Part shown: positions 1 to 64,000 of the stretch, piece by piece
Layout: the number at the start of each line of letters is the position of its first letter
How positions within the stretch are numbered: the first letter of the stretch is position 1
Translations under genes and position numbers: made by a program
The notes under the pieces: generated by a model
The model's database searches: none
Told to the model about the DNA's origin: nothing
What the model saw: the letters and a program-made list of their open reading frames with translations, nothing else
Assembly (NCBI GenBank): GCA_017405465.1
Contig: JAFRAJ010000043.1
Span: 1 to 64,000 of the forward strand
Length of the DNA: 64,000 nucleotides
Reading direction: 5' to 3'
Source: Oscillospiraceae bacterium
Lineage (GTDB): Bacteria > Bacillota > Clostridia > Oscillospirales > Ruminococcaceae

Positions 1-3
1 AAA

Positions 4-1194
4 ATGAGAGAATATCAGTTCAGATATTACACTCCTACTAAGGTCTTCTTTGGCGCAGGCGCAATAGAGCATCTCGATGAGTCTCTTGCACCGTACGGCA
101 AAAAGGTCCTCATGGTGTTCGACAAGAACACAGCTACAGCAACAGGAATCTATGACTATGTCACCAACCTGTTCAGAGAAAAAGGCTATCAGTGGTGGGA
201 GTATGATAAGGTAGACCCCAACCCCAGGCTGAGGTCCGTTATCGAAGGCGCAAAGATCTGCAAGGAGAACGACATTGAAGCCGTTCTTGCTATCGGCGGC
301 GGCTCCGTAATCGACTGCTCCAAGGCGATCCGCGCTGCAGCTTTCTTCCCCGGTGACCTCGATGATTATGACGGACTGTGGGCATGGGGTGCCACATTCG
401 GCGCAGTCACAAAGACCCTTCCCATGGTAGTCATCTGCACGATGGCATCCACCGGTTCCGAGATGGACGGCGGTGCAGTCATCACCAATGAGCACACCCA
501 TCAGAAGGGCGGCGCATTCCATGGCGACCTGTTCCTCCCTAATGTGTCCATTCTTGATCCTAAATACACATATTCAGTGCCGAAGAGGCATGTAGCGGCA
601 GGTGCAGCGGATATCTTCATCCACACCTCCGAGACATACTTCGATCCTGCAACCGATATCGATCTTGTTGACGGATTTGCAGAGAGCATCATGAAGACAG
701 TCGCCAAGTATGCTCCTATTGCTCTTAAGGAGCCTGAAAACTTTGAAGCCCGTGCGAACCTGATGTGGGCAGCACCCTGGGCTATCAATGGTCTTCTGAG
801 CGGCGGCCGCATGTCCGGCTGGACACTGCACGGTCTGCAGCACCCGATGGGCGCGTATCATGACATCATCCACGGCCAGGGACTTGCTATCCTGATGCCT
901 CACTGGATGCGTCACATTCTGAGCGATGCAACAGTCGACAGATTCGTAAGATACGGTGTAAACGTATTCGGAATCGATCCTTCTCTTGACAAGTATGAGA
1001 TCGCAAACAAGGCTATCGAAGCCACAGAAGATCTCTTCTTCAACCAGATGGAGATCCCGCGCACGCTTTCTGCTATCGGCATGACAGACCAGTACTTTGA
1101 TGAGATGGCCACCCAGGCCACTGCACGTCCGATGGGCATGTATGTACCTCTCACCAAGGAAGAAGTCATTGAGATCTACAAGGCTGCTCTTTAA
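4..1194 (+). CDS. Iron-containing alcohol dehydrogenase (butanol dehydrogenase-like)
   Basis: A 396-residue group III (iron-type) alcohol dehydrogenase, expected to interconvert aldehydes and primary alcohols with NAD(P)H in the cytoplasm. The nucleotide-binding GGGS lies at residues 98-101. The four metal ligands of the YqhD/BDH family are conserved with correct spacing: Asp203, His207, His276 and His290. Length matches the family. The start is only three bases from the window edge, so its ribosome binding site is not visible. A strong hairpin terminator follows, so it ends its transcript. Family assignment is firm. The in vivo substrate (butyraldehyde or another fermentation aldehyde) is inference. 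Confidence 0.93.
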   Translation: MREYQFRYYTPTKVFFGAGAIEHLDESLAPYGKKVLMVFDKNTATATGIYDYVTNLFREKGYQWWEYDKVDPNPRLRSVIEGAKICKENDIEAVLAIGGGSVIDCSKAIRAAAFFPGDLDDYDGLWAWGATFGAVTKTLPMVVICTMASTGSEMDGGAVITNEHTHQKGGAFHGDLFLPNVSILDPKYTYSVPKRHVAAGAADIFIHTSETYFDPATDIDLVDGFAESIMKTVAKYAPIALKEPENFEARANLMWAAPWAINGLLSGGRMSGWTLHGLQHPMGAYHDIIHGQGLAILMPHWMRHILSDATVDRFVRYGVNVFGIDPSLDKYEIANKAIEATEDLFFNQMEIPRTLSAIGMTDQYFDEMATQATARPMGMYVPLTKEEVIEIYKAAL

Positions 1195-1230
1195 TCCCGA
1201 CTTGTAGAATATTCTCATAAGAGATTAATG

Positions 1231-1275
1231 GCGGATCCCGTCTCAAAAACGGGATCCGCTTCTTATATGTTTCTT
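1231..1275 (+). terminator. Intrinsic terminator after the alcohol dehydrogenase
   Basis: An 11-bp perfect G+C-rich stem (1231-1241 with 1249-1259) around a 7-base loop is followed by a T-rich run. The rest of the gap to the next gene (about 1276-1440) is A+T rich. It holds no other feature I can support. Confidence 0.85.
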
Positions 1276-1451
1276 TTTTGATTATAACGAAATCAAGACT
1301 TGAAAGTGGTGTTTTTCAGGTCTCAGTATAAATGTTAAAATTGAATTACAGATTATCGTTATCAGAGTTATGACTATTGAACGGTTATGGTCTGTTCGTA
1401 TGAAAAAGGCAGACCAAGAACTATTATTATCCAACAAAGAGAGGAGATTTT

Positions 1452-2642
1452 ATGAAAGAGGACGTCAGACTGAATCAGGCGCTGTACTCATCTGTCATGG
1501 TGTTCGATCAGAACCGTCAGAACTCTCGGATGGAAAATGGTGAAAGAGTCTATTTTACTTCACCGAGAGGGTTTGAGACCACCGACGACGGCAGTATGGT
1601 GTTCCATTATTATGCTCCGGATGCAAAGAGCGTAGAGATCCGTGGGTGGGGCGGAACATTCCCAAAAGACAATCCTCATTTTCTTCAGAAACGTGAGGAC
1701 GGATGGTGGGAAGGAATAGTTCCTGCTTCAGAGATTGAACCAGGATTCCATTATCATGATGTGTATGTTGATGGTGTAAAGACGCTTAACCCGCGTGAAC
1801 CGATTGGGTACGGGGCAAGTCATTTTGCGAATTACTGTGATACACCTGATCCTGAGAACACATTCTATCTTCTTAAGGATGTTCCTCATGGAAGCGTACG
1901 TATGGAACTGTATCATTCTGATCTTTGCAATATGACAAGAAACTGCTGGGTCTATCTGCCTCCGAACTATGACAAAGAGCCTGACAAGAGGTATCCCGTC
2001 TGGTATCTGCATCATGGTGGCGGAGAAAATGAGGTGGGCTGGATCTGGCAGGGTAAAGTGAACCTCATTCTCGACAACCTGCTTGCGGCAGGTGAATGCG
2101 AAGAGATGATAGTTGTCATGAATTCCTTCGACACATTTGCACCTACAGAAGAAGACGGAGTGTTCAGAAACATTGAGTACTGTGACGTCCTGGCTAAGGA
2201 CTGTGTTCCTTTTATTGATAAGAAATACAGAACTCTGACTGACAGAGATCACCGCGCTGTTGCTGGTCTTTCTTTCGGTGTGGTGCATTCATATCTCGCT
2301 GCATTCAAGTATCCTGAACTGTTTGCATGGCTCGGCTGTTTCAGCGGACATATAATGCCGGTAAGCCCCAATGCGAACTATTTCGGCAGAACATTTGACT
2401 TCTCCGAAGTGTTCAAGAATAAAGACCTGTTCAACAGCCGTTTCAGACTCATGTGGCACGGCGGCGGTTTCAGGGAAGGTTTCGGAAAACCCAGGACAAT
2501 TCCTGGTGATGTGATGCCATACAACTGGGAAGAGTATAAAGCTGCAGGCTATCATGTGGACGGACAGGGGTACAGAGGCTTCCATGAATGGGATACCTGG
2601 CGTTTCTGTGCCAGGGATTTCGCCAAGAGATTGTTTAAATAG
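1452..2642 (+). CDS. Two-domain esterase (enterochelin/feruloyl-esterase-like), paralogue 1
   Basis: 396 residues. The N-terminal part (about 45-125) looks like the early Ig-like/CBM48 module found before esterase-D-type hydrolases. The C-terminal part is an alpha/beta hydrolase. The oxyanion region is HHGGG at 187-191 and the nucleophile motif is GLSFG with Ser274, where the two paralogues in this window have GLSMG. No signal peptide is visible, so a cytoplasmic role is likely. AGGAGA sits just before the ATG. The next gene is an 11-base-spaced paralogue, so the two form an operon. In this family members hydrolyse feruloyl or acetyl esters of plant polysaccharide fragments, or siderophore esters. 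Which applies here is not readable from sequence. Confidence 0.85.
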   Translation: MKEDVRLNQALYSSVMVFDQNRQNSRMENGERVYFTSPRGFETTDDGSMVFHYYAPDAKSVEIRGWGGTFPKDNPHFLQKREDGWWEGIVPASEIEPGFHYHDVYVDGVKTLNPREPIGYGASHFANYCDTPDPENTFYLLKDVPHGSVRMELYHSDLCNMTRNCWVYLPPNYDKEPDKRYPVWYLHHGGGENEVGWIWQGKVNLILDNLLAAGECEEMIVVMNSFDTFAPTEEDGVFRNIEYCDVLAKDCVPFIDKKYRTLTDRDHRAVAGLSFGVVHSYLAAFKYPELFAWLGCFSGHIMPVSPNANYFGRTFDFSEVFKNKDLFNSRFRLMWHGGGFREGFGKPRTIPGDVMPYNWEEYKAAGYHVDGQGYRGFHEWDTWRFCARDFAKRLFK

Positions 2643-2653
2643 GGAGGGTAGTC

Positions 2654-3805
2654 ATGAATAAGGATATTTTGAAAAATCAGACTATAAATTCTACACTGAC
2701 TTTCTTTGCTCCTTCATTCCAGATCGTGGATCCTCAGCCGGACGGAGGCCCTTTTGCATTTAAGCTTAAGGAAACCTTTAAGATGATGGAGCCTTGCAAG
2801 AACCTGGGAAACGGACGTGTTCGCCTTACATATTACAATCCGGATGCGAAGAGCGTCATCGTTGTGGGCAACGGAGGATCGTTCCCGGGTGAGCATCCTA
2901 TGACCAAGGATGAAGCAGGATATTGGACAGTGGAAGTGGAGACCACACCTGGGATCCATGTACACAGATATCTGGTGGACGGTGTACTGGTTCTTCACGA
3001 TCAGATGCCTCTTGTTTATTGTGCAGGAGAGCCGGCAAATGCCTTTGAATGTGTTGACGATGACTGCGGATGGTATCTTCTCCAGGATGTACCTCACGGT
3101 GATCTCAGAATGGAATATTACCGTTCTTCTCATACAGGACGCTATAAGGTTTGCTGGGTATACTGTCCGGCAGGATATGATGAAAATCCTGATAAGAAGT
3201 ATCCGGTACTCTATTTACAGCACGGAGCAGGAGAGGACGAGACCGGCTGGATAGATATGGGTAAAATGAACTATATCCTGGACAATCAGATAGCTGCAGG
3301 AGAGACACAGGAGATGCTGGTCGTCATGAACTATGGCTTTGCCCTCAGAGATGACGAGACACCGGCTCTCAGGAGCCCGGGATTCGAAAAAGAATTACTG
3401 GAAGACTGTATCCCGATGATCGAAGAAAAGTATCGTGTCAAAACAGATCGTGAGTCTCGTGCGATGGCAGGACTCTCTATGGGGTCGGCACAGTCACAGA
3501 GCATCGTTCTGAATCATCTGGACATGTTTGCTTATCTTGGTGTCATAATCGGCGGAATCGGAAGTGCTCCGATCGGAGTAAAAGCGGATGCCCTTAGTGA
3601 TCCTAAAGCACTTGGTAAGAAACTAAAAGTTTTCTACGCCTGCAACGGCGATCAGGAGCCAGGCTGCCAGGCGAGTCATGAGGCGATGGAGAAGATGGTC
3701 GCCGAAGGCCTGACATGCGGACGCCATGACATATTTGAAGGCTATCATGAACTGACTGTATGCCGTAAAGGACTTAAGGAGTTCCTCCCGTTGCTTTTTA
3801 AATAA
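2654..3805 (+). CDS. Two-domain esterase (enterochelin/feruloyl-esterase-like), paralogue 2
   Basis: 383 residues with the same architecture as its upstream neighbour: an Ig-like/CBM48-type N-terminal module, then an esterase-D-type alpha/beta hydrolase. The nucleophile is Ser275 in GLSMG and the oxyanion strand reads QHGAG. The shared block VPHG near residue 146 links the domains and recurs in all three paralogues in the window. A GGGAGGG ribosome binding site precedes the ATG. It is co-transcribed with the gene before it and ends at a strong bidirectional terminator. The C-terminal His expected for the triad is present in the GYHE segment. Substrate unknown. Confidence 0.85.
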   Translation: MNKDILKNQTINSTLTFFAPSFQIVDPQPDGGPFAFKLKETFKMMEPCKNLGNGRVRLTYYNPDAKSVIVVGNGGSFPGEHPMTKDEAGYWTVEVETTPGIHVHRYLVDGVLVLHDQMPLVYCAGEPANAFECVDDDCGWYLLQDVPHGDLRMEYYRSSHTGRYKVCWVYCPAGYDENPDKKYPVLYLQHGAGEDETGWIDMGKMNYILDNQIAAGETQEMLVVMNYGFALRDDETPALRSPGFEKELLEDCIPMIEEKYRVKTDRESRAMAGLSMGSAQSQSIVLNHLDMFAYLGVIIGGIGSAPIGVKADALSDPKALGKKLKVFYACNGDQEPGCQASHEAMEKMVAEGLTCGRHDIFEGYHELTVCRKGLKEFLPLLFK

Positions 3806-3817
3806 CATCCAAGAATA

Positions 3818-3880
3818 AAAAAAGGAGTTCAACCGGTAAACCGGCCAGATGGTCGGGTGGACGGAAGAACTCCTTTTTTT
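3818..3880. terminator. Bidirectional terminator between convergent genes
   Basis: A 13-base arm at 3818-3830 pairs with 3866-3878. A smaller CCGG-based hairpin lies inside the loop. A-tract on the left and T-tract on the right let it stop both the plus-strand esterase operon and the minus-strand peroxiredoxin transcript. Confidence 0.85.
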
Positions 3881-3960
3881 CAGTATTATGCTATATGGGA
3901 ATAGGAAAACTATCTTTTGAGGAACATTCCTCACTGCTAGAACTAAAAAGCCAGTGATTA

Positions 3961-4509
3961 TTACAAAAGAGAAAGAACTTCACTTACGGAAGGCATGTCG
4001 ACAATACTGGAAGCATAATGAGCATATTCTACGATGCCGTCCTGATTTACTATGAACATAGCCGGAAGCTGCTGTTCGTTTCCTTCATAGTCGCCATGCG
4101 AGAAACCGCATTCAGCGGCATTCTTGCCTTTTTCTCTTAGTGCATCCATATCGTTACCAACCAGTGACTGCATATCGGTTGCAGGCTCTATGGAAAGCAG
4201 ATCATAGATCTTTGCATCAGGATCGCAGATTATCTCAAATGGAAGAACAGTTTCAGTTTTTGCCAGGTCATTCTGAACATGTTCACGGTCGCTCTGCATT
4301 ACAACGAATACCTGAGCTCCTTTCTCCCTAAATTCTTCGTAGCGCTTGGCAATCAGATGCACATCATATCTGCATACAGTGCATCCGATATATCTCAGTA
4401 CCCAGAACACAGTCTTACCGCTAAGAACGGTAAGAGAATCCAGTTTGTCTCTCAGATGTGTATCGAATGTGAAATTGGGAAGACGCTCTCCCACAGACAG
4501 TTTAGCCAT
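3961..4509 (-). CDS. AhpC/TSA-family peroxiredoxin (thioredoxin-like)
   Basis: 182 residues with a thioredoxin-like fold. The redox centre reads IGCTVC, with Cys43 in the position of the peroxidatic cysteine and Cys46 making a CxxC pair. It would reduce peroxides at the expense of a thiol donor, a sensible protection for an anaerobe. The GAGGAG ribosome binding site is well placed. It is transcribed divergently from the FAD oxidoreductase at 4724 and stands alone. A role as a thiol-disulfide reductase cannot be excluded because of the CxxC. Confidence 0.8.
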   Translation of the reverse strand: MAKLSVGERLPNFTFDTHLRDKLDSLTVLSGKTVFWVLRYIGCTVCRYDVHLIAKRYEEFREKGAQVFVVMQSDREHVQNDLAKTETVLPFEIICDPDAKIYDLLSIEPATDMQSLVGNDMDALREKGKNAAECGFSHGDYEGNEQQLPAMFIVNQDGIVEYAHYASSIVDMPSVSEVLSLL

Positions 4510-4723
4510 TACGATCTCCTCTTTGTTAAATGAAATACAAAAGCAGGGTTGTACCGGAAAGTGAAACGATAAGTATTCATTTCTGGTGATCCCGCACTAT
4601 TTAATACTGATAATACTTTAACATAATACATTGCTCAGAACTACCTTAAAAAGTACAACTCAGCTATGCTACACTTATGACAGCTGAAGTTTGATTATTA
4701 ATTTGATTCTGGGAGGAATTGAC

Positions 4724-6262
4724 ATGGCCAATACTTATCTGGAAGAAGCGAGAGAGATACCGATATACGCTGACTGCGATCTGCTGGTAGTCGGTGCCGG
4801 TTCTGCCGGACAGGCTGCCGCAGTAGCTGCAGCCCGAGCAGGCTGCAAGAATGTGATTCTCATGGAGAGATACGGCTACATGGGAGGAGATGTGACCGGC
4901 GGATATGTGATCATGATGCCGAACCTTTCCTGGTATAACAAGCTCTTTGTAAGAGGTATTCAGGAAGAGTGGTTCAAGCGCCTGGAAAAGATCCCCGGAG
5001 CGGTGACATGCCCTTCAGAAGATGAGATAGGATCTACTGATCCTGCAAAAGTACACAGATGGAAATCATTTATCGACTGTGTAAGCAGAGGTACTTTTGA
5101 AGGCTGTAAGGAATCTCAGCTCGTCAGAGCACCATACTTCGAGCCAAACGAGCTCAAGATCGTTCTTGACGAGATGGTATATGAGCTCAGAGACAGGATC
5201 ACAGTGATGTATCACACTATGGGCGTAATGCCTGTAGTGGAAGACAACGTTATAAAAGGTGTTATATTTGAATCTAAAGAGGGAAGAAAACTCATCAGAG
5301 CCAAATTCGTTATAGACGCGACCGGAGACGGAGACGTATTTACCCGGGCAGGCGCACCTTATTCAGAACTATCAGAACTTGGGACCAGATCTACAGGAAC
5401 TGCTCTGGTGTGGAGAGCTGGCGGTGTTAACTGGAGCAAGTGGTATGAATGGCAGCAGGCACACCCCGAACTCATACCGGAGATCAGAAAAGCGATCACC
5501 AGTATCCAAGGATTTTCCGGCTTATTCGTTCCCAGCAACAATCCCAATATAGTATGGTTTAATAACAACCATAACCCGATGGATTGCTCAAAGATAGAAG
5601 ATCAGACACGTACAGAGATCGAGACCAGGCTCTCGATACACAAAGTCCTGGATTACCTGAAGGAAGTATGTCCTTATGTGTGGCAGGACGCGTATCTGTA
5701 TGATATCGCTCCGCAGCTGGGCACACGATGCTCCAAGAGACTTAAAGGCGAATATGTGATGACCGCTAATGATTTCGCTTTTGCAAAACAGCATGATGAT
5801 GTCATAGCATGGCACAGCACTATCTGCCAGATCAACGACTGCGGACCGGTCGAGATCCCGTACAGAGCGATCTTAGCTCAAAAAGTAGACAACCTTCTGG
5901 CACCCGGCAGACATCTGTCAACAGACAATGTGGCTATAGACTGGCTCAATCTTATCCCGCAGTGCACCGGTACCGGACAGGCGGCAGGTGTAGCAGCAGC
6001 TGTAGCGATAATGGATGGAGCTTCAGCCCATACTGTAGATATCAAGAAGGTACAGGATATACTGGCTGGAGAGCAGAACGTCCCGCTTCCGAGAAACGCT
6101 CATACTGATCCGAGCTATACTGAACTTGCGGAAGAGAAGCAATATGGTCTATATACAGCTGCAGCAAGATTAGCTAATGAGACCGGAGATGCTCTTGCAC
6201 ACAGGCAGGACGGACAGCAGGAGAGGAAGAGGGAACTGGAAGCTCAGACATCGCAGCACTGA
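4724..6262 (+). CDS. FAD-dependent oxidoreductase (FAD_oxidored family)
   Basis: 512 residues from the ATG at 4724, which has GGGAGG seven bases upstream. A TTG at 4691 in the same frame lacks a ribosome site and would add unconserved residues. The N-terminal Rossmann motif is GAGSAG at 24-29. A second FAD-contact motif, VIDATGDGD, is near residue 195. The C-terminal segment with APGRHLS resembles the family's last FAD-binding block. Members of this family oxidise or reduce small organic substrates; many stay uncharacterised. No obvious partner gene lies next to it. A mirror-symmetric terminator separates it from the convergent buk operon. Confidence 0.82.
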   Translation: MANTYLEEAREIPIYADCDLLVVGAGSAGQAAAVAAARAGCKNVILMERYGYMGGDVTGGYVIMMPNLSWYNKLFVRGIQEEWFKRLEKIPGAVTCPSEDEIGSTDPAKVHRWKSFIDCVSRGTFEGCKESQLVRAPYFEPNELKIVLDEMVYELRDRITVMYHTMGVMPVVEDNVIKGVIFESKEGRKLIRAKFVIDATGDGDVFTRAGAPYSELSELGTRSTGTALVWRAGGVNWSKWYEWQQAHPELIPEIRKAITSIQGFSGLFVPSNNPNIVWFNNNHNPMDCSKIEDQTRTEIETRLSIHKVLDYLKEVCPYVWQDAYLYDIAPQLGTRCSKRLKGEYVMTANDFAFAKQHDDVIAWHSTICQINDCGPVEIPYRAILAQKVDNLLAPGRHLSTDNVAIDWLNLIPQCTGTGQAAGVAAAVAIMDGASAHTVDIKKVQDILAGEQNVPLPRNAHTDPSYTELAEEKQYGLYTAAARLANETGDALAHRQDGQQERKRELEAQTSQH

Positions 6263-6311
6263 AGCTAAACTCTTTCCAAAGAATACCAGTCGCAGAATAA
6301 AACAATATGAT

Positions 6312-6350
6312 AAAAACGGATCGGTTCTATTCAGAGCCGATCCGTTTTTA
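6312..6350. terminator. Bidirectional terminator between FAD oxidoreductase and buk
   Basis: A 17-bp stem with one G-T pair surrounds a 4-5 base loop. It is flanked by A5 on the left and T5 on the right. It can serve the convergent transcripts on both strands. Confidence 0.87.
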
Positions 6351-6373
6351 TCGAGTGTATTCTTAGAAGGTAT

Positions 6374-7456
6374 TCAGAAAGGACGCTCAGCGGGCTCTTC
6401 GTATTTTTGGGCGTTTTCCTCTCCGCTGAGTACTCTTAAAGCACCGTCAGCCAGAGCCTGCATCTCATTCTCTCCTGGAATTATATACACAGGAGCTATG
6501 AATTTAACACGCTCTTCGATCATACCGGTAAAGTATTCGGAGTGAGCAATACCTCCTGTAAGAATGATCTGATCGACTTTCCCGTTGACGACTACAGACA
6601 GATTGGCGATCCCTTTGCTTACTGACAGAGCCATCGCTTCATACGCAAGTCTGGCTTCTTCATCTCCGTCTTTGATCCTTGCCTCGACTTTGCGGGTATC
6701 GCCTTCTCCAATAAGAGATATGAGCCCTGACTGTCTCTGCATTAGTTTCATCATGGAAGAGTAGTCGCGTCCTTCCATGCATGTATACTTGACCAGCTTA
6801 TAACCGGGTATCAATCCGCAGCGTTCAGAAGAGAAAGGGCCCTCGTCATCAGATACCATGTCGATGATCCTGCCGTTGGAATGCAGTGTAAGAGTTATAC
6901 CTCCTCCCAACTGAACGGCTATGAGATTCTGAGAACGGTAGTCGAGTCCTTTATCTTTGCAGTATTTCAGTGCGGCAGCCCTCATGTTCAGGTTGTGACC
7001 TTGACCGTGTCTCCGTATCTCTTTGATACCGGTGATGCGTGCGATCTCGATCATCTCATCCACTGTAACAGGGTCATAGATATATGCTTTTATCCCAAGA
7101 GGAACAGCGAGTCTGTACGCGATAGCAGCACCGAGATTACTGGCATGATGGTTTATCGGACGATGTTCAAGCACATCAAGCATCTCTTCATTGACTTCAT
7201 AAGCACCAGACGGCAGGGGAGGAAGAAGTCCGCCTCTTGACATGATACATGAAAGATCATCCAGTTTGTCGCCATGCAGTCTTACGGCATCAAGGACTGC
7301 TTCTGTCCTCATATCCAGCTGAGAGTATATGGTGGAAAAACTGTCTATAACTTTGGCATCGTGCTCGATATCCTGCTGCCATAGCTGATGGCTATCATCA
7401 TACATGGCTATCTTGGTGCTTTTGCTTCCGGGATTTATGACCAGGATTCTACTCAT
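6374..7456 (-). CDS. buk: Butyrate kinase
   Basis: 360 residues of the acetokinase superfamily. The N-terminal phosphate loop reads NPGSKSTK at 8-15, and a second nucleotide motif GGGITL lies near residue 200. It catalyses acyl phosphate + ADP to carboxylate + ATP. It overlaps the ptb stop by an ATGA junction, so the two are translationally coupled. It is the last gene of a four-gene minus-strand operon with iorA, iorB and ptb. That context suggests branched-chain or aromatic acyl phosphates rather than only butyryl phosphate (inference). A terminator follows. Confidence 0.93.
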   Translation of the reverse strand: MSRILVINPGSKSTKIAMYDDSHQLWQQDIEHDAKVIDSFSTIYSQLDMRTEAVLDAVRLHGDKLDDLSCIMSRGGLLPPLPSGAYEVNEEMLDVLEHRPINHHASNLGAAIAYRLAVPLGIKAYIYDPVTVDEMIEIARITGIKEIRRHGQGHNLNMRAAALKYCKDKGLDYRSQNLIAVQLGGGITLTLHSNGRIIDMVSDDEGPFSSERCGLIPGYKLVKYTCMEGRDYSSMMKLMQRQSGLISLIGEGDTRKVEARIKDGDEEARLAYEAMALSVSKGIANLSVVVNGKVDQIILTGGIAHSEYFTGMIEERVKFIAPVYIIPGENEMQALADGALRVLSGEENAQKYEEPAERPF

Positions 7457-8367
7457 TTATTTCCTCCATCGGCTACCAGTACTGCTACTGCAATGGAATA
7501 GAATTTCTCTTCTGCAGAAGATCCTCTTGAAGTGAGGACTATAGGAACTTTTGCACCTACGACGATCCCACCGAGAAGAGCGCTGCAGGTAACAGTCCAG
7601 CATTTGCCGAGTATATTCCCGGCAGCTATATCCGGAACGACAAGAATATCAAAATCACCGCAGTACGGGCAGTCATAATGCTTCTTTTGGGCGATAGATC
7701 CGCTCATTGCAAGATCATAGCTTATAGGTCCTTCAACTATACATCCTGTGATCTCGCCGTTTCGGTTCATCTGTTTGAGAGCGTCGGCGTCCACAGTTTC
7801 CTGCATCTTGGGGTTGACTGTCTCGACCGCAGCCAGGACTGCGACCTTCGGACAATCGTTCCCGATGGCATGAAGGGCACTTACCGCGTTCTCGATTATC
7901 GCCTTCTTTTCTTCAAGTGTTGGATAAAGGAGCATCCCGCCGTCTGTCTGTATTATGAAATGGTCTGTTCCGGGAACTCTGTCAAAGAAACCGACATGGC
8001 TCATGACAGAGCCGGTACGCAGGCCGTTCTCTTTATTGACGACAGGCTTCAGGATATCACGGGTCTCGATCATTCCTTTCATAAGAACAGAAGCTTTTCC
8101 GTCACGTACAAGCTCTACAGCTTTCTGCCCTTCCTCTCCATTGGAAGCCTGAACTATATCAAACTGTCGCGGATCTCTTCCAAGTTTTATAAGCAGAGAG
8201 GATATTTGTTCTTTTTCACCTACCAGTACAGGTTCAGCTATACCTCCGTCAAGAGCGTCAAGAACTGATTCCAGTACTGCTTCATCCGCAGCACCTGCAA
8301 CAGCCATTCTGGCTTTGGTAGGCAGCTGTTTCGCTGCTTCAGCGATCTCTTCAAAATGTCTGAACAT
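7453..8367 (-). CDS. ptb: Phosphate butyryltransferase
   Basis: 304 residues of the phosphate acetyl/butyryltransferase family. It converts acyl-CoA plus phosphate to acyl phosphate and CoA, feeding butyrate kinase. Length and the C-terminal glycine-rich segment (VPDIAAGNILGK) match the family. It lies 13 bases downstream of iorB and overlaps buk by four bases. Proximity to the keto-acid:ferredoxin oxidoreductase genes implies that the acyl-CoA comes from oxidative decarboxylation of 2-keto acids. Substrate range is inference. Confidence 0.93.
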   Translation of the reverse strand: MFRHFEEIAEAAKQLPTKARMAVAGAADEAVLESVLDALDGGIAEPVLVGEKEQISSLLIKLGRDPRQFDIVQASNGEEGQKAVELVRDGKASVLMKGMIETRDILKPVVNKENGLRTGSVMSHVGFFDRVPGTDHFIIQTDGGMLLYPTLEEKKAIIENAVSALHAIGNDCPKVAVLAAVETVNPKMQETVDADALKQMNRNGEITGCIVEGPISYDLAMSGSIAQKKHYDCPYCGDFDILVVPDIAAGNILGKCWTVTCSALLGGIVVGAKVPIVLTSRGSSAEEKFYSIAVAVLVADGGNK

Positions 8368-8380
8368 AACTATACTCCTT

Positions 8381-8953
8381 TTACATGTTGTAGCCGGTTT
8401 CGTATGCTCTCAGATTGATATCAACAGTTCTTTCAGGAACATTAGAAGCAACTAGTGACCTCCAGTCAACAGTTTTGTCAAGTCTCATGGTCTTAACGAG
8501 CTTACCGAGAAGCACGATGTTCTGACATCTGCTGTTTCCGAGTTTTTCTGCGGTTCTGAAGGCTTCTATGACGATAGTATTAGGAACCATTTTGCGAAGC
8601 TGATCCAGTGCATCAAATGGATATGTGCTTGCCCCAGTCAATACCGGCACAGAATAGATTTCATAATCATCGGTGATAAGTGTACCTCCTGCTTTCAGCA
8701 TCGGCAGTGCGCGGACAGCCTCCGATTTCTCAAAAGATATGACTACATCCGCTTCTGCCTCTCCAAAGTTGGGAGAATAGACGTCATCACCATACCTGAT
8801 CATAGTAGTGACAGAACCTCCGCGCTGCGACATTCCGTGGATCTCTGACATCTTGACGTCATAACCCATTTCAGCAAAACCTGCGGAAAGGATCTTGGAG
8901 ATCAGTATGGTTCCCTGACCGCCTACGCCGATCAATAATATGCTCTTTGTCAT
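8381..8953 (-). CDS. iorB: Indolepyruvate ferredoxin oxidoreductase, beta subunit
   Basis: 190 residues, the gamma-type domain of 2-oxoacid:ferredoxin oxidoreductases. The N-terminal GVGGQG motif (9-14) and the HGMSQRGG segment are typical of IorB. With IorA it decarboxylates aryl or branched 2-keto acids to acyl-CoA, passing electrons to ferredoxin. It starts four bases after the iorA stop, as expected for a stoichiometric heterodimer. Confidence 0.93.
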   Translation of the reverse strand: MTKSILLIGVGGQGTILISKILSAGFAEMGYDVKMSEIHGMSQRGGSVTTMIRYGDDVYSPNFGEAEADVVISFEKSEAVRALPMLKAGGTLITDDYEIYSVPVLTGASTYPFDALDQLRKMVPNTIVIEAFRTAEKLGNSRCQNIVLLGKLVKTMRLDKTVDWRSLVASNVPERTVDINLRAYETGYNM

Positions 8954-8957
8954 TTCT

Positions 8958-10742
8958 TTATTCCTCCACTATGCTGATGGCGCCAAACTTGCACATCTGT
9001 GTGCAAAGTCCGCAGCCGGTGCATCCTGATCCGTCAGGGATGACAGACTTTCCGTCCTTGAATGCGATGGCCGGGCATGCGATCTTCATGCATTGTTTGC
9101 ATCCTACACATTTCTCAGAATCAATGATGGCGTGTCTTCTGCCGTTGGCTCTTGCGACTTCCTTGATGAGAACGCAGGGGCGCTTTGTGATGATGACAAA
9201 CGGACCTGAAGCATTAATTCCGTCATTGAGTGCAGCGTCCATAGCTTTCATGTCCAGAGGATCCACTACTCGCAGATGGTTTTCATCGATGCCGCAGGCT
9301 CTGACAAGAGCAACTATATCGATAACAGGGGACGGCTGCCCCATAAGGTTTCTGGCAGTTCCGGGATTATCCTGATGACCGGTCATTGCTGTGATGGAGT
9401 TATCCAGTATGCACGCGATGACGTTAGCTTCAGAAGCTACGATATCGATAAGAGACGTGAGGCCGGAATGGAAAAACGTTGAGTCACCTACCATTCCCAG
9501 GGCTTTGCGGTCATCTCCCTGCCTTCTGAGAGCCTCTGAGAACCCTACGAGGGAGGATAATCCGGCACCCATGCACAGAGAAAACCCGAATCCGTTGAAA
9601 GGAGCTTGTGTACCCAGCCCATAACAGCCGATGTCTCCTGCAGCAGCGATCCTGTCAGAAACTTTAGTCAGCGAGAAAAAGAAACCGCGGTGTGGACATC
9701 CGGCACACATCGTAGGGGGACGTGCCGGTGCGTTGGCTTCAACATGATAGGTTTCTCCGGGTTCTTCATTTAACAGAACTCTGCGAAGGATCCCCGCGTT
9801 TAGTTCATTGCATATGGGAATGAGATCCTTTCCGTGGACGTTAGTAAATCCGAGAGCTCTTACCTGAGTCTCCAAATAAGGCTCGTTCTCTTCGATCACA
9901 TATATGGTCTCAAATCTCTCACAGAATTCTTTTATAAGTTTTTTCGAAAGGGGATATGTAAGACCTAACTTGAGATATGAAGCCTTTGAACCGAACACTT
10001 CCTTTGAGTGCTGATAAGATATTCCGGATGTTATAACGCCGACGGAGGTCTTTTCATTCTCTTCTACTATATTGAACGGACAGGTATATGCATACTCTTC
10101 CATATCGGAAAGGAGTTTCTCTCTTATGGGATGCCGTGCTAATGCAACTGCCGGAAGCAGAGCAAATTTGGATGGGTTCCGTTCATACTTCCTGACTTCA
10201 ACATCCTGTCTTTCTCCTGTAACTACGAGACTTTTTGAGTGACATACCCGAGTGGTCACACGGATCATGACAGGGGTGTCATATCTTTCGGACAGCACGT
10301 ATCCTGCCTTTACATAATCAAGGCATTCCTGAGAATCTGATGGCTCCAGCATAGCGATTTTGGCATGAGGAGCGTAAAGACGGTTATCCTGTTCGTTCTG
10401 TGAAGACCAGCAGCCTGGGTCATCGGCGGTGACGAACACCAGGCCTCCGTTAACGCCGGCGTATCCCATAGAGAAAATCGGGTCTGTGGCAACATTCATA
10501 CCTACATGTTTGAATGCGCAGAAGGCACGTGCACCGCCAATGGAAGCCCCGGATGCGACCTCGAAGGCGACTTTCTCGTTGCAGGACCATTCACAGTAAA
10601 TATCATCCTTATATAATGCACCGATGTTTTCCAGTATTTCGGTACTGGGAGTGCCGGGATATGCGGCAGCTACGTGTACGCCTGCTTCCCATACTCCGCG
10701 CGCGATAGCTTCATTGCCGCTCATCATTACCTTTGTTGACAT
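8958..10742 (-). CDS. iorA: Indolepyruvate ferredoxin oxidoreductase, alpha subunit
   Basis: 594 residues. The N-terminal pyrimidine domain contains the YPGTPSTE motif near residue 30. The thiamine-diphosphate site is in the segment GDSTFF...ILDN (about 415-445). A C-terminal pair of [4Fe-4S] ferredoxin motifs, CVGCKQC and CTGCGLC, lies at about 550-585. It oxidises indolepyruvate, phenylpyruvate or similar keto acids to the CoA thioester with ferredoxin as acceptor. It is the first gene of the operon iorA-iorB-ptb-buk and has an AAAGGA ribosome binding site. Family call is firm. Confidence 0.94.
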   Translation of the reverse strand: MSTKVMMSGNEAIARGVWEAGVHVAAAYPGTPSTEILENIGALYKDDIYCEWSCNEKVAFEVASGASIGGARAFCAFKHVGMNVATDPIFSMGYAGVNGGLVFVTADDPGCWSSQNEQDNRLYAPHAKIAMLEPSDSQECLDYVKAGYVLSERYDTPVMIRVTTRVCHSKSLVVTGERQDVEVRKYERNPSKFALLPAVALARHPIREKLLSDMEEYAYTCPFNIVEENEKTSVGVITSGISYQHSKEVFGSKASYLKLGLTYPLSKKLIKEFCERFETIYVIEENEPYLETQVRALGFTNVHGKDLIPICNELNAGILRRVLLNEEPGETYHVEANAPARPPTMCAGCPHRGFFFSLTKVSDRIAAAGDIGCYGLGTQAPFNGFGFSLCMGAGLSSLVGFSEALRRQGDDRKALGMVGDSTFFHSGLTSLIDIVASEANVIACILDNSITAMTGHQDNPGTARNLMGQPSPVIDIVALVRACGIDENHLRVVDPLDMKAMDAALNDGINASGPFVIITKRPCVLIKEVARANGRRHAIIDSEKCVGCKQCMKIACPAIAFKDGKSVIPDGSGCTGCGLCTQMCKFGAISIVEE

Positions 10743-10869
10743 TTCCGATTCCTTTCAGATCCATGATAATTTAGTAACTGCACCGACTCAGAGGGAAATG
10801 CGGATCAGTACAGATCGTCAGGTGATAATGATATTTTAGCATTCCTTAAGCAAGAAGAAAGAAGAAAAA

Positions 10870-10891
10870 AGACCAGTGCGAACACTGGTCT
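10870..10891 (-). terminator. Intrinsic terminator for the MATE-pepV operon
   Basis: A 9-bp perfect stem (10870-10878 with 10883-10891) with a CGAA-type loop is followed on the minus strand by a run of six T. It stops transcription coming out of pepV before the ior operon. Confidence 0.85.
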
Positions 10892-10955
10892 CTCGATCAT
10901 ACAAATATGTTGGATCTTTCTCTACAGGTTTCTTCTTAAGAATGTATTCATAAGA

Positions 10956-12365
10956 TCAGAGGATCTCATCGACTGTAAGGATCATCTTCATAAGAAGCTT
11001 GATACCTTTCATGTAGTCTTCTACTACGACAAATTCATCAGGCTGATGAGCGCCGCCGTGTCCCTGAGGAAGATCAGGCCTATTTTCACCGCGTAAGATC
11101 ACACCTGTTGCGAATGCACGGGGAAGTGCACCGGCATATGTACCACCTTTTCCGATACCAATAACGCTTTCCGTATCACCGGTAGCATCGACATATACCT
11201 GTTTGATCGCCTGGATGATCGGACCATTGACGTCGAGGGCATATCCATTTGATGTTTCCTGGATACTTACACTGAAATCCCACTCAGCAGACTTTTTGGT
11301 GATATTCTCGATCAAACGGTCATTGCTGTCTGTCACAGCTCGGCGGCAGTCATTCATAAGAGAGACGTGACCGTTATCGTAACGCAGGATGGTTCCGCTT
11401 GAGACTGTGGTACCGCTGAGTTCGTCTGTGCAGTCTATACCGAGGAAGGAGCCATAGTAGTCAGCATTCACATTGTTCATGAACTCAAGAATCTTCTTGT
11501 CGTCGCTTTTCAGTCCATCCAGTTTGATCAATCCGTCAGTAAGGACATAAACAGCGTTCACACCGTTTTCAGGACCGGCAGCGTGCGTTGTGACACCGTG
11601 GGCTACAATCTCTATGCAGTCTTCCTTTTCAGTGACAATGAACCTGTCATCGAGGGAATGATAATCGATTGAAGTCCCTTTTTTGAGTAATGCGACGGCT
11701 TTGTTGGGGATGATATTGAACGCGCTGCCTGCATCAAGACAGATAAAGTCATCAGACAGCGTCTTGTTGCTGGTCAGTGTATAGCGTACTCTTCCGAATT
11801 CTCCGCCTACTCCTGGGAAACCTCCGTCAGGAACGAATGTGAATTTCGGACATTCGTAGTTTTCGGTAAAGTATTTCATGTCCTGCATACCGGTCTCTTC
11901 GCTTGTGCCAAGCAAGAGATCGATATTGTGATTGAGTTCTACACCGGCTTCTCTCAGAGCTTTCATAATATAAAGACCGCCGATCGCAGCTGATTTATTG
12001 TCTCCGGTACCTCTTCCGAAAAGATATCCGTCTTTAAGAAGGGGGATATAGGGTTCTGTTACGGTCCAGTCACTGCCTGCGGGGACGACATCCAGATGGG
12101 CAAGGACGCCTATCGTCTCGTCTTTTCCAAGGTCATACTTGATTGATCCCACATAGTATTCGTAGTTGTGAGTCTTGAAACCTTCATCTTCTCCTCTTTT
12201 GAGCATGTGGTCGACGACTTTCCTGCATCCAGGACCAAAGGGCTTAACAGCATCGCCATCTAAAGACACGCTTTCGATACTTGCGACTTTAGCAAGATCG
12301 TCGACGATCTCATCCTTATGCGCATCGATGTAGCCGTTGAGCTTTTCAATAATCTCGTTGTTCAT
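10956..12365 (-). CDS. pepV: Dipeptidase PepV (M20 metallopeptidase)
   Basis: 469 residues, the usual size for PepV. Zinc-binding motifs are in order: HLDVVP (His90, Asp92), the bridging Asp122 in GTGDNKS where the family usually has DDKGP, SEETG with the catalytic Glu near 156, Asp180, and a C-terminal HQPDE. It hydrolyses unsubstituted dipeptides in the cytoplasm and supplies free amino acids, which fits the downstream keto-acid operon. It lies 20 bases behind the MATE gene and has a GGAG ribosome site. The substituted DDKGP motif is worth noting, but the metal-ligand Asp is kept. Confidence 0.9.
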   Translation of the reverse strand: MNNEIIEKLNGYIDAHKDEIVDDLAKVASIESVSLDGDAVKPFGPGCRKVVDHMLKRGEDEGFKTHNYEYYVGSIKYDLGKDETIGVLAHLDVVPAGSDWTVTEPYIPLLKDGYLFGRGTGDNKSAAIGGLYIMKALREAGVELNHNIDLLLGTSEETGMQDMKYFTENYECPKFTFVPDGGFPGVGGEFGRVRYTLTSNKTLSDDFICLDAGSAFNIIPNKAVALLKKGTSIDYHSLDDRFIVTEKEDCIEIVAHGVTTHAAGPENGVNAVYVLTDGLIKLDGLKSDDKKILEFMNNVNADYYGSFLGIDCTDELSGTTVSSGTILRYDNGHVSLMNDCRRAVTDSNDRLIENITKKSAEWDFSVSIQETSNGYALDVNGPIIQAIKQVYVDATGDTESVIGIGKGGTYAGALPRAFATGVILRGENRPDLPQGHGGAHQPDEFVVVEDYMKGIKLLMKMILTVDEIL

Positions 12366-12385
12366 TTGTTTCTCCTTTTTTGTAT

Positions 12386-13765
12386 TTAGGCTTCCAGATT
12401 AATAGAGACATCCTTTTGGGGAAGAACGATCTTATGATAAACATAGTTCCAAAGTATGAATTCCAGCACAGAGGTGATGAACCATGAAAGGGGATAGCTT
12501 AGATAAATGACTTCCAGAGCGCGGTGTGTCGGGAAGAAGCCCCAGAGCCATGCGAGACGGACACCGCAGATTCCCACGACCATGATTATCATGGGCAGAC
12601 TGGATTTTCCCATTCCTCTGAGTGATCCCGCAAAAACATCAAGAATGCCGTTGAGGAACAGGGGAAGGATCACGTACAGAACTCTCAGGGTTCCTATGCG
12701 AACGACTTCAGGATCGTTCGTGTAGAGTGAGAGAAGCGGTTTGTGGAAGACCCAGATGATCCCTGCTACAGTCAGAGCGCCTATGATTACCAATACCAGA
12801 CTCACATACATGACCTTTTTGAGCTTCTCATATTTTCTGGCTCCGTAGTTCTGACTTGTAAAACTGATACAGGCCTGGGTAAATGCCATCATCGCAATAT
12901 AGCAGAAGTTCTCAAGGTTGGATCCCGCTGTATTGCCGGCAATTATATCTGATGAAGAGAAAGAGTTTATAGAGCTCTGCATCACAACATTGGAGATCGA
13001 GAACATCATTGACTGGATTCCGGAAGGAACTCCGATACGCAGTATCTCAAGAGCAGTCCTGCCGTTGAATCTCATGTGTTTGAGATCAAGCTGCGTTATA
13101 TCTTTTGTTGTGATAAGTGAGTAAGTGACCAGGATAGCACTTACAGCCTGGCTGATAAGAGTTGCGAATGCAACTCCAGCAGTCCCCAGATGCAGCCTCG
13201 TAACGAAGATAAGGTTGAGTACCACGTTGGTCAATCCGCTGGCTATGATGTAATACAAAGGCCTCAGAGTATCTCCTTTAGCTCTCAGTATCGCTGCTCC
13301 GAAATTGTATATGAGCATGAAGATTGCTCCGCCAAGATATATCCTCATATAGAGTGCACTCTGATCAAGTATGTTTGCGGGGGTGGATACCATTCTGAGC
13401 AATGACTTTGAGAGAAACAGGCCAACCATGCTCAGGAAAAGACCGGAACTTGCTGCCATGATAAAGGCTGTCTCGACTGTTTCTTTAGCTCTGCTTTCGT
13501 TGCCTCTTCCTATCATCTGGCCAACTACGACACTGGCTCCCATACTGAGTCCGTTGAAAAGAGACGATACCATGAATATCAGTGAACCTGTCGCGCCGAC
13601 AGCTGCAAGAGCCTCACTGCCGGCATGCTGTCCTACGACGATGGTATCTACAGCACTGAACAGATTGGATAAGAAATTGGTGAGCATAAGGGGAAATGCG
13701 AATTTCAGCATACTGCTTAAAAGGGGTCCGTTGACGATGTCTTCTCTGGTTACTGCGCGGCTCAT
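12386..13765 (-). CDS. MATE-family efflux transporter
   Basis: 459 residues with about twelve hydrophobic segments in two similar halves, a typical multidrug and toxin extrusion protein of the DinF/NorM-like type. It would export small cationic or amphipathic compounds using a Na+ or H+ gradient at the cytoplasmic membrane. It is the first gene of a two-gene unit with pepV, spaced 20 bases. A link between export and dipeptide cleavage is not evident, and co-transcription may be incidental. Confidence 0.9.
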   Translation of the reverse strand: MSRAVTREDIVNGPLLSSMLKFAFPLMLTNFLSNLFSAVDTIVVGQHAGSEALAAVGATGSLIFMVSSLFNGLSMGASVVVGQMIGRGNESRAKETVETAFIMAASSGLFLSMVGLFLSKSLLRMVSTPANILDQSALYMRIYLGGAIFMLIYNFGAAILRAKGDTLRPLYYIIASGLTNVVLNLIFVTRLHLGTAGVAFATLISQAVSAILVTYSLITTKDITQLDLKHMRFNGRTALEILRIGVPSGIQSMMFSISNVVMQSSINSFSSSDIIAGNTAGSNLENFCYIAMMAFTQACISFTSQNYGARKYEKLKKVMYVSLVLVIIGALTVAGIIWVFHKPLLSLYTNDPEVVRIGTLRVLYVILPLFLNGILDVFAGSLRGMGKSSLPMIIMVVGICGVRLAWLWGFFPTHRALEVIYLSYPLSWFITSVLEFILWNYVYHKIVLPQKDVSINLEA

Positions 13766-14065
13766 TAATTGTTTTTCCTTATATATTGTTTTTTATTTAT
13801 TATACTGAACGACAGAGCTTCTGACTTGCTCCAAAATCAGATGATGAGATTTCAAAATAATTGCATTATATTCAGTAATGACATCTATTATTCAGCGCGT
13901 GTTACATATTATACTGTTTTAGAGTAAAAATCCACTTTTTTTATGGACCATATCGGATTTGTTTTATCAATTTGCGTTTCTTGGTCCGATCACTTTTTCC
14001 ACCAAAGAGAGGAGGATGTGTTTTTCCTATTTATTTACGGGTAAAAGGGTAACACGAATCATTCA
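13766..14065. other. Divergent intergenic region, MATE to S9 peptidase
   Basis: 300 bases, A+T rich. It must hold the divergent promoters, but I cannot place a convincing -35/-10 pair. A GGACCA/TGGTCC inverted repeat (13945-13950 and 13982-13987) flanks a T-rich stretch. Near its right end is a strong GAGAGGAGG at 14007-14015. An ATG follows directly, opening a 17-codon frame (14016-14069) whose TGA overlaps the peptidase ATG. Confidence 0.4.
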
Positions 14066-14069
14066 ATGA
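14016..14069 (+). CDS. Possible 17-codon leader cistron coupled to the S9 peptidase
   Basis: The only strong ribosome binding site upstream of the peptidase is GAGAGGAGG at 14007-14015. It lies too far from the peptidase ATG (about 50 bases) but directly before this ATG. The small frame ends in an ATGA overlap with the peptidase start, the classical geometry of translational coupling. The zero-to-three base spacing to the start codon is poor, so expression is uncertain. I do not recognise the peptide. Confidence 0.25.
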   Translation: MCFSYLFTGKRVTRIIQ

Positions 14070-16012
14070 AAAGGATACCACAGGATCTGTTTCATCAGTT
14101 CAATTTTCTGACTAATCTCTCTGTCAGCAGTGAGGGAAGGATATTCTTCGTCGGCACGAAACAGGATGTCGAGAGCAACAGTTATGTGAGTCATATCTAT
14201 GAACTCAAAGACAGCATAGTTCGTCAGATCACCAATGGGAAAAATGAGGCGTCTTTCACTTTGGAAAATGACACTATCCTTTTTCTTGCAAGAAGATCCG
14301 AGGATAAAACGACTCATACAGAATTCTACAGACTGAATCTGAAAGAGGGAGGAGAAGCTTCGCCTGCATTCACGGTTCCTGTATCCGGAGGCTCTGTTAA
14401 GGATATAGGAGATTATTATCTGATGACTGGCAGCACAGATCTTAACTGCCCGGATTATCATCTGCTCAGCAAAGAGGACAGAGAGAAATATGAAGAAGAG
14501 AAGAAGGAGAATGATGATTACCAGGTAGTCGATGAATATCCGTTTTTCTTTAACGGCGCCGGGTTCATCAATAAAACTCGTTCATCTCTTTATCTGATAG
14601 ATAAAAAAACGTTCTCTGTAGAAAGGATTACTCCGCCTACTCTTGACGTTGAATCCAGTGACTGGCTCGGCAGTGAGATCCTGTATACGGGAATAGATTA
14701 TGATGCAGTAAAAGGCAAATGGGCTCAGGTCTATCGATATGATATCGAAACTAGAAAAACAGAGTGTCTGTACGAAAAAGCAGATATGCTTATACACGGG
14801 GTCAAACACTATAAGGGAAAGATCCTGATACTCGGCACTTATGGAGAGAGATACGGAGTCACAGAAAGCAGTAAATTCTATTTCCTTGAAAACGGAGTCA
14901 TGAAACTGTTCATTGGCAGAGATATCTCTTATTGGTCTTCTGTGGGAACAGACAGCAAATGGGGACACGGAAGAGGAATGGAGATCGTTGACGGGGAGCT
15001 GTATCTAACTCCGACTCTTGGACCTGATTCACCGCTTGCCAGAATAGAGGATGAAGACATCGTGTGTCTCACGGATTTCAAAGGCGCTGTCAATGATTAT
15101 TGTGTGACCGATAATGGTATATTCGTGATCGCAATGGAAGGCCAGAAGCTTCAGGAGATTTACAAGGTCGGGGAAGACGGCAGTCTGGATCAGCTTTCAA
15201 ATATAAATACACCTGTTCTGGCGGATTATTACGTAGCAAAGCCGGAACGTGTTGTGGTCAGCAAACAGCCCTGCGATGTCGAAGGATGGGTGCTCAAACC
15301 GTATGGATACGATCCCGGAAAGAAATATCCTGCTATTCTTGATATCCATGGAGGACCGAGATCCGCCTACGGAGAGATCTACTATCATGAGATGCAATAC
15401 TGGGCATCAGAAGGCTTTATAGTAATGTACTGCAATCCCCATGGTTCTGACGGATATGGAAATGAATTCGCTGATATACGTAAGGAAAAATACGGAACGA
15501 TAGATTATGAAGACATCATGGATTTCTGCGATGAAGTAATAAGGAATTATCCCGTAGATGAAAAGCGGCTTGCGGTGACCGGTGGTTCTTATGGTGGATT
15601 CATGACTAACTGGATCATCGGACATACTGACAGATTCTGCTGCGCTGCGAGCCAGAGATCCATCTCGAACTGGATGAGCATGATGCTTGCCAGTGACTAT
15701 GGCCTTGATGTTCCTTTCGAACATGGATTTGATGACATATATGACTGCACAGAAGGACTTTGGAGAGTATCTCCGCTGAAATATGCAGACAAGGTCAAGA
15801 CACCTACTCTGTTCATACATTCCTTTGAGGATTACCGCTGCCCGTATCCTGAAGGACTGCAGTTGTTCACCGCTATCAGGGCACAGGGCGTAGATGCCAG
15901 GATGTGTCTGTTCAAGGGAGAGAACCACGAACTGTCACGCTCCGGAAAGCCTAAACACAGATCCAGAAGGCTTAAAGAGATCACCGACTGGATAAAGAAA
16001 TATACAGCATAA
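14066..16012 (+). CDS. S9-family peptidase (acylaminoacyl-peptidase/prolyl-oligopeptidase-like)
   Basis: 648 residues. The N-terminal two thirds forms the beta-propeller gate and the C-terminal third an alpha/beta hydrolase. The nucleophile Ser508 is in GGSYGG. The acid is in the SFEDYRCP segment and His in the ENHELS segment near the C-terminus, so the triad is complete. It cleaves short peptides with blocked or proline-containing N-termini in the cytoplasm. The start has no close ribosome binding site (see the leader cistron). It is followed 22 bases later by an M28-like peptidase, so a peptide-use operon is likely. Confidence 0.9.
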   Translation: MKRIPQDLFHQFNFLTNLSVSSEGRIFFVGTKQDVESNSYVSHIYELKDSIVRQITNGKNEASFTLENDTILFLARRSEDKTTHTEFYRLNLKEGGEASPAFTVPVSGGSVKDIGDYYLMTGSTDLNCPDYHLLSKEDREKYEEEKKENDDYQVVDEYPFFFNGAGFINKTRSSLYLIDKKTFSVERITPPTLDVESSDWLGSEILYTGIDYDAVKGKWAQVYRYDIETRKTECLYEKADMLIHGVKHYKGKILILGTYGERYGVTESSKFYFLENGVMKLFIGRDISYWSSVGTDSKWGHGRGMEIVDGELYLTPTLGPDSPLARIEDEDIVCLTDFKGAVNDYCVTDNGIFVIAMEGQKLQEIYKVGEDGSLDQLSNINTPVLADYYVAKPERVVVSKQPCDVEGWVLKPYGYDPGKKYPAILDIHGGPRSAYGEIYYHEMQYWASEGFIVMYCNPHGSDGYGNEFADIRKEKYGTIDYEDIMDFCDEVIRNYPVDEKRLAVTGGSYGGFMTNWIIGHTDRFCCAASQRSISNWMSMMLASDYGLDVPFEHGFDDIYDCTEGLWRVSPLKYADKVKTPTLFIHSFEDYRCPYPEGLQLFTAIRAQGVDARMCLFKGENHELSRSGKPKHRSRRLKEITDWIKKYTA

Positions 16013-16034
16013 ACTGATCGGAAAGGGAAATATC

Positions 16035-17951
16035 ATGCAGGACAGTAAGATTTTCAGGGATTATGTCAGCCCCAAAAGACTTCTTAATGTTGTAAAGGAA
16101 GTATCCAATTATCACCGCATACAGGCTTCACCGATGTTCAGAGAAGCTGCAGAACACGTTCTGAAGATATGCAAAGGTTACGGCCTTGATGCAGAACTTC
16201 TTGATTTTGAATCCACTCCGGATACCTGGTATCTTCAGTGCAGGATGTTCAAGGAATGGTCTATCAAAGCGGCGACGCTTGATCTTGTCGAGCCGGAGAT
16301 GAGACTTGCAGATTTCTCTGCAGATAACATCTCAGTGGTTCAGAAGAGTTATCCGATCGACAGGAGAAACGATCCGGTGGATCTGGTGCTGCTCGACAAA
16401 GGCCCGGAAGAAGAGAATTACGAAGGACTTGATCTTAATGGCAAATGGGTGTTCAGCAGGTACCGTCTCAATACGATGGACTGGATATATAAACGTGGAG
16501 CACTCGGACTCGTTACTGATTTCATCATGGAGACCGCAAACCGCAAGAGGTCTGATCTTTATGATTCGATGACCTATACCTCTTACTGGCATAAACATCT
16601 CCCGGGAGAACCGGAGGCACGTGGCTTTGTGCTTTCTCCAAAGGCAGGGGATAGTCTTGCTAAACTCTGCAAGGAAAAGATGGAGAAGGATAACGGGTAT
16701 CTGCAGGTAAGACCTTTCATAGATTCTGAACTGTATGACGGTCATATTCAGGACGTTGAAGTGACTGTTGAAGGCAAAGATGACCGTGTAGTCTACCTTG
16801 CTGCCCATCTCTGCCATCCCAGGTCATCTGCGAACGACAATGCTTCCGGAGTCAGCGCGACGATAGAAGCAATGAACGTCATCAACACTCTCATTAAGGA
16901 GGGAAAGATAGAAAAACCTCAGCATACTATCAAACTGGTGCTGATGCCTGAGATGATGGGTACTTATCCTTATCTTGCGACACATCCCAACTACGAGAAG
17001 GCCCTTGGAGCAATGAATCTGGATATGGTCGGAGGAAGACAGACCAGGTTTTATGGACCGATCACTCTGACGAAGAACCCTTGGGCTACTCCTAACCTAA
17101 TCAATGAGGTCGCTACTTATAGTCTTGGAGAAGCTTCCAAAGAAGCTTCCAGCTTAAGTGGTGACCCTGTAGCACTCACAAACCACAGAATCGACTCATT
17201 CACTGGAGGAAGCGATCATGTTATTTATGCCGATCCTTCTATAAATATACCTTGCTGTATGCTTGGACAGTGGCCGGATCTCAATTATCACACCGCGACC
17301 GATACTCTGGATGTTATAGATCCTGAGGTTCTGAAATTCTCCTGCCTGACCGCAATCAATTTTTCTTATAATCTTGCCAATCTTACCGCAGATGATCTTC
17401 CGTGCCTCTATGAAGAATTGGAGAAGAATATTATCTCAGAGAAGACCAAGCTTGTTTCTTCTTATTACCTCGGAAAGATCGATAAAGCTGTATTCGGATC
17501 CAGAATGGCAAAATACAGAAGATATTATCTGGACAGCCTGAAGACTGCGGGAAAGCTTGTCAAAGGTGCAGATACTTCAAAAGCAGAGGAAGTAATCGGC
17601 AGTATGTTTGACTCATGGATGAACTTCTATGATCTTTCTGACAGCTACGAAGAATACAGCGAGCTCAGCACAGTATACAAACGCAACTTCGTCGGACCGA
17701 TAGAAAGTCTGGATGACTACAGAGCCCTGGGAAAAGGAGACGTTCTTGATGAGTTCAACAGCAAACTAGAAGGAACAGAACGTTTTGCAATGATGGGAGT
17801 CCAGTCAAATACCGTGTATTATATAAATGGAGTCAGAACTCTCGGACAGGTGATACGTGAAGTGTCTCTTGATCTTGGCAGAGACTGCAGGGATATGGTG
17901 ATTCTGTATACCGATACTCTGAATAAACTCGGACTTATTTCCGAGGTCTGA
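16035..17951 (+). CDS. DUF4910/M28-like aminopeptidase
   Basis: 638 residues. The N-terminal region resembles the DUF2172/DUF4910 arrangement: a helical start, an inserted PA-type domain, then an M28-like di-zinc fold. Ligands visible are His258 and His261 (AHLCHP), Asp268 (SANDN), a Glu in PEMMGT, Asp in NLDMVGG, and the late His in NYHTATD. The region after about 430 is a helical tail with a winged-helix look. An aminopeptidase activity is expected, though few members are characterised. A GGAAAGG ribosome binding site is present. It sits between an S9 peptidase and a GH43 enzyme on the same strand. Confidence 0.8.
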   Translation: MQDSKIFRDYVSPKRLLNVVKEVSNYHRIQASPMFREAAEHVLKICKGYGLDAELLDFESTPDTWYLQCRMFKEWSIKAATLDLVEPEMRLADFSADNISVVQKSYPIDRRNDPVDLVLLDKGPEEENYEGLDLNGKWVFSRYRLNTMDWIYKRGALGLVTDFIMETANRKRSDLYDSMTYTSYWHKHLPGEPEARGFVLSPKAGDSLAKLCKEKMEKDNGYLQVRPFIDSELYDGHIQDVEVTVEGKDDRVVYLAAHLCHPRSSANDNASGVSATIEAMNVINTLIKEGKIEKPQHTIKLVLMPEMMGTYPYLATHPNYEKALGAMNLDMVGGRQTRFYGPITLTKNPWATPNLINEVATYSLGEASKEASSLSGDPVALTNHRIDSFTGGSDHVIYADPSINIPCCMLGQWPDLNYHTATDTLDVIDPEVLKFSCLTAINFSYNLANLTADDLPCLYEELEKNIISEKTKLVSSYYLGKIDKAVFGSRMAKYRRYYLDSLKTAGKLVKGADTSKAEEVIGSMFDSWMNFYDLSDSYEEYSELSTVYKRNFVGPIESLDDYRALGKGDVLDEFNSKLEGTERFAMMGVQSNTVYYINGVRTLGQVIREVSLDLGRDCRDMVILYTDTLNKLGLISEV

Positions 17952-18097
17952 AAAAGATCGCGGATCGACAGCGTATCATGGCCATATGACTCAGCACTCT
18001 TTCTTCTTCGAGAAGATCACATGTCATACCAGAGAGAAAAACAAAAGGTTATCAGGAATAGTAGGCTCACTGATGGGCAGAAATGGAGAAGTATTAT

Positions 18098-19126
18098 ATG
18101 AATGAATATCCTGTGTCCGTAAGGAACATACGTATCTCAGATCCGTGTATCATGCCGGATCCCGTTTCAAAAAAGTACTACATCTACAGTCGTTTCAATG
18201 CCGAGATCTACGGTCCGGATTACGAACCTTCCAAAGGAGCAAGGATCGATGCCATATGCAGCGAGGATCTTATAAACTGGTCACGTCCTTTCAAGGTATT
18301 TGACGCAGAGGAGACAGGATTTTGGGGGAAGCTGGATTACTGGGCTCCGGAAGGACATGTATATAACGGGAAATACTATATCATCTCCTCTTTCCGTGCT
18401 CCCGGGACTTACCGCCGGTGTCAATGTCTTGTTTCAGAGTCTCCGGAAGGCCCATTCAGACCTATAGAAGCGGATCCTGTAACTCCGGAAGGGTGGCAGT
18501 GCCTGGATGGAAGTCTATATGTCGATAAAAAGGGCGATCCGTGGATGGTATTCTGCCATGAATGGACCCAGGTCCAGGATGGACAGATATGCATCGTTCC
18601 TCTTTCTGCAGATCTCGGGCATGCGATAGGCGAGGCGAAAGTCCTGTTCCATGCATCTGATGCCCCGTGGCGTGAGGACCGTCTGGGATATATGCCGGAA
18701 GAAGGCATGACATGGATATCGGGATTTATAACCGACGGCTGTTTCGCACACAGACTTGATGACGGAACACTCATCATGCTGTGGAGCAACTACTGCCGTC
18801 ACGGATACGCAGTAGGATATGCCCGCAGTGTTTCAGGTGAGATACAGGGACCTTGGGTACAGGAACCGATACCGCTTTATGTAATGGACGGCGGACATGC
18901 AATGATCTTCCGCACTTTTGAAGGCAAGAAGATGATGACGTTCCACGCTCCTAACCATCCGCATGACCGCAAACGCATGCTGCTCTTCGATCTTGAGGAG
19001 AAAGGGAACAAACTGTATCTGCTCAATGAATGCACCGGCAACTGGTACAATATCGACAAGGCCCGTGAGCCTGCCGGATACTACACTGCTGATCCTACAG
19101 TGCCTCCGATAGTTGGAAGCAAATAA
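18098..19126 (+). CDS. Glycoside hydrolase family 43-like enzyme
   Basis: 342 residues from the ATG at 18098, preceded by GGAGAA at a normal distance. The ATG at 18083 adds five residues but has no such site. The fold is a five-bladed propeller: ISDPCIMPDP near the start carries the catalytic base Asp. Blade sequences WAPEGHVYNGKYY and DGSLYVDKKGDPW follow. GH43 enzymes remove arabinose or xylose from arabinans and xylans. No signal peptide is visible, so it should act on imported oligosaccharides. It may be read with the two upstream peptidases, about 145 bases away. The exact glycan is not determinable. Confidence 0.82.
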   Translation: MNEYPVSVRNIRISDPCIMPDPVSKKYYIYSRFNAEIYGPDYEPSKGARIDAICSEDLINWSRPFKVFDAEETGFWGKLDYWAPEGHVYNGKYYIISSFRAPGTYRRCQCLVSESPEGPFRPIEADPVTPEGWQCLDGSLYVDKKGDPWMVFCHEWTQVQDGQICIVPLSADLGHAIGEAKVLFHASDAPWREDRLGYMPEEGMTWISGFITDGCFAHRLDDGTLIMLWSNYCRHGYAVGYARSVSGEIQGPWVQEPIPLYVMDGGHAMIFRTFEGKKMMTFHAPNHPHDRKRMLLFDLEEKGNKLYLLNECTGNWYNIDKAREPAGYYTADPTVPPIVGSK

Positions 19127-19153
19127 GCTGCCGCATATTAACTTTATGAAAGA

Positions 19154-19193
19154 TAACCCTCTGCTGCCAGAAACAGCAGAGGGTTATTGGTTT
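19154..19193. terminator. Terminator between GH43 gene and the convergent lar operon
   Basis: A 13-bp perfect stem (19154-19166 with 19174-19186) encloses a 7-base loop. A short T-containing tail follows on the plus strand. It can end the plus-strand GH43 transcript and probably also the minus-strand nickel operon. Confidence 0.75.
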
Positions 19194-19255
19194 ATAAAGA
19201 AATGACCGGGGAAGATTATCGAATTAATTAAATATCTCAATTTCAAAATGCAGCG

Positions 19256-19990
19256 TTATGATCCTGCCGGACCTGACTGATAGTAGCGCAGAGGGAGTTC
19301 AAGACCGTTGGATTCCAGAAGATCTCTGTCAGTAAGTAATACGGAAGATGGTCCGTCTGCTACAACTTTTCCTTCTGAGAGGATTACAGTCCTTTTGCAT
19401 GTATCCAGGATCATATCCAGATCATGTGAGGCTATGATCATAGTTCTGTCAAGCCCAAGGACAGTATTTATAATTACGCGCCGGTTTCTGGGATCCAGAG
19501 CAGAACAAGGTTCATCCATGAGGATATGAGACGGATCCATTGCAAGAACAGCAGCGATAGCAGACATCCTTTTCTCTCCTCCGGAAAGCCTGTGATTGTG
19601 TCTTTCCTTCAGATGTGAGATCCCCAGATCAGACAGTACCTGATCAGTCTTCTTCTCTGCTTCTTCTGAACTCATGCCGTAGTTGAGAAGACCGAACATC
19701 ACGTCTTCTTTTACAGTTGGCATGAACATCTGGTTATCTGAGTTCTGCAGCACGAAACCGAGTGATTTCCGAACTGCCTGGTAATTGCTCTTTTCAACGC
19801 GCAGACCGTCTACAAGTATATCGCCGGTATAGGGGATAAGCCCCAGCATTGCCTTCATCAGGGTGGATTTTCCTGCACCGTTGGCTCCTACGAGACCTAT
19901 GGATTCACCGTCATATATATTGAGACTGGTGCCCTTGAGCACCGGATTGCCTTTCTCATATTCACAGTAAACATCTCTAAGTTCGACCAT
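19256..19990 (-). CDS. larO: Nickel/cobalt ABC (ECF) transporter ATPase LarO/CbiO
   Basis: 244 residues. Walker A is GANGAGKST near residue 36, the signature is LSGGEKR near 138, and Walker B with DEPCSALD follows. It powers metal uptake by the ECF-type complex with the two genes before it (CbiQ- and CbiM-like). It is the last gene of the operon that begins with the nickel-pincer genes larE, larB and larC. Nickel rather than cobalt is therefore the likely substrate (inference from context). It lies eight bases after larQ. Confidence 0.88.
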   Translation of the reverse strand: MVELRDVYCEYEKGNPVLKGTSLNIYDGESIGLVGANGAGKSTLMKAMLGLIPYTGDILVDGLRVEKSNYQAVRKSLGFVLQNSDNQMFMPTVKEDVMFGLLNYGMSSEEAEKKTDQVLSDLGISHLKERHNHRLSGGEKRMSAIAAVLAMDPSHILMDEPCSALDPRNRRVIINTVLGLDRTMIIASHDLDMILDTCKRTVILSEGKVVADGPSSVLLTDRDLLESNGLELPLRYYQSGPAGS

Positions 19991-19998
19991 ATCTTACC

Positions 19999-20799
19999 TC
20001 ATACGAAGAGCCCGCCAAGGAGACGGCTGAAATTGACTAAACGAAGGAAAACAATTGCACCCACAGATACTGCAGTCAAAATGATATCGTGAAGGGAGAA
20101 CTGGCTGCATCCGGCGTATCTCATATCACCGTCGAACCCGCGCAGCTGCATGCTTTCATAAAGCTCAGCTGCTCTGTCCATGCTTCTGAGCAGCAGCTGT
20201 CCGAGAAAGGACCCCCAGACACTGTAGTGTATACCTTTCTGTCCTGGAGCTCGAAGAAGATATGCAGTATTCATGGCGTAAAGCTCGTCTATCATAACAG
20301 ATACATATCTGAACGTCAGAAGGAAGAGTGTGACCAGTGCAGACGGCAATCCAAGCATCCGGAGTGCGGCGCACAGGCGGTCCAGGGTCGTAGTGGCGAC
20401 AAGGAGAAATGAGGCCGTAAGGCAAAGAATCCCTTTAAGAAAGAAAACGGTAAAAGAGACCATGCCTGCAGTCACAGGTATATTTCCCAGTGAAAAAACA
20501 GTTCTTCTGTCCAGAAACAGGTCAAAACATCCTACAACAGCCAGAAGAGGGATGACAGCTCTGAATTTACGCAGACAGACTGATACTGGTATTCCGCTCA
20601 TGGGGAATATCAGGGCAGGATATAAAATCATGGGAAAAAGTCCGCTGAGGTCATACTTCGGGAATGAAGCCGTGCAGACTATATATGCAGCTGTTACCAG
20701 GAGCTTCACAAGAGGATGCAAACTGTGTATCGGAGAGACCTTCATAGCAAGGTCATCCATCTCTCTAAGCTCAGAAGCTGCCCGATCGATTTGTGACAT
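19999..20799 (-). CDS. larQ: Nickel/cobalt ECF transporter T component LarQ/CbiQ
   Basis: 266 residues with about five to six membrane segments, the CbiQ-type energy-coupling subunit. The Ala-Arg-type coupling helices fall in the segments around LLRAPGQKG and YESMQLRGF (Arg-Gly-Phe is the family's coupling signature). It links the ATPase LarO to the metal-binding subunit LarMN. It is preceded on the minus strand by a hairpin in the 76-base gap after larMN. Confidence 0.85.
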   Translation of the reverse strand: MSQIDRAASELREMDDLAMKVSPIHSLHPLVKLLVTAAYIVCTASFPKYDLSGLFPMILYPALIFPMSGIPVSVCLRKFRAVIPLLAVVGCFDLFLDRRTVFSLGNIPVTAGMVSFTVFFLKGILCLTASFLLVATTTLDRLCAALRMLGLPSALVTLFLLTFRYVSVMIDELYAMNTAYLLRAPGQKGIHYSVWGSFLGQLLLRSMDRAAELYESMQLRGFDGDMRYAGCSQFSLHDIILTAVSVGAIVFLRLVNFSRLLGGLFV

Positions 20800-20822
20800 T
20801 GATCACCTGCCGGTTTAGTGAA

Positions 20823-20847
20823 GCATCCGGCCTCTGGAACCGGATGC
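20823..20847 (-). other. Intercistronic hairpin between larMN and larQ
   Basis: GCATCCGG at 20823-20830 pairs perfectly with 20840-20847 around a 9-base loop. There is no T-tract behind it on the minus strand, so it is not a full intrinsic terminator. It may tune the ratio or mRNA stability of the transporter genes. Confidence 0.5.
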
Positions 20848-20875
20848 CTCATAATGAAATGGGTTAATCCTGAAA

Positions 20876-21937
20876 TCAGGCGTTCGCCTGTTTCTTGCGG
20901 AAGAAACCGCCGAGAACAGCAATTCCCGCGGCAATTACGGCTACGATAAGGGATCCGACTATGCCTGAAACAGTAGTTCCTACAGAACTGTCATTGTCAG
21001 GAAAGGCGTAATCCGGGAGGAAAGCGGTATGTTCCTGAATGTCGGCAGCCGTATCCGCTACATCGCTTGATACACCGTAATCATCTTCATCGAGAGCCAT
21101 ATTCTCACTGTATCCGGATTCTGCATTGCCGAACAAAGCCCATTCAAGTCCGTCGGGATTAGAGCTGGCAAACAGTGAGAGACCGCCGCCTACGAATACT
21201 ACAACTGCAGCCAGAACTGCCAGGGTAGCCTTGAGAGAGCGTTTGTTCTGGAACCCTTTTTCTTCTGCATCGACCTCCTGAAGGAGTTCGGGACGTGCTT
21301 CGAATACGTACAGGAGAACAGCTGATGTGATAAGGCCTTCAACCAGACCAATAGCAAGGTGTATGGGCTGCATAAGAGCCATGAACGCGCCGAAAGGAAG
21401 TTCAGTGATTCCGGAGAGGGAAGTCTCAAGTACTACTGAGAATGCACCAAGTTGAAGAGTCAAGATACATCCGATGACGGAAGCAATCGTGATCTTGAGC
21501 CTTGTCGCAGCTTTTGAATCCATATTGCTGAACCATCTGCTGTGCAATATAGGACGCCAAATCAGGAAGTAACCTACGAAACAGCCATAGAAGGCCATGT
21601 TCCAGCAGTTGGCGCCAAGCGCCATCAGACCTCCATCAGCAAAGAATAAGCATTGTATCGTCAGTATGACTACCATTGACAGGAAGCCGGCATAAGGACC
21701 GAGCAGTGCGGAAAGAAGCATTCCTCCGCAAAGATGGCCGGAAGAACCGGTACCAGGAATGGTGTAGTTGATCATCTGACCTGCAAATACAAGTGCTGAA
21801 GCGACGGCCATTGTTGGAAGTTTGGAAGGCTCATCGTCTTTTTTGAGTTTTACGACTGAGGTTCCGGCTGCGGTGCCGGATGCTACGTACATAGCTCCTG
21901 CCACTATCGGACTAAGGAGCGCGTCTGCCATATGCAT
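20876..21937 (-). CDS. larMN: Fused nickel/cobalt-binding transporter subunit (CbiM plus PDGLE/CbiN-like)
   Basis: 353 residues. The N-terminus MHMADALLSP is diagnostic of CbiM/NikM; His2 is a metal ligand and fixes the start. About 240 residues form the S-component. A C-terminal segment with PDGLEW, an acidic loop and a last membrane helix matches the PDGLE/NikN-type partner, so both subunits are fused in one chain. It binds Ni2+ or Co2+ and delivers it through LarQ/LarO. The AAGGAG ribosome site is good. Nickel is inferred from the lar context. Confidence 0.88.
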   Translation of the reverse strand: MHMADALLSPIVAGAMYVASGTAAGTSVVKLKKDDEPSKLPTMAVASALVFAGQMINYTIPGTGSSGHLCGGMLLSALLGPYAGFLSMVVILTIQCLFFADGGLMALGANCWNMAFYGCFVGYFLIWRPILHSRWFSNMDSKAATRLKITIASVIGCILTLQLGAFSVVLETSLSGITELPFGAFMALMQPIHLAIGLVEGLITSAVLLYVFEARPELLQEVDAEEKGFQNKRSLKATLAVLAAVVVFVGGGLSLFASSNPDGLEWALFGNAESGYSENMALDEDDYGVSSDVADTAADIQEHTAFLPDYAFPDNDSSVGTTVSGIVGSLIVAVIAAGIAVLGGFFRKKQANA

Positions 21938-21988
21938 CTGATTCTCCTTTTCTGTTTCATGTGATTATTGATTGTGCTTTTATGATGC

Positions 21989-23293
21989 TTATTTATTGGA
22001 TCCAGACAGTTTTTCTTCTATCTCAGCGATGCTCATACCAGTCCTGAGAGAGACTGAAGCGAGATCTTCATATTCCCACTTGCTGCGTTTTACTCCGTAA
22101 CCGGAAGCTGTTTTTTTACGTACAGGCCCAAAATCTGTGTTTTCTGTTTCAACTTTTCTGTTTAGCACATATCTGCCGATCTTGTTCTCCCTGATACCCA
22201 AAGTTGTGGTGTGACGGAATATTGCTGCAATCACAGCTTCCTTATCTGCTTCATGACACATCGCACATACGAGAATGCCGGGACGGGATTTTTTCATGCC
22301 TATGGGGATGGTATAGACATCAACTGCACCTGCTTCAAAGATACGCTCCATTGCGAAGGCTATCTTTTCTCCTGTCATATCATCCAGATTACAGGAAAGC
22401 TCGTATACGCTGTCAGAAGTATCGTCTGTTTCACCGATGATAGAACGTACGCAGTTAGCAACTTCAAAATCTTTTTTCCCCATACCGTATCCGATAGATT
22501 TCGGACGCATGACGGGCATCTCTCCGAAACTGGTCGCAAAATGTTTGAGAAGAGCAGCTCCTGTAGGTGTACAGAGCTCTCCGCGAATATTGCCGCTGTA
22601 GATCGGAACGTCTTTAAGAATATATGCTGTAGCAGGGGCGGGAACCGGCAGTATTCCATGAGCGCATCTGACTTTTCCACTCCCAACATGTATCGGAGAT
22701 ACTACGATCTGATCAGGGGAGAGTTCTTCCATTAACATGCAGACTGCGGTTATGTCCGCCACAGCATCTAGACTTCCGACTTCGTGAAAGTGGATCTGTT
22801 CAACAGGAGTGCCATGAACGTGACTTTCAGCTTCTGCTATCAGTGTATAAACAGCCAGCACATCTTCTTTGACAGTATCGGAGACGTTAAGATGATCTTT
22901 TACAAGATGTGTAATATCATGTAGACTGCTGTGGTGAAGGCTATGAGCATGATCTTCTGTACTATCATGGTCATGATGATCATTATGAGTATGTTCTTCT
23001 GCGTGAACGTGATTATGGGTATGCTCATGATCATGAGAATGCACAGCATCATCATTGTGAGTATGATGATGGTAATCAAGACTTTCTTCTTCCTCACCGT
23101 TTACTACAACAGACATGTGCGTCCCCGTTATCCCGCATTTGACGGAAGGCGCTGTGATAAATCTAATGCCTTCCAGTCCGAGAGAATTGAGCCTGTCAAC
23201 AAAAGAAGACGGATCAGGAAGAAGTTCCAGAAGGGAAGCGGTGAGCATATCACCTGCAGCACCCATTCCGCAGTCAATGTATAGTGTTCTCAT
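21989..23293 (-). CDS. larC: Nickel insertion protein LarC (nickel-pincer cofactor cyclometallase)
   Basis: 434 residues in one uninterrupted frame. LarC inserts Ni into the sulfur-bearing pincer nucleotide with CTP. The N-terminal MRTLYIDCGMGAAGDM is typical. Residues 75-134 are extraordinarily His-rich (23 His in 60), forming a candidate metal store. The conserved HFHEVGS follows. In Lactiplantibacillus plantarum the gene is read through a programmed frameshift as LarC1/LarC2; here no frameshift is needed. Its ATG overlaps the larB stop by four bases. Confidence 0.93.
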   Translation of the reverse strand: MRTLYIDCGMGAAGDMLTASLLELLPDPSSFVDRLNSLGLEGIRFITAPSVKCGITGTHMSVVVNGEEEESLDYHHHTHNDDAVHSHDHEHTHNHVHAEEHTHNDHHDHDSTEDHAHSLHHSSLHDITHLVKDHLNVSDTVKEDVLAVYTLIAEAESHVHGTPVEQIHFHEVGSLDAVADITAVCMLMEELSPDQIVVSPIHVGSGKVRCAHGILPVPAPATAYILKDVPIYSGNIRGELCTPTGAALLKHFATSFGEMPVMRPKSIGYGMGKKDFEVANCVRSIIGETDDTSDSVYELSCNLDDMTGEKIAFAMERIFEAGAVDVYTIPIGMKKSRPGILVCAMCHEADKEAVIAAIFRHTTTLGIRENKIGRYVLNRKVETENTDFGPVRKKTASGYGVKRSKWEYEDLASVSLRTGMSIAEIEEKLSGSNK

Positions 23294-24045
23294 CGCTTTA
23301 CCTCCATGTGATTGATCATGCTTGCAAGATAACCGGCACCGAACCCATTATCTATATTTACTACTGATACACCGCTTGCACATGAATTCAGCATCGAAAG
23401 AAGAGCTGAAAGGCCTGAGAACGAAGCACCGTAACCGACGCTTGTAGGTACTGCGATGACAGGGCAATCTGCCAGACCGCCTATCACGCTGGCTAACGCA
23501 CCTTCCATACCGGCGATGGCGATAATTACAGAAGCGTTCATTATTTCATCCATGTGGCTCAACAGACGGTGCAGCCCGGCCACGCCGACATCGTACAGCC
23601 TTACGACTTCGTTTCCGTGAACTTCGGCAGTAAGTGCTGCTTCCTCTGCCACAGGGATATCAGAGGTCCCTCCTGTTGCTACTACTATCTTTCCGATTCC
23701 TGTAGGAGAAGGGATCGTGCCATAAATGCCTATCCTGGCATCCTGACGGTAATCCAGGTGAACAGCTTTTCTGATATCTGCAGCTGCTTCAGGTGAAAGA
23801 CGGGTAATAAGTACGGTCGGAACACCGTTGCTGTTCATTGATTCAAGTATTCCGAGTATCTGTGATACAGTCTTTCCGGCACCATAGATGACTTCTGGGG
23901 CTCCTTGACGGATACCTCGGTGGAGATCAACTTTTGCATAACCCAGATCCTCAAAAGGCTGTTTCTTCAGTTCAAGCAGTGCTTCATCTACTGAGACCGA
24001 ACCATCCTTGATCCTTTCCAGCAGTCTTCTGACATCACTGTCCAT
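23290..24045 (-). CDS. larB: Pyridinium-3,5-biscarboxylic acid mononucleotide synthase LarB
   Basis: 251 residues. The C-terminal half has the PurE-like fold, with segments VVATGGTSDIPVAEEA and VPTSVGYGASF. The catalytic Cys is in LNSCASGV near the C-terminus, before NIDNGFGAG. It carboxylates and hydrolyses nicotinic acid adenine dinucleotide, the first step of the nickel-pincer cofactor path. It overlaps larE by 11 bases and larC by four, so the three are tightly coupled. Confidence 0.93.
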   Translation of the reverse strand: MDSDVRRLLERIKDGSVSVDEALLELKKQPFEDLGYAKVDLHRGIRQGAPEVIYGAGKTVSQILGILESMNSNGVPTVLITRLSPEAAADIRKAVHLDYRQDARIGIYGTIPSPTGIGKIVVATGGTSDIPVAEEAALTAEVHGNEVVRLYDVGVAGLHRLLSHMDEIMNASVIIAIAGMEGALASVIGGLADCPVIAVPTSVGYGASFSGLSALLSMLNSCASGVSVVNIDNGFGAGYLASMINHMEVKR

Positions 24046-24808
24046 TTCTTGCCTCCAAATCCAACAGAACCGCAGAGTATGATTTTTTGAGCGAATCTAC
24101 AATATCTTCGCGATTCTTCAGGAATAGTTCTATCTGGTCCTTCGGGAGCTGTATCCTGGCAGCTCCGTGGAACATTCTTATTCTGAAATCAGAGAGACCG
24201 TATGAGAACAGAAGATCTTCAGATTCTTCTGTAATCTTAAGTTTTTCAGCAGTTATCACTTCGCCGGTGGGAATTCGGGTGGCCAGACATGCATAGGCAG
24301 GCTTGTCCCAGGTGAAGAGACCTGCTTCACGGGAAAGACGCCGTACATCCTGTTTTGTAAGGCCTGCAATCTTTAGTGGAGACGCTACTGTAAGCTCACG
24401 AAGGGCTCTCATACCAGGCCGGTCGCCTTCATCATCGGATGCGTTAGTGCCGTCAAGGATCAGACTGTATCCATCTTTGGTTGCGGCTTCTGTAATAAGT
24501 GAAAAGATGACTTTCTTACAGTGATAGCATCTGTCGGGCGGATTGACGGTGATGTTGCAGGATGACAGTACATCAGCCTGCAGGATCTTCATGCATGCAT
24601 TTAAATCTGTTGCCAGACGTTTGGCATCTTCCAGTTCAAATACAGGCTGGAACTGGCTGCTGACATAGTACGCTGTCACATCACAACCATATTTGATTGC
24701 TGCATACAGAAGATAGGACGAGTCGACTCCGCCAGAGAAAGCGACCGCTACTTTAGGATTGTTTTCGAAAAACTGCTTAAGATTCATTTGCATAAAAAAA
24801 GAAAGCAT
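24035..24808 (-). CDS. larE: ATP-dependent sacrificial or [4Fe-4S] sulfur transferase LarE
   Basis: 257 residues from the ATG at 24808, which has AGAAGGG seven bases upstream; ATGs at 24793 and 24787 are alternatives nearer the conserved N-terminus. The PP-loop SGGVDSS is at 25-31. Cysteines at 94 and 97 (CYHC) and 174 (ACLATR) give three Cys, a pattern that suggests the cluster-type enzyme rather than the single-Cys sacrificial type (inference). It adds sulfur to both carboxylates of the pincer precursor. The start lies inside a hairpin (see leader). It is the first gene of the six-gene operon. Confidence 0.9.
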   Translation of the reverse strand: MLSFFMQMNLKQFFENNPKVAVAFSGGVDSSYLLYAAIKYGCDVTAYYVSSQFQPVFELEDAKRLATDLNACMKILQADVLSSCNITVNPPDRCYHCKKVIFSLITEAATKDGYSLILDGTNASDDEGDRPGMRALRELTVASPLKIAGLTKQDVRRLSREAGLFTWDKPAYACLATRIPTGEVITAEKLKITEESEDLLFSYGLSDFRIRMFHGAARIQLPKDQIELFLKNREDIVDSLKKSYSAVLLDLEARNGQ

Positions 24809-24836
24809 ACAGCTTCCCTTCTGGGAGAGAGTATAC
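24805..24836 (-). promoter_or_regulatory. Hairpin covering the larE start and ribosome site, followed by a U-tract
   Basis: On the minus strand GTATAC (24831-24836) pairs with GTATGC (24805-24810), enclosing TCCC-AGAA-GGGA. The GGG is the larE ribosome binding site and the right arm contains the ATG at 24808. A T-rich run (24794-24804) follows at once. It could act as a translation-blocking hairpin or as an attenuator upstream of the later ATGs. Confidence 0.5.
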
Positions 24837-24926
24837 CTTCTGAATATACCTTTGTTTTGTATGTCTTAGATTGCAAAAAAATACTTGAAAACCCTTCTGG
24901 GCATAGTAGAAACTTCATGTTTCTAC
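24809..24926 (-). promoter_or_regulatory. Structured 5' leader of the lar operon
   Basis: About 118 transcribed bases. The predicted RNA starts with an 8-bp hairpin (24906-24926). It carries three AGAAGG copies (minus strand of 24817-24822, 24836-24841 and 24893-24898); two sit in an identical CCCAGAAGGG (24816-24825 and 24892-24901). A TTG-initiated 30-codon frame (24876-24784) ends in an ATGA overlap with the ATG at 24787, but its ribosome site is badly spaced. I recognise no known riboswitch class. Confidence 0.45.
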
Positions 24927-24932
24927 GTAAAA

Positions 24933-24962
24933 ATCGTATCATGTAAAAAAGAAGTATGTCAA
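24933..24962 (-). promoter_or_regulatory. Promoter of the lar operon
   Basis: On the minus strand TTGACA (24962-24957) is followed after 18 bases by TACGAT (24938-24933). Transcription would start near 24926, exactly at the first leader hairpin. Confidence 0.65.
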
Positions 24963-25111
24963 GGAAACCAGGCAGCTATATGTTAATGGATGCCAGTGAT
25001 CTGAGAGGTTACAGGGCAATCAATGAGTAACTTTGTTTTTGAGTTAAAGAAGGGATTTCCGATTCTTTGTGTTAATCTGTAAGGGAACTTTAATATCAGT
25101 GCTTGATAGTG

Positions 25112-25155
25112 TAGTGAGAGCAGACAGACAAGGCGAAATCGCCAGGTGCTCACAT
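25112..25155 (+). other. Potential stem-loop upstream of the folate cyclo-ligase
   Basis: GTGAG-AG-CA pairs with TGCTCAC across an internal GGCGA/TCGCC hairpin (about 25112-25155). It lies just before the GTG start at 25180. I compared it by eye with THF, ZTP and glycine riboswitches and 6S RNA and saw no match. The rest of the 24963-25111 gap holds nothing I can support. Confidence 0.35.
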
Positions 25156-25179
25156 GTGGCGGTTGAAGGGAGAAAGGCA

Positions 25180-25743
25180 GTGACCGATAAACAAATAATA
25201 AGAGAGACAGGGAAAAAGGCCAGACGCGGGATGAGACCGGAGGACAGAGATGACGCTTCCCGCGTTATAGTTCAGCGTATTATACAGACGACTACTTTCA
25301 GAAACGCCGAGACGATCATGATCTATAATGCTATGCCGGATGAGGTGGATATCACATCGTTATCGGAGATGCCTGAAGCTAATGGTAAGATCATCTGTTA
25401 TCCGCACGTATTGGGAAAAGGGCATATGAAAGCCGTGTTTCCGTCAGGTGAGGATGACTGGATAGAGGGCGAATATGGGATACGCGAACCGAACCCTGAA
25501 ACTTCAAAAGAAATATGCCCAGAAGAGATTGACTTGATACTCTGTCCATGTACAGCATTCGATGAGAACGGGGGCAGGATGGGAATGGGAGGAGGATACT
25601 ATGACAGATATCTGCCTCTTTGCCGGCATGCGGTTATTGGAGCTGTAGCTTTTGAAACACAGAAAGTCCCCTCCGTTCCGATGGAAGAGCACGACATCAG
25701 GATGGAACTGATTTTCACAGAAAAAGCGGTTTACAAATCATAA
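25180..25743 (+). CDS. 5-formyltetrahydrofolate cyclo-ligase
   Basis: 187 residues from the GTG at 25180, which has GGGAGAAAGG directly upstream and matches the usual family length. A longer in-frame reading from 25069 has no ribosome site and would translate through the upstream stem-loop. The ATP-binding segment near the start (KKARRGMRPEDR) and the C-terminal GRMGMGGGYYDRYL motif are diagnostic. It converts 5-formyl-THF to 5,10-methenyl-THF with ATP, salvaging folate. It is a single gene, closed by a strong terminator. Confidence 0.92.
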   Translation: MTDKQIIRETGKKARRGMRPEDRDDASRVIVQRIIQTTTFRNAETIMIYNAMPDEVDITSLSEMPEANGKIICYPHVLGKGHMKAVFPSGEDDWIEGEYGIREPNPETSKEICPEEIDLILCPCTAFDENGGRMGMGGGYYDRYLPLCRHAVIGAVAFETQKVPSVPMEEHDIRMELIFTEKAVYKS

Positions 25744-25788
25744 GGAACATTTATATATTTAGCTTTTTTTGTTCGTTAATTACTGATA

Positions 25789-25828
25789 CCAGAAAAAAGG
25801 TCAGCAGACATGCTGACCTTTTTTCTGG
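25789..25828. terminator. Strong terminator after the folate cyclo-ligase
   Basis: An 18-bp perfect stem (25789-25806 with 25811-25828) with a 4-base loop contains A6/T6 tracts on both flanks of the G+C part. It can work in both directions. From 25829 to 26009 there is only A+T-rich sequence leading to the MATE gene. Confidence 0.9.
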
Positions 25829-26009
25829 TCACTGCTTGAAAATGACTGAATGTAGAATCTGTTCCGCTATAGCAGAGACTATACTTCAGTTTCGTGTGTT
25901 ATCATATTAAAAGACAATAAATATAGAAATGCACTCACAGTATTCCGAACATCAGACCATATCTGGAATAGTTTGTGGAAAGCGGTAATACAGGAAAACA
26001 GACGTCACG

Positions 26010-27356
26010 ATGGAAAACACATATACAGTCAAGGATATACTAAAGATCTCAATACCTATAATGATTGAGGATGTTCTCCGCACATTGGTAGGTACAGTAA
26101 ATACATTTACTCTAAGCCGAGTGTCAGACAGTGCTTCTGCTGCTGTGGGTGTGACTAATCAGATATTGAATGTAGTACTTCTGATCTCGGTCATGATCTC
26201 TGCCGGTGCCGGCATCATCGAGAACCAGATACTTGGAGCGGGAAAAGAGCGTGAGAGCAGTAGGATAATGATGAACAGTCTTTCTCTTGCAGGTGTCCTG
26301 GGTATCCTTAGCAGCACTCTTACTGTGGTTTTTGCCAAGGAGTTTGTAGCATTTATGGGACTGGCAGAAGAACTGCGCAGTGATGGAGAGACATATCTCA
26401 GGATAGTAGGGCTCTCGTGTGTTTTTCAGTTCCTGGGTACGATGTTGTCGACTCATTTCCGCAGTCACAACAGTTCTTTGACACCGACAATAATAGTAGT
26501 TCTGTCTAACGTGATAAACTTCGTGGGATCAACTCTGGTCCTGAATGAGAAAGCAGGAAACCTTACCGGAGTGAGAGGCATCGCTCTGATGAGACTCATT
26601 TCGGAGATCACAGGTACAGTGATCCTGCTGATACTGTTCTCTCGACAAAAGTGGGGTCAGCAGCTGAGAGATCTCTTCTCTATCGATACAGGAATGACCG
26701 GAAGGATTCTTACCGTCGGGATAATGGCCAGCATGGAAAGAGTCTGTTTCATTATCGCTCAGATGCTGACAACACGGTTCATTACAGATCTGCCCATTGA
26801 GGTCCTGTCAGCTAAAGTCTACGTACAGACCTTAAGCGAGTACCCAAATCAGTTCGGTGTTTCGATCGGAAGAGCGGCTCAGATATTGAGCGGGCACAGC
26901 ATTGGCGCAGGGAAACTTGATGAAGCGCATAAACTGATAAGAAAAGCTTATTTCACCGCACTTTGTTTTGATATACCTGGATGCATCTTATGCCGTCTGT
27001 TCGCAAATCAGCTGGTTGGTCTATTCACCCAGTCGCAGGAGATAATAGAGATAGCCAAACTGCTCCTTACGATTGACATTATCACGGGAGCTGCAAGGAG
27101 CCTTAACCATTCATTCTCATTCGGCCTTAAGAGTGCCGGATATGTACTCAAGCCGATGATAATCAATTTCTTCTCGATCTGGATGATAAATGTAGGACTT
27201 GGTTATCTTTGCACTATAACACTCGGAATGGGAATAGTCGGTCTGTGGATAGGCCAGTCGACAGAGGAGTGGTTCAGAGGCTTGATGAACTGTATTCAGT
27301 GGGAGAGGAAAGTCTGGCAGAAGGATGCCGGAAAACTCTCGCATGAGAATAGATAA
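26010..27356 (+). CDS. MATE-family transporter
   Basis: 448 residues with about twelve membrane segments. It is a second, distant MATE protein; sequence around IPIMIEDVLRTLVG and the central SMERV segment fits the family's two-lobed fold. It would export a metabolite or drug across the inner membrane. The ATG has no clear ribosome site within ten bases. It is followed 39 bases later by a class II aldolase and then by a DMT protein, all on the same strand, so an operon is likely. Confidence 0.85.
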   Translation: MENTYTVKDILKISIPIMIEDVLRTLVGTVNTFTLSRVSDSASAAVGVTNQILNVVLLISVMISAGAGIIENQILGAGKERESSRIMMNSLSLAGVLGILSSTLTVVFAKEFVAFMGLAEELRSDGETYLRIVGLSCVFQFLGTMLSTHFRSHNSSLTPTIIVVLSNVINFVGSTLVLNEKAGNLTGVRGIALMRLISEITGTVILLILFSRQKWGQQLRDLFSIDTGMTGRILTVGIMASMERVCFIIAQMLTTRFITDLPIEVLSAKVYVQTLSEYPNQFGVSIGRAAQILSGHSIGAGKLDEAHKLIRKAYFTALCFDIPGCILCRLFANQLVGLFTQSQEIIEIAKLLLTIDIITGAARSLNHSFSFGLKSAGYVLKPMIINFFSIWMINVGLGYLCTITLGMGIVGLWIGQSTEEWFRGLMNCIQWERKVWQKDAGKLSHENR

Positions 27357-27395
27357 TTGATAGTAACTGTTAATGATTAGAAAGGATCAAGAAAA

Positions 27396-28238
27396 ATGTA
27401 CACTCGGGTAAGAGATCTTCTTGCACTTGGGAAGAAGAACAACGCATGTATCCTTGCTTTTGACTGTGCCGATGTAAATATGATCAGATCTGTATGTTAT
27501 GGTGCACAAAAGGCTAGAAAGCCTGTCATCATGATGCTTCATCCGACAGCAACGCTGAAAAACGTACTGCCGTTTTCAGTTTTCGCACATACTGCAAAAT
27601 ACTTTGCGAATCAAGTCGATGTTCCTGTTGGGCTCCATCTGGACCACTGCAGTGACTTTGACGAGATTTGCAGAGCGATTCATGACGGATTTGACTCTGT
27701 CATGGCGGACGGGTCTATTCTACCGTTTGAAGAGAACGTGGCTTTCACAAGTAAAGTGGTCGAAGTTGCAAAGAACTTCGATGTCGATGTAGAAGGAGAA
27801 CTGGGCCATGTAGGAACTGCTGCAGAATCAGACGAGTATTCCAAGAAGGAAATGTTCACTAAGCCTTCAGAGGTGACTGAATTCACTGCAAGGACTGGAG
27901 TCACGTCTCTGGCTGTTTCCTTTGGAAGCGCACATGGGCTGTATAAATATCCGCCAAAGCTGGATATTGACCATCTCAAGGAACTGCAGGCAGCTACGGA
28001 TACACCTCTTGTCCTGCACGGTGGCACCGGAATAGATGATGATCAGCTTAAAGCTGCTTTTGCCAATGGTATCAACAAGATCAATATAGGAACAGAATTC
28101 TACATGCTGAATACACGGCTCAACAAAGAATTCTATGCCCAGGAAGACTTTGTACCCTACACTTATCCTGACTACATAGTTCCGGTTCTCACTGACTACA
28201 TTGCAAGAAGACTTGAACTGTGTACAGTAACTCTGTAG
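27396..28238 (+). CDS. Class II fructose-bisphosphate aldolase family protein
   Basis: 280 residues. Zinc and catalytic residues of class II ketose-bisphosphate aldolases are kept: Asp83 and His84 (LHLDHC), Glu135, His180 (GSAHG) and His208 (VLHGGTG). It cleaves a ketose 1,6-bisphosphate or related sugar phosphate to DHAP plus an aldehyde. Its place between two transporters, rather than with glycolytic genes, suggests a specialised sugar such as tagatose or a deoxy-ketose phosphate (inference). AAAGGA precedes the ATG. Confidence 0.9.
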   Translation: MYTRVRDLLALGKKNNACILAFDCADVNMIRSVCYGAQKARKPVIMMLHPTATLKNVLPFSVFAHTAKYFANQVDVPVGLHLDHCSDFDEICRAIHDGFDSVMADGSILPFEENVAFTSKVVEVAKNFDVDVEGELGHVGTAAESDEYSKKEMFTKPSEVTEFTARTGVTSLAVSFGSAHGLYKYPPKLDIDHLKELQAATDTPLVLHGGTGIDDDQLKAAFANGINKINIGTEFYMLNTRLNKEFYAQEDFVPYTYPDYIVPVLTDYIARRLELCTVTL

Positions 28239-28263
28239 AAGATATTATTCCGGAGGATTATCC

Positions 28264-28689
28264 ATGATCTCATACATCTGGCCGATCGCATTAGTTGTTC
28301 TCTCAAATGTGATATATCAGATCTGCGCAAAGTCTATCCCACAGGAGATGAGCCCGTTGGCATCTCTGACGATTACGTATCTTATTGGTGCGGTCGTAAG
28401 TGCTATCCTTTATTTTGCAACAGGATCAGCTGGAAACCTGTTTAAAGAATACGGAAAGCTGAACTGGGCTCCAGTGGTTCTGGGTATAGTGATAGTCGGT
28501 CTGGAGGTTGGTATGACATGTGCCTATAAAGCTGGCTGGCAGGTAAGCACTTTATTCATTGCTCAAAGTGCCTTTCTTGCAGTGGCTCTGTTGTTTGTGG
28601 GCTATTTCATGTATCATGAACCGGTAACCTGGAATAAACTGATAGGTGTAGTAATCTGTCTGATAGGGCTTGTTTTTATCAACAGATAA
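28264..28689 (+). CDS. Small DMT/EamA-type transporter
   Basis: 141 residues with four to five membrane helices, half the length of a usual EamA protein, so it probably works as a dimer. The C-terminal segment with YFMYHEPVTWNKLIGVVIC is characteristic of the EamA repeat. It has a GGAGG ribosome site and follows the aldolase by 25 bases. Substrate unknown. A terminator lies directly behind it. Confidence 0.82.
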   Translation: MISYIWPIALVVLSNVIYQICAKSIPQEMSPLASLTITYLIGAVVSAILYFATGSAGNLFKEYGKLNWAPVVLGIVIVGLEVGMTCAYKAGWQVSTLFIAQSAFLAVALLFVGYFMYHEPVTWNKLIGVVICLIGLVFINR

Positions 28690-28727
28690 AACTTCAAATT
28701 CTTCAAAAGTGTAAACATATAGAAGAA

Positions 28728-28755
28728 AATCTCCTTTTCGTCAGAAAAGGAGATT
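28728..28755. terminator. Terminator between the DMT gene and the convergent gene
   Basis: A 12-bp perfect stem (28728-28739 with 28744-28755) with a 4-base loop. T-rich sequence on both sides permits use by both convergent genes. Confidence 0.75.
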
Positions 28756-28759
28756 GTTG

Positions 28760-29509
28760 CTATAAGCAGAAAGGATTTTCCGTTTGCACCTCGCTTATAA
28801 GCTGCTGAAGCGAACCGATCTGTTCTTCATCACCGCAGGCGATGAAATAACAGCCGCCTTCTGCGCCGCAGACACCTCCGCTGCCGAGGATCTCTGCAGA
28901 AATACCGGTAAGATCTTTGATGGCATCCAGCTCTGTGTATGCTCTGCCGGGCAACGGAAGGAATTTGAGTCCAGATGCTTCCGGAGAATTGCAAATGTCT
29001 GAGAGTTCCTTGAGACGTTTTGTGACCCTCTTTTCTACTCCGACCGGTACTATCAGCTGTACTCTTCTTCCGTAAACGGCAGTAAGCACGGGACCGGCTG
29101 TGCCGATGTTGTCACTGCCGAGAAGGACACCGGCTTGTGCCTCATCAAGATTGACAGCATTTGCTCCTTTGAAAATCAGGTCTCCTTTTTTCAGATCTGC
29201 ACAAGCGTCATACACAGTGAGGCCACGTAGCCATTCACCATTTCTGATCACCACATCTCCTATTGATTCTACTGGTGTGTATTTGAACCCTTTTGGCACA
29301 GTGATCCCTCTGAAAAAGCCTCTTTTGTCAAAACCTTCTGTTTGACCGATGGATCTAAGAAGTTCCTCAGCGACAGCAGCATTTGTAGTACCGCCTATGA
29401 TCAGTATCGTTCCGCTTTTCAGAGCTTTCTTTACCTCTGGCAGCTGTGAAATGCTCTTTGCAATAAGTCTTTTCCCTGAAGCAGGTGTCAGAAAGAATTG
29501 TATCGTCAT
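28760..29509 (-). CDS. Conserved protein of unknown function (Rossmann-like)
   Basis: 249 residues from the ATG at 29509, which has AGGAGC at good distance; upstream in-frame codons lack a ribosome site. I do not recognise the family. Visible are an early IIGGTTNAAVAEELL motif, which looks like a phosphate- or nucleotide-binding turn, the segment FKGANAV, a glycine-rich VLLGSDNIGTAGPVL, and GSGGVCGAEGGCYFI near the end. No membrane helix or signal peptide. It is a lone gene between convergent and divergent units. A NagB/LUD-like fold is possible but unproven. Confidence 0.5.
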   Translation of the reverse strand: MTIQFFLTPASGKRLIAKSISQLPEVKKALKSGTILIIGGTTNAAVAEELLRSIGQTEGFDKRGFFRGITVPKGFKYTPVESIGDVVIRNGEWLRGLTVYDACADLKKGDLIFKGANAVNLDEAQAGVLLGSDNIGTAGPVLTAVYGRRVQLIVPVGVEKRVTKRLKELSDICNSPEASGLKFLPLPGRAYTELDAIKDLTGISAEILGSGGVCGAEGGCYFIACGDEEQIGSLQQLISEVQTENPFCL

Positions 29510-29721
29510 ATTGCTTGCTCCTTTATTCTTTTTTCTAAAAGTATAACATGGTGTTGTTAAGCAGCATCTGCCAATCATCCTGAAGCGAGAAATGCAGTAA
29601 ATGTGAATGAATCGTAACATTATGCTTCACATTTTTACCAAAAAGTATTAAGATTGGTGTATGTCAATAGTGCGGAATTGCCTAGTTTAGAAGAAGTGTG
29701 TTCCGCGGAAAGGAAAACAAG

Positions 29722-30867
29722 ATGAATATTCCAAAAGAGTTTTTAGACAACCAAGTCTTTGATGCGCGTCCTTTGGGCTTCAACCGTCAGCTTATCCCCA
29801 ATATGATCAATGGCGGAAAACACGGCGACGCCAATATCGGTTATAAGGTATATCCGGACGGAAAGGTCTGGGTCTCCCTCTATGGACCGACAGCAAAAGA
29901 GGTGACAGCCGGATATCCGGATAACATGGTCAATCTTGAGCTTCAAGAAGACGGAATGTGGACCGGAACCATCCAGTATGATGAGCCAGGCCAGAAACAG
30001 CTCATCTTCTATGTGGACGGAGTAAGGATCGTTAACCCGCTGGCACCCATCAGCTATGGTTGGGGTTATGCCATCAACTACATTGAGATTCCGGACACCG
30101 ATCAGGATTATCTCCTGATAAAGGATGTCCCACACGGTACAGTGTCACAGGAGTATTTCTTCTCCAAGGTAACAGGCGAGTGGGAAAGCTGCTATGTATA
30201 TACTCCTCCTAAATACAGAGATGACCTGGATACCAAATATCCTGTGTTCTACCTGCAGGATGGCGGCGGTGAGAATGAGACCGTCTGGGTACACCTCGGA
30301 AAGATCAACTTCATCATGGACAATCTCCTTGCTGAAGGAAAAGCAGTTCCGTTCATCGTCGTTATGAACAATGCTATGATGCAGGTCAATACTGACGGTA
30401 ACCCGCATCTCGACACCAGCAAGTATAATGACATGCTTCTGGAAGACTGCATCCCGTTCATCGAATCCCACTATCGTGCAATTCCTGACAAGAAGGCACG
30501 CGCAATCGGTGGTCTTTCAATGGGATCCCTGCTGTCCGGAGAGATGATCATGAAGCACTATGATGTTTTCGGATCTGCAGGCCTGTTCACCGGTTATACA
30601 TATCCAACAGTCATGGGTGGTGGAAGGGACCAGTCCGAGCAGCTCAAACCTCTCGACGACGCTGAAACCTGGAACCGCGAAGTCAACCCGTTCTTCGGAG
30701 CTATAGGAGACCATGAGGTATCTCTGCCGCTGTTCGAGAAGGAGCGTGAATACTGCAAAGAGAAGGGAATCAACTATATCCAGAAGATTTATCCCGGATA
30801 TCATGAATACAGAGTCTGGAGAGCTGCATTCCATGATTATGCTCAGATCGTATTCAGGAATCTTTAA
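29722..30867 (+). CDS. Two-domain esterase (enterochelin/feruloyl-esterase-like), paralogue 3
   Basis: 381 residues from the ATG at 29722 with GGAAAGGA upstream; an in-frame codon at 29698 adds eight unconserved residues. Architecture matches the genes at 1452 and 2654: an Ig-like N-terminal module, a VPHG linker, then an alpha/beta hydrolase with oxyanion strand QDGGG at 179-183 and Ser266 in GLSMG. A His in GYHEYR near the end completes the triad. It is about 26 kb from the other two and stands alone with its own terminator. Codon choice looks G+C-richer than its neighbours. Confidence 0.85.
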   Translation: MNIPKEFLDNQVFDARPLGFNRQLIPNMINGGKHGDANIGYKVYPDGKVWVSLYGPTAKEVTAGYPDNMVNLELQEDGMWTGTIQYDEPGQKQLIFYVDGVRIVNPLAPISYGWGYAINYIEIPDTDQDYLLIKDVPHGTVSQEYFFSKVTGEWESCYVYTPPKYRDDLDTKYPVFYLQDGGGENETVWVHLGKINFIMDNLLAEGKAVPFIVVMNNAMMQVNTDGNPHLDTSKYNDMLLEDCIPFIESHYRAIPDKKARAIGGLSMGSLLSGEMIMKHYDVFGSAGLFTGYTYPTVMGGGRDQSEQLKPLDDAETWNREVNPFFGAIGDHEVSLPLFEKEREYCKEKGINYIQKIYPGYHEYRVWRAAFHDYAQIVFRNL

Positions 30868-30900
30868 TCGTTGATTATTTGTAACAGATAAGATAAAAAG

Positions 30901-30933
30901 AATGGGGCTGCGGTCAACTGCAGCCCCATTTTG
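30901..30933 (+). terminator. Terminator after esterase paralogue 3
   Basis: An 11-bp perfect stem (30901-30911 with 30920-30930) followed by T. A long frame of the next gene runs back into this hairpin, which argues for the shorter start of that gene. Confidence 0.8.
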
Positions 30934-31030
30934 TAGCCTTGTATTTTGTCAGTTCTCGTGTACAAGGAAAGTCTTGTCTATAATAGTATTAGAAGTGACC
31001 AGGTATCGTGCATTTTCGGGGAGGCCTCAG

Positions 31031-32182
31031 ATGAATCTATTGATACACGATCTTGATAATAGTGAATGGGAAAAGATAAAAAGTGAGTACGACGGATGGG
31101 ATATAGTAACGGCTGATGACGGAATCAGACCGTGCATCGGTTGTTTCAGCTGCTGGGCGAAGACTCCTGGAGAATGTGTGCTTAAAGACGGGTTCAACCA
31201 GATGGGGCAGAAGATCCATACTGCAGACAGTGTCACCGTGATCAGCCGGTACACCTACGGAGGGTTTTCCGGGAAGGTTAAGAATATCTTCGACAGAAGT
31301 CTTGGATACGTACTGCCGCAGTTTGAACTGTCTTCCGGTGAAACACATCACAAAAAAAGATATGAAGAAGATAAGGAATTTACATTCATTTTCTACGGGA
31401 ATGAGCTCACAGAAGAGAAGAAAGCCAGTGCTAAAAGGTATGTAGAGGCGGTATGTGCGAACGTCCGCAGTCATGTAAAGGAAGTGATCTTCAGGGAAAC
31501 TGCCGAATGGGGGAAGAAGATACAGAGAGAATGCGATCCCGCTGAAGGTCCAGAGAAAACTGCGATACTAGTCGCAAGTATGCGTGGAATGTCAGGAAAC
31601 ACCGGAAAACTTGCACAAAAGCTGATCTCACAGTTAAGTGAGACACCTGATATCATGGAGCTTAAGAATTATCTGAATGATCTAAGCGGATTGGTAAGCA
31701 CTTTGGAGAAATATAGTACTCTTCTGCTTAGCATGCCTTTGTATGTGGATGGGATCCCGTCTCAGATGATCCGGCTGTTAGAAAGATTTGAAAGTGAATA
31801 TACCGGCAGAAAGAAAAAAATATATCTAATAAGCAACATGGGGCTGTATGAGAGCAGTCAGCTGGGAAATCTGTTTGAGTCAGTGAAACAGTGGTGTACG
31901 GTCATGGGATTTGATTACTGCGGAGGCGTGGGTATAAGTGCCGGAGAATTGATAGGCGTACTGATGCAGTATCTTCCATTCAGGTTCGGGTTCACAAGCA
32001 AGATCGCAAGAACAATAGATAGGCTTGCTGAAGCTATAAGAGAAGGATCAAATACAGAAGATATCTTTGCGGAACCGGTTATGTTCCCAAGGATGCTGTT
32101 CATGCTTATTGCCAATTACAGCTGGAACGTCAACGCCAGAAAGAACGGAATCAAACCGGCAGAGCTGTACCGCCGACTGTAG
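31031..32182 (+). CDS. Tandem flavodoxin-like protein with an iron-sulfur flavoprotein motif
   Basis: 383 residues from the ATG at 31031, preceded by GGGGAGG. The N-terminal domain (1-170) has Cys35, 38, 41 and 49 in CxxCxxC-x7-C, the compact [4Fe-4S] motif of Isf-type flavoproteins. The second domain (about 175-350) is another NADPH-dependent FMN reductase-like fold, with the FMN-binding loop SMRGMSGNTGK. It probably moves electrons between flavin, cluster and ferredoxin or a small oxidant. Two domains in one chain is unusual compared with the commoner single-domain proteins. The substrate is unknown. Confidence 0.75.
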   Translation: MNLLIHDLDNSEWEKIKSEYDGWDIVTADDGIRPCIGCFSCWAKTPGECVLKDGFNQMGQKIHTADSVTVISRYTYGGFSGKVKNIFDRSLGYVLPQFELSSGETHHKKRYEEDKEFTFIFYGNELTEEKKASAKRYVEAVCANVRSHVKEVIFRETAEWGKKIQRECDPAEGPEKTAILVASMRGMSGNTGKLAQKLISQLSETPDIMELKNYLNDLSGLVSTLEKYSTLLLSMPLYVDGIPSQMIRLLERFESEYTGRKKKIYLISNMGLYESSQLGNLFESVKQWCTVMGFDYCGGVGISAGELIGVLMQYLPFRFGFTSKIARTIDRLAEAIREGSNTEDIFAEPVMFPRMLFMLIANYSWNVNARKNGIKPAELYRRL

Positions 32183-32205
32183 TATTCTTAAATTTGAAAT
32201 AAAAT

Positions 32206-32240
32206 AGTCTGCTGATCATACATGTTCAGCAGACTTTGTC
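32206..32240. terminator. Terminator between flavoprotein and convergent gene
   Basis: A 10-bp stem (32206-32215 with 32225-32234) with a 9-base loop, followed by TTGTCTTTT. Confidence 0.75.
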
Positions 32241-32254
32241 TTTTGAAATGAAAC

Positions 32255-33121
32255 TCAGATTGATTCAAGGTATGTCTTCTCTATGCGTTTAAGAAAACTA
32301 AAGTCGAATTCTCTGTCCCTGCCTTCAGTCATAGAAGCTACTTCATCGGATGGGAAACTTTCACAAGGAATAAAACGATAAAAACGGAACAGATTAAGTT
32401 CCCGATCGGAATTCTTTGGAGGGATCACAGCAACAGGAGCAAACAGCGCTTTTTTGCCTCCCTTAAGAACGATATGCGCTACTACGGTCATGGAAGGATG
32501 TACGTAATCTCCGATTATCTCACTTTGCCTTGTAGCGGAAGGAGCTATAAACACCACACCCTTCTTCTCTGAAATGGATTTAAGTTCCTTGATATATCTT
32601 CTGTCGAACACCATTTTGAGGAACTGGATATCGGACAGTCTGTCCTCATCATTTTTAAACAGTTTATTCAGTTTCTCCTCTGTTGCAGGAGTCAGCATGG
32701 GAGTCATATGGATACCAAGTCTTGTAAGCTGCGGGATCACGCCTACCATGGATTCATACCATGGGAGATTTACTGGAAACAGGAATTCGCGTTCAGGATA
32801 GCAGTCAAAACCGATAGGCAGAAGTCTGCATACTTCACCAAGAGACGGATGATTGAAACCTATGACTACAGTTCCGTCACTATCAGGCAGTATGCCTTCG
32901 AGCTTTGATGGAGCAGCACTTCTGATTATGAAGGAAGCCCTCTTTCTGAGATTTCTGTCATCTTTGGTCAGACAGCACATTTTGATATAGAAGGAGCACA
33001 GCCTTCCGACAGGTTTCATCTCCTTTTTGAGATTAGAAGCACCGAGTGCTTCCAAAATAGAAAGAGACCCGGAATCAAGGAGCGCATTGATTTCTTTGCC
33101 TGTATAGTCTTTTAACTGCAT
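32255..33121 (-). CDS. PlsC-like acyltransferase homologue (degenerate)
   Basis: 288 residues. The segment IGFNHPSLGE sits where glycerol-phosphate acyltransferases have NHxxxxD, but the acidic residue is shifted to Glu. The FIAPSATRQS segment sits at the place of the substrate-binding EGTR motif. This pattern suggests a remote PlsC-superfamily protein. No membrane helix is obvious. The ribosome site is weak and no partner gene is apparent. Function is not assigned, and a lipid acyl transfer role is only inferred. Confidence 0.4.
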   Translation of the reverse strand: MQLKDYTGKEINALLDSGSLSILEALGASNLKKEMKPVGRLCSFYIKMCCLTKDDRNLRKRASFIIRSAAPSKLEGILPDSDGTVVIGFNHPSLGEVCRLLPIGFDCYPEREFLFPVNLPWYESMVGVIPQLTRLGIHMTPMLTPATEEKLNKLFKNDEDRLSDIQFLKMVFDRRYIKELKSISEKKGVVFIAPSATRQSEIIGDYVHPSMTVVAHIVLKGGKKALFAPVAVIPPKNSDRELNLFRFYRFIPCESFPSDEVASMTEGRDREFDFSFLKRIEKTYLESI

Positions 33122-33276
33122 TATCAGATTCTTCTTCTTGTATTATTCGTTTGGTGTACCGACAACAGTACAATTATTCACTATTTTATTCTGGCGGTCA
33201 ACGTGATGGTACTGACTATTTATCGGATCTTGTGAGAAAATAGAAAAGGATAGAACGAATAACTGAGGGCGGAAAC

Positions 33277-33930
33277 ATGGAAGGGAAAGACATGCTTACT
33301 GAGAGATTTTATGAGATTGGAATAGTACCGGTGATAGTGATGGAAGATCCGGAAGATGCTGAAAAACTTGCGGATGTGCTCTGCAAAGGAGGACTTCCGT
33401 GTGCGGAGGTCACTTTCAGGACTGCTGCTGCGGCAGAAGTGATAAGAAGGATGAAAAAAGCACGTCCGGATATGCTGGTAGGTGCCGGAACTGTCCTTAA
33501 GCCGTCTCAGGTAGACAGCGCAGCAGAAGCCGGAGCAGAGTTCATCGTTTCACCGGGTATCAATCCAGCAACAGTAGAATACTGCATAGGTAATAATATT
33601 CCGATAATACCTGGGACGCAGACACCGAGTGAGATGGAACTGGCTCTGAGCTTTGGTCTTGAGACAGTGAAGTTCTTTCCGGCTGAACCTGCAGGAGGCC
33701 TCACTATGATAAAGGCGGTAGCCGCTCCGTTTACATCCCTTAGATTCATGCCGACAGGAGGGATCAATGCACAGAACGTGTCTGCATATCTGGAATATGA
33801 GAGGATCCTCGCCTGCGGCGGAAGCTGGATGGTGTCAGGAGATCTGCTGAGAACAGGCAACTTTGACGAGATCCTCAGAAGAACTGAAGAGGCTGCATCG
33901 ATAGTCAGAAGATACAGAAAAGCAGACTGA
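33277..33930 (+). CDS. eda: KDPG/KHG aldolase
   Basis: 217 residues, class I (Schiff-base) aldolase fold. The catalytic Lys is in TVKFFPAE, and the Glu of the EVTFR block is present. It splits 2-keto-3-deoxy-6-phosphogluconate (or 4-hydroxy-2-oxoglutarate) to pyruvate plus glyceraldehyde 3-phosphate (or glyoxylate). The ATG at 33277 has a GAGGGCGG upstream; a second in-frame ATG at 33292 with GGAAGG would give the more usual 212 residues. No Edd or keto-sugar kinase lies in the window, so it may serve uronate or amino-acid degradation. Confidence 0.92.
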   Translation: MEGKDMLTERFYEIGIVPVIVMEDPEDAEKLADVLCKGGLPCAEVTFRTAAAAEVIRRMKKARPDMLVGAGTVLKPSQVDSAAEAGAEFIVSPGINPATVEYCIGNNIPIIPGTQTPSEMELALSFGLETVKFFPAEPAGGLTMIKAVAAPFTSLRFMPTGGINAQNVSAYLEYERILACGGSWMVSGDLLRTGNFDEILRRTEEAASIVRRYRKAD

Positions 33931-33946
33931 TGATTTTTGCTTAATT

Positions 33947-33984
33947 GAAGATCCGGACACATGAGATCCGGATCTTCTTGGTTT
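33947..33984 (+). terminator. Terminator after KDPG aldolase
   Basis: An 11-bp perfect stem (33947-33957 with 33967-33977) around a 9-base loop, followed by a T-containing tail. Confidence 0.8.
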
Positions 33985-34074
33985 CAGACCGTCTTTCATA
34001 TATAAAACTTTAATATTTGTAAGATATAATTATTAAATCGTCTCAGATACTAACGAAAGATGCAGGGGAGAATC

Positions 34075-36105
34075 ATGGATAAAAGACTGAAAACAGAAAA
34101 GCTGACGCTGGGAACATGCTACTATCCGGAACACTGGCCTGAAGAACTGTGGGCAGATGATATCAGAAGAATGCTTGATAACGGGATAACTGTGATACGT
34201 ATCGCAGAGTTCGCCTGGAACAAATTTGAGCCGGAAGAAGGTGTATTCGATTTCACGTTCTTCGACCATTTCCTTGATGTTGCTGAAAAGACAGATATTA
34301 AAGTCATCTTCTGTACTCCTACAGCTACACCGCCTGCATGGCTTACTGAAAAATATCCCGAGACCCTAAATGCTTTCAGAGACGGTACACTGATGAGACA
34401 TGGCCTGCGCAGGCATTATAACTACAACAGCGAGATACTTAAGACAAAGACTGCAGAACTTGTTGATCGTATGGCTGAACATTATGCTTCAAGGAAATGC
34501 ATTATCGGCTGGCAGATAGACAACGAATTCAACTGCGAGGCTAATGAATACTACAGCGAAGCTGACCACTGCGCTTTCAGAGAGTATGTCAAGAACAAGT
34601 ACGGATCGCTGGACAGATTGAATGAAGCGTGGGGGACAGTCTTCTGGAACCAGACGTATACTGACTGGCAGCAGGTCTTTCTTCCCAGAACAACTCCCAA
34701 CAACGTAGTGAATCCTCATCAGTTGCTGGAAGCAAAGGCGTTCTGGTCTTACAGTACGAGAAATTACTGCAAACTTCAAAGCGATATCCTCAGGAAGTAT
34801 CTGCCTGAAGATGTCTTTATCACTCATAACGGGTTCTTTGGGCATGTTGACAGTCATGAAATGACGCAGGAGAGCCTGGATTTCATGATGTATGACTCCT
34901 ATCCGAACTTTGCCTATGTTCTCGACTTCAATTCCAAGAATCCCATGAAGGACCGTGCCTGGAGCTGGAACCTTTGTCATATAAGATCAATATCTCCGAT
35001 ATTCGGTGTCATGGAGCAGCAGTCCGGGCCCAATGGAGCATATAACGGAGGAATAGGCGCAGCTTCTCCCAAACCCGGGCAGCTGAGACTATGGACCATG
35101 CAGTCGATAGCACATGGTGCGGATTATATCAGCTATTTCCGCTGGAGGACCAGCTGGATCGGCACAGAGATCTATTGGCACGGGATACTTGACCAGAACA
35201 ACAGAGACAACAGGAGACTGAAAGAAGTCTCTGAACTTTCCAAAGAGCTTCCCAGACTGCAGCAGATAGTCGGTAAGGATTATGAGGCGGAAGTAGCCAT
35301 AGCTTTCGATTATCTCAACGACTGGGACAGCGAATCCGACGGATGGCACGGACCGGTTGGAAGGAAGAGTCAGGACAGCTGGTTCGATGCGATGCAGAAA
35401 GCGCATGTGCCTTGTGACTTCCTTTATTTCACTGATGAGTGCTCCTCTGACATGCTGTCAAGGTACAAACTGATAGTTTATCCCGATGCTGCGATAGTCA
35501 CAGAGAGAACATCTCTTATGCTTCATGAATATGTCAGCAACGGAGGGACTCTAGTGATAGGACCTCTTACAGGATACAAGGATCAGTATGGACGTGTGCC
35601 TATGACAGCCGCTCCCGGTTTATTGGCAGACATTGCCGGAGGAACGGTCGACGACTTCACTTTTGTCTCAAGGTACGACGAGAATCCGAAGGTCGTTATT
35701 TCCGGAAAAGAACTGGAAGCTCCGCTGTTCAACGAGATGCTGAAGCCTGATTCAGCAGAAATTGCCGGAACATACTGCGGAGCATGGTATGAAGGACAGC
35801 CGGCTGTGCTCTTTAACAGATTCGGAAAGGGAACATGCTGGACATACGGCAGCGCATTCTCTGAGGAGGCTGTCCTGGAACTGCTTTCAAAAGAAGGAAT
35901 CAGCTCACCAGCAGAAGGCATAGTGTCTGTACCTGAAAGTGTAGAGGTGGCAGTGCGCGGAAGAGCAATGTTCCTGATGAATTATCTTGAGAGTGCTGCA
36001 AAGGTTTCGTTCAGTGTCCCTAAAAAGGATATTCTGTCCGGCGATATTATCTCCGGAGAAGCAGAGATACCCGGATTCGGCGTGATGGTACTTGACCTGG
36101 ACTAA
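34075..36105 (+). CDS. GH42 beta-galactosidase
   Basis: 676 residues from the ATG at 34075 with GGGGAG upstream; the ATG at 34060 lacks a site. The TIM-barrel acid/base Glu151 is in IDNEFN and the nucleophile Glu314 in GVMEQQSGP. The beta-galactosidase trimerisation and small C-terminal domains follow, giving the family's normal length. It removes beta-linked galactose from oligosaccharides such as galactan fragments. It lacks a signal peptide and should act in the cytoplasm. An ABC transporter starts 24 bases later. Confidence 0.93.
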   Translation: MDKRLKTEKLTLGTCYYPEHWPEELWADDIRRMLDNGITVIRIAEFAWNKFEPEEGVFDFTFFDHFLDVAEKTDIKVIFCTPTATPPAWLTEKYPETLNAFRDGTLMRHGLRRHYNYNSEILKTKTAELVDRMAEHYASRKCIIGWQIDNEFNCEANEYYSEADHCAFREYVKNKYGSLDRLNEAWGTVFWNQTYTDWQQVFLPRTTPNNVVNPHQLLEAKAFWSYSTRNYCKLQSDILRKYLPEDVFITHNGFFGHVDSHEMTQESLDFMMYDSYPNFAYVLDFNSKNPMKDRAWSWNLCHIRSISPIFGVMEQQSGPNGAYNGGIGAASPKPGQLRLWTMQSIAHGADYISYFRWRTSWIGTEIYWHGILDQNNRDNRRLKEVSELSKELPRLQQIVGKDYEAEVAIAFDYLNDWDSESDGWHGPVGRKSQDSWFDAMQKAHVPCDFLYFTDECSSDMLSRYKLIVYPDAAIVTERTSLMLHEYVSNGGTLVIGPLTGYKDQYGRVPMTAAPGLLADIAGGTVDDFTFVSRYDENPKVVISGKELEAPLFNEMLKPDSAEIAGTYCGAWYEGQPAVLFNRFGKGTCWTYGSAFSEEAVLELLSKEGISSPAEGIVSVPESVEVAVRGRAMFLMNYLESAAKVSFSVPKKDILSGDIISGEAEIPGFGVMVLDLD

Positions 36106-36129
36106 CCGGTACAGGAAGGAAACGAATAT

Positions 36130-36831
36130 ATGAGTTTTATTGAGTTCGAAAATGTCAGCAAGATCTATCAGATGGGAGAAGTTGAGATCAAAGCGCTGAA
36201 CGATATTTCTTTCTCTATAGATAAAGGTGAATTCGTTGTAGTGCTTGGCTCCAGCGGAGCAGGAAAGACCACGATACTGAATATTCTGGGAGGTATGGAC
36301 ACAGCTACTTCCGGAACGATAACTGTTGACGGAAACAAGATATCCGGAGCATCAGAAAAGGAACTCTGTGAATACAGAAGACAGGATGTGGGTTTCGTGT
36401 TCCAGTTCTACAATCTTGTGCAGAATCTCACTGCAAAGGAAAATGTGGAGCTGGCTGTTCAATTATGCAAGGATCCGATGGATTCGGTTTTCGTGCTCAA
36501 AATGGTCGGGTTGGAAGAGAGAATGAACAATTTCCCTTCTCAGCTTTCCGGAGGCGAACAGCAGAGGGTAGCCATCGCACGCGCAGTAGCTAAGAATCCG
36601 AAATTGCTGCTGTGCGATGAACCTACCGGTGCACTTGACTATGTGACAGGCAAGCAGGTCCTTAAAGTGCTGCAGGATATGTGTGAGCAGCAGAATATGA
36701 CAGTCGTAATGATCACACATAACAGCGCACTTGCCGAGATGGGTCAGAAGATAATCAGGGTCAAGAGCGGACAGATTGAAGATATTTATATAAATCAAAA
36801 CAGAAAGAGCATCGAGGAAATAGAGTACTGA
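36130..36831 (+). CDS. ABC transporter ATPase of the MacB/LolD type
   Basis: 233 residues. Walker A reads GSSGAGKTT at 38-46, the signature is LSGGEQQR near 140, and Walker [13 protein letters not shown] follows. It pairs with the FtsX-type permease that starts in the overlapping ATG. These systems export peptides, antibiotics or lipoproteins, or remodel the envelope, rather than import sugars. Its position right behind GH42 may still be coincidental. An AGGAAA ribosome site is present. Confidence 0.92.
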
Positions 36832-39800
36832 TGTTTGAAAAAGACACTCTGCGGCTCATCGGGAAGTCATTGAAAAGGTTCATATCCCTGGTCATGATAG
36901 TCATGATCGGGGCTGGCTTTATGATGGGACTTTTCAGTTCGAGAAGGATCATGGAAGAGAGTGTCGACAGATATAATGACCGTTATGATCTTCAGGACAT
37001 ACAGCTGTATTCCTCCTATGGATTTGATGCTGCAGATATGAAGGCGCTGAGGGCTCAGGAATGGGTATCAAAATGTTTTGCCAGCAGAATGGCAGATGTC
37101 TATTCAAGATCTGAAGACGGGGAAGCAGCTGTCACCAGGTTGGAGGAGACCGACAGGGCAGTTAACAGATTCGAGATCATCGAAGGCAGAATGCCGAAGA
37201 ACAGCTCGGAAGCTCTGGTGCTCAACAATTCACTGAGCGGCGGGGGCTACAGGATCGGAGAAGAGATTACGCTTTTTCTGGAAGACAGTGACATACTTGA
37301 CTCAGTGGAATGTGACAAGGTCAAGATAGTCGGAGTAGTAAAAGCTCCCGCATATATGGCAAAGACTCTGGGTACCAGCATCCTCAAGAATCTTGAACTG
37401 GAGCAGGTCCTTTACCTGCTGCCGTCTGCTTTTAAAAGCGATTATTACACCACTGTGTACATCACTGTAAACGGGGCGAAGGATCTGGATGGATTTTCGA
37501 AACAATATGATTCTCACATAGAAGAAATAAAAACAGATATTAATGTCTTTTCCAGGAAACAGTCTGCGCAGCTAAAGGAAAAACTTGTTGACGAATATAC
37601 CAGAAAGATTGAAGAGAGCGAGCAGGAACTGGAAGGAAAGAAGCTGGATGCGCAGATGAAGCTTGATGAAGCACAAAAACAGCTTGAAGATGCAAATATA
37701 CAGCTGATAGCCAGTCAGGCGCAGATAGATTCTCTGAGCATGGCCTTGAGGCAGGGGACTGAAAGACTTAATCTTCTTGAGGCTCAGTATGATGAGCGGT
37801 ATGCAGGCCTGGATGATGAGATCGCTGAGATCGAACAGGCGTATGGAGGAAGAAGTTTCGAAAGCATCTATTCTGAAGTGCTCTCTGATTACGGGACTTA
37901 CAATGCGCTCAAGACCATGACGGATCCGTCAGGAACAGCTGTCATAGACGCTCAGATCTCTGATCTGGAAGCTGATAATGCCTCGAGAAGGCAGAGGCTG
38001 AACAGTGAGCTTTATCCTAAGAGATCGGAACTGCAAGCTATAATAGCTGACGAGAATTCTTCTGAAATGGATAAAACATCTGCTGCATCTGAACTTACCT
38101 TTATCGAACAGTCTATCTCTGAAGAGATCGATGCGATAACGCTCAATGAAAGACTGATCTCGAGCCTCAGGGAGATGAAGAAGGCCGGTTCCAGCGGGTC
38201 GGCTGCTTCCCGGATGGCAGAGATCGATGCCAGATATAATGGCTCTGTTGAAAATGAATACAGAAGACTTACCAGGATCTCGAGAGACCGGGTAGCCTAG
38301 GAGACGATTGAGAATGAGATGTCGATCGCCAGGCAGGGAGTAGAAAGAGTCAGCGGGCAGATCGATACACTGAGGATCCAGATAAATGCCGGCCGTGCAC
38401 AGTATGAAGCAGGGTACAGAGAATATCAGAAGAATCTGATAGAGTTCACTGAACAGATGGAGAAGGCCGAAGCTGAGATACGCAAGGCATACCAGGAACT
38501 TGAGGAACTTCCCGATGCTGAGTGGATGATCCTGACTCGGGATAAGCAGTATACTTCATATCTTTATGCAAATAATGCGAAACAGATGGGAGCGATCGGC
38601 GTATCACTGCCTGTGCTGTTTTTCCTTGTAGCTGCCCTCGTATGTCTAACTACCATGACAAGACTCGTCGATGAACAGAGAGGGCAGATAGGCATCTTCC
38701 GCGCATTGGGCTTTTCTAAAGCGGCGGTCGTGATGAGGTATGTAGTATATGCGCTGCTCGCGAGCATTTCCGGTTGCTTTATAGGTGTATTCGCGGGGAT
38801 GGCGGTTTTTCCGACTGTAATTTACAGAACGTGGAGACTGCTGTATGACCTCCCCGATATGGCGATAATGTTTCCTGTAGGCAATGCACTGCTCTGCTTT
38901 ACGGCTTTTTCAGCGCTTATGGCCGGAGTTACAGCCGCAGTCGTAGGCAAAACGCTTAAAGATATGCCTAGCCAGCTCATGAGACCGAAGGCTCCCAGAG
39001 CTGCTAAGACCGTGTTTCTGGAGAAGATACCGTTCATCTGGAGAAAACTGTCCTTTACCGGGAAGATTACGGCAAGAAATATCATCCGGTATAAAGCGAG
39101 GTTCCTGATGACTGTGATCGGGGTCGCAGGATGCACCGGTCTACTGGTTATGGGATGGGGGATCAAGGATTCGATAAAAGACGTGGTCCACATTCAGTTC
39201 GGAGAGATCATGAACTATGATTACATGATCAAACTTGAGAATGACCATTCTATTGACGAGATGGTGGAGATCCTTGAAGATGATCTGTCCAACCAGTACG
39301 TCACTCCCTATATGAGCTATTCAACAAAGATTTATCTTGACGGGGAAGAAGGTGTTCTGGAGGCTCAGGTAATGGATGCCAGAAAAGGTAATGACATCTA
39401 TCAGCTGAGAGGACTTGATCATTACACACCGCTAAGGCTGAGCAACAGCGGAGTCATCGTAAGTGAGAAATTCGCAAAAAACAACGGGCTGAGAGAAGGT
39501 GACTATGTCACCATTGAATCTGCCAGAGGATTAAAGGCAGAGATAAAGATAGTCTCTATATGTGAGATGTATTTCCAGCATTATGTTTTCATCTCGTCAG
39601 ATCTTTATGAGTCGGTCTTTGGAGAGCCGATGCATCCTAATACTATTGGAATCAAGTCATCGTGCTCAATTGAAGAACTGGAGAATGAGCTCTCAGAATT
39701 TGAGAATGTGGAGAGCATCATAGATTTTTCATCCATTACGAAGCAGTTCGACACTATGATCAGAGCCTTGGATCTTATCATAATCGTCATCATTCTCACT

Positions 39801-40169
39801 GCAGGAGCGTTGGCTTTTGTGGTCCTTATCAATCTCACACAGGTCAACATCAGTGAAAGGATCCGGGAGATTGCCACTCTGAAGGTGCTGGGATTCAGGC
39901 AGGGAGAGGTCGAATCATATCTCTTCAAGGAGATATTGATACTCAGTTTCATAGGAGCCCTTGCCGGTATGCCACTCGGTATTGCGGAGCACCATTTCAT
40001 CATGAATATCATAAGCATGGAGATGATGATGTTCGGAAGGAATATCAAGCCTTTGAGCTTTGTGTACGGAGTAGGCATCACGATCGTTTTCACGCTGATC
40101 GTGCTTGTTATGACAAAGGGCTCTCTGAGAAGAATAGAGATGATAGAATCTTTAAAATCAGTGGAGTAA
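36831..40169 (+). pseudogene. FtsX-like ABC permease interrupted by one in-frame TAG
   Basis: The frame 36831-40169 is continuous except for one TAG at 38298-38300. Upstream is a 489-residue part (one membrane helix, MacB-like core, long coiled coil). Downstream is a 616-residue part from ATG 38319 (coiled coil, then about eight membrane helices in two FtsX domains). Coiled-coil text continues smoothly across the stop, so the ancestor was one protein of about 1,112 residues. CAG to TAG is a single change. Other genes here end in TAG, so genome-wide recoding is unlikely. It may be a nonsense pseudogene, a suppressor-read gene, a split gene or a sequencing error. Confidence 0.75.
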
Positions 40170-40290
40170 ACACGATTCTTCCATGGATTAAGGGCTCGGC
40201 TGTATAGTATAATCTATAATGCAGCGTTGAAAGACGCTGACTATAATAAATGAGAAAAGACGGAGAAAAACTTCGTCTTCCGGTCGGAGT

Positions 40291-41346
40291 ATGGAAACAG
40301 CGATTACACTGCAGAATATCCTGATCGAGATACAGAGAAGTCCGATTCTTCTCGTATCAGTACTGCTCACCCTGGGAGTCATCTTTGTGAACGGGTGGAC
40401 AGATGCGCCGAACGCTATTGCGACGGCGGTCTCTACAAGAAGCATTAACGTGGACAGGGCCATTGCCATGGCAGCCGTATGCAATTTCGTTGGCGTCGTG
40501 GTGATGACCTATTTTAATTCCAGCGTGGCTTTCACCATCAAAAACATGGTCAACTTCGGAAGTGATACCCGAAGTGCCCTTATAGCGCTTGCCGCGTCTC
40601 TTGCAGCTATAGTTATCTGGGCCGTAGGTGCGTGGTACTTCGGAATCCCGACCAGTGAGAGCCATTCTCTGATCGCAGGCCTCAGCGGTGCGGCCATAGC
40701 GCTGGGAGGTGTATCAGGCGTCAACCTGTCTGAGTGGGCGAAGGTCCTGTACGGACTCGTGCTGTCTACTGTGCTAGGGTTCGGAGTAGGTTTTCTGGTA
40801 TGCAGGATCATAACGATCCTGTTTGAGAATGTCAGAAGAAGGAATGCGAACCTGTTTTTTGACAAGGCGCAGGTGTTTGGAGCAGCAGCTATGGCATTCA
40901 TGCACGGTGCGCAGGACGGACAGAAATTCATCGGAGTCCTCCTGCTGGCTTTCAACCTTGCTGTAGGCGTTACCGGAGACGGCGTGACCGAAGTGCCGGT
41001 GTGGCTCATGCTCCTGTGTTCTGCAGTTATGGGACTTGGAACGGCAGTCGGCGGCAAGAAGATAATAAAATCTGTCGGAATGGACATGGTAAAACTTGAA
41101 AAATACCAGGGCTTCGCTTCCGACATGGCCGGCGCATTGTGTCTTCTGCTTTCAACTGTACTCGGTATTCCGGTAAGTACGACACATATGAAAACCGCGG
41201 CGATAATGGGTGTAGGAGCTGAAAGAAGGATGTCATCCATAAAGATCAGCGTGGTCAAGGATATGGTGATGACCTGGATCTGCACCTTCCCCGGTTGCGG
41301 AATTCTCGGATACATTTTTGCCAAGATCTTCTTGGCATTAACATGA
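40291..41346 (+). CDS. pit: Inorganic phosphate transporter, Pit family
   Basis: 351 residues with about ten membrane helices. The repeated Pit motif is seen as NGWTDAPNAIAT near 35-46 and again as HGAQDGQK in the second half. It imports metal phosphate with a proton or sodium gradient. A DUF47 protein follows 23 bases later, which is the standard pairing. A TATAAT-like sequence lies in the 120-base gap upstream, but I could not pair it with a -35. Confidence 0.9.
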   Translation: METAITLQNILIEIQRSPILLVSVLLTLGVIFVNGWTDAPNAIATAVSTRSINVDRAIAMAAVCNFVGVVVMTYFNSSVAFTIKNMVNFGSDTRSALIALAASLAAIVIWAVGAWYFGIPTSESHSLIAGLSGAAIALGGVSGVNLSEWAKVLYGLVLSTVLGFGVGFLVCRIITILFENVRRRNANLFFDKAQVFGAAAMAFMHGAQDGQKFIGVLLLAFNLAVGVTGDGVTEVPVWLMLLCSAVMGLGTAVGGKKIIKSVGMDMVKLEKYQGFASDMAGALCLLLSTVLGIPVSTTHMKTAAIMGVGAERRMSSIKISVVKDMVMTWICTFPGCGILGYIFAKIFLALT

Positions 41347-41369
41347 ATTAAGTGGAGGTTCATTGGGAA

Positions 41370-41996
41370 GTGAATAAAAGAGCAGAGCGAGATATGTTCT
41401 ATTTCCGCAATATGGCGGAGTGTGTGGATCTGGCGGAAGAGGCTGTTACACTACTGCTGGATTCGCTCAATTCTTTCGACCCTGAAGTGCTTCCGGGCAA
41501 GATAAGAGAGATGCACGAGATAGAGCAGCGCGGAGACTCAAAGAAGCATGAACTGGTCAAAAGAGTAAGTGAAGCTTTCATAACACCTATTGAAAGAGAA
41601 GATATCATTGCAATCAGTGACATACTTGATGACATCATAGATGATGTTGAGGACATCCTTATCCAGATATATGTATCCAATGTAAGGGAACTCAGATATG
41701 ATATCGTTCCCGGTATCGAAAACCTGCAGAGATGTATCATCTCCTTGAAGAAGGTGCTTCTTGAATTCCCGAACTTCAGAAAATCCGAGAGTATCCAGCA
41801 GCTGATCATTGATGTGAACCATTATGAAGAACAGGGCGACAAGAGGTTTATGGACAGCATGGTAAGGCTCTACAGAGAGGATTCCATAGAGCCTGTTGTC
41901 AGGTGGAAGGCAGTATATCAGTGTATAGAAGACAGCATGGACAGGTGTGAAGACGCTGCAGATACTGTTCAGTCTGTCATAATGAAGAATATGTGA
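41370..41996 (+). CDS. DUF47/PhoU-like phosphate transport accessory protein
   Basis: 208 residues from the GTG at 41370, which has GGAGG eleven bases upstream; the in-frame GTG at 41352 overlaps that site. It is all-helical and rich in acidic residues, with the ISDILDDIIDDVEDI block that in PhoU-like proteins binds metal. It likely regulates the Pit transporter next to it. Confidence 0.88.
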   Translation: MNKRAERDMFYFRNMAECVDLAEEAVTLLLDSLNSFDPEVLPGKIREMHEIEQRGDSKKHELVKRVSEAFITPIEREDIIAISDILDDIIDDVEDILIQIYVSNVRELRYDIVPGIENLQRCIISLKKVLLEFPNFRKSESIQQLIIDVNHYEEQGDKRFMDSMVRLYREDSIEPVVRWKAVYQCIEDSMDRCEDAADTVQSVIMKNM

Positions 41997-42020
41997 TCTA
42001 TACCGAAAGGAAAACGTCCC

Positions 42021-43937
42021 GTGAAAGTCCAGAAGTTTCTAGACATTAATAACGTCCAGGTGAAAGATGAGTTCTGGTCACGCCTTCAGGATCTTGTGAT
42101 AGATACCGTGATCCCATATCAGTATGAGATCATGGATGACAAGATCGAAGGTGCCGAGAAGAGTCATGCATTGGAGAATTTCAGAATCGCTGCCGGAGAA
42201 TCAGAGGGTGAGTTTTACGGAATGGTATTTCAGGACAGCGATGTTGCCAAGTGGCTTGAGGCTGTTGCATATTCACTGGCTGTGAGGCCGGATCCTGTTC
42301 TTGAAGAGAAAGCAGACAGGCTGATAGAGACTATCGGAAAAGCACAGCAGGAAGACGGGTACCTCGATACATATTTCATAGTGAAGGAACCGGATCACAA
42401 ATGGGAGGATCTTCACGAAGCGCATGAGCTTTACTGTTTCGGACATATGATCGAAGCAGCGGTTGCGATGAAAGAAGCTGCCGGGAAAGATTCGCTTCTT
42501 CAGATAATGAAAAAGGCTGCAGATCTCGTCTGCAGAAGATTCGGTAAGGATAAGGTCAGGGGATATCCCGGACATCAGGAAATCGAACTTGCACTCATCA
42601 GGCTGTACAGGGCTACAGGGATAAGGAGATATCTCGATACTGCACTGTATTTCCTTGATGAGCGTGGAACAGAACCGGATCTGTTCATTGAGGAATCCAA
42701 AGTGAGGACCATTAGCATATTCGACATGGATCCTTACAACAGAAAGTACGCGCAGACTCATATGCCTGTGAGAAAGCAGGATAAAGCCGTAGGTCATTCA
42801 GTTCGTGCGGGATATATGTACACTGCAATGGCTGACATCGCTTCCGAGACAGGCGACGCTGAGCTTGCAGAAGCATGCAGAAGGCTGTGGAACAACATAA
42901 CCAGGAAGAGGATGTATATCACCGGTGGAGTGGGATCCACTGTACACGGCGAATCATACTCGGAAGACTATGAACTTCCGAATGACCTTATATATGCTGA
43001 GACATGTGCCAGTGTGGCTATGGCATTCTTTGCCAAACGTATGCTGGAACTGGAAGTAAAAGGCGAATATGCAGACATTCTTGAGAAGGAACTGTTCAAT
43101 GGGATTCTCAGCGGGATGCAGAGCGACGGTAAGAGATTCTTCTATGTGAATCCACTGGAAGTTGTTCCCGGAGTATCCGGAGTTCTGCCTGAGTATAAAC
43201 ATGTTTTGGATTCAAGACCTGGATGGTATAGATGTGCCTGTTGCCCTCCCAACGTAGCCAGACTCGTAACATCACTCGGTGAGTATGTCTGGGGCGAGTC
43301 AAATGATACGGTATACTCCCACGTATTCGTTGGAGGAGATGCCAGGTTCAGCATTGCCGGAGGATTAACAATTACATGTGAAACTGGATATCCCTGGAAT
43401 GGAAACGTCAGGTATACAGTGAATGCAGAAGATTCAAGTGAGTTTAATTTTGCCATACACATCCCGTCCTGGTGCAGTGAATGGACTCTCAAGGTAAACG
43501 GAAACAAGACCCAAGCTGAGAAGAAAGACGGATATGCTTATCTGCAAAGATATTGGAACGACGGTGATGTTGTGGAACTCGAGCTGGAGATGAAGCCGAA
43601 ACGCATGTATGCAAATCCGAGCGTAAGAGCAGATGCTGGGTGCGTCGCTTTCATGAGAGGACCGATAGTATACTGTTTCGAAGAAACCGATAACGGAGCT
43701 GTTCTTCAGGCGCTCAGGGCTACCAGAGGATCAGAGATAACAGTTGTTGAAAAGAAGCTTGGATCACTTGGAAAGTATCCGGTTCTCTGTGTCAAGGGTA
43801 AAAGACTTGTTTCGGGAACACAGCTATATTCAGAAGAACAGTTCAGAAAAGAGGATGCTGATCTTATTGCCGTGCCGTACTATCTCTGGGGAAACAGGGA
43901 AAAAGGCGGAATGAGAGTCTGGATTCATGAAGACTGA
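42021..43937 (+). CDS. GH127 beta-L-arabinofuranosidase
   Basis: 638 residues from a GTG preceded by GAAAGG. Catalytic features of GH127 (HypBA1 type) align with exact spacing: Glu311 in HGESYS, Glu327 and Cys329 in AETCAS, and Cys407/Cys408 in CACCPPN, where Cys407 is the nucleophile and Cys/Glu bind Zn. It removes beta-linked arabinofuranose from hydroxyproline-rich glycoproteins or arabinans. It complements GH42 and GH43 in the window, implying plant cell-wall glycan use. A terminator follows. Confidence 0.93.
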   Translation: MKVQKFLDINNVQVKDEFWSRLQDLVIDTVIPYQYEIMDDKIEGAEKSHALENFRIAAGESEGEFYGMVFQDSDVAKWLEAVAYSLAVRPDPVLEEKADRLIETIGKAQQEDGYLDTYFIVKEPDHKWEDLHEAHELYCFGHMIEAAVAMKEAAGKDSLLQIMKKAADLVCRRFGKDKVRGYPGHQEIELALIRLYRATGIRRYLDTALYFLDERGTEPDLFIEESKVRTISIFDMDPYNRKYAQTHMPVRKQDKAVGHSVRAGYMYTAMADIASETGDAELAEACRRLWNNITRKRMYITGGVGSTVHGESYSEDYELPNDLIYAETCASVAMAFFAKRMLELEVKGEYADILEKELFNGILSGMQSDGKRFFYVNPLEVVPGVSGVLPEYKHVLDSRPGWYRCACCPPNVARLVTSLGEYVWGESNDTVYSHVFVGGDARFSIAGGLTITCETGYPWNGNVRYTVNAEDSSEFNFAIHIPSWCSEWTLKVNGNKTQAEKKDGYAYLQRYWNDGDVVELELEMKPKRMYANPSVRADAGCVAFMRGPIVYCFEETDNGAVLQALRATRGSEITVVEKKLGSLGKYPVLCVKGKRLVSGTQLYSEEQFRKEDADLIAVPYYLWGNREKGGMRVWIHED

Positions 43938-43954
43938 TAACTAAAATGATAATC

Positions 43955-43988
43955 AGGTAGTCCGGGAGACCGGGCTATCTTTTTTTTT
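43955..43988 (+). terminator. Terminator after the GH127 gene
   Basis: A 10-bp stem containing G-T pairs (43955-43964 with 43971-43980) followed by nine T. Confidence 0.85.
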
Positions 43989-44001
43989 GAAGAACAGCAC
44001 T

Positions 44002-44030
44002 TTGACATATACCCTATGGGGGTATATAAT
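44002..44030 (+). promoter_or_regulatory. csoR-copA promoter with embedded CsoR operator
   Basis: TTGACA (44002-44007), a 17-base spacer and TATAAT (44025-44030) form a consensus sigma-A promoter. Inside it lies ATATACCCTATGGGGGTATAT (44007-44027), a pseudo-palindrome of the TACCC...GGGGTA type bound by CsoR. Cu(I) binding to CsoR would release it and induce both genes. This is the clearest regulatory site in the window. Confidence 0.9.
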
Positions 44031-44062
44031 GTAAATGTCAATAATATCGGAGAAAACTAAAA

Positions 44063-44368
44063 ATGAAAGAGAAAACTTGCAACTGCAAGCCTAGAATCAA
44101 AGAAAGAAGTGAAAAAGAGTACAGAGATCTGCTCAACCGGCTCAACAGAGTGGAAGGACAGGTCAGGGGAATCAAGAGAATGGTGGAAGAGAACATCTAT
44201 TGTCCGGACATCCTGATTCAGGTCTCTGCTGTTAAGGCTGCGCTTGACAGTTTTAACTCTGAGCTTCTGTCAAATCATATCAGGACGTGCGTTACAGAAG
44301 ACATAAAAAACGGTGATGAGAGTTCAATAGATGAGCTTGTCGCTACAGTAAAAAAGATCATGAAATAA
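44063..44368 (+). CDS. csoR: CsoR-type copper-sensing repressor
   Basis: 101 residues of the DUF156 family. The Cu(I) ligands Cys47, His72 and Cys76 are present with the exact C-x24-H-x3-C spacing of Mycobacterium CsoR. Further Cys at 6 and 8 lie in the N-terminal tail. It represses its own gene and copA. It is read first in the two-gene unit, 14 bases before copA. Copper specificity is well supported by the ligands, operator and neighbour. Confidence 0.95.
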   Translation: MKEKTCNCKPRIKERSEKEYRDLLNRLNRVEGQVRGIKRMVEENIYCPDILIQVSAVKAALDSFNSELLSNHIRTCVTEDIKNGDESSIDELVATVKKIMK

Positions 44369-44382
44369 AAAAGGACGGACTT

Positions 44383-46920
44383 ATGGAACAATACAATGTA
44401 ACTGGAATGAGCTGTGCCGCATGCAGCAGCAGAGTGGAAAAAGCAGTGAACAGCGTCCCTGGAGTAACTTCCTGTGCTGTCAGTCTTCTTACAAACTCTA
44501 TGGGAGTAGAAGGAACTGCATCCTCTGCGGACATCATTAGAGCTGTGGAACAGGCAGGTTATGGTGCCTCGCTTAAAGGCGCAGGAAAGAAAAAAGATTC
44601 ATATTCTGATGTTGTTTCATCCAATGAGGAGGCGCTAAAGGATACTGAAACACCCATCCTCAAAAAACGTCTGATCACGTCTTTGGGATTTCTCCTTGTG
44701 CTGATGTACTTTTCTATGGGTCATATGATGCTCGGACTTCCTGTGCCTGCACCTCTTAATGGTGATCATGTCGGGATCGGTATCATACAGATGCTGCTTG
44801 CAGGAATAGTTATGGTAATAAACCAGAGATTCTTCATTAGCGGATTCAAAAGTCTGTGGCATCGTGCACCAAATATGGATACTCTTGTAGCCATGGGGTC
44901 TATGGCGTCATTTGTCTGGAGCGTTTATGCATTGATCGCAATGTCTGTGGCGCAGATGAACGGAGATGCAAAGGCTGTAATGGAGTACATGAATGACCTG
45001 TATTTCGAATCAGCTGCGATGATACTGACATTGATCACGGTCGGAAAGATGCTGGAAGCAAGATCAAAGGGCAGGACAACTGATGCGCTCAAGAGCCTTA
45101 TGAAACTTGCACCGAAGACGGCGTTGAAGATCATAGACGGTATAGAGGTCGAAGTGCCGATCGACGAGATAATGACAGGAGATATTTTTGCAGTCAGACC
45201 GGGAGACAGCATTCCTGTAGATGGAGTTGTTACGGAAGGCATCACTTCTGTAGATGAATCTGCTCTGACCGGGGAAAGCATGCCTGTTGATAAAGAGGAA
45301 GGATCAGTAGTTTCTGCCGCAACTATAAACCAGTCAGGTTATATCAGATGCAGAGCTACCAGGGTTGGTGAAGATACTACTCTGGCTCAGATCATTCAGA
45401 TGGTCGGAGATGCAGCGGCAACAAAAGCTCCTATCGCAAAGATCGCAGACAAAGTATCAGGTATATTTGTGCCAGCTGTTATTGGTGTTGCCGTGCTGAC
45501 ATTCTTCATCTGGCTTATCGCGGGCAAAGAATTCTCTTTTGCATTAGCAAGGGGTATTTCAGTATTGGTCATCAGCTGCCCATGTGCACTTGGCCTCGCA
45601 ACACCCGTTGCTATCATGGTGGGGAACGGGCTTGGAGCAAAGAACGGTATCCTGTTCAAGACGGCAGAAGTCCTTGAGGAGACAGGAAAAGTCGAGATAG
45701 TTGCTCTTGATAAAACAGGAACAATAACCAGCGGAGAACCGAAAGTCACGGATATTCTGCCTGCAGAGGGTGTAACCAAAGACAGATTGCTGAAACTTGC
45801 TTATTCTCTGGAGAGAAAGAGTGAACACCCGCTTGCCAGGGCTGTCACTGAGTATGCTGACGGTATGGAATGCGATTACGATGAAGTAGAAGAGTTTACA
45901 GCTCTGCCGGGCAACGGTGTCAGAGCAGTGCTGAAAGGTTCAGAGATAGTCGGCGGAAGCGTGGGATACATGAGCAGCCGGATCAATATACCGGAACTCA
46001 GCATTGCAGATGCTGCCGGACTTTCACAGAAGGGAAAGACTCCCCTGATGTTCTCCTTGAACGGCAAATACGCAGGAATGATTGCTGTAGCAGATACTAT
46101 AAAGCCTGACAGTGTACAGGCGGTTTCTGAACTGCATGGAATGGGTATCAGAACTGTCATGCTTACAGGAGATAATGAGCGGACTGCCAGGGCGATAGCA
46201 GATGAAGTCGGCATAGACGATGTGGTTGCTGGCGTGCTTCCGAATGGAAAAGAAAATGTCATCCGTGAGCTGAAGGACTCCGGTAAGGTAGCTATGGTGG
46301 GCGACGGTATTAACGATGCACCGGCTCTAACAAGAGCAGACGTCGGTATAGCGATCGGAGCAGGAACAGATGTGGCTATAGATGCAGCAGACGTGGTCCT
46401 GATGAAGAATTCCCTCTTGGATATACCAGCGGCTCTCAGACTCAGCAGAGCGACTGTAGTGAATATAAAAGAGAATTTGTTTTGGGCTTTCATATACAAT
46501 GTCATAGGTATACCGTTGGCAGCAGGTCTTTATTATCCTATCTGGGGGATCAAACTTAATCCGATGTTTGGAGCTGCAGCGATGAGTCTTTCAAGTTTCT
46601 GTGTAGTGTCCAATGCACTTCGTCTCAATTTCTTCAAGCTGAGGGATCCCAGCAAAGATAGGGCATTAAAGAAAAAAGAAAAGCCTGCAAGATCAGAAGC
46701 AGAGCAGACGGAAACGATGACTATCCTTGTAGGCGGTATGATGTGTGAGCACTGTGAAATGACGGTAAAGAAAGCTCTTGAAGCTCTGAAAGGGATAACG
46801 GAAGCAACAGCAGATTTCCATTCCGGAAGAGTAATTGTCAAGTGTGACGGAGACATAAGCGAAGAAGAGATCAGGATTGCAATCGAGAATGAAGATTATG
46901 AGTTCATCGGTATAGAATAA
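44383..46920 (+). CDS. copA: Copper-exporting P1B-ATPase with metal-binding domains at both ends
   Basis: 845 residues. An N-terminal HMA domain (GMSCAAC at 8-14) is followed by eight membrane helices, the CPC ion motif (SCPCALG), the phosphorylation site DKTGT, and the GDGINDAP hinge. A second HMA domain with GGMMCEHC is at the C-terminus (about 780-845). It pumps Cu(I) out of the cell using ATP. Most CopA proteins have only N-terminal HMA domains; the C-terminal one may be regulatory or may receive copper. CsoR controls it. Confidence 0.95.
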   Translation: MEQYNVTGMSCAACSSRVEKAVNSVPGVTSCAVSLLTNSMGVEGTASSADIIRAVEQAGYGASLKGAGKKKDSYSDVVSSNEEALKDTETPILKKRLITSLGFLLVLMYFSMGHMMLGLPVPAPLNGDHVGIGIIQMLLAGIVMVINQRFFISGFKSLWHRAPNMDTLVAMGSMASFVWSVYALIAMSVAQMNGDAKAVMEYMNDLYFESAAMILTLITVGKMLEARSKGRTTDALKSLMKLAPKTALKIIDGIEVEVPIDEIMTGDIFAVRPGDSIPVDGVVTEGITSVDESALTGESMPVDKEEGSVVSAATINQSGYIRCRATRVGEDTTLAQIIQMVGDAAATKAPIAKIADKVSGIFVPAVIGVAVLTFFIWLIAGKEFSFALARGISVLVISCPCALGLATPVAIMVGNGLGAKNGILFKTAEVLEETGKVEIVALDKTGTITSGEPKVTDILPAEGVTKDRLLKLAYSLERKSEHPLARAVTEYADGMECDYDEVEEFTALPGNGVRAVLKGSEIVGGSVGYMSSRINIPELSIADAAGLSQKGKTPLMFSLNGKYAGMIAVADTIKPDSVQAVSELHGMGIRTVMLTGDNERTARAIADEVGIDDVVAGVLPNGKENVIRELKDSGKVAMVGDGINDAPALTRADVGIAIGAGTDVAIDAADVVLMKNSLLDIPAALRLSRATVVNIKENLFWAFIYNVIGIPLAAGLYYPIWGIKLNPMFGAAAMSLSSFCVVSNALRLNFFKLRDPSKDRALKKKEKPARSEAEQTETMTILVGGMMCEHCEMTVKKALEALKGITEATADFHSGRVIVKCDGDISEEEIRIAIENEDYEFIGIE

Positions 46921-46939
46921 TCATGTGTAAATAGTAAGA

Positions 46940-46987
46940 ATACCGGCTTCTCAGACGGCATAGAAGTGCCGCTTAAGAAGCCGGTAT
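46940..46987. terminator. Bidirectional terminator between copA and prmA
   Basis: A long stem (ATACCGGCTT at 46940-46949 with its partner at 46977-46987) holds an inner GGCA/TGCC hairpin. It separates convergent genes. Confidence 0.75.
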
Positions 46988-47003
46988 CAATATGATCTAA
47001 TGT

Positions 47004-48071
47004 TTATCTGCGTTTTTGGGCGATAATACTGATCCAGTCATTCATCCTGAGGATATCTATAACCTGCCAGGAAGGATTCGATGCAAAGGCATCTAAGACT
47101 TCATCTTCCCGTGAAGAAGCGAGACCGGAAGTGATGAAGACACCTCCCGGAGATGTGAATCTGTCAGCATATCCTGGAGCAGCAAGAGCCACGATAACAG
47201 GTGAAAGGATATTAGCAGTTACCACCGGGAAAGGTGCTGCAGTGAAACCAGATAGGGGATCAAGCAGGTTTGTTATATACAGACTGAATTGAGAAGAGTC
47301 AAATCCATTGATGCTGATATTGTTCTCGACACATGGGATACAGCCGCTGTCGATCTCTGTTGCAGTTACATGCGAAGCTCCTTTTTTCAGAGCACACAGG
47401 CCGAGTATTCCGCTTCCGGTACCGATATCGAGAACTCTGTCTCCAGGATGCATGTACTTTTCAAGGCCAAGTACAGCAAGTTTAGTGGTTTCATGACTTC
47501 CGGTGCCAAATGCTGATCCGGGATTTATATTAATTAGGTTGACGGTGCCTTCTGTGACTTCATCAGAGTATTCCTGCGGAAGATCCATCCATTCAGGAAG
47601 AATCAGGATACTGCCAACTTTAACAGGTTCATAGAATTGCTTCCAGTTGTCGATCCAGTCTGAATCGCTGGTGACTGATAGTTCGAGAGTTCCTGGACCT
47701 ATATAGCTGTGTTTTTCCAGTTCCTTCAGTTTTGAACCAAGAAGATCCAGAATCTGTCTTATCTCTTCCTCTGTATAGATCCTGTCGTGGATAGTGTAAG
47801 AGTCATCTACAACGCCTCCCGGCAATTCATCTGTGCTGTCATCGGTATCATGAATCCTCAGATAGAACATCACGCGTGAACTGCCGTCATCAGGCATCAT
47901 GTCTGGCGCAGTTTCCGGAAGGAGATCATTGAACATGGCTTTCATCTCTTTCTCGGAAGGAGGGACGTTATTCTCGATCTGAATCCCTGTAATACCGCAT
48001 GAAAGCACGGCTGAGGAGATCAGATCCTCAGCTGATGTAACGGTATTTATAGTGATACAGATCCATTTCAT
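47004..48071 (-). CDS. prmA: Ribosomal protein L11 methyltransferase
   Basis: 355 residues, about 40 longer than the usual PrmA. An N-terminal substrate-recognition domain (1-100) with extra residues near 50-85 precedes the SAM-binding Rossmann core. Motif I is VLDIGTGSGILG near residue 219, and the TANILSPV segment carries motif IV. It trimethylates L11 residues. It overlaps the bioY stop by four bases, so the two are co-translated. A different lysine methyltransferase of the same class is conceivable. Confidence 0.87.
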   Translation of the reverse strand: MKWICITINTVTSAEDLISSAVLSCGITGIQIENNVPPSEKEMKAMFNDLLPETAPDMMPDDGSSRVMFYLRIHDTDDSTDELPGGVVDDSYTIHDRIYTEEEIRQILDLLGSKLKELEKHSYIGPGTLELSVTSDSDWIDNWKQFYEPVKVGSILILPEWMDLPQEYSDEVTEGTVNLININPGSAFGTGSHETTKLAVLGLEKYMHPGDRVLDIGTGSGILGLCALKKGASHVTATEIDSGCIPCVENNISINGFDSSQFSLYITNLLDPLSGFTAAPFPVVTANILSPVIVALAAPGYADRFTSPGGVFITSGLASSREDEVLDAFASNPSWQVIDILRMNDWISIIAQKRR

Positions 48072-48634
48072 GTTGTTTCTTTTGTACTATTCTGAAAGTG
48101 AGAAGATAGTTTAAGAACTCTTTCTGCAATAAACTGTGACAGTACCAGTTTGCAAAGATCCGGGATCAGGTAGGGAACGACGCAGAGCATAAGAGCCTGA
48201 ATGAATGAGTAACTGTTCCCGCGCATTGACATAACATGAACGAACCAAAGAGTTCCGAATGTGTAACATACCGCAAGACCTAGGATCAGTACGGTATTTT
48301 CAGCCAGTCTGCCACGCATATGTGGTTCTGCTGCCATGAAAATGATCCCGCAGAAAAGGAAACCGATAATGTAACCTCCTGTAGGCCCGAGAAGGATCGC
48401 GGCTCCAGAAGAGAAACCTGCAAATACAGGAGCCCCGATCAGACCGAGAAGGATATAGATCAGAATGCTCATAGTACCGTATCTGCCTCTTAATAATCTG
48501 AGAGTCAGAAAAACACCGAAAGTCTGCATGGTGAAAGGTATCTCTACAGGAATGGAAATCCAGGCACATACCGCGATTAGAACTGCCATCAATGCCGTCC
48601 TGATGCTGTTTGCCGTTCTGCTGTTTGTGATCAT
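48068..48634 (-). CDS. bioY: Biotin ECF transporter substrate-binding subunit BioY
   Basis: 188 residues with six membrane helices and the GPTGGYIIGF motif of BioY near residues 80-95. It captures biotin for import; the general ECF ATPase and T-subunits are not in the window. It is the first gene of a minus-strand pair with prmA. I found no BirA-like palindrome in the short upstream gap to the divergent gene at 48729. Confidence 0.92.
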   Translation of the reverse strand: MITNSRTANSIRTALMAVLIAVCAWISIPVEIPFTMQTFGVFLTLRLLRGRYGTMSILIYILLGLIGAPVFAGFSSGAAILLGPTGGYIIGFLFCGIIFMAAEPHMRGRLAENTVLILGLAVCYTFGTLWFVHVMSMRGNSYSFIQALMLCVVPYLIPDLCKLVLSQFIAERVLKLSSHFQNSTKETT

Positions 48635-48728
48635 GATCTTCTCCGTTTATTATTGTTTTGGGTTGCCTGGAAATATATACTACATTGCAAAGAAAATAAC
48701 AAGATTAAAGAATCATGGAGGATGTGCG

Positions 48729-49184
48729 TTGAAAAGAATCCTGGTAAAGTCTGTGTTTGATGCTTTTGACTATGTCATGGAGCACTATTATCCTGCCGGT
48801 ATGGAAGAGTTTGCGGAGAGAACTGATTCTTACGCAGTCATATCCATCCAGGACAGCCATACTGAAGGATTCGGTTTCAGATTCTTTCCCAGCAGCTCAT
48901 GCAGAGATGTACTTACATTGCTTTTTGATGATATAGACAGGCCGGTAGAAGGAGCAGTCATGTTCAGTGAAGATCAGGCTGATCAGATCATTTCTTTTAT
49001 TGAACGCAATATAGATGTGGAAACTCTGCTGGTTCACTGTTATGGGGGACAGTCCAGATCACTTGCGGTTGGAATATTTGCTGCAGAGATGACGGGAATA
49101 GGTGACGAGCAATATTTTACACATGGAAGGAATCCAAACAGTCAGGTCCTGGAGCTTTTGAGAGCAAAATACAGAGGAAAATAA
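48729..49184 (+). CDS. Cysteine-based phosphatase-like protein (CX5R motif)
   Basis: 151 residues starting at a TTG at 48729, chosen because GGAGG lies seven bases before it. Longer in-frame readings run back through the bioY coding region. The motif HCYGGQSR gives Cys104 and Arg110, the CX5R signature of protein-tyrosine/dual-specificity phosphatases. The rest is short for that family, and no signal peptide is present. Substrate unknown: a protein phosphotyrosine or a small phosphate is possible. Terminator follows. Confidence 0.6.
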   Translation: MKRILVKSVFDAFDYVMEHYYPAGMEEFAERTDSYAVISIQDSHTEGFGFRFFPSSSCRDVLTLLFDDIDRPVEGAVMFSEDQADQIISFIERNIDVETLLVHCYGGQSRSLAVGIFAAEMTGIGDEQYFTHGRNPNSQVLELLRAKYRGK

Positions 49185-49189
49185 AAGAG

Positions 49190-49222
49190 ATTGCCTGAGC
49201 ATCGCTGCTCAGGCAATTGTTT
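49190..49222. terminator. Terminator between phosphatase-like gene and esterase operon
   Basis: A 12-bp perfect stem (49190-49201 with 49206-49217) around TCGC, then TGTTTA on the plus strand. It can end the convergent minus-strand operon too. Confidence 0.8.
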
Positions 49223-49228
49223 AGTCGG

Positions 49229-49957
49229 TCAAAGTTTTTCTGTCATATCGTGAAATGCCTTCAAAGCATCGTCATATCCGGTTGTATTCTCACTGTTGAT
49301 GAAGACAGAGCCTCTTGCTTTGCTGGACAGTACGGATTTCAGCTTTAGAAAACTATATCCGGAACTAATGACCATCAGAGGCGGAATGACCTGAGCTTGT
49401 GAAGCCAGCCTGTACAGGTCACTGGAATCAAGAACATCCTCACTGAGGAAATCATCGCCGTAGATCGTCTGCAGCTTTCTTATATATGCGGCTGTTGAAT
49501 GTGCAGCATCCTGAGCAAAAACATCGAGATCTGTTCCGCATGCACCGTACGCTGCTGCAAATACAGGAACTCTGAACGCGAGACGTAAAGCCCCCAGTCC
49601 TCCCATACCAAAGCCAAAAACGAAATTATCTTCTTTTGTGTCAGATACAGGGAAATTGTCGTAGATGAAGCGGGGAAGACTGTCAGAGATATAGTCGAAC
49701 CACCGTAGACCTCTTACCATATTTTCGTAGTCGGAGTGCAGGCCTTCCGGCATGACTACTGCTATATTCCATTCTTCGCTGAGTTTTTCTATACTGCTGA
49801 AGCGGACGTAGTGATCAGATGATCTTCCTTCTTCTCCCAGCAGCCACAGTACTTTCCACTTGTCTGTTTTTTCGGGTACCAGGGAAGGAAGGGCTATCGT
49901 AACTCGTGTTGAATTGTTGAGCAGAGGAATGGAACCTCTGAAATCAATGATTGCCAT
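49229..49957 (-). CDS. Inactive-looking esterase paralogue (pseudoenzyme)
   Basis: 242 residues of the same alpha/beta hydrolase family as its upstream neighbour. The nucleophile elbow reads GFGMGG at 115-120: Gly117, codon GGT, replaces the Ser, a single A-to-G step from AGT. The C-terminal His block GGHNFD of the neighbour is replaced by TTGYDD. Both catalytic residues are therefore lost, yet the frame is intact and well expressed-looking. Its start overlaps the neighbour's stop (TAATG). It may regulate or bind ligand rather than hydrolyse. This is seen directly; the role is inference. Confidence 0.7.
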   Translation of the reverse strand: MAIIDFRGSIPLLNNSTRVTIALPSLVPEKTDKWKVLWLLGEEGRSSDHYVRFSSIEKLSEEWNIAVVMPEGLHSDYENMVRGLRWFDYISDSLPRFIYDNFPVSDTKEDNFVFGFGMGGLGALRLAFRVPVFAAAYGACGTDLDVFAQDAAHSTAAYIRKLQTIYGDDFLSEDVLDSSDLYRLASQAQVIPPLMVISSGYSFLKLKSVLSSKARGSVFINSENTTGYDDALKAFHDMTEKL

Positions 49958-50721
49958 TATCTGTCCGCTCCTTCCGTAATATAATCAAGTACTTCTTCCA
50001 TCATGGGATCCCATGTGTCAAAGTTGTGTCCGCCATGTCCTATTCGTGAATACATCTCGATCCCAAGCTCATCAAAAATCTGCTTCAGACGGGAACATTC
50101 AGGACCTGCATGCTCGTCGTCACCCCAGCACAAGGAGAGCCTGGGCAGAGTTATTCCTTTATTCAGATTCTCCTTTGCGAGACTGACAACATCACCTACA
50201 GAATCTCTGTAAGCTTCTGAGGAACCGAAAGCATCAAACAGTTCATGTCCGCCTCCGTGCCGACCGGATTCCAGAAGTGACATGGTGTAGACCATGTCTA
50301 CCGGGGAACTGAAGCCGCAGGCGCCATAAAACTTCTCCGGATGATTCATCGCGAGTTTGAAAGATCCGTGACCGCCCATCGAGATACCCATTATATAGTT
50401 GTCTTTTCTTTCGGTGGAAAGAAAAGTAAACAGTTTTGGTGCTTTATCCACTACTTCTTCTACAAATGAATAGCCTTTCTCACCATATACCATGTCGGTA
50501 TACACGCCCATATATGAACTTGGCGCGACTATAGCCATGCCGCGCTTTTCGGCATACATACATATGGATGTATACTGGAAAGACTCGTGATATTCAGCGA
50601 AAGCACCATGCAAAAGCCAAAGAACTTTATATGGAGGCGCAGTATTTCTTGGCAGGAAGACTGCGAATTCTCCGTCTCCTTCCAATATGTTGGAATAGAA
50701 TCTGACATTTAAGAACGACAT
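49957..50721 (-). CDS. Esterase-D-type alpha/beta hydrolase
   Basis: 254 residues without the N-terminal Ig module of the three larger paralogues. Oxyanion region LLHGAF near 37-42, nucleophile Ser114 in GISMGG, His in GHGGHNFDTWD near the end. It should hydrolyse small acyl esters such as acetylated or feruloylated oligosaccharides, or S-formylglutathione-like substrates. It is in a minus-strand run with AKR, DUF362 and PAP2 genes and is directly followed by its inactive-looking copy. Confidence 0.85.
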   Translation of the reverse strand: MSFLNVRFYSNILEGDGEFAVFLPRNTAPPYKVLWLLHGAFAEYHESFQYTSICMYAEKRGMAIVAPSSYMGVYTDMVYGEKGYSFVEEVVDKAPKLFTFLSTERKDNYIMGISMGGHGSFKLAMNHPEKFYGACGFSSPVDMVYTMSLLESGRHGGGHELFDAFGSSEAYRDSVGDVVSLAKENLNKGITLPRLSLCWGDDEHAGPECSRLKQIFDELGIEMYSRIGHGGHNFDTWDPMMEEVLDYITEGADR

Positions 50722-50731
50722 TTGTTATCTC

Positions 50732-51406
50732 CTAATCTGAAGAAACTGTGGCAGATTTGCGTGCTGCAGCTCTGTAAGTGAAGAACCATCCAAGAAGACA
50801 GAAGGGAATCGCTCCGATGGTATCAAGGATCGAATGCTGCTTGATCATGAATGTTGAAACACAGACCAGCGTTGTAAGTATCGTGGCAGCAGTCTTTGCA
50901 GAATGTCTTGATAAAAGACTGTCGTTCCACAAGGCTATGAGTGAACCGACTGACCATATGACGTGAAGGGAAGGAAATATATAAGTGCTGTTGTCAGCTG
51001 CAAAAATAAGGTTCAGCAGAATGGAAAGGACATCTTCTCCTTCAACAGCAGAAGGTCTTAGAGGCATACATGTAGGGAAGAATATGAATACGAAGTAGAC
51101 CGGAATCGTAGAGATCATGATGTACTTCATAAATCTTCTGAGTGAATCGTAGTCCCTGATAAAGAACCATATCAGAGTGCCAGCTATCTGTGGAAACCAC
51201 ATGCAGTAAGGGATGACGAACCACTTAACTATAGGAATGATCTCATCCAGCCTGCAGTAGAATGGCTGCCACTCTCCGAGCAGACAGATCCTGTTCGTAG
51301 TGAAATAGATCACACAGTGTATCAAAGAATAGATCAGTATCTGCAGTGTAGACGGGAGGCGTTCGCCTCCCGTCACCATATCTTTTATAATTGGACTTCT
51401 TTTCAT
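50732..51406 (-). CDS. PAP2-family phosphatase, membrane bound
   Basis: 224 residues with about six membrane helices. The PAP2 motifs are recognisable as FPSLHV and KQHSILD, with the catalytic His of each. Related enzymes remove phosphate from phosphatidic acid, undecaprenyl diphosphate or inositol phospholipids. The gene has no obvious ribosome binding site at its ATG, so its start or its translation by coupling is uncertain. A perfect hairpin (51351-51374) lies in codons 11-18. Confidence 0.8.
   Translation of the reverse strand: MKRSPIIKDMVTGGERLPSTLQILIYSLIHCVIYFTTNRICLLGEWQPFYCRLDEIIPIVKWFVIPYCMWFPQIAGTLIWFFIRDYDSLRRFMKYIMISTIPVYFVFIFFPTCMPLRPSAVEGEDVLSILLNLIFAADNSTYIFPSLHVIWSVGSLIALWNDSLLSRHSAKTAATILTTLVCVSTFMIKQHSILDTIGAIPFCLLGWFFTYRAAARKSATVSSD
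51351..51374. other. Perfect hairpin in the 5' coding part of the PAP2 gene
   Basis: A 10-bp perfect inverted repeat (51351-51360 with 51365-51374) with a GTTC loop. It lacks a T-tract. It would hinder early elongation or start access if the gene is translated from 51406. Confidence 0.45.
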
Positions 51407-51418
51407 CTGGATGTTATA

Positions 51419-52564
51419 TTACCGCTTTCTGATTGCCTGAGCCGGACAAAGCTCCTGACAGCAGTAGCATCTGATGCATTTACTGTAATCGTATACAGGA
51501 GGGGAATCTTTTCCGTTATCAAAATGAACTGCTCCTCCGGTAACGGGGCAGTGATCGACACAGACGCCGCAATGGATACATCTCGTTTTATCAATTACCG
51601 GCCGTGAAAGTTTTGTTGCGATCCTGGAAAAGGTTCCAAGCAAAGACTTCGGGTTGCCTTTTCGGGCTACATTGAAATCTGCATTTCCGAATCTGTTGAA
51701 AAGATCTTTTCTGGATAGAACTTCCGCATGCCCTTCCTGATCCAGGGTCACAACCTCTATCTCATCCTCACGGCATGTGCCGATGCCACAGACCTGCCCT
51801 TGCTCATTGGTCGGAACGAGAAGAGGATCAAGACTGATTAGCCAGCAGTATACAGTATCCAGAGCAACAGGGTCGTCAGAGAAAAGCATTACATCCATCT
51901 CGACCGGATCACCGGAAGAAGGACCGTTTCCTTCCATCGCGATTATGCCGTCCATGATATGGAGTCTTGGCCTGACAGCTTTATGAATGTCAGTGAGCAT
52001 CCTTGCAAATACTGTGGCGTTCGGAAAAGAAACATGTCCGGCAGCTTTATTGGCGCCGCAAACAAGACCATACACATTTTTGACTGCTCCGGTTATTCTC
52101 TCCAGAGCATGTGTCTTCATCTTGCAGAGGTTTATGATCGCATCTGCTTCAGTCACTTCTTTGGCAAAGCGGAAGTGCTTTGCAGTAGTACCTTCCGGAA
52201 AGGGAAAGTCGACTGCTTCTGACATATCAGCAACAGCTGCACCGTATATTCCATCCTCCAGACCGAGAACCGCAGCAGCAGAACGGCAGCTGCCCATGGC
52301 AGGGGAATCTCCGAATTTGACTTTGCGGTACCCCGCATCATCAAGTAGACGGAGCATGGCTTTGATGACCGAAGGATGAGTAGTTACGGCCTTTGACTGG
52401 TCGCTGGAATGAAGGAAGTTGGGCTTAACCAGAATATTCTCTTTACGGTTAACGAACCTTTCTATTCCTCCGAGAAGTCCTATACCATTCCTGAGCGTGT
52501 TGTAGACCTTCTCTTCCGAATAATCTGTACATCTTAAGATAACGACTTTGGAAACACCATTCAT
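51419..52564 (-). CDS. DUF362 protein with two [4Fe-4S] ferredoxin motifs
   Basis: 381 residues from the ATG at 52564, where the conserved SKVVILRCTDY begins; a GTG at 52597 in the same frame would overlap the upstream gene. The DUF362 core covers about 1-310. The C-terminus has CIHCGVCVDHC and CIRCYCCQELC, two ferredoxin cluster sites. Its chemistry is unknown, and members often sit next to redox genes. It follows an AKR that also carries clusters, so shared electron transfer is plausible. The start is not fixed by a ribosome site. Confidence 0.8.
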   Translation of the reverse strand: MNGVSKVVILRCTDYSEEKVYNTLRNGIGLLGGIERFVNRKENILVKPNFLHSSDQSKAVTTHPSVIKAMLRLLDDAGYRKVKFGDSPAMGSCRSAAAVLGLEDGIYGAAVADMSEAVDFPFPEGTTAKHFRFAKEVTEADAIINLCKMKTHALERITGAVKNVYGLVCGANKAAGHVSFPNATVFARMLTDIHKAVRPRLHIMDGIIAMEGNGPSSGDPVEMDVMLFSDDPVALDTVYCWLISLDPLLVPTNEQGQVCGIGTCREDEIEVVTLDQEGHAEVLSRKDLFNRFGNADFNVARKGNPKSLLGTFSRIATKLSRPVIDKTRCIHCGVCVDHCPVTGGAVHFDNGKDSPPVYDYSKCIRCYCCQELCPAQAIRKR

Positions 52565-52577
52565 TTGTAAGAAGGAG

Positions 52578-53717
52578 TCATCCCTCCATATATTCACGGA
52601 CCTTCTTCAGCAGCTGAGGTATCTCAAGATGCTGCGGGCATGCATTCTGGCATTGACCGCATTCAATGCAGTCGGCAATATTGGCACAGGCCCTGTCATA
52701 ATTGCGCTTCTGAGCTGCTGGGTTCTTGAACTTCTGAGCTTCATTATAGATGCTGAAAGCATTTGGAATCTGGATCTGCATCGGGCATCCTGCTGTGCAA
52801 TATCTGCATCCGGTACATGGAATGTTCTCGGAATGTTCGAGCAGATATCTGATCTCATCTATAGCTGCATCTGCCTCAGGGGACAGAGTGTTGTTATCGT
52901 ATTTGTTTGCGATCTCGATGTTCTCCTTCATCTGGGACATCTCATTCATACCGCTGAGAACGACCATGAATCCGGGCTTGTCAAAGACATATGAGAATGC
53001 CAGTTCCGCGTTGGAAACATTTTCGAGACCGTGCTTCTTCTTGATTTCTTCTACTTCCGGATAATTCGGGAATATCAGACTTCCTCCCTTGCAGGGTTCC
53101 ATAACATTGAGAGGGATTCCTTTGCTTCTGGCATATGCAAGACCCTTATCACCGGCCTGATATTCATGATCAAGATAGTTGTATTGGATCTGTGCAAACT
53201 CCCACTCATCAAAATCGTCTATGATCTCTACGAACTTCTCATAAGTGTCATGGAAAGAGAATCCCAGATGTCTGAGGACGCCCTGGGCTTTAAGATCTTT
53301 TAGATAGTTCTTGATGTCGAAATGTTCACAAAGATACTCCCACTGATCCCCATGGAGTCCATGCATCAGGTAGAAATCTATATGATCCTGCTGCAATCTG
53401 CTAAGCTGCTCATCGAGCATCTTTCTAGGATCGAAATCAGGACTCTTGATTCCCAGTGTAAACAGTTTTGTTGCGACGTTGACCTTGTCATGCAGATGGT
53501 TGTTGGTCAGTATTTTACCGAGGGTCTTCTCAGAGAATCCATTGTGATATGGAAATGCTGAGTCAAAATAGTTTATACCGTTTTCATATGCGTAAAGGAA
53601 CATCTCTTCCACTTTGTCATAATCTACAGCTGACTGATCGTCATTTATGACAGGAAGACGCATGAGACCGAATCCCAATCTGGATATCTTCTCTCCGTGA
53701 AAATCAAAATACTTCAT
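52578..53717 (-). CDS. Aldo/keto reductase with C-terminal [4Fe-4S] ferredoxin domain
   Basis: 379 residues. The TIM-barrel AKR domain has its tetrad Asp52, Tyr57, Lys84 and His119. A C-terminal extension has CTGCRYCTAGC and CIECGQCQNAC, two cluster motifs. It would reduce a carbonyl with NAD(P)H or take electrons from ferredoxin. It is the first gene of the likely operon AKR, DUF362, PAP2, esterase, inactive esterase. The substrate is not evident. Confidence 0.87.
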   Translation of the reverse strand: MKYFDFHGEKISRLGFGLMRLPVINDDQSAVDYDKVEEMFLYAYENGINYFDSAFPYHNGFSEKTLGKILTNNHLHDKVNVATKLFTLGIKSPDFDPRKMLDEQLSRLQQDHIDFYLMHGLHGDQWEYLCEHFDIKNYLKDLKAQGVLRHLGFSFHDTYEKFVEIIDDFDEWEFAQIQYNYLDHEYQAGDKGLAYARSKGIPLNVMEPCKGGSLIFPNYPEVEEIKKKHGLENVSNAELAFSYVFDKPGFMVVLSGMNEMSQMKENIEIANKYDNNTLSPEADAAIDEIRYLLEHSENIPCTGCRYCTAGCPMQIQIPNAFSIYNEAQKFKNPAAQKRNYDRACANIADCIECGQCQNACPQHLEIPQLLKKVREYMEG

Positions 53718-54020
53718 TTGATCTGTTCTCCTTATTAATATGCAAATTTCTTAATAATATTATATGCTATTTGATAATCAAAATCGATTGTACAGACCAC
53801 CAAGTGAACTGCTCGATCAGTTCAGGATATGATTCTCAAGATTAATATTTATGAATCAAAATCAACAAAAAAGAAAAGGTTACAAAAGGGTAAAAAAGTG
53901 CAACAACACGATGTTTGTATGATTCGTCAAAAAAGTGTTGCCTTATTAGGACAACTGTGCTAAAAGTTATATGACAGACGCACGGATTAGTTTTTTGGCG
54001 TCGAAATTGGAGGTGTATAA
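53718..54020. other. Divergent gap with candidate operator and ACP promoter
   Basis: 303 bases, A+T rich. A 7-bp inverted repeat (53805-53811 with 53818-53824) with a 6-base gap looks like an operator for the AKR gene. On the plus strand TTGCCT (53938-53943), 17 bases, and extended-type TGC-TAAAAG (53958-53966) may drive acpP; this is a weak match. No coding frame is evident. Confidence 0.35.
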
Positions 54021-54248
54021 ATGTTTGAAACTTTACAGAATCTGATATGCGATCAGCTTGGGGTAGAAGCAGAGCAGGTCACGCTGGAAACATCTTTTCT
54101 TAATGACCTACATTGCGATTCTCTCGAACTCATTGAACTAATCAACACTGTGGAAGAAGAGTTTGAGATCGATGAGATCCCGGAAGAAACACTCGGTGAA
54201 CTCAAGACAGTCGGAGATCTTGTTGAATATCTAGAGAATAATAAATGA
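54021..54248 (+). CDS. acpP: Acyl carrier protein
   Basis: 75 acidic residues, four-helix ACP. Ser34 in the CDSLEL motif is the phosphopantetheine site. A GGAGG ribosome site is present. Standard fatty-acid genes are absent nearby. The gene is followed after 23 bases by an E2-like acyltransferase, so it may serve a dedicated acyl-transfer path rather than bulk lipid synthesis (inference). A second ACP elsewhere in the genome would support this. Confidence 0.92.
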   Translation: MFETLQNLICDQLGVEAEQVTLETSFLNDLHCDSLELIELINTVEEEFEIDEIPEETLGELKTVGDLVEYLENNK

Positions 54249-54271
54249 TTTGAGATTGAAAGGAGTGGATT

Positions 54272-55123
54272 ATGGGAAGACCGGATGGCACTCTGGCAAA
54301 AGTCGGAGATTCTAACTATTTCCTGTTCCCTCACGTTTTAAAGAAACGCTATGATGCGCAGAATATGATCACTGTTGATATACCTGTGGAGCCTATGAAG
54401 CAGTATATCAATGAGAAGAGAAAAGAAGGAATCAGCATCAGCTATCTTGGCTTGGTCATGGCTGCTTATACAAGAGCGGCTGCGAAATATCCTCTGCTCA
54501 ACAGATTTGTTGTCAATGAAAAGATCTATGACAGGAATTATTTCAGCGCTTCGATGGTAGTCCTCAGGCCTGGGGCAGGTACTGATGTATTCTCAAAGGT
54601 CTATTTTGATCCGGAGCACGATACGATTTTTGATGTTCAGAATAAGATCGTAGATTATGTGACAGAGAGCCGCGAGGCTGATTCAGAAACAGGGCTGGAT
54701 AAGCTTGTTAATGCAATCGTTAAAACTAACCTCCTGGCCAAATTCGTTGTTAATCTTATCCTTTGGATGGACAAACACGGCATTTTGCCGAAGGCTATCA
54801 TAGATGCTTTGCCTTTCCATACGAGTTTCCTTATCACCAATCTTGCCAGTATTAGAACGAATCACATCTACCATCATCTTTATGATTTCGGTACTACCAG
54901 TGTCGGAATCGCGATCGGTAACATGAGAGATGTTCCTAAGCAGACAAAGAATGGAATTGAACTTGTAAGAAGCATGCCTCTCGGTGTAGTAATGGATGAG
55001 AGAATATGCTCAGGACATTACTTTGCGAACGTGTTCTCCTATGTGACGAAGATGCTGGCAGATCCCCACAGAATGGAGATCCCATACACGGAAGAAGCTG
55101 CAGCGGAAGCTAAAAGCGAATAA
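54272..55123 (+). CDS. Stand-alone E2-like (CAT-fold) acyltransferase with altered active site
   Basis: 283 residues without a lipoyl domain. The fold resembles the catalytic domain of 2-oxoacid dehydrogenase acyltransferases: TSFLITNLASIR matches the trimer-core block, and MDERICSGHYFA sits at the catalytic DHRxxDG block. Glu243 is at the catalytic His and Ser247 at the Asp, so the E2 chemistry is probably lost or changed. Its tight link to an ACP suggests acyl-ACP binding or transfer. An AAAGGAG site precedes the ATG. A structural, non-catalytic role cannot be excluded. Confidence 0.7.
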   Translation: MGRPDGTLAKVGDSNYFLFPHVLKKRYDAQNMITVDIPVEPMKQYINEKRKEGISISYLGLVMAAYTRAAAKYPLLNRFVVNEKIYDRNYFSASMVVLRPGAGTDVFSKVYFDPEHDTIFDVQNKIVDYVTESREADSETGLDKLVNAIVKTNLLAKFVVNLILWMDKHGILPKAIIDALPFHTSFLITNLASIRTNHIYHHLYDFGTTSVGIAIGNMRDVPKQTKNGIELVRSMPLGVVMDERICSGHYFANVFSYVTKMLADPHRMEIPYTEEAAAEAKSE

Positions 55124-55143
55124 CGATTCATATGTTAAAAATG

Positions 55144-55178
55144 AGACGGTCTGCATTTGGCAGGCCGTCTCTGTTTTT
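55144..55178 (+). terminator. Terminator after the ACP/E2-like pair
   Basis: An 11-bp stem with one G-T pair (55144-55154 with 55160-55170), then CTGTTTTTT. It separates this pair from the downstream unit. Confidence 0.85.
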
Positions 55179-55184
55179 TGGATA

Positions 55185-55193
55185 TGCTATAAT
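55185..55193 (+). promoter_or_regulatory. Extended -10 promoter of the J/TPR gene unit
   Basis: TGCTATAAT is an extended -10 sequence directly after the preceding terminator. No good -35 lies at 17 bases, as is usual for such promoters. Transcription would begin about 55200, 50 bases before the gene. Confidence 0.55.
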
Positions 55194-55252
55194 CTATAAG
55201 AAAAAATGGTGTTTATGTCAGACCACTTTATATACACAGGAGAGCGTTTACA

Positions 55253-57241
55253 ATGGATTGGAAAGTGCTTGGGATAGATCCGACCACAGAGAAGGAAGTA
55301 ATAGAAGCAGCATATAATGAGAAACTTAACTATATCGACCTGGAAAACAGACCTGAAGAATTTGAGATTCTTCATAAGGCTTATCTTGAAGCAATGAACT
55401 TTGCCGATACTCCTACAGCTGCTGAAAAGATCGCGATAGACAAGGAAGACTATGATTTCAGAGCTGAGTTCAGCAGATTATATGACGATTTTTCTCTCAG
55501 AATCTCTCCTGATACCTGGAAAACCCTCCTTGACAGATATGAAGTTTTCCTCGGAAAAGAGAGAGCAGAAGCTGAGCTTATAGACTGTCTGATGGACAGA
55601 CATATACTTCCTCAGATCGTATGGAAATATCTCGACGAAAGATACTCATTTGCCGAAAACAGAGAAGTCCTGCTTGACAGATACCCTAAGAGATTTGTGA
55701 GGGATGTTATTCTCAGAGGAATCCGTTTCAGAGAAATGATTCCATTTGATATGTTCATTCCAGGAAAGAACGGTGCCCAGTGCGAAGAATACCTTAAACA
55801 GTATCTTTCACTGGTAGGTGGAAGCGTTCAGGATCCTTCTGAACCTATAAAGCTGATGGCAGAGTCACCTGAGCAGCACCCGTACGGTAAAGCTCTTGCG
55901 GCAAGGATCTCTGTATTTGCCGGAGAGACCGCAAGAGTTGAAGAACTTGAGAAGATCTGCGCAGATTATCCTGGAAATGCTGAATTGCTTATGGAACTGG
56001 CACCGTCTTATATGGCTGCAGGGTATGCAGATAAATGTATAGAGACTTGCGAAAAAGTCCTTGATCTGGATCCTGCGCAGGCATCTGCTAAGTTGATCAT
56101 GGCACAGGCTCTGGCTCGCCAGGAGGAATATGCAAAGGCTACTGCTCTCATTACTGATGTGATGATGGATCCTTCCACAGATCAGGGGCTGATCAGCAGA
56201 CTCAGTTCAATGAGAGCAGAATGGAATACTCATGTTATAGAAGAACTGTCCAGAATTGAAGCGGAAGGAAAAGCTGACAGCAAGGTCTATATGGATCATG
56301 CATGGAGATGTCTTCAGAATAATATGCTGAGAGAAGCAGCCGATCTCGCAGCTAAGATAGATAAGAACGATACAGAACCCGGAGAGTACAGCGATCTTAT
56401 GAACCAGATCGGATTTGTTACCAGAAACTATGAACTGGCATCCGAGCATGCTGATGTACTTGTCAAACTCGCTGAAGAGGATGTTCCGGGCGGGAAATAT
56501 GCTTCCAGAAAAGCAGAGTTCTATGCAAGAAGAGCAAATACGTTCTTCGTGGCCGGAAACAGAAACGGGGCAGTAAACGCATATATAGATGCGGCTGAAA
56601 AGTGTAAAGATGACCGCAATATCGTCACTATGCTCATCAGGATACTGTTTTCGGAGAAGAGATTCAAAGAAGCAGCATCCTATGCGTCAAGGATGGTCGC
56701 TACAGATCCTGACTCATATATGGGCCATTATTTACTGGCTGAATCATTGTTTGAGGATGGTCAGACTGACAGAGCGTCTGCTGAGATAGATGAAGCGCTG
56801 GAACTTGAAACAGGGGATCTTGATGTTTTCGTCCTTAAGATGAGGATCCTGATCAAGAAAAAAGCGTACGGAGATGCTGAACAGATCCTTGAACTGCTAA
56901 AAAGGTCAGGAGCTGGAGACGCTACAGCAGTGAAGTGGTGTGAAGGACTCATCACTGAACTCAAGTATTATAAGGATGACGAAGCTCTGGATATCTACTA
57001 CGATATAGCTGAGCGGATGGAGAGTGGTGAGTATCTGTCCTGGGGCCCCAAGGTCTACTACAGGATCGCAGTATGCATGGGTGCTCAGATCGATGAGAAT
57101 GACGAGGAGAGCAGAAAAAGTCTCAAGGATATCATCGTCAAAGGACTGAGGCTCGATCCAATGGATCCGGATCTGATGAAATGTCTTAAATGGTTCAACG
57201 GAGATCCTGAGTTCAAATTGGAAGAGTTAAGAGAACTTTAA
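55253..57241 (+). CDS. J-domain-like TPR protein
   Basis: 662 acidic, helical residues. Residues 1-48 (WKVLGIDPT...AAYNEKL...FEILHKAY) look like a DnaJ N-terminal domain, but the HPD motif that activates DnaK is absent. The remaining part is mainly TPR-like helical repeats, clear from about 240 to 620. It may be a protein-binding scaffold. It has an AGGAGA site. An unknown-function gene follows 37 bases later, and PHP and GNAT genes complete a four-gene unit. The family is not characterised to my knowledge. Confidence 0.7.
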   Translation: MDWKVLGIDPTTEKEVIEAAYNEKLNYIDLENRPEEFEILHKAYLEAMNFADTPTAAEKIAIDKEDYDFRAEFSRLYDDFSLRISPDTWKTLLDRYEVFLGKERAEAELIDCLMDRHILPQIVWKYLDERYSFAENREVLLDRYPKRFVRDVILRGIRFREMIPFDMFIPGKNGAQCEEYLKQYLSLVGGSVQDPSEPIKLMAESPEQHPYGKALAARISVFAGETARVEELEKICADYPGNAELLMELAPSYMAAGYADKCIETCEKVLDLDPAQASAKLIMAQALARQEEYAKATALITDVMMDPSTDQGLISRLSSMRAEWNTHVIEELSRIEAEGKADSKVYMDHAWRCLQNNMLREAADLAAKIDKNDTEPGEYSDLMNQIGFVTRNYELASEHADVLVKLAEEDVPGGKYASRKAEFYARRANTFFVAGNRNGAVNAYIDAAEKCKDDRNIVTMLIRILFSEKRFKEAASYASRMVATDPDSYMGHYLLAESLFEDGQTDRASAEIDEALELETGDLDVFVLKMRILIKKKAYGDAEQILELLKRSGAGDATAVKWCEGLITELKYYKDDEALDIYYDIAERMESGEYLSWGPKVYYRIAVCMGAQIDENDEESRKSLKDIIVKGLRLDPMDPDLMKCLKWFNGDPEFKLEELREL

Positions 57242-57278
57242 GTTTTCTGAAAAACTGATCTCGAGCAGATAACAAGAT

Positions 57279-58664
57279 ATGTGGATAGAGGTATTCGTTC
57301 ATAAAGAGAAAAAAGGCATATTGGACATATCTAAACTCGCATCGAAAAGAAAACTGGGTTTTGGTAAAGCTGACAAGGACCATATGCTGATCAAAGGGGA
57401 GACGGGAGAGTACACCAGATTGTATGATCCGTTGTTCCCAGGGATGGCTATGGAATTGAAACAGGACGAAGCGACTGCTGAACTTAGACTGAATTTTCCT
57501 GCAGGTTCTTATGATATTGATCTGTTCTTCCTTCTTACAAAGGATATTTGTGAGGCTGTAGAAAGCAAGTCGTTTTATATTGAGACTGTTGAGCTTTCTG
57601 TAGAAGAAGCGGAAGAACTGACGGAGTATTATTCTGATTGCAGTGTTGAGATATTGAAGATCCTCAGCGGGCAGCTCAGGGAGTCAAAAGTCACCGGACT
57701 GATCATTTATACATCTTTCTATCCCTTTGTGATCGGCAGGAAGGAAGCTGACGGCTTCGACAATGATATCGATAAGTATGCTTTGATGATAAATGAAGCC
57801 CAGAGAAAAGACGCTGTATACAGCAAATGCTGGTCATATATCGGCGGGGACAGGAACTTCTGTGTATATGAAGTAAAGCCGGACGCAAGGAATATCCTTC
57901 CTGTTCACCCGGTTCCTTTTCTGGGACGGAGCATGCCCAGAAGATGTGAGTATTATGTAGATGTTCCTGGAATAGCTTTTTTCAGATACAGTGATTTCAT
58001 GAAGCATTTTAGACCTTCATCTGAGAAGTATGACGGTGCTTCTGTTATCATCACTCCTGACTCCGATGAACTTGAAGACATGAGACATGTCTACGGGGTG
58101 GATGTTGCCAGCGGCCGCGAATCCCAGTTCAGAAGCAGAGGTAAGTTCATAGACTGGAGCGGGTACCATTACGGAAAAATAATACGTAAAGGCCTTCAGA
58201 CTAAAGAGCTCAATTGTTTCAACCATATAGCTGCTTATCTGCATTGGTGTTACTCAAAAGGACTTCTGAACAGAAGTTTTCTGCGGGAATACAGTGATTT
58301 TGCGGACATTCTGAATGACAGGAATATAGATTTAAGGGTCTACCTAAAATACAGAGTCGCAAATTCAGGAGCGATAGGCGCGGAGATGTTTACTGCAGAA
58401 GGCAGGCGATTCACTGAGTATTATTATGTTTTCGGAGACGACGGATATCCTGCGGATGTGGACTCTGCAGCATTTGAGTTTCTGGGAGAAGAAGAGTACG
58501 GTACACCTGAATTTAAGGATGAAGCTTATCTTTTTGTTCCTTATACTGATGAATACAGGCAGATGCTTTTTCGGAGAATGGATGCAGCACTGGCTAAGTA
58601 CCGTAGCCTGAAAGCAAAACAGCGCAGGCGTGATGACAGATCATATGCTATTTTTGACAGATAA
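57279..58664 (+). CDS. Protein of unknown function (partner of the J/TPR protein)
   Basis: 461 residues, family not recognised. The N-terminal 200 residues look mixed alpha/beta with many aromatic residues. A block near residues 285-330 with WSGYHY and HIAAYLHWCYSKGLL resembles DUF7832-like domains of the polymorphic-toxin/immunity type. The C-terminus is basic. No membrane segment or signal peptide. It lies between the J/TPR gene and the PHP gene in the same direction with short spacers. An immunity- or sensor-type role is only a guess. Confidence 0.45.
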   Translation: MWIEVFVHKEKKGILDISKLASKRKLGFGKADKDHMLIKGETGEYTRLYDPLFPGMAMELKQDEATAELRLNFPAGSYDIDLFFLLTKDICEAVESKSFYIETVELSVEEAEELTEYYSDCSVEILKILSGQLRESKVTGLIIYTSFYPFVIGRKEADGFDNDIDKYALMINEAQRKDAVYSKCWSYIGGDRNFCVYEVKPDARNILPVHPVPFLGRSMPRRCEYYVDVPGIAFFRYSDFMKHFRPSSEKYDGASVIITPDSDELEDMRHVYGVDVASGRESQFRSRGKFIDWSGYHYGKIIRKGLQTKELNCFNHIAAYLHWCYSKGLLNRSFLREYSDFADILNDRNIDLRVYLKYRVANSGAIGAEMFTAEGRRFTEYYYVFGDDGYPADVDSAAFEFLGEEEYGTPEFKDEAYLFVPYTDEYRQMLFRRMDAALAKYRSLKAKQRRRDDRSYAIFDR

Positions 58665-58673
58665 GGAGAACCT

Positions 58674-59378
58674 ATGGAGTACAAGTACGATACGCATGTA
58701 CATACTTTCCCGGTCAGCAGATGCGGCAGAGCGGGAGTAAGGGAGACCCTGGAGTTTTATAAATCCAAAGATTATGACGGGATATTCATCACCAATCATT
58801 TTCTTGACGGAAATCTCAATATGGATCCGTCAGAACCTTATGAAAAGAGGATCGAATTCTACTTCTCTGACTACGAAGAAGCGCTCCGGATAGGAAAAGA
58901 GATCGGTCTTAAAGTGTTTCTTGGCGTGGAGATAAGCTATAAGGGAACAGATTTCCTTATATACGGCCTTGATAAGCAGTGGTACTTGAACCACCCGGAA
59001 ATAATGGAGATGGAGAAAAGTGAAGAGCTGCCGTTCATGATGAATGAAGGAGCGCTTGTTATCCATGCACATCCCTACAGAGAAGCACATTATATAGATC
59101 ACATCAGACTGTATCCCAGGTGTATACACGGCGTTGAGACGATAAATGCTTGGAGAAGCGATCAGTGTAACGATCTAGCTAATTACTATGCAGATTCGTT
59201 TGGCTTCCACAAGACAGCAGGCAGTGATAATCACACAGGCAGAAACATTCCTAAACTTGCAGGAATGATATCAGATGAGCCTCTCATGGATGAGAGCGAT
59301 TTCATCCGACACGTGCTGGCAGATGATATGCGCCTTTTTACTGAACTGAATCCGGTAGATGAACAGGACCCATCCTAA
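58674..59378 (+). CDS. PHP-domain phosphoesterase
   Basis: 234 residues. Metal-binding PHP motifs are in order: DTHVHT near 6-11, the TNHF segment, GVEIS, HAHPYRE, and GSDNH near 205. The fold hydrolyses phosphoester bonds with two or three metal ions; substrates in the family include histidinol phosphate, nucleotides and DNA ends. The ribosome site is AAGGAG, nine bases behind the unknown gene, and its stop overlaps the next gene (TAATG). Substrate unknown. Confidence 0.87.
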   Translation: MEYKYDTHVHTFPVSRCGRAGVRETLEFYKSKDYDGIFITNHFLDGNLNMDPSEPYEKRIEFYFSDYEEALRIGKEIGLKVFLGVEISYKGTDFLIYGLDKQWYLNHPEIMEMEKSEELPFMMNEGALVIHAHPYREAHYIDHIRLYPRCIHGVETINAWRSDQCNDLANYYADSFGFHKTAGSDNHTGRNIPKLAGMISDEPLMDESDFIRHVLADDMRLFTELNPVDEQDPS

Positions 59379-59872
59379 TGGAAAAGAAATTGACTGTCAG
59401 GCTCTCCAGACCTGAAGACAGAGAAATCATACTCGGGATATATGAAAACGCCAGAAGGATAATGAAGGAGAGTGGTAATCCCAGACAATGGGGTGATACC
59501 AATCCTCAGCTTTACCTGATAGACGGGGATATAGAGAACGGCACAGGGTATGTAGTGGAAAATGATTCAAGTATTATAGGCTGTTTTGCCATGATGAGCG
59601 GACCGGATCCGACTTACCTGAAGATCTATGACGGGCAGTGGCTGAATGATGAGGATTATATTGTGATACACCGTATAGCATCATGCGGGGAAGGCGGTGT
59701 GCTTAAAGCCTGTCTGGATTACTGTTCTGAGGTATCCGGCAATATAAGGATAGATACCCACAGAGAGAACAGAATAATGCAGCACCTGTTGCATAAATAC
59801 GGATTCACATATTGCGGTACCATCTATGTCTCGGACGGAACGCCGCGTATGGCTTATCAGAAGGTGCTGTGA
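59378..59872 (+). CDS. GNAT-family N-acetyltransferase
   Basis: 164 residues with the GNAT fold. The central beta-4/beta-5 region with VIHRIASCGEGGVLK carries the acetyl-CoA pyrophosphate loop, though it lacks the full Q/RxxGxG/A. Substrate unknown; similar genes acetylate small amines or protein N-termini. It is the last gene of the J/TPR-unknown-PHP-GNAT unit and is translationally coupled to the PHP gene. Confidence 0.82.
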   Translation: MEKKLTVRLSRPEDREIILGIYENARRIMKESGNPRQWGDTNPQLYLIDGDIENGTGYVVENDSSIIGCFAMMSGPDPTYLKIYDGQWLNDEDYIVIHRIASCGEGGVLKACLDYCSEVSGNIRIDTHRENRIMQHLLHKYGFTYCGTIYVSDGTPRMAYQKVL

Positions 59873-59886
59873 AGAAAAATCAAAAA

Positions 59887-59935
59887 AGATCCCATACCGG
59901 GATACAGTCTTTTGGTACTGACCGGTATGGGATCT
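59887..59935. terminator. Bidirectional terminator between GNAT gene and carboxylesterase
   Basis: A 14-bp perfect stem (59887-59900 with 59922-59935) with an inner CAGT/ACTG hairpin, flanked by an A-tract on the left and T-containing sequence on the right. Confidence 0.8.
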
Positions 59936-59954
59936 ATCTGTTTACGGAAGAAAC

Positions 59955-61478
59955 TCAGAACTGATAATTCTTCATCTTGTTCTTGAGGAGGAAATCGACG
60001 ACTTCTCTGGGACCGTCGTTCTCTGTATATGCTGTGTCACCGAACCACATGCGGCAGGGATTCTCTTCTGTGTATGGTGCCCAGTAAGGCATCTGCTTTC
60101 CGTTGGCATCATTGCCGTTAGGATCCCCGCATTTGATAAAGTTTGCCCAGTAATTGCACATCAGTCTGGCAAGATCGTAGTGCTTGCCTTCAAAAGGCCT
60201 CCAGCAGTTTGCAAGAGACTCAAAGAAAAACCAGAGGTCGCTGGAGTGGAACGTCCCGGGATTGTCCCAGCCGGGGATCTCAGGATCGAATACCCAATAC
60301 CAGTACGGAGTCTTCTCACCGGTAGCAGCTTTCATCTTGCTCACCAGCCTGCAGGAGAATTCAAGATGCTGAACAGCCGCGTTATGCATAGTTTCTCTGA
60401 AAGAGCCTGTCTTGGAGGTGACGATATTCATATACTCATCTGCGTCTTCTCCGAATGTCTTCTCTGCATATTCTCTAAGTTCAGCAATGGAATTGACTCT
60501 TGGTGTGCCGGGGAACTCATCGGAAGTGTGACCGAACATCATCGGGAGGATATCGCACTCTCTGCGGAAGAATCTGTCATTGCTGGCGCCTACAAAGAAA
60601 TTGTTATCAACAACGACGCCGAATCTGACTTTTGATTCTGCCATCTTATCGCGTACGAATTCAGCAGGAAGAGCTCTTGCTTCCGCAAGAGTTTTTACAC
60701 CAAGTTCCTCAAAGAACTGTATGCCGCCTTTTTCTGCTTCCTCAAGGGTGAGTGCTGAACCGAACATTCCGGGAGGATACGGGACCTGTTCCATACCGCT
60801 GTCTACGATAGCGCGTTTGAACAGACCTTTATTAAGAGGAGAAGCGACCTGGGCCATAACACTTCCGCCGCCTGCAGACTGACCGCCGATTGTGATGTTT
60901 TCGGGATCGCCTCCGAATGCTTCGGCATTTCTCTTTACCCACATCGTTGCGAAACGCTGATCGAGATACCCGAAGTTTCCTGGAAATTCCGGACATTCTG
61001 CTGTGATCTCGGGGTGGCAGAAGAAACCGAAAGCGTTCAGACGGTAGTTGACAGTAACAACGACTATTCCGCGTCTTGCAAGTCGCTCACCGTTGAACTC
61101 CATCTCTGCCGGGTTGCCTTCTCTGAGCCCGCCTCCAAAGTACCACACAAAGACCGGAAGTTTTTCATCAGTGCTCTTTGCGGGAGTCCAAACGTTTAAT
61201 GTAAGGGAGTCTTCTGACATAGGAATCTCAGGATCCACATTCCACTCATTTGTATAGATGTTCTCCGGATCGAGACCTGGAACACGCTGCATTGAGATAG
61301 GTCCGAACTTATATGCTTTCAGAACACCTTCCCAATTCTTGGCTGGCTGGGGAGCCCGCCATCTGTTTTCGCCGACAGCAGGTGCAGCATATGGAATTCC
61401 CTTAAAAGCAGTTACACGAGGGTCAGCTGCAGGAATGCCTTCTACGACACCATTTTCGACTGTGACTCTTCTAAGCAT
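59955..61478 (-). CDS. Type-B carboxylesterase
   Basis: 507 residues, family of acetylcholinesterase-like enzymes. The oxyanion loop FGGGL lies near 114-118 and the nucleophile Ser201 is in GGQSAGG. The acid and the His (in the GTFHSSDLWF segment) are present. It splits carboxylic esters and may remove acetyl or aryl groups from plant-derived compounds. No signal peptide is visible. AGGAGG precedes the ATG. It stands alone, divergent from the beta-lactamase-fold gene. Confidence 0.9.
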   Translation of the reverse strand: MLRRVTVENGVVEGIPAADPRVTAFKGIPYAAPAVGENRWRAPQPAKNWEGVLKAYKFGPISMQRVPGLDPENIYTNEWNVDPEIPMSEDSLTLNVWTPAKSTDEKLPVFVWYFGGGLREGNPAEMEFNGERLARRGIVVVTVNYRLNAFGFFCHPEITAECPEFPGNFGYLDQRFATMWVKRNAEAFGGDPENITIGGQSAGGGSVMAQVASPLNKGLFKRAIVDSGMEQVPYPPGMFGSALTLEEAEKGGIQFFEELGVKTLAEARALPAEFVRDKMAESKVRFGVVVDNNFFVGASNDRFFRRECDILPMMFGHTSDEFPGTPRVNSIAELREYAEKTFGEDADEYMNIVTSKTGSFRETMHNAAVQHLEFSCRLVSKMKAATGEKTPYWYWVFDPEIPGWDNPGTFHSSDLWFFFESLANCWRPFEGKHYDLARLMCNYWANFIKCGDPNGNDANGKQMPYWAPYTEENPCRMWFGDTAYTENDGPREVVDFLLKNKMKNYQF

Positions 61479-61505
61479 GGTTGTCCTCCTGTTTTAAATG
61501 ATTTG

Positions 61506-61522
61506 AACGCTAACAGAGCGTT
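61506..61522. promoter_or_regulatory. Inverted repeat in the carboxylesterase leader, possible operator
   Basis: AACGCT-aacag-AGCGTT is a perfect 6-bp inverted repeat just downstream of a minus-strand TATAAT (61545-61540). Its position near the start of transcription would suit a repressor site. The regulator is not identified. Confidence 0.4.
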
Positions 61523-61613
61523 TTTTATACTGTGTTTTGATTATAAACAAATACTGGAAACAGAGGAATACCTCCTTTGGATAATTGCATAGGATGGGCA
61601 AGGTAAAGAGTGC

Positions 61614-61643
61614 TTGAACGTGATGCGTCAGGAAAGATATAAT
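61614..61643 (+). promoter_or_regulatory. Promoter of the beta-lactamase-fold hydrolase gene
   Basis: TTGAAC (61614-61619), 18 bases, then TATAAT (61638-61643). The gene starts 46 bases later behind AAAGGAGAG. The plus-strand promoter is divergent from the carboxylesterase. Confidence 0.75.
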
Positions 61644-61689
61644 CGAATCAAATTTAGCAATCTAATCATAATCAAAAAAGGAGAGACAA

Positions 61690-62856
61690 ATGGCAGGCAA
61701 AAAGGAAATGGATGCCCTCCTCCAGAGCTTTGTGGAGCACGGGCCGGCAGGGCTCGGATGCATCGTTACGAAGGATGGAGAGAGGATCTACGAGAACTAT
61801 TTCGGCTATGAAAATGTTGAAGAAAAGAAACCTATCGACGCAGACACAATCTACCGTCAGTTCTCAATGACAAAGGTTATCATCTGCACTGCAGCGATGA
61901 AACTGTTCGAAGAGGGTAAATTCCTTCTCAACGATCCTATCTACGAATATTTCCCTGAGTGGAAGAATACTAACAAAGTCGTATATGCACCAAACGGCAA
62001 CTTCACTATTCAGCCGCTTGAAAATCCGATACTTGTTAAACATGTGTTCAACATGGCTATGGGAATCGGTTATGGCGGAAATGATGAGACTCACAGAGTC
62101 ATGGCAGAAGTAAGAAAAGGCCTCAGAGACAAATACGGCAAATATTACACTCTCCGTCAGGATATAGAAGCCATGAGTGCTGTTCCTGTTGCGTTCGAAC
62201 CAGGTACACACTGGCTGTACGGCTTTGGACATGAATTGGTCGCTGGTCTTATCGAAGTATGTTCCGGCATGAAAGTCAGCGAGTATCTGCAGAAGAACAT
62301 ATTTGATCCGCTTGAAATGAAGAGCACTGCTTACAGACTTACAGGTGATATGGAAAAGCATCTGGTTGTTCCTTATCATCGTAATGAGTACGGATCTCTG
62401 GAAAGAAGAGAAGCGATGATGGATGAGAATATCCAGCCTGATGCAGTTTACGAAGCCGGCGGAGCTGGAATTATCTCCACAGTAAGCGACTACTCCAAAT
62501 TCGTTTCTACACTTGCTAATCGCGGAATCATGCCCAATGGTGAACAGCTGATCAGCCGTCAGACACAGGATCTCATGAGAGATAATATGCTCAATGAGAC
62601 GCAGCTTGGCGAATTCCGCAACTTCTATCTTGACGGCTATGGCTACGGCCTCGGCGTCAGGACCCTTATGGGAAGAGCCATCGGACACAGCAACGGAACA
62701 CCCGGAGCATATGGCTGGACAGGAGCGATGGGCACATATACAGAGATCTCTCCTGAAGAGAACTTCTCTATCACTTACATGCATCAGGCAGTACCGAATA
62801 TGGAAGAGTATCATCATCTCCGTGTCCGTGCCTGCGCCTGGAGCATGGTCAAATAA
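61690..62856 (+). CDS. Serine hydrolase of the class C beta-lactamase/EstB family
   Basis: 388 residues. The nucleophile motif SMTK at 59-62 matches SxxK of penicillin-binding proteins and EstB esterases. A Tyr in the HWLYGFGHE segment occupies the second-motif position. There is no signal peptide or lipobox, so it is probably a cytoplasmic esterase or D-peptidase rather than a secreted beta-lactamase. Good ribosome binding site and promoter. It is followed by the convergent M24 gene. Confidence 0.87.
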   Translation: MAGKKEMDALLQSFVEHGPAGLGCIVTKDGERIYENYFGYENVEEKKPIDADTIYRQFSMTKVIICTAAMKLFEEGKFLLNDPIYEYFPEWKNTNKVVYAPNGNFTIQPLENPILVKHVFNMAMGIGYGGNDETHRVMAEVRKGLRDKYGKYYTLRQDIEAMSAVPVAFEPGTHWLYGFGHELVAGLIEVCSGMKVSEYLQKNIFDPLEMKSTAYRLTGDMEKHLVVPYHRNEYGSLERREAMMDENIQPDAVYEAGGAGIISTVSDYSKFVSTLANRGIMPNGEQLISRQTQDLMRDNMLNETQLGEFRNFYLDGYGYGLGVRTLMGRAIGHSNGTPGAYGWTGAMGTYTEISPEENFSITYMHQAVPNMEEYHHLRVRACAWSMVK

Positions 62857-62939
62857 TACATTCATCGTATTCAGGATGATAAAGAAAGCGACTGTGATTT
62901 ATATCACGGCCGCTTTTCCATTATTGGTGGATTAAAAAA

Positions 62940-64000
62940 TCATTTTATCAGGTGGTATTGAGTCTGACGTCCGGAAAGGAAATCGATCTTTCCGTCACAA
63001 AGCGCGATATCTGATTCAAATCCCCAGATTGCAGATATGTTCCATTCAGGAATGTCAACTGTCACGTTCAGTTCAAGAGAGTAGCAGGTGTGGTCGGATA
63101 CAGTGTAGTCTCCGTTCACAGGAACACCGTTCTGAGCATCTACGAGTCCTATAGTAGGACCGGCAGCATGTCCATGGAAACCGATAGGGTGCGAATAAAG
63201 ACTGGGCTTAAGTCCTTCTGAAACAGCCTGCGCTCTGGAAGCTGCGAGTATCTCGTTTCCGGTTGATCCTGGCCTGAAGTAGGAGATCACGATATCCTGG
63301 AACCTGTTTACTTTAGCAAGAGCAGCCTTGAGATAATCAGGGGCATCTGTTTCTCCGCTTTTCAGTACATAGGCCATTTCCTGAGTGTCTGTACACAGAT
63401 CCAGGTATCTAAAGCCAACATCACATCTCAGACAGTCTCCCGGCATGATCACATCCTCATCCTCAACCCAGCCAGTGTCTCTGCGGATTATGGTGCATTC
63501 GAAATCAAACCAAGGCTCAAGCCCCATGTCAATGAGAGACTGCATCATCCAGTATTTTACGTCCGCATTAGTTGTGACTCCAGGGGTGATGACTTTGGAG
63601 GAGAAGGCCTCGGCGATCATAGTATGCTGTATCTGCATTATCCCGTTGTATGCAGCTAGCTCGCTGTCAGAGCGGGTCTCCAGCCATTTTACAGCCGCAT
63701 ACTCAGCAGAAACGATTCTTGAACTGTATTCATCACCGAGTGCAGAGATGATCTGATTTGCAAGGGAGTAACTGAGTCCGTCACCGAAAGCGAAATTATC
63801 AGAATAGTTCAGCCCGATGGTTTTAGGATCATACTGTTGGACGATTCTTCTGAGACATTCCATCTGAGTTTCCGGAGGATAGGGATAATCTTCAGGGATA
63901 GCCCAGTTTGACCCTTTCTGATTGATCCATTCCTGCTGATAATAATCATCGATGCCGATATGAGGACGAGTCAGGGCAAGCTTCTTCAACTCGTCATTAT
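62940..64000 (-). CDS. M24 metallopeptidase (Xaa-Pro-type), 5' end outside window
   Basis: At least 349 residues, open past the window edge; the frame continues upstream of the TTG at 63989 as Asp-Glu-Leu, so the real start lies beyond 64000. The pita-bread metal ligands are kept: Asp in RCDVGFRY, Asp in DLCTDTQE, His in YSHPIGFHGH, Glu in YSLELNV and Glu in GFESD. It removes N-terminal residues ahead of proline, or cleaves related dipeptides. With the S9, M28 and PepV genes it adds to peptide use. Confidence 0.88.
   Translation of the reverse strand, partial: NDELKKLALTRPHIGIDDYYQQEWINQKGSNWAIPEDYPYPPETQMECLRRIVQQYDPKTIGLNYSDNFAFGDGLSYSLANQIISALGDEYSSRIVSAEYAAVKWLETRSDSELAAYNGIMQIQHTMIAEAFSSKVITPGVTTNADVKYWMMQSLIDMGLEPWFDFECTIIRRDTGWVEDEDVIMPGDCLRCDVGFRYLDLCTDTQEMAYVLKSGETDAPDYLKAALAKVNRFQDIVISYFRPGSTGNEILAASRAQAVSEGLKPSLYSHPIGFHGHAAGPTIGLVDAQNGVPVNGDYTVSDHTCYSLELNVTVDIPEWNISAIWGFESDIALCDGKIDFLSGRQTQYHLIK

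What the first reader, a model, noticed from the sequence alone, without database searches (positions are those of the whole stretch)
54021..55123. ACP linked to an E2-like acyltransferase with replaced catalytic residues
A dedicated ACP lies 23 bases before a CAT-fold protein that has no lipoyl domain and has Glu243 and Ser247 instead of the catalytic His and Asp. No dehydrogenase complex genes are near. The pairing suggests a new acyl-ACP dependent activity or a carrier-binding scaffold.
Basis: partly seen in the sequence, partly recalled or inferred. Interest (0 to 1): 0.55.

Follow-up and report, generated by a model that had tools for sequence, protein, structure and literature searches.

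The report
Carrier protein paired with remodelled acyltransferase
A small acyl-carrier protein sits directly in front of a common but undescribed relative of the E2 acyltransferases whose active site has been rebuilt in a consistent way, in a group of gut bacteria in which the usual fatty-acid-making gene tested could not be found; the neighbours of the wider family point to membrane-lipid building, but no function has been tested.

Summary
In detail: an ACP (54021-54248) ends 23 nt before a 283-aa E2/CAT-fold protein ("E2L", 54272-55123) without a lipoyl domain, with Glu243 and Ser247 where E2 has His and Asp. It is not an isolated oddity. E2L belongs to a family found in 106 of 391 class genomes. 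In 106 family members not selected for the motif, position 243 is always acidic (103 E, 3 D), Asp242, Arg244, Ser193, His201 and His202 are invariant, and a 33-35-residue helical insertion is universal. Ser247 is a subclade trait (Asp in 92 of 106); His249 is not conserved. Invariant alternative residues argue for an active enzyme, not a dead E2. The ACP pairing recurs only within the window's genus (5 of 9 genomes). The wider family is coupled to a long-chain acyl ligase (25 of 194 groups), GDPD (7), and PAP2-like proteins (4, two as fusions, with PlsC-like genes). No FabF or PlsX was found in 9 genus genomes, but AcpS was in all. Best reading: an acyl-thioester-dependent acyltransferase of membrane-lipid metabolism for which the ACP is a dedicated donor. 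Reaction, acceptor and ACP binding are inferred.

The parts
54021..54248 (+). Acyl carrier protein, 75 aa, phosphopantetheine serine 34 (CDSLE)
   Evidence: PF00550 E 8e-14, TIGR00517 over its cut-off; orthologues 61-70% identical in 5 further genus genomes
54272..55123 (+). E2L: E2/CAT-fold acyltransferase-like protein, 283 aa, no lipoyl domain, motif DERICSG (242-248), invariant His201-His202, helical insertion about residues 139-172
54249..54271 (+). 23-nt gap between ACP stop and E2L start, holding a ribosome-binding-like stretch
   Evidence: 13-23 nt in the other genus genomes
52578..53717 (-). Aldo/keto reductase with 4Fe-4S domain, divergent from the ACP, conserved in genus synteny
51419..52597 (-). 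DUF362 with ferredoxin domain, conserved in genus synteny
50732..51406 (-). PAP2_3 membrane protein, homologous (31.5% over 168 aa) to the domain fused to E2L in other genomes
   Evidence: fold search weakly to sphingomyelin-synthase-related protein and LpxE
55253..57241 (+). TPR protein, conserved downstream neighbour in the genus; link to the pair unknown

Best explanation
E2L is an active CAT-fold acyltransferase family of anaerobic bacteria, descended from or sister to E2 catalytic cores, that moves acyl chains from a phosphopantetheine thioester (acyl-ACP or acyl-CoA) to a membrane-lipid acceptor. In the window's genus the small ACP is its dedicated donor. Proposed steps: AcpS modifies Ser34 of the ACP (enzyme present, step inferred); an AMP-forming long-chain acyl ligase activates scavenged fatty acids (enzyme present, substrate inferred); the acyl-pantetheine arm enters the channel that in E2 takes lipoyl or CoA arms (inferred from fold); Asp242, Thr189 and the invariant pair His201-His202 form a rebuilt active site in which Glu243 no longer plays the histidine's part (inferred from conservation and alignment); the acyl group passes to a lipid hydroxyl at the membrane, helped by the hydrophobic helical insertion (inferred). 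Shown here: genes, fold, conservation, recurrence and neighbourhoods. Not shown: any catalysis, the acceptor, and ACP-E2L contact.
For: In 106 rows not selected by a His-His pattern: N77, S193, H201, H202, G207, D242, R244 in 106 of 106; residue 243 E in 103 and D in 3. A 33-35-residue insertion in 171 of 171 rows. Model and E2/CAT fold. Long-chain acyl ligase directly downstream, often overlapping, in 25 of 194 distinct groups, in genomes of 13 family codes (my tally); 23 of 120 same-strand +1 genes against 3 of 1426 other neighbours (not corrected for kinship; at least 6 changes on the tree). PAP2-like gene adjacent or fused in 4 of 194 groups with a PlsC-like gene in the same row; GDPD within 250 nt on the same strand in 7 of 194. 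Window PAP2_3 is homologous to the fused domain. Ligase orthologue in 9 of 9 genus genomes, 74% identical to an E2L-coupled one, within 3 kb of another ACP in 5 of 9. FabF 0 of 9, PlsX 0 of 9, AcpS 9 of 9: ACPs there are unlikely to serve ordinary fatty-acid elongation. Precedent: in E. faecalis acpB lies with plsX and takes acyl groups from exogenous fatty acids, and L. johnsonii keeps only AcpS and an AcpB next to plsX (PMC6509188, passages). In E. coli E2o, His375 can be Trp with 59% activity, while Asp374, kept here as Asp242, matters (PMC5986005, passages).
Against: The ligase, PAP2 and PlsC links belong to E2L clades other than the window's; the window's own 30-row clade has no conserved neighbours outside the genus beyond local ones. 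The window PAP2_3 is divergently transcribed, three genes away. The ACP is absent beside 190 of 194 groups. FabF and PlsX absence rests on incomplete genomes (54-94% complete) and two families only; PlsY, FabH, FabD and FakAB were not searched. The PlsC-like neighbours lack the Asp of the usual motif (recalled), so their activity is doubtful. His201/His202 were not shown to lie in the active site; no coordinates could be measured. Nothing biochemical was tested.
Confidence: 0.45

Rival explanations
1. Acyl-CoA:ACP transacylase. E2L does thiol-to-thiol transfer as E2 does, with the ACP arm in place of the lipoyl arm: the ligase makes acyl-CoA and E2L loads the ACP, standing in for PlsX in a genus without it, so that a PlsC-type enzyme has its acyl-ACP.
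For: Chemistry closest to E2; ligase coupling; PlsX 0 of 9 and AcpS 9 of 9; acpB-plsX precedent (PMC6509188); Asp242 and Thr189 kept.
Against: Fusions to membrane domains in L219, L220 and L217 suggest a membrane acceptor; ACP is not beside the ligase-coupled E2Ls.
Confidence: 0.22
2. Carrier- or acyl-binding protein without catalysis, a scaffold or regulator built on a dead E2 core, as the E3-binding protein of mammalian pyruvate dehydrogenase is a catalytically silent E2 relative (recalled).
For: The E2 histidine is absent in all 171 rows; human E3BP is among the structural matches (6h60, Z 20.4).
Against: H201, H202, S193, N77, D242 and R244 are invariant or nearly so and residue 243 is always acidic, which is more than a scaffold needs; the family adjoins acyl ligases.
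Confidence: 0.15
3. The two genes share an operon but not a reaction: the ACP serves another enzyme, and E2L works with CoA or another donor as in the rest of the family.
For: ACP adjacent in only 4 of 194 groups, all one genus; the ACP changes faster than E2L.
Against: Adjacency with a 13-23 nt gap kept in 5 of 9 genus genomes at saturated synonymous distance from the window.
Confidence: 0.18

Closest known systems
E2 catalytic core (dihydrolipoyl acyltransferase, PF00198)
   Same: Fold, alignment over 206 columns, Asp-x-Arg of the catalytic loop, Thr/Ser of the TxTN loop
   Different: No lipoyl or E3-binding domain, His to Glu/Asp in all 171 rows, invariant His-His where E2 has Thr-Pro, 33-35-residue helical insertion, no dehydrogenase partners nearby
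Chloramphenicol acetyltransferase and the HHxxxDG superfamily
   Same: Fold (CAT type I Z 17.1)
   Different: HHxxxDG motif absent at its place
AcpB-PlsX pair of Lactobacillales
   Same: Auxiliary ACP gene beside an acyl-transfer gene; L. johnsonii keeps AcpS and AcpB while lacking fatty acid synthesis (PMC6509188, passages)
   Different: Acyltransferase is E2L, and PlsX was found in 0 of 9 genus genomes
AasS-type acyl-ACP synthetases (PMC11271967, abstract)
   Same: An AMP-forming long-chain acyl ligase lies near an ACP in the genus
   Different: Ligase falls among long-chain acyl-CoA ligases; ACP specificity untested

Membership tests
E2 component of 2-oxoacid dehydrogenase complexes | E2/CAT-fold catalytic core | tested here: met
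E2 component of 2-oxoacid dehydrogenase complexes | Catalytic His and Asp of DHRxxDG | tested here: not met
   Glu243 and Ser247; no His at 243 in 171 rows
E2 component of 2-oxoacid dehydrogenase complexes | Lipoyl and E3-binding domains on the same chain | tested here: not met
   model begins directly with the core
E2 component of 2-oxoacid dehydrogenase complexes | E1 and E3 partners encoded in the genome | not tested
   Only the neighbourhood was read; genome-wide only canonical E2 was sought, none over cut-off in 9 genus genomes
Acyl carrier protein | PP-binding domain with DSL serine | tested here: met
Acyl carrier protein | 4'-phosphopantetheine on the serine | not testable with these tools
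   AcpS gene present in 9 of 9 genus genomes
Chloramphenicol acetyltransferase / HHxxxDG acyltransferases | HHxxxDG at the catalytic loop | tested here: not met
   DERICSG in its place
Wax ester synthase / DGAT | Membership by sequence profile | tested here: inconclusive
   No such Pfam family listed at E 0.01 for this protein; remote kinship not excluded

The most novel reading that the evidence does not exclude
E2L is a new enzyme class: an E2 core whose catalytic histidine was replaced by a conserved acid while a His-His pair across the channel took over, acylating membrane lipids from acyl-ACP, or loading ACP from acyl-CoA, in gut anaerobes that lack ordinary fatty-acid elongation and PlsX. 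The ACP-E2L pair would be the missing link by which they put scavenged fatty acids into lipids.
Probability: 0.25. Interest if true: 0.75.

Novelty: new variant of a known kind. Interest (0 to 1): 0.5.

Why it matters
Annotation pipelines are likely to call such genes 'E2 subunit' (expectation, not from a call) although they lack its catalytic His and its lipoyl domain, and they occur in about a quarter of the sampled genomes of the class (106 of 391). If the family is an acyl-thioester lipid acyltransferase, it would be an unrecognised step of membrane building in gut anaerobes and would make testable how a genus with no detected FabF or PlsX uses its ACPs. It would also give a natural case of a CAT-fold active site rebuilt around different residues.

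Tried and rejected
Rejected: (1) a decayed E2: the altered residues are invariant and dN/dS is low. (2) His249 as catalytic: His in 37 of 171 rows. (3) Ser247 as part of the ACP link: Ser or Thr also occurs in E2Ls without ACP. (4) A general ACP-E2L pairing: only the genus. (5) My early idea that the E2o Thr323 equivalent is lost: the SucB alignment shows it is Thr189, T or S in 170 of 171 rows. (6) Fructose-bisphosphate aldolase, ClC and other +1 neighbours: local to a few lineages, not followed.

Limits: one search chose its 80 loci by a pattern that contains His-His, so invariance of H201/H202 is quoted from the 106 rows outside that set, which come from the whole-genome hits. A2 holds 85 rows: window, L003 and 83 of the 89 dereplicated sequences; L060, L082, L110, L111, L114 and L121 were left out by hand. 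The tree has 171 of 206 sequences (one per 85% cluster, envelope over 230 aa), by FastTree, with a long-branch warning. Contexts were fetched for 100 of the places listed. Fold searching cannot exclude other families. The PAP2 model (pLDDT 80, 7 rows) gave no match at E 0.001; best were SMSr (E 0.05, prob 1.00) and LpxE (E 0.44, prob 0.96). Literature: no description of this family turned up (open-access library only).

Full report
What is there. The two ORFs are as described: ACP 54021-54248 and E2L 54272-55123, both on +, 23 nt apart. The ACP is a standard PP-binding protein with the DSL serine at residue 34. E2L matches PF00198 over its C-terminal part only, with no lipoyl or E3-binding domain. 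The whole chain models with high confidence (pLDDT 94.1, pTM 0.91) and its best structural matches are E2 cores (Z about 21; CAT type I 17.1). Profile alignment to 22 canonical E2 domains and to E. coli SucB puts Thr189 on Thr323, Asp242 on Asp374, Glu243 on His375, Arg244 on Arg376 and Ser247 on Asp379 of E2o, and His201-His202 on Thr-Pro of the STPIIN stretch. Recalled from the Azotobacter E2p work, not from a call: residues of that stretch line the lipoyl side of the channel.

What the replaced residues mean. They are not alike. In 106 family rows found without any His-His pattern, residue 243 is Glu in 103 and Asp in 3; Asp242, Arg244, Asn77, Ser193, His201, His202 and Gly207 are invariant. 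Position 247 is Asp in 92 of the 106, so Ser is probably a later change of the window's part of the tree (the tree is not rooted). A 33-35-residue insertion, helical in the model, is in 171 of 171 rows. This is the pattern of a working enzyme with another active site. Loss of the His is less damning than it looks: in E. coli E2o the His375Trp variant kept 59% of activity, whereas Asp374Ala kept 2% (PMC5986005, passages), and that Asp is kept here.

How common it is. E2L was found in 16 of 100 genomes of the window's family and 106 of 391 of its class, also in Spirochaetales records. Canonical E2 is another matter: 26 of 101 genomes of the phylum have one at E 1e-20, the genus none over the cut-off in 9 of 9.

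The pairing. The close E2L orthologue (84-100%) occurs in 5 of 9 genus genomes, each with the ACP 13-23 nt upstream; a sixth genome has the ACP at a contig edge. The other three genus genomes have a different E2L (41-43%), each directly behind a GDPD gene. Among 194 distinct E2L groups, 4 have an adjacent ACP and all 4 are of this genus. Both genes are under purifying selection. So the pair is real and old enough for saturated synonymous sites between the window and its relatives, but local.

The wider neighbourhood. In 25 of 194 groups a long-chain acyl ligase (PF00501) follows E2L directly, often overlapping; 23 of 120 same-strand +1 genes are this ligase against 3 of 1426 other neighbours (kinship not removed, at least 6 changes on the tree). 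In 4 groups a PAP2-like membrane protein lies directly upstream, in two of them fused to E2L, with a PlsC-like gene before it; a further locus has PlsC-PAP2 upstream with two genes between. GDPD lies within 250 nt on the same strand in 7 groups. One E2L carries another membrane domain without Pfam match (L217). The window has a PAP2_3 gene of the same family as the fused one (31.5% over 168 aa), divergent and three genes away, conserved in the genus loci that reach that far. These links belong mostly to other E2L clades than the window's, so they bear on the window by homology.

The genus. FabF was found in 0 of 9 genomes (10 of 14 controls ring) and PlsX in 0 of 9 (8 of 14 controls), while AcpS is in 9 of 9 and every genome has at least one ACP match. 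An orthologue of the E2L-coupled ligase is in 9 of 9; its copy in the window's genome is 74% identical to an E2L-coupled one and in 5 of 9 genomes an ACP lies within 3 kb of it. The genomes are 54-94% complete, and other fatty-acid genes were not searched. L. johnsonii, which lacks fatty acid synthesis but keeps AcpS and an ACP beside plsX (PMC6509188, passages), is the nearest parallel.

Reading. I hold an acyl-thioester-dependent acyltransferase of membrane-lipid metabolism, with this ACP as dedicated donor, most likely (0.45). A transacylase that loads the ACP from acyl-CoA is the closest rival (0.22); an unrelated operon partner (0.18) and a scaffold (0.15) follow. Shown: genes, fold, conservation, recurrence, neighbours, presence and absence counts. 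Inferred: catalysis, the place of His201-His202 in the site, the donor, the acceptor.

Novelty. The protein is not a member of the E2 components (two defining features tested and not met) though it shares their fold. I found no paper describing the family in the searches listed under Tried and rejected. I rate it a new variant of a known kind.

Noticed in passing
G000 and 8 genus genomes: No FabF and no PlsX found, yet AcpS and one to three ACPs are present; how this genus makes or imports membrane acyl chains is open.
   Followed up: partly
L219:4019-5530 and L220:3392-4903: Natural fusion of a PAP2-like membrane domain with E2L, preceded by a PlsC-like gene.
   Followed up: partly
L219:5536-6264, L302:6575-7324, L286:1338-2099: PlsC-like proteins read NH-x4-G where the usual motif (recalled) is NH-x4-D.
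   Followed up: no
L217:2345-3766: E2L with a different N-terminal membrane domain of about 185 aa that matches no Pfam family.
   Followed up: no
L221-L226: Genomes of 0.8-1.2 Mb keep E2L right after a RarA-like ATPase gene, several with a basic, coiled-coil-like tail.
   Followed up: no
L045:2106-8043: In the window's genome an acyl ligase, iron alcohol dehydrogenase, patatin-like protein, ACP and F420-ligase-like protein lie together; F420-ligase-like genes also lie near E2L in L236 and L068.
   Followed up: partly
window 55253-57241 and 57279-58664: TPR protein and DUF7832 protein follow the pair; the TPR gene is conserved downstream in the genus, function unknown.
   Followed up: no
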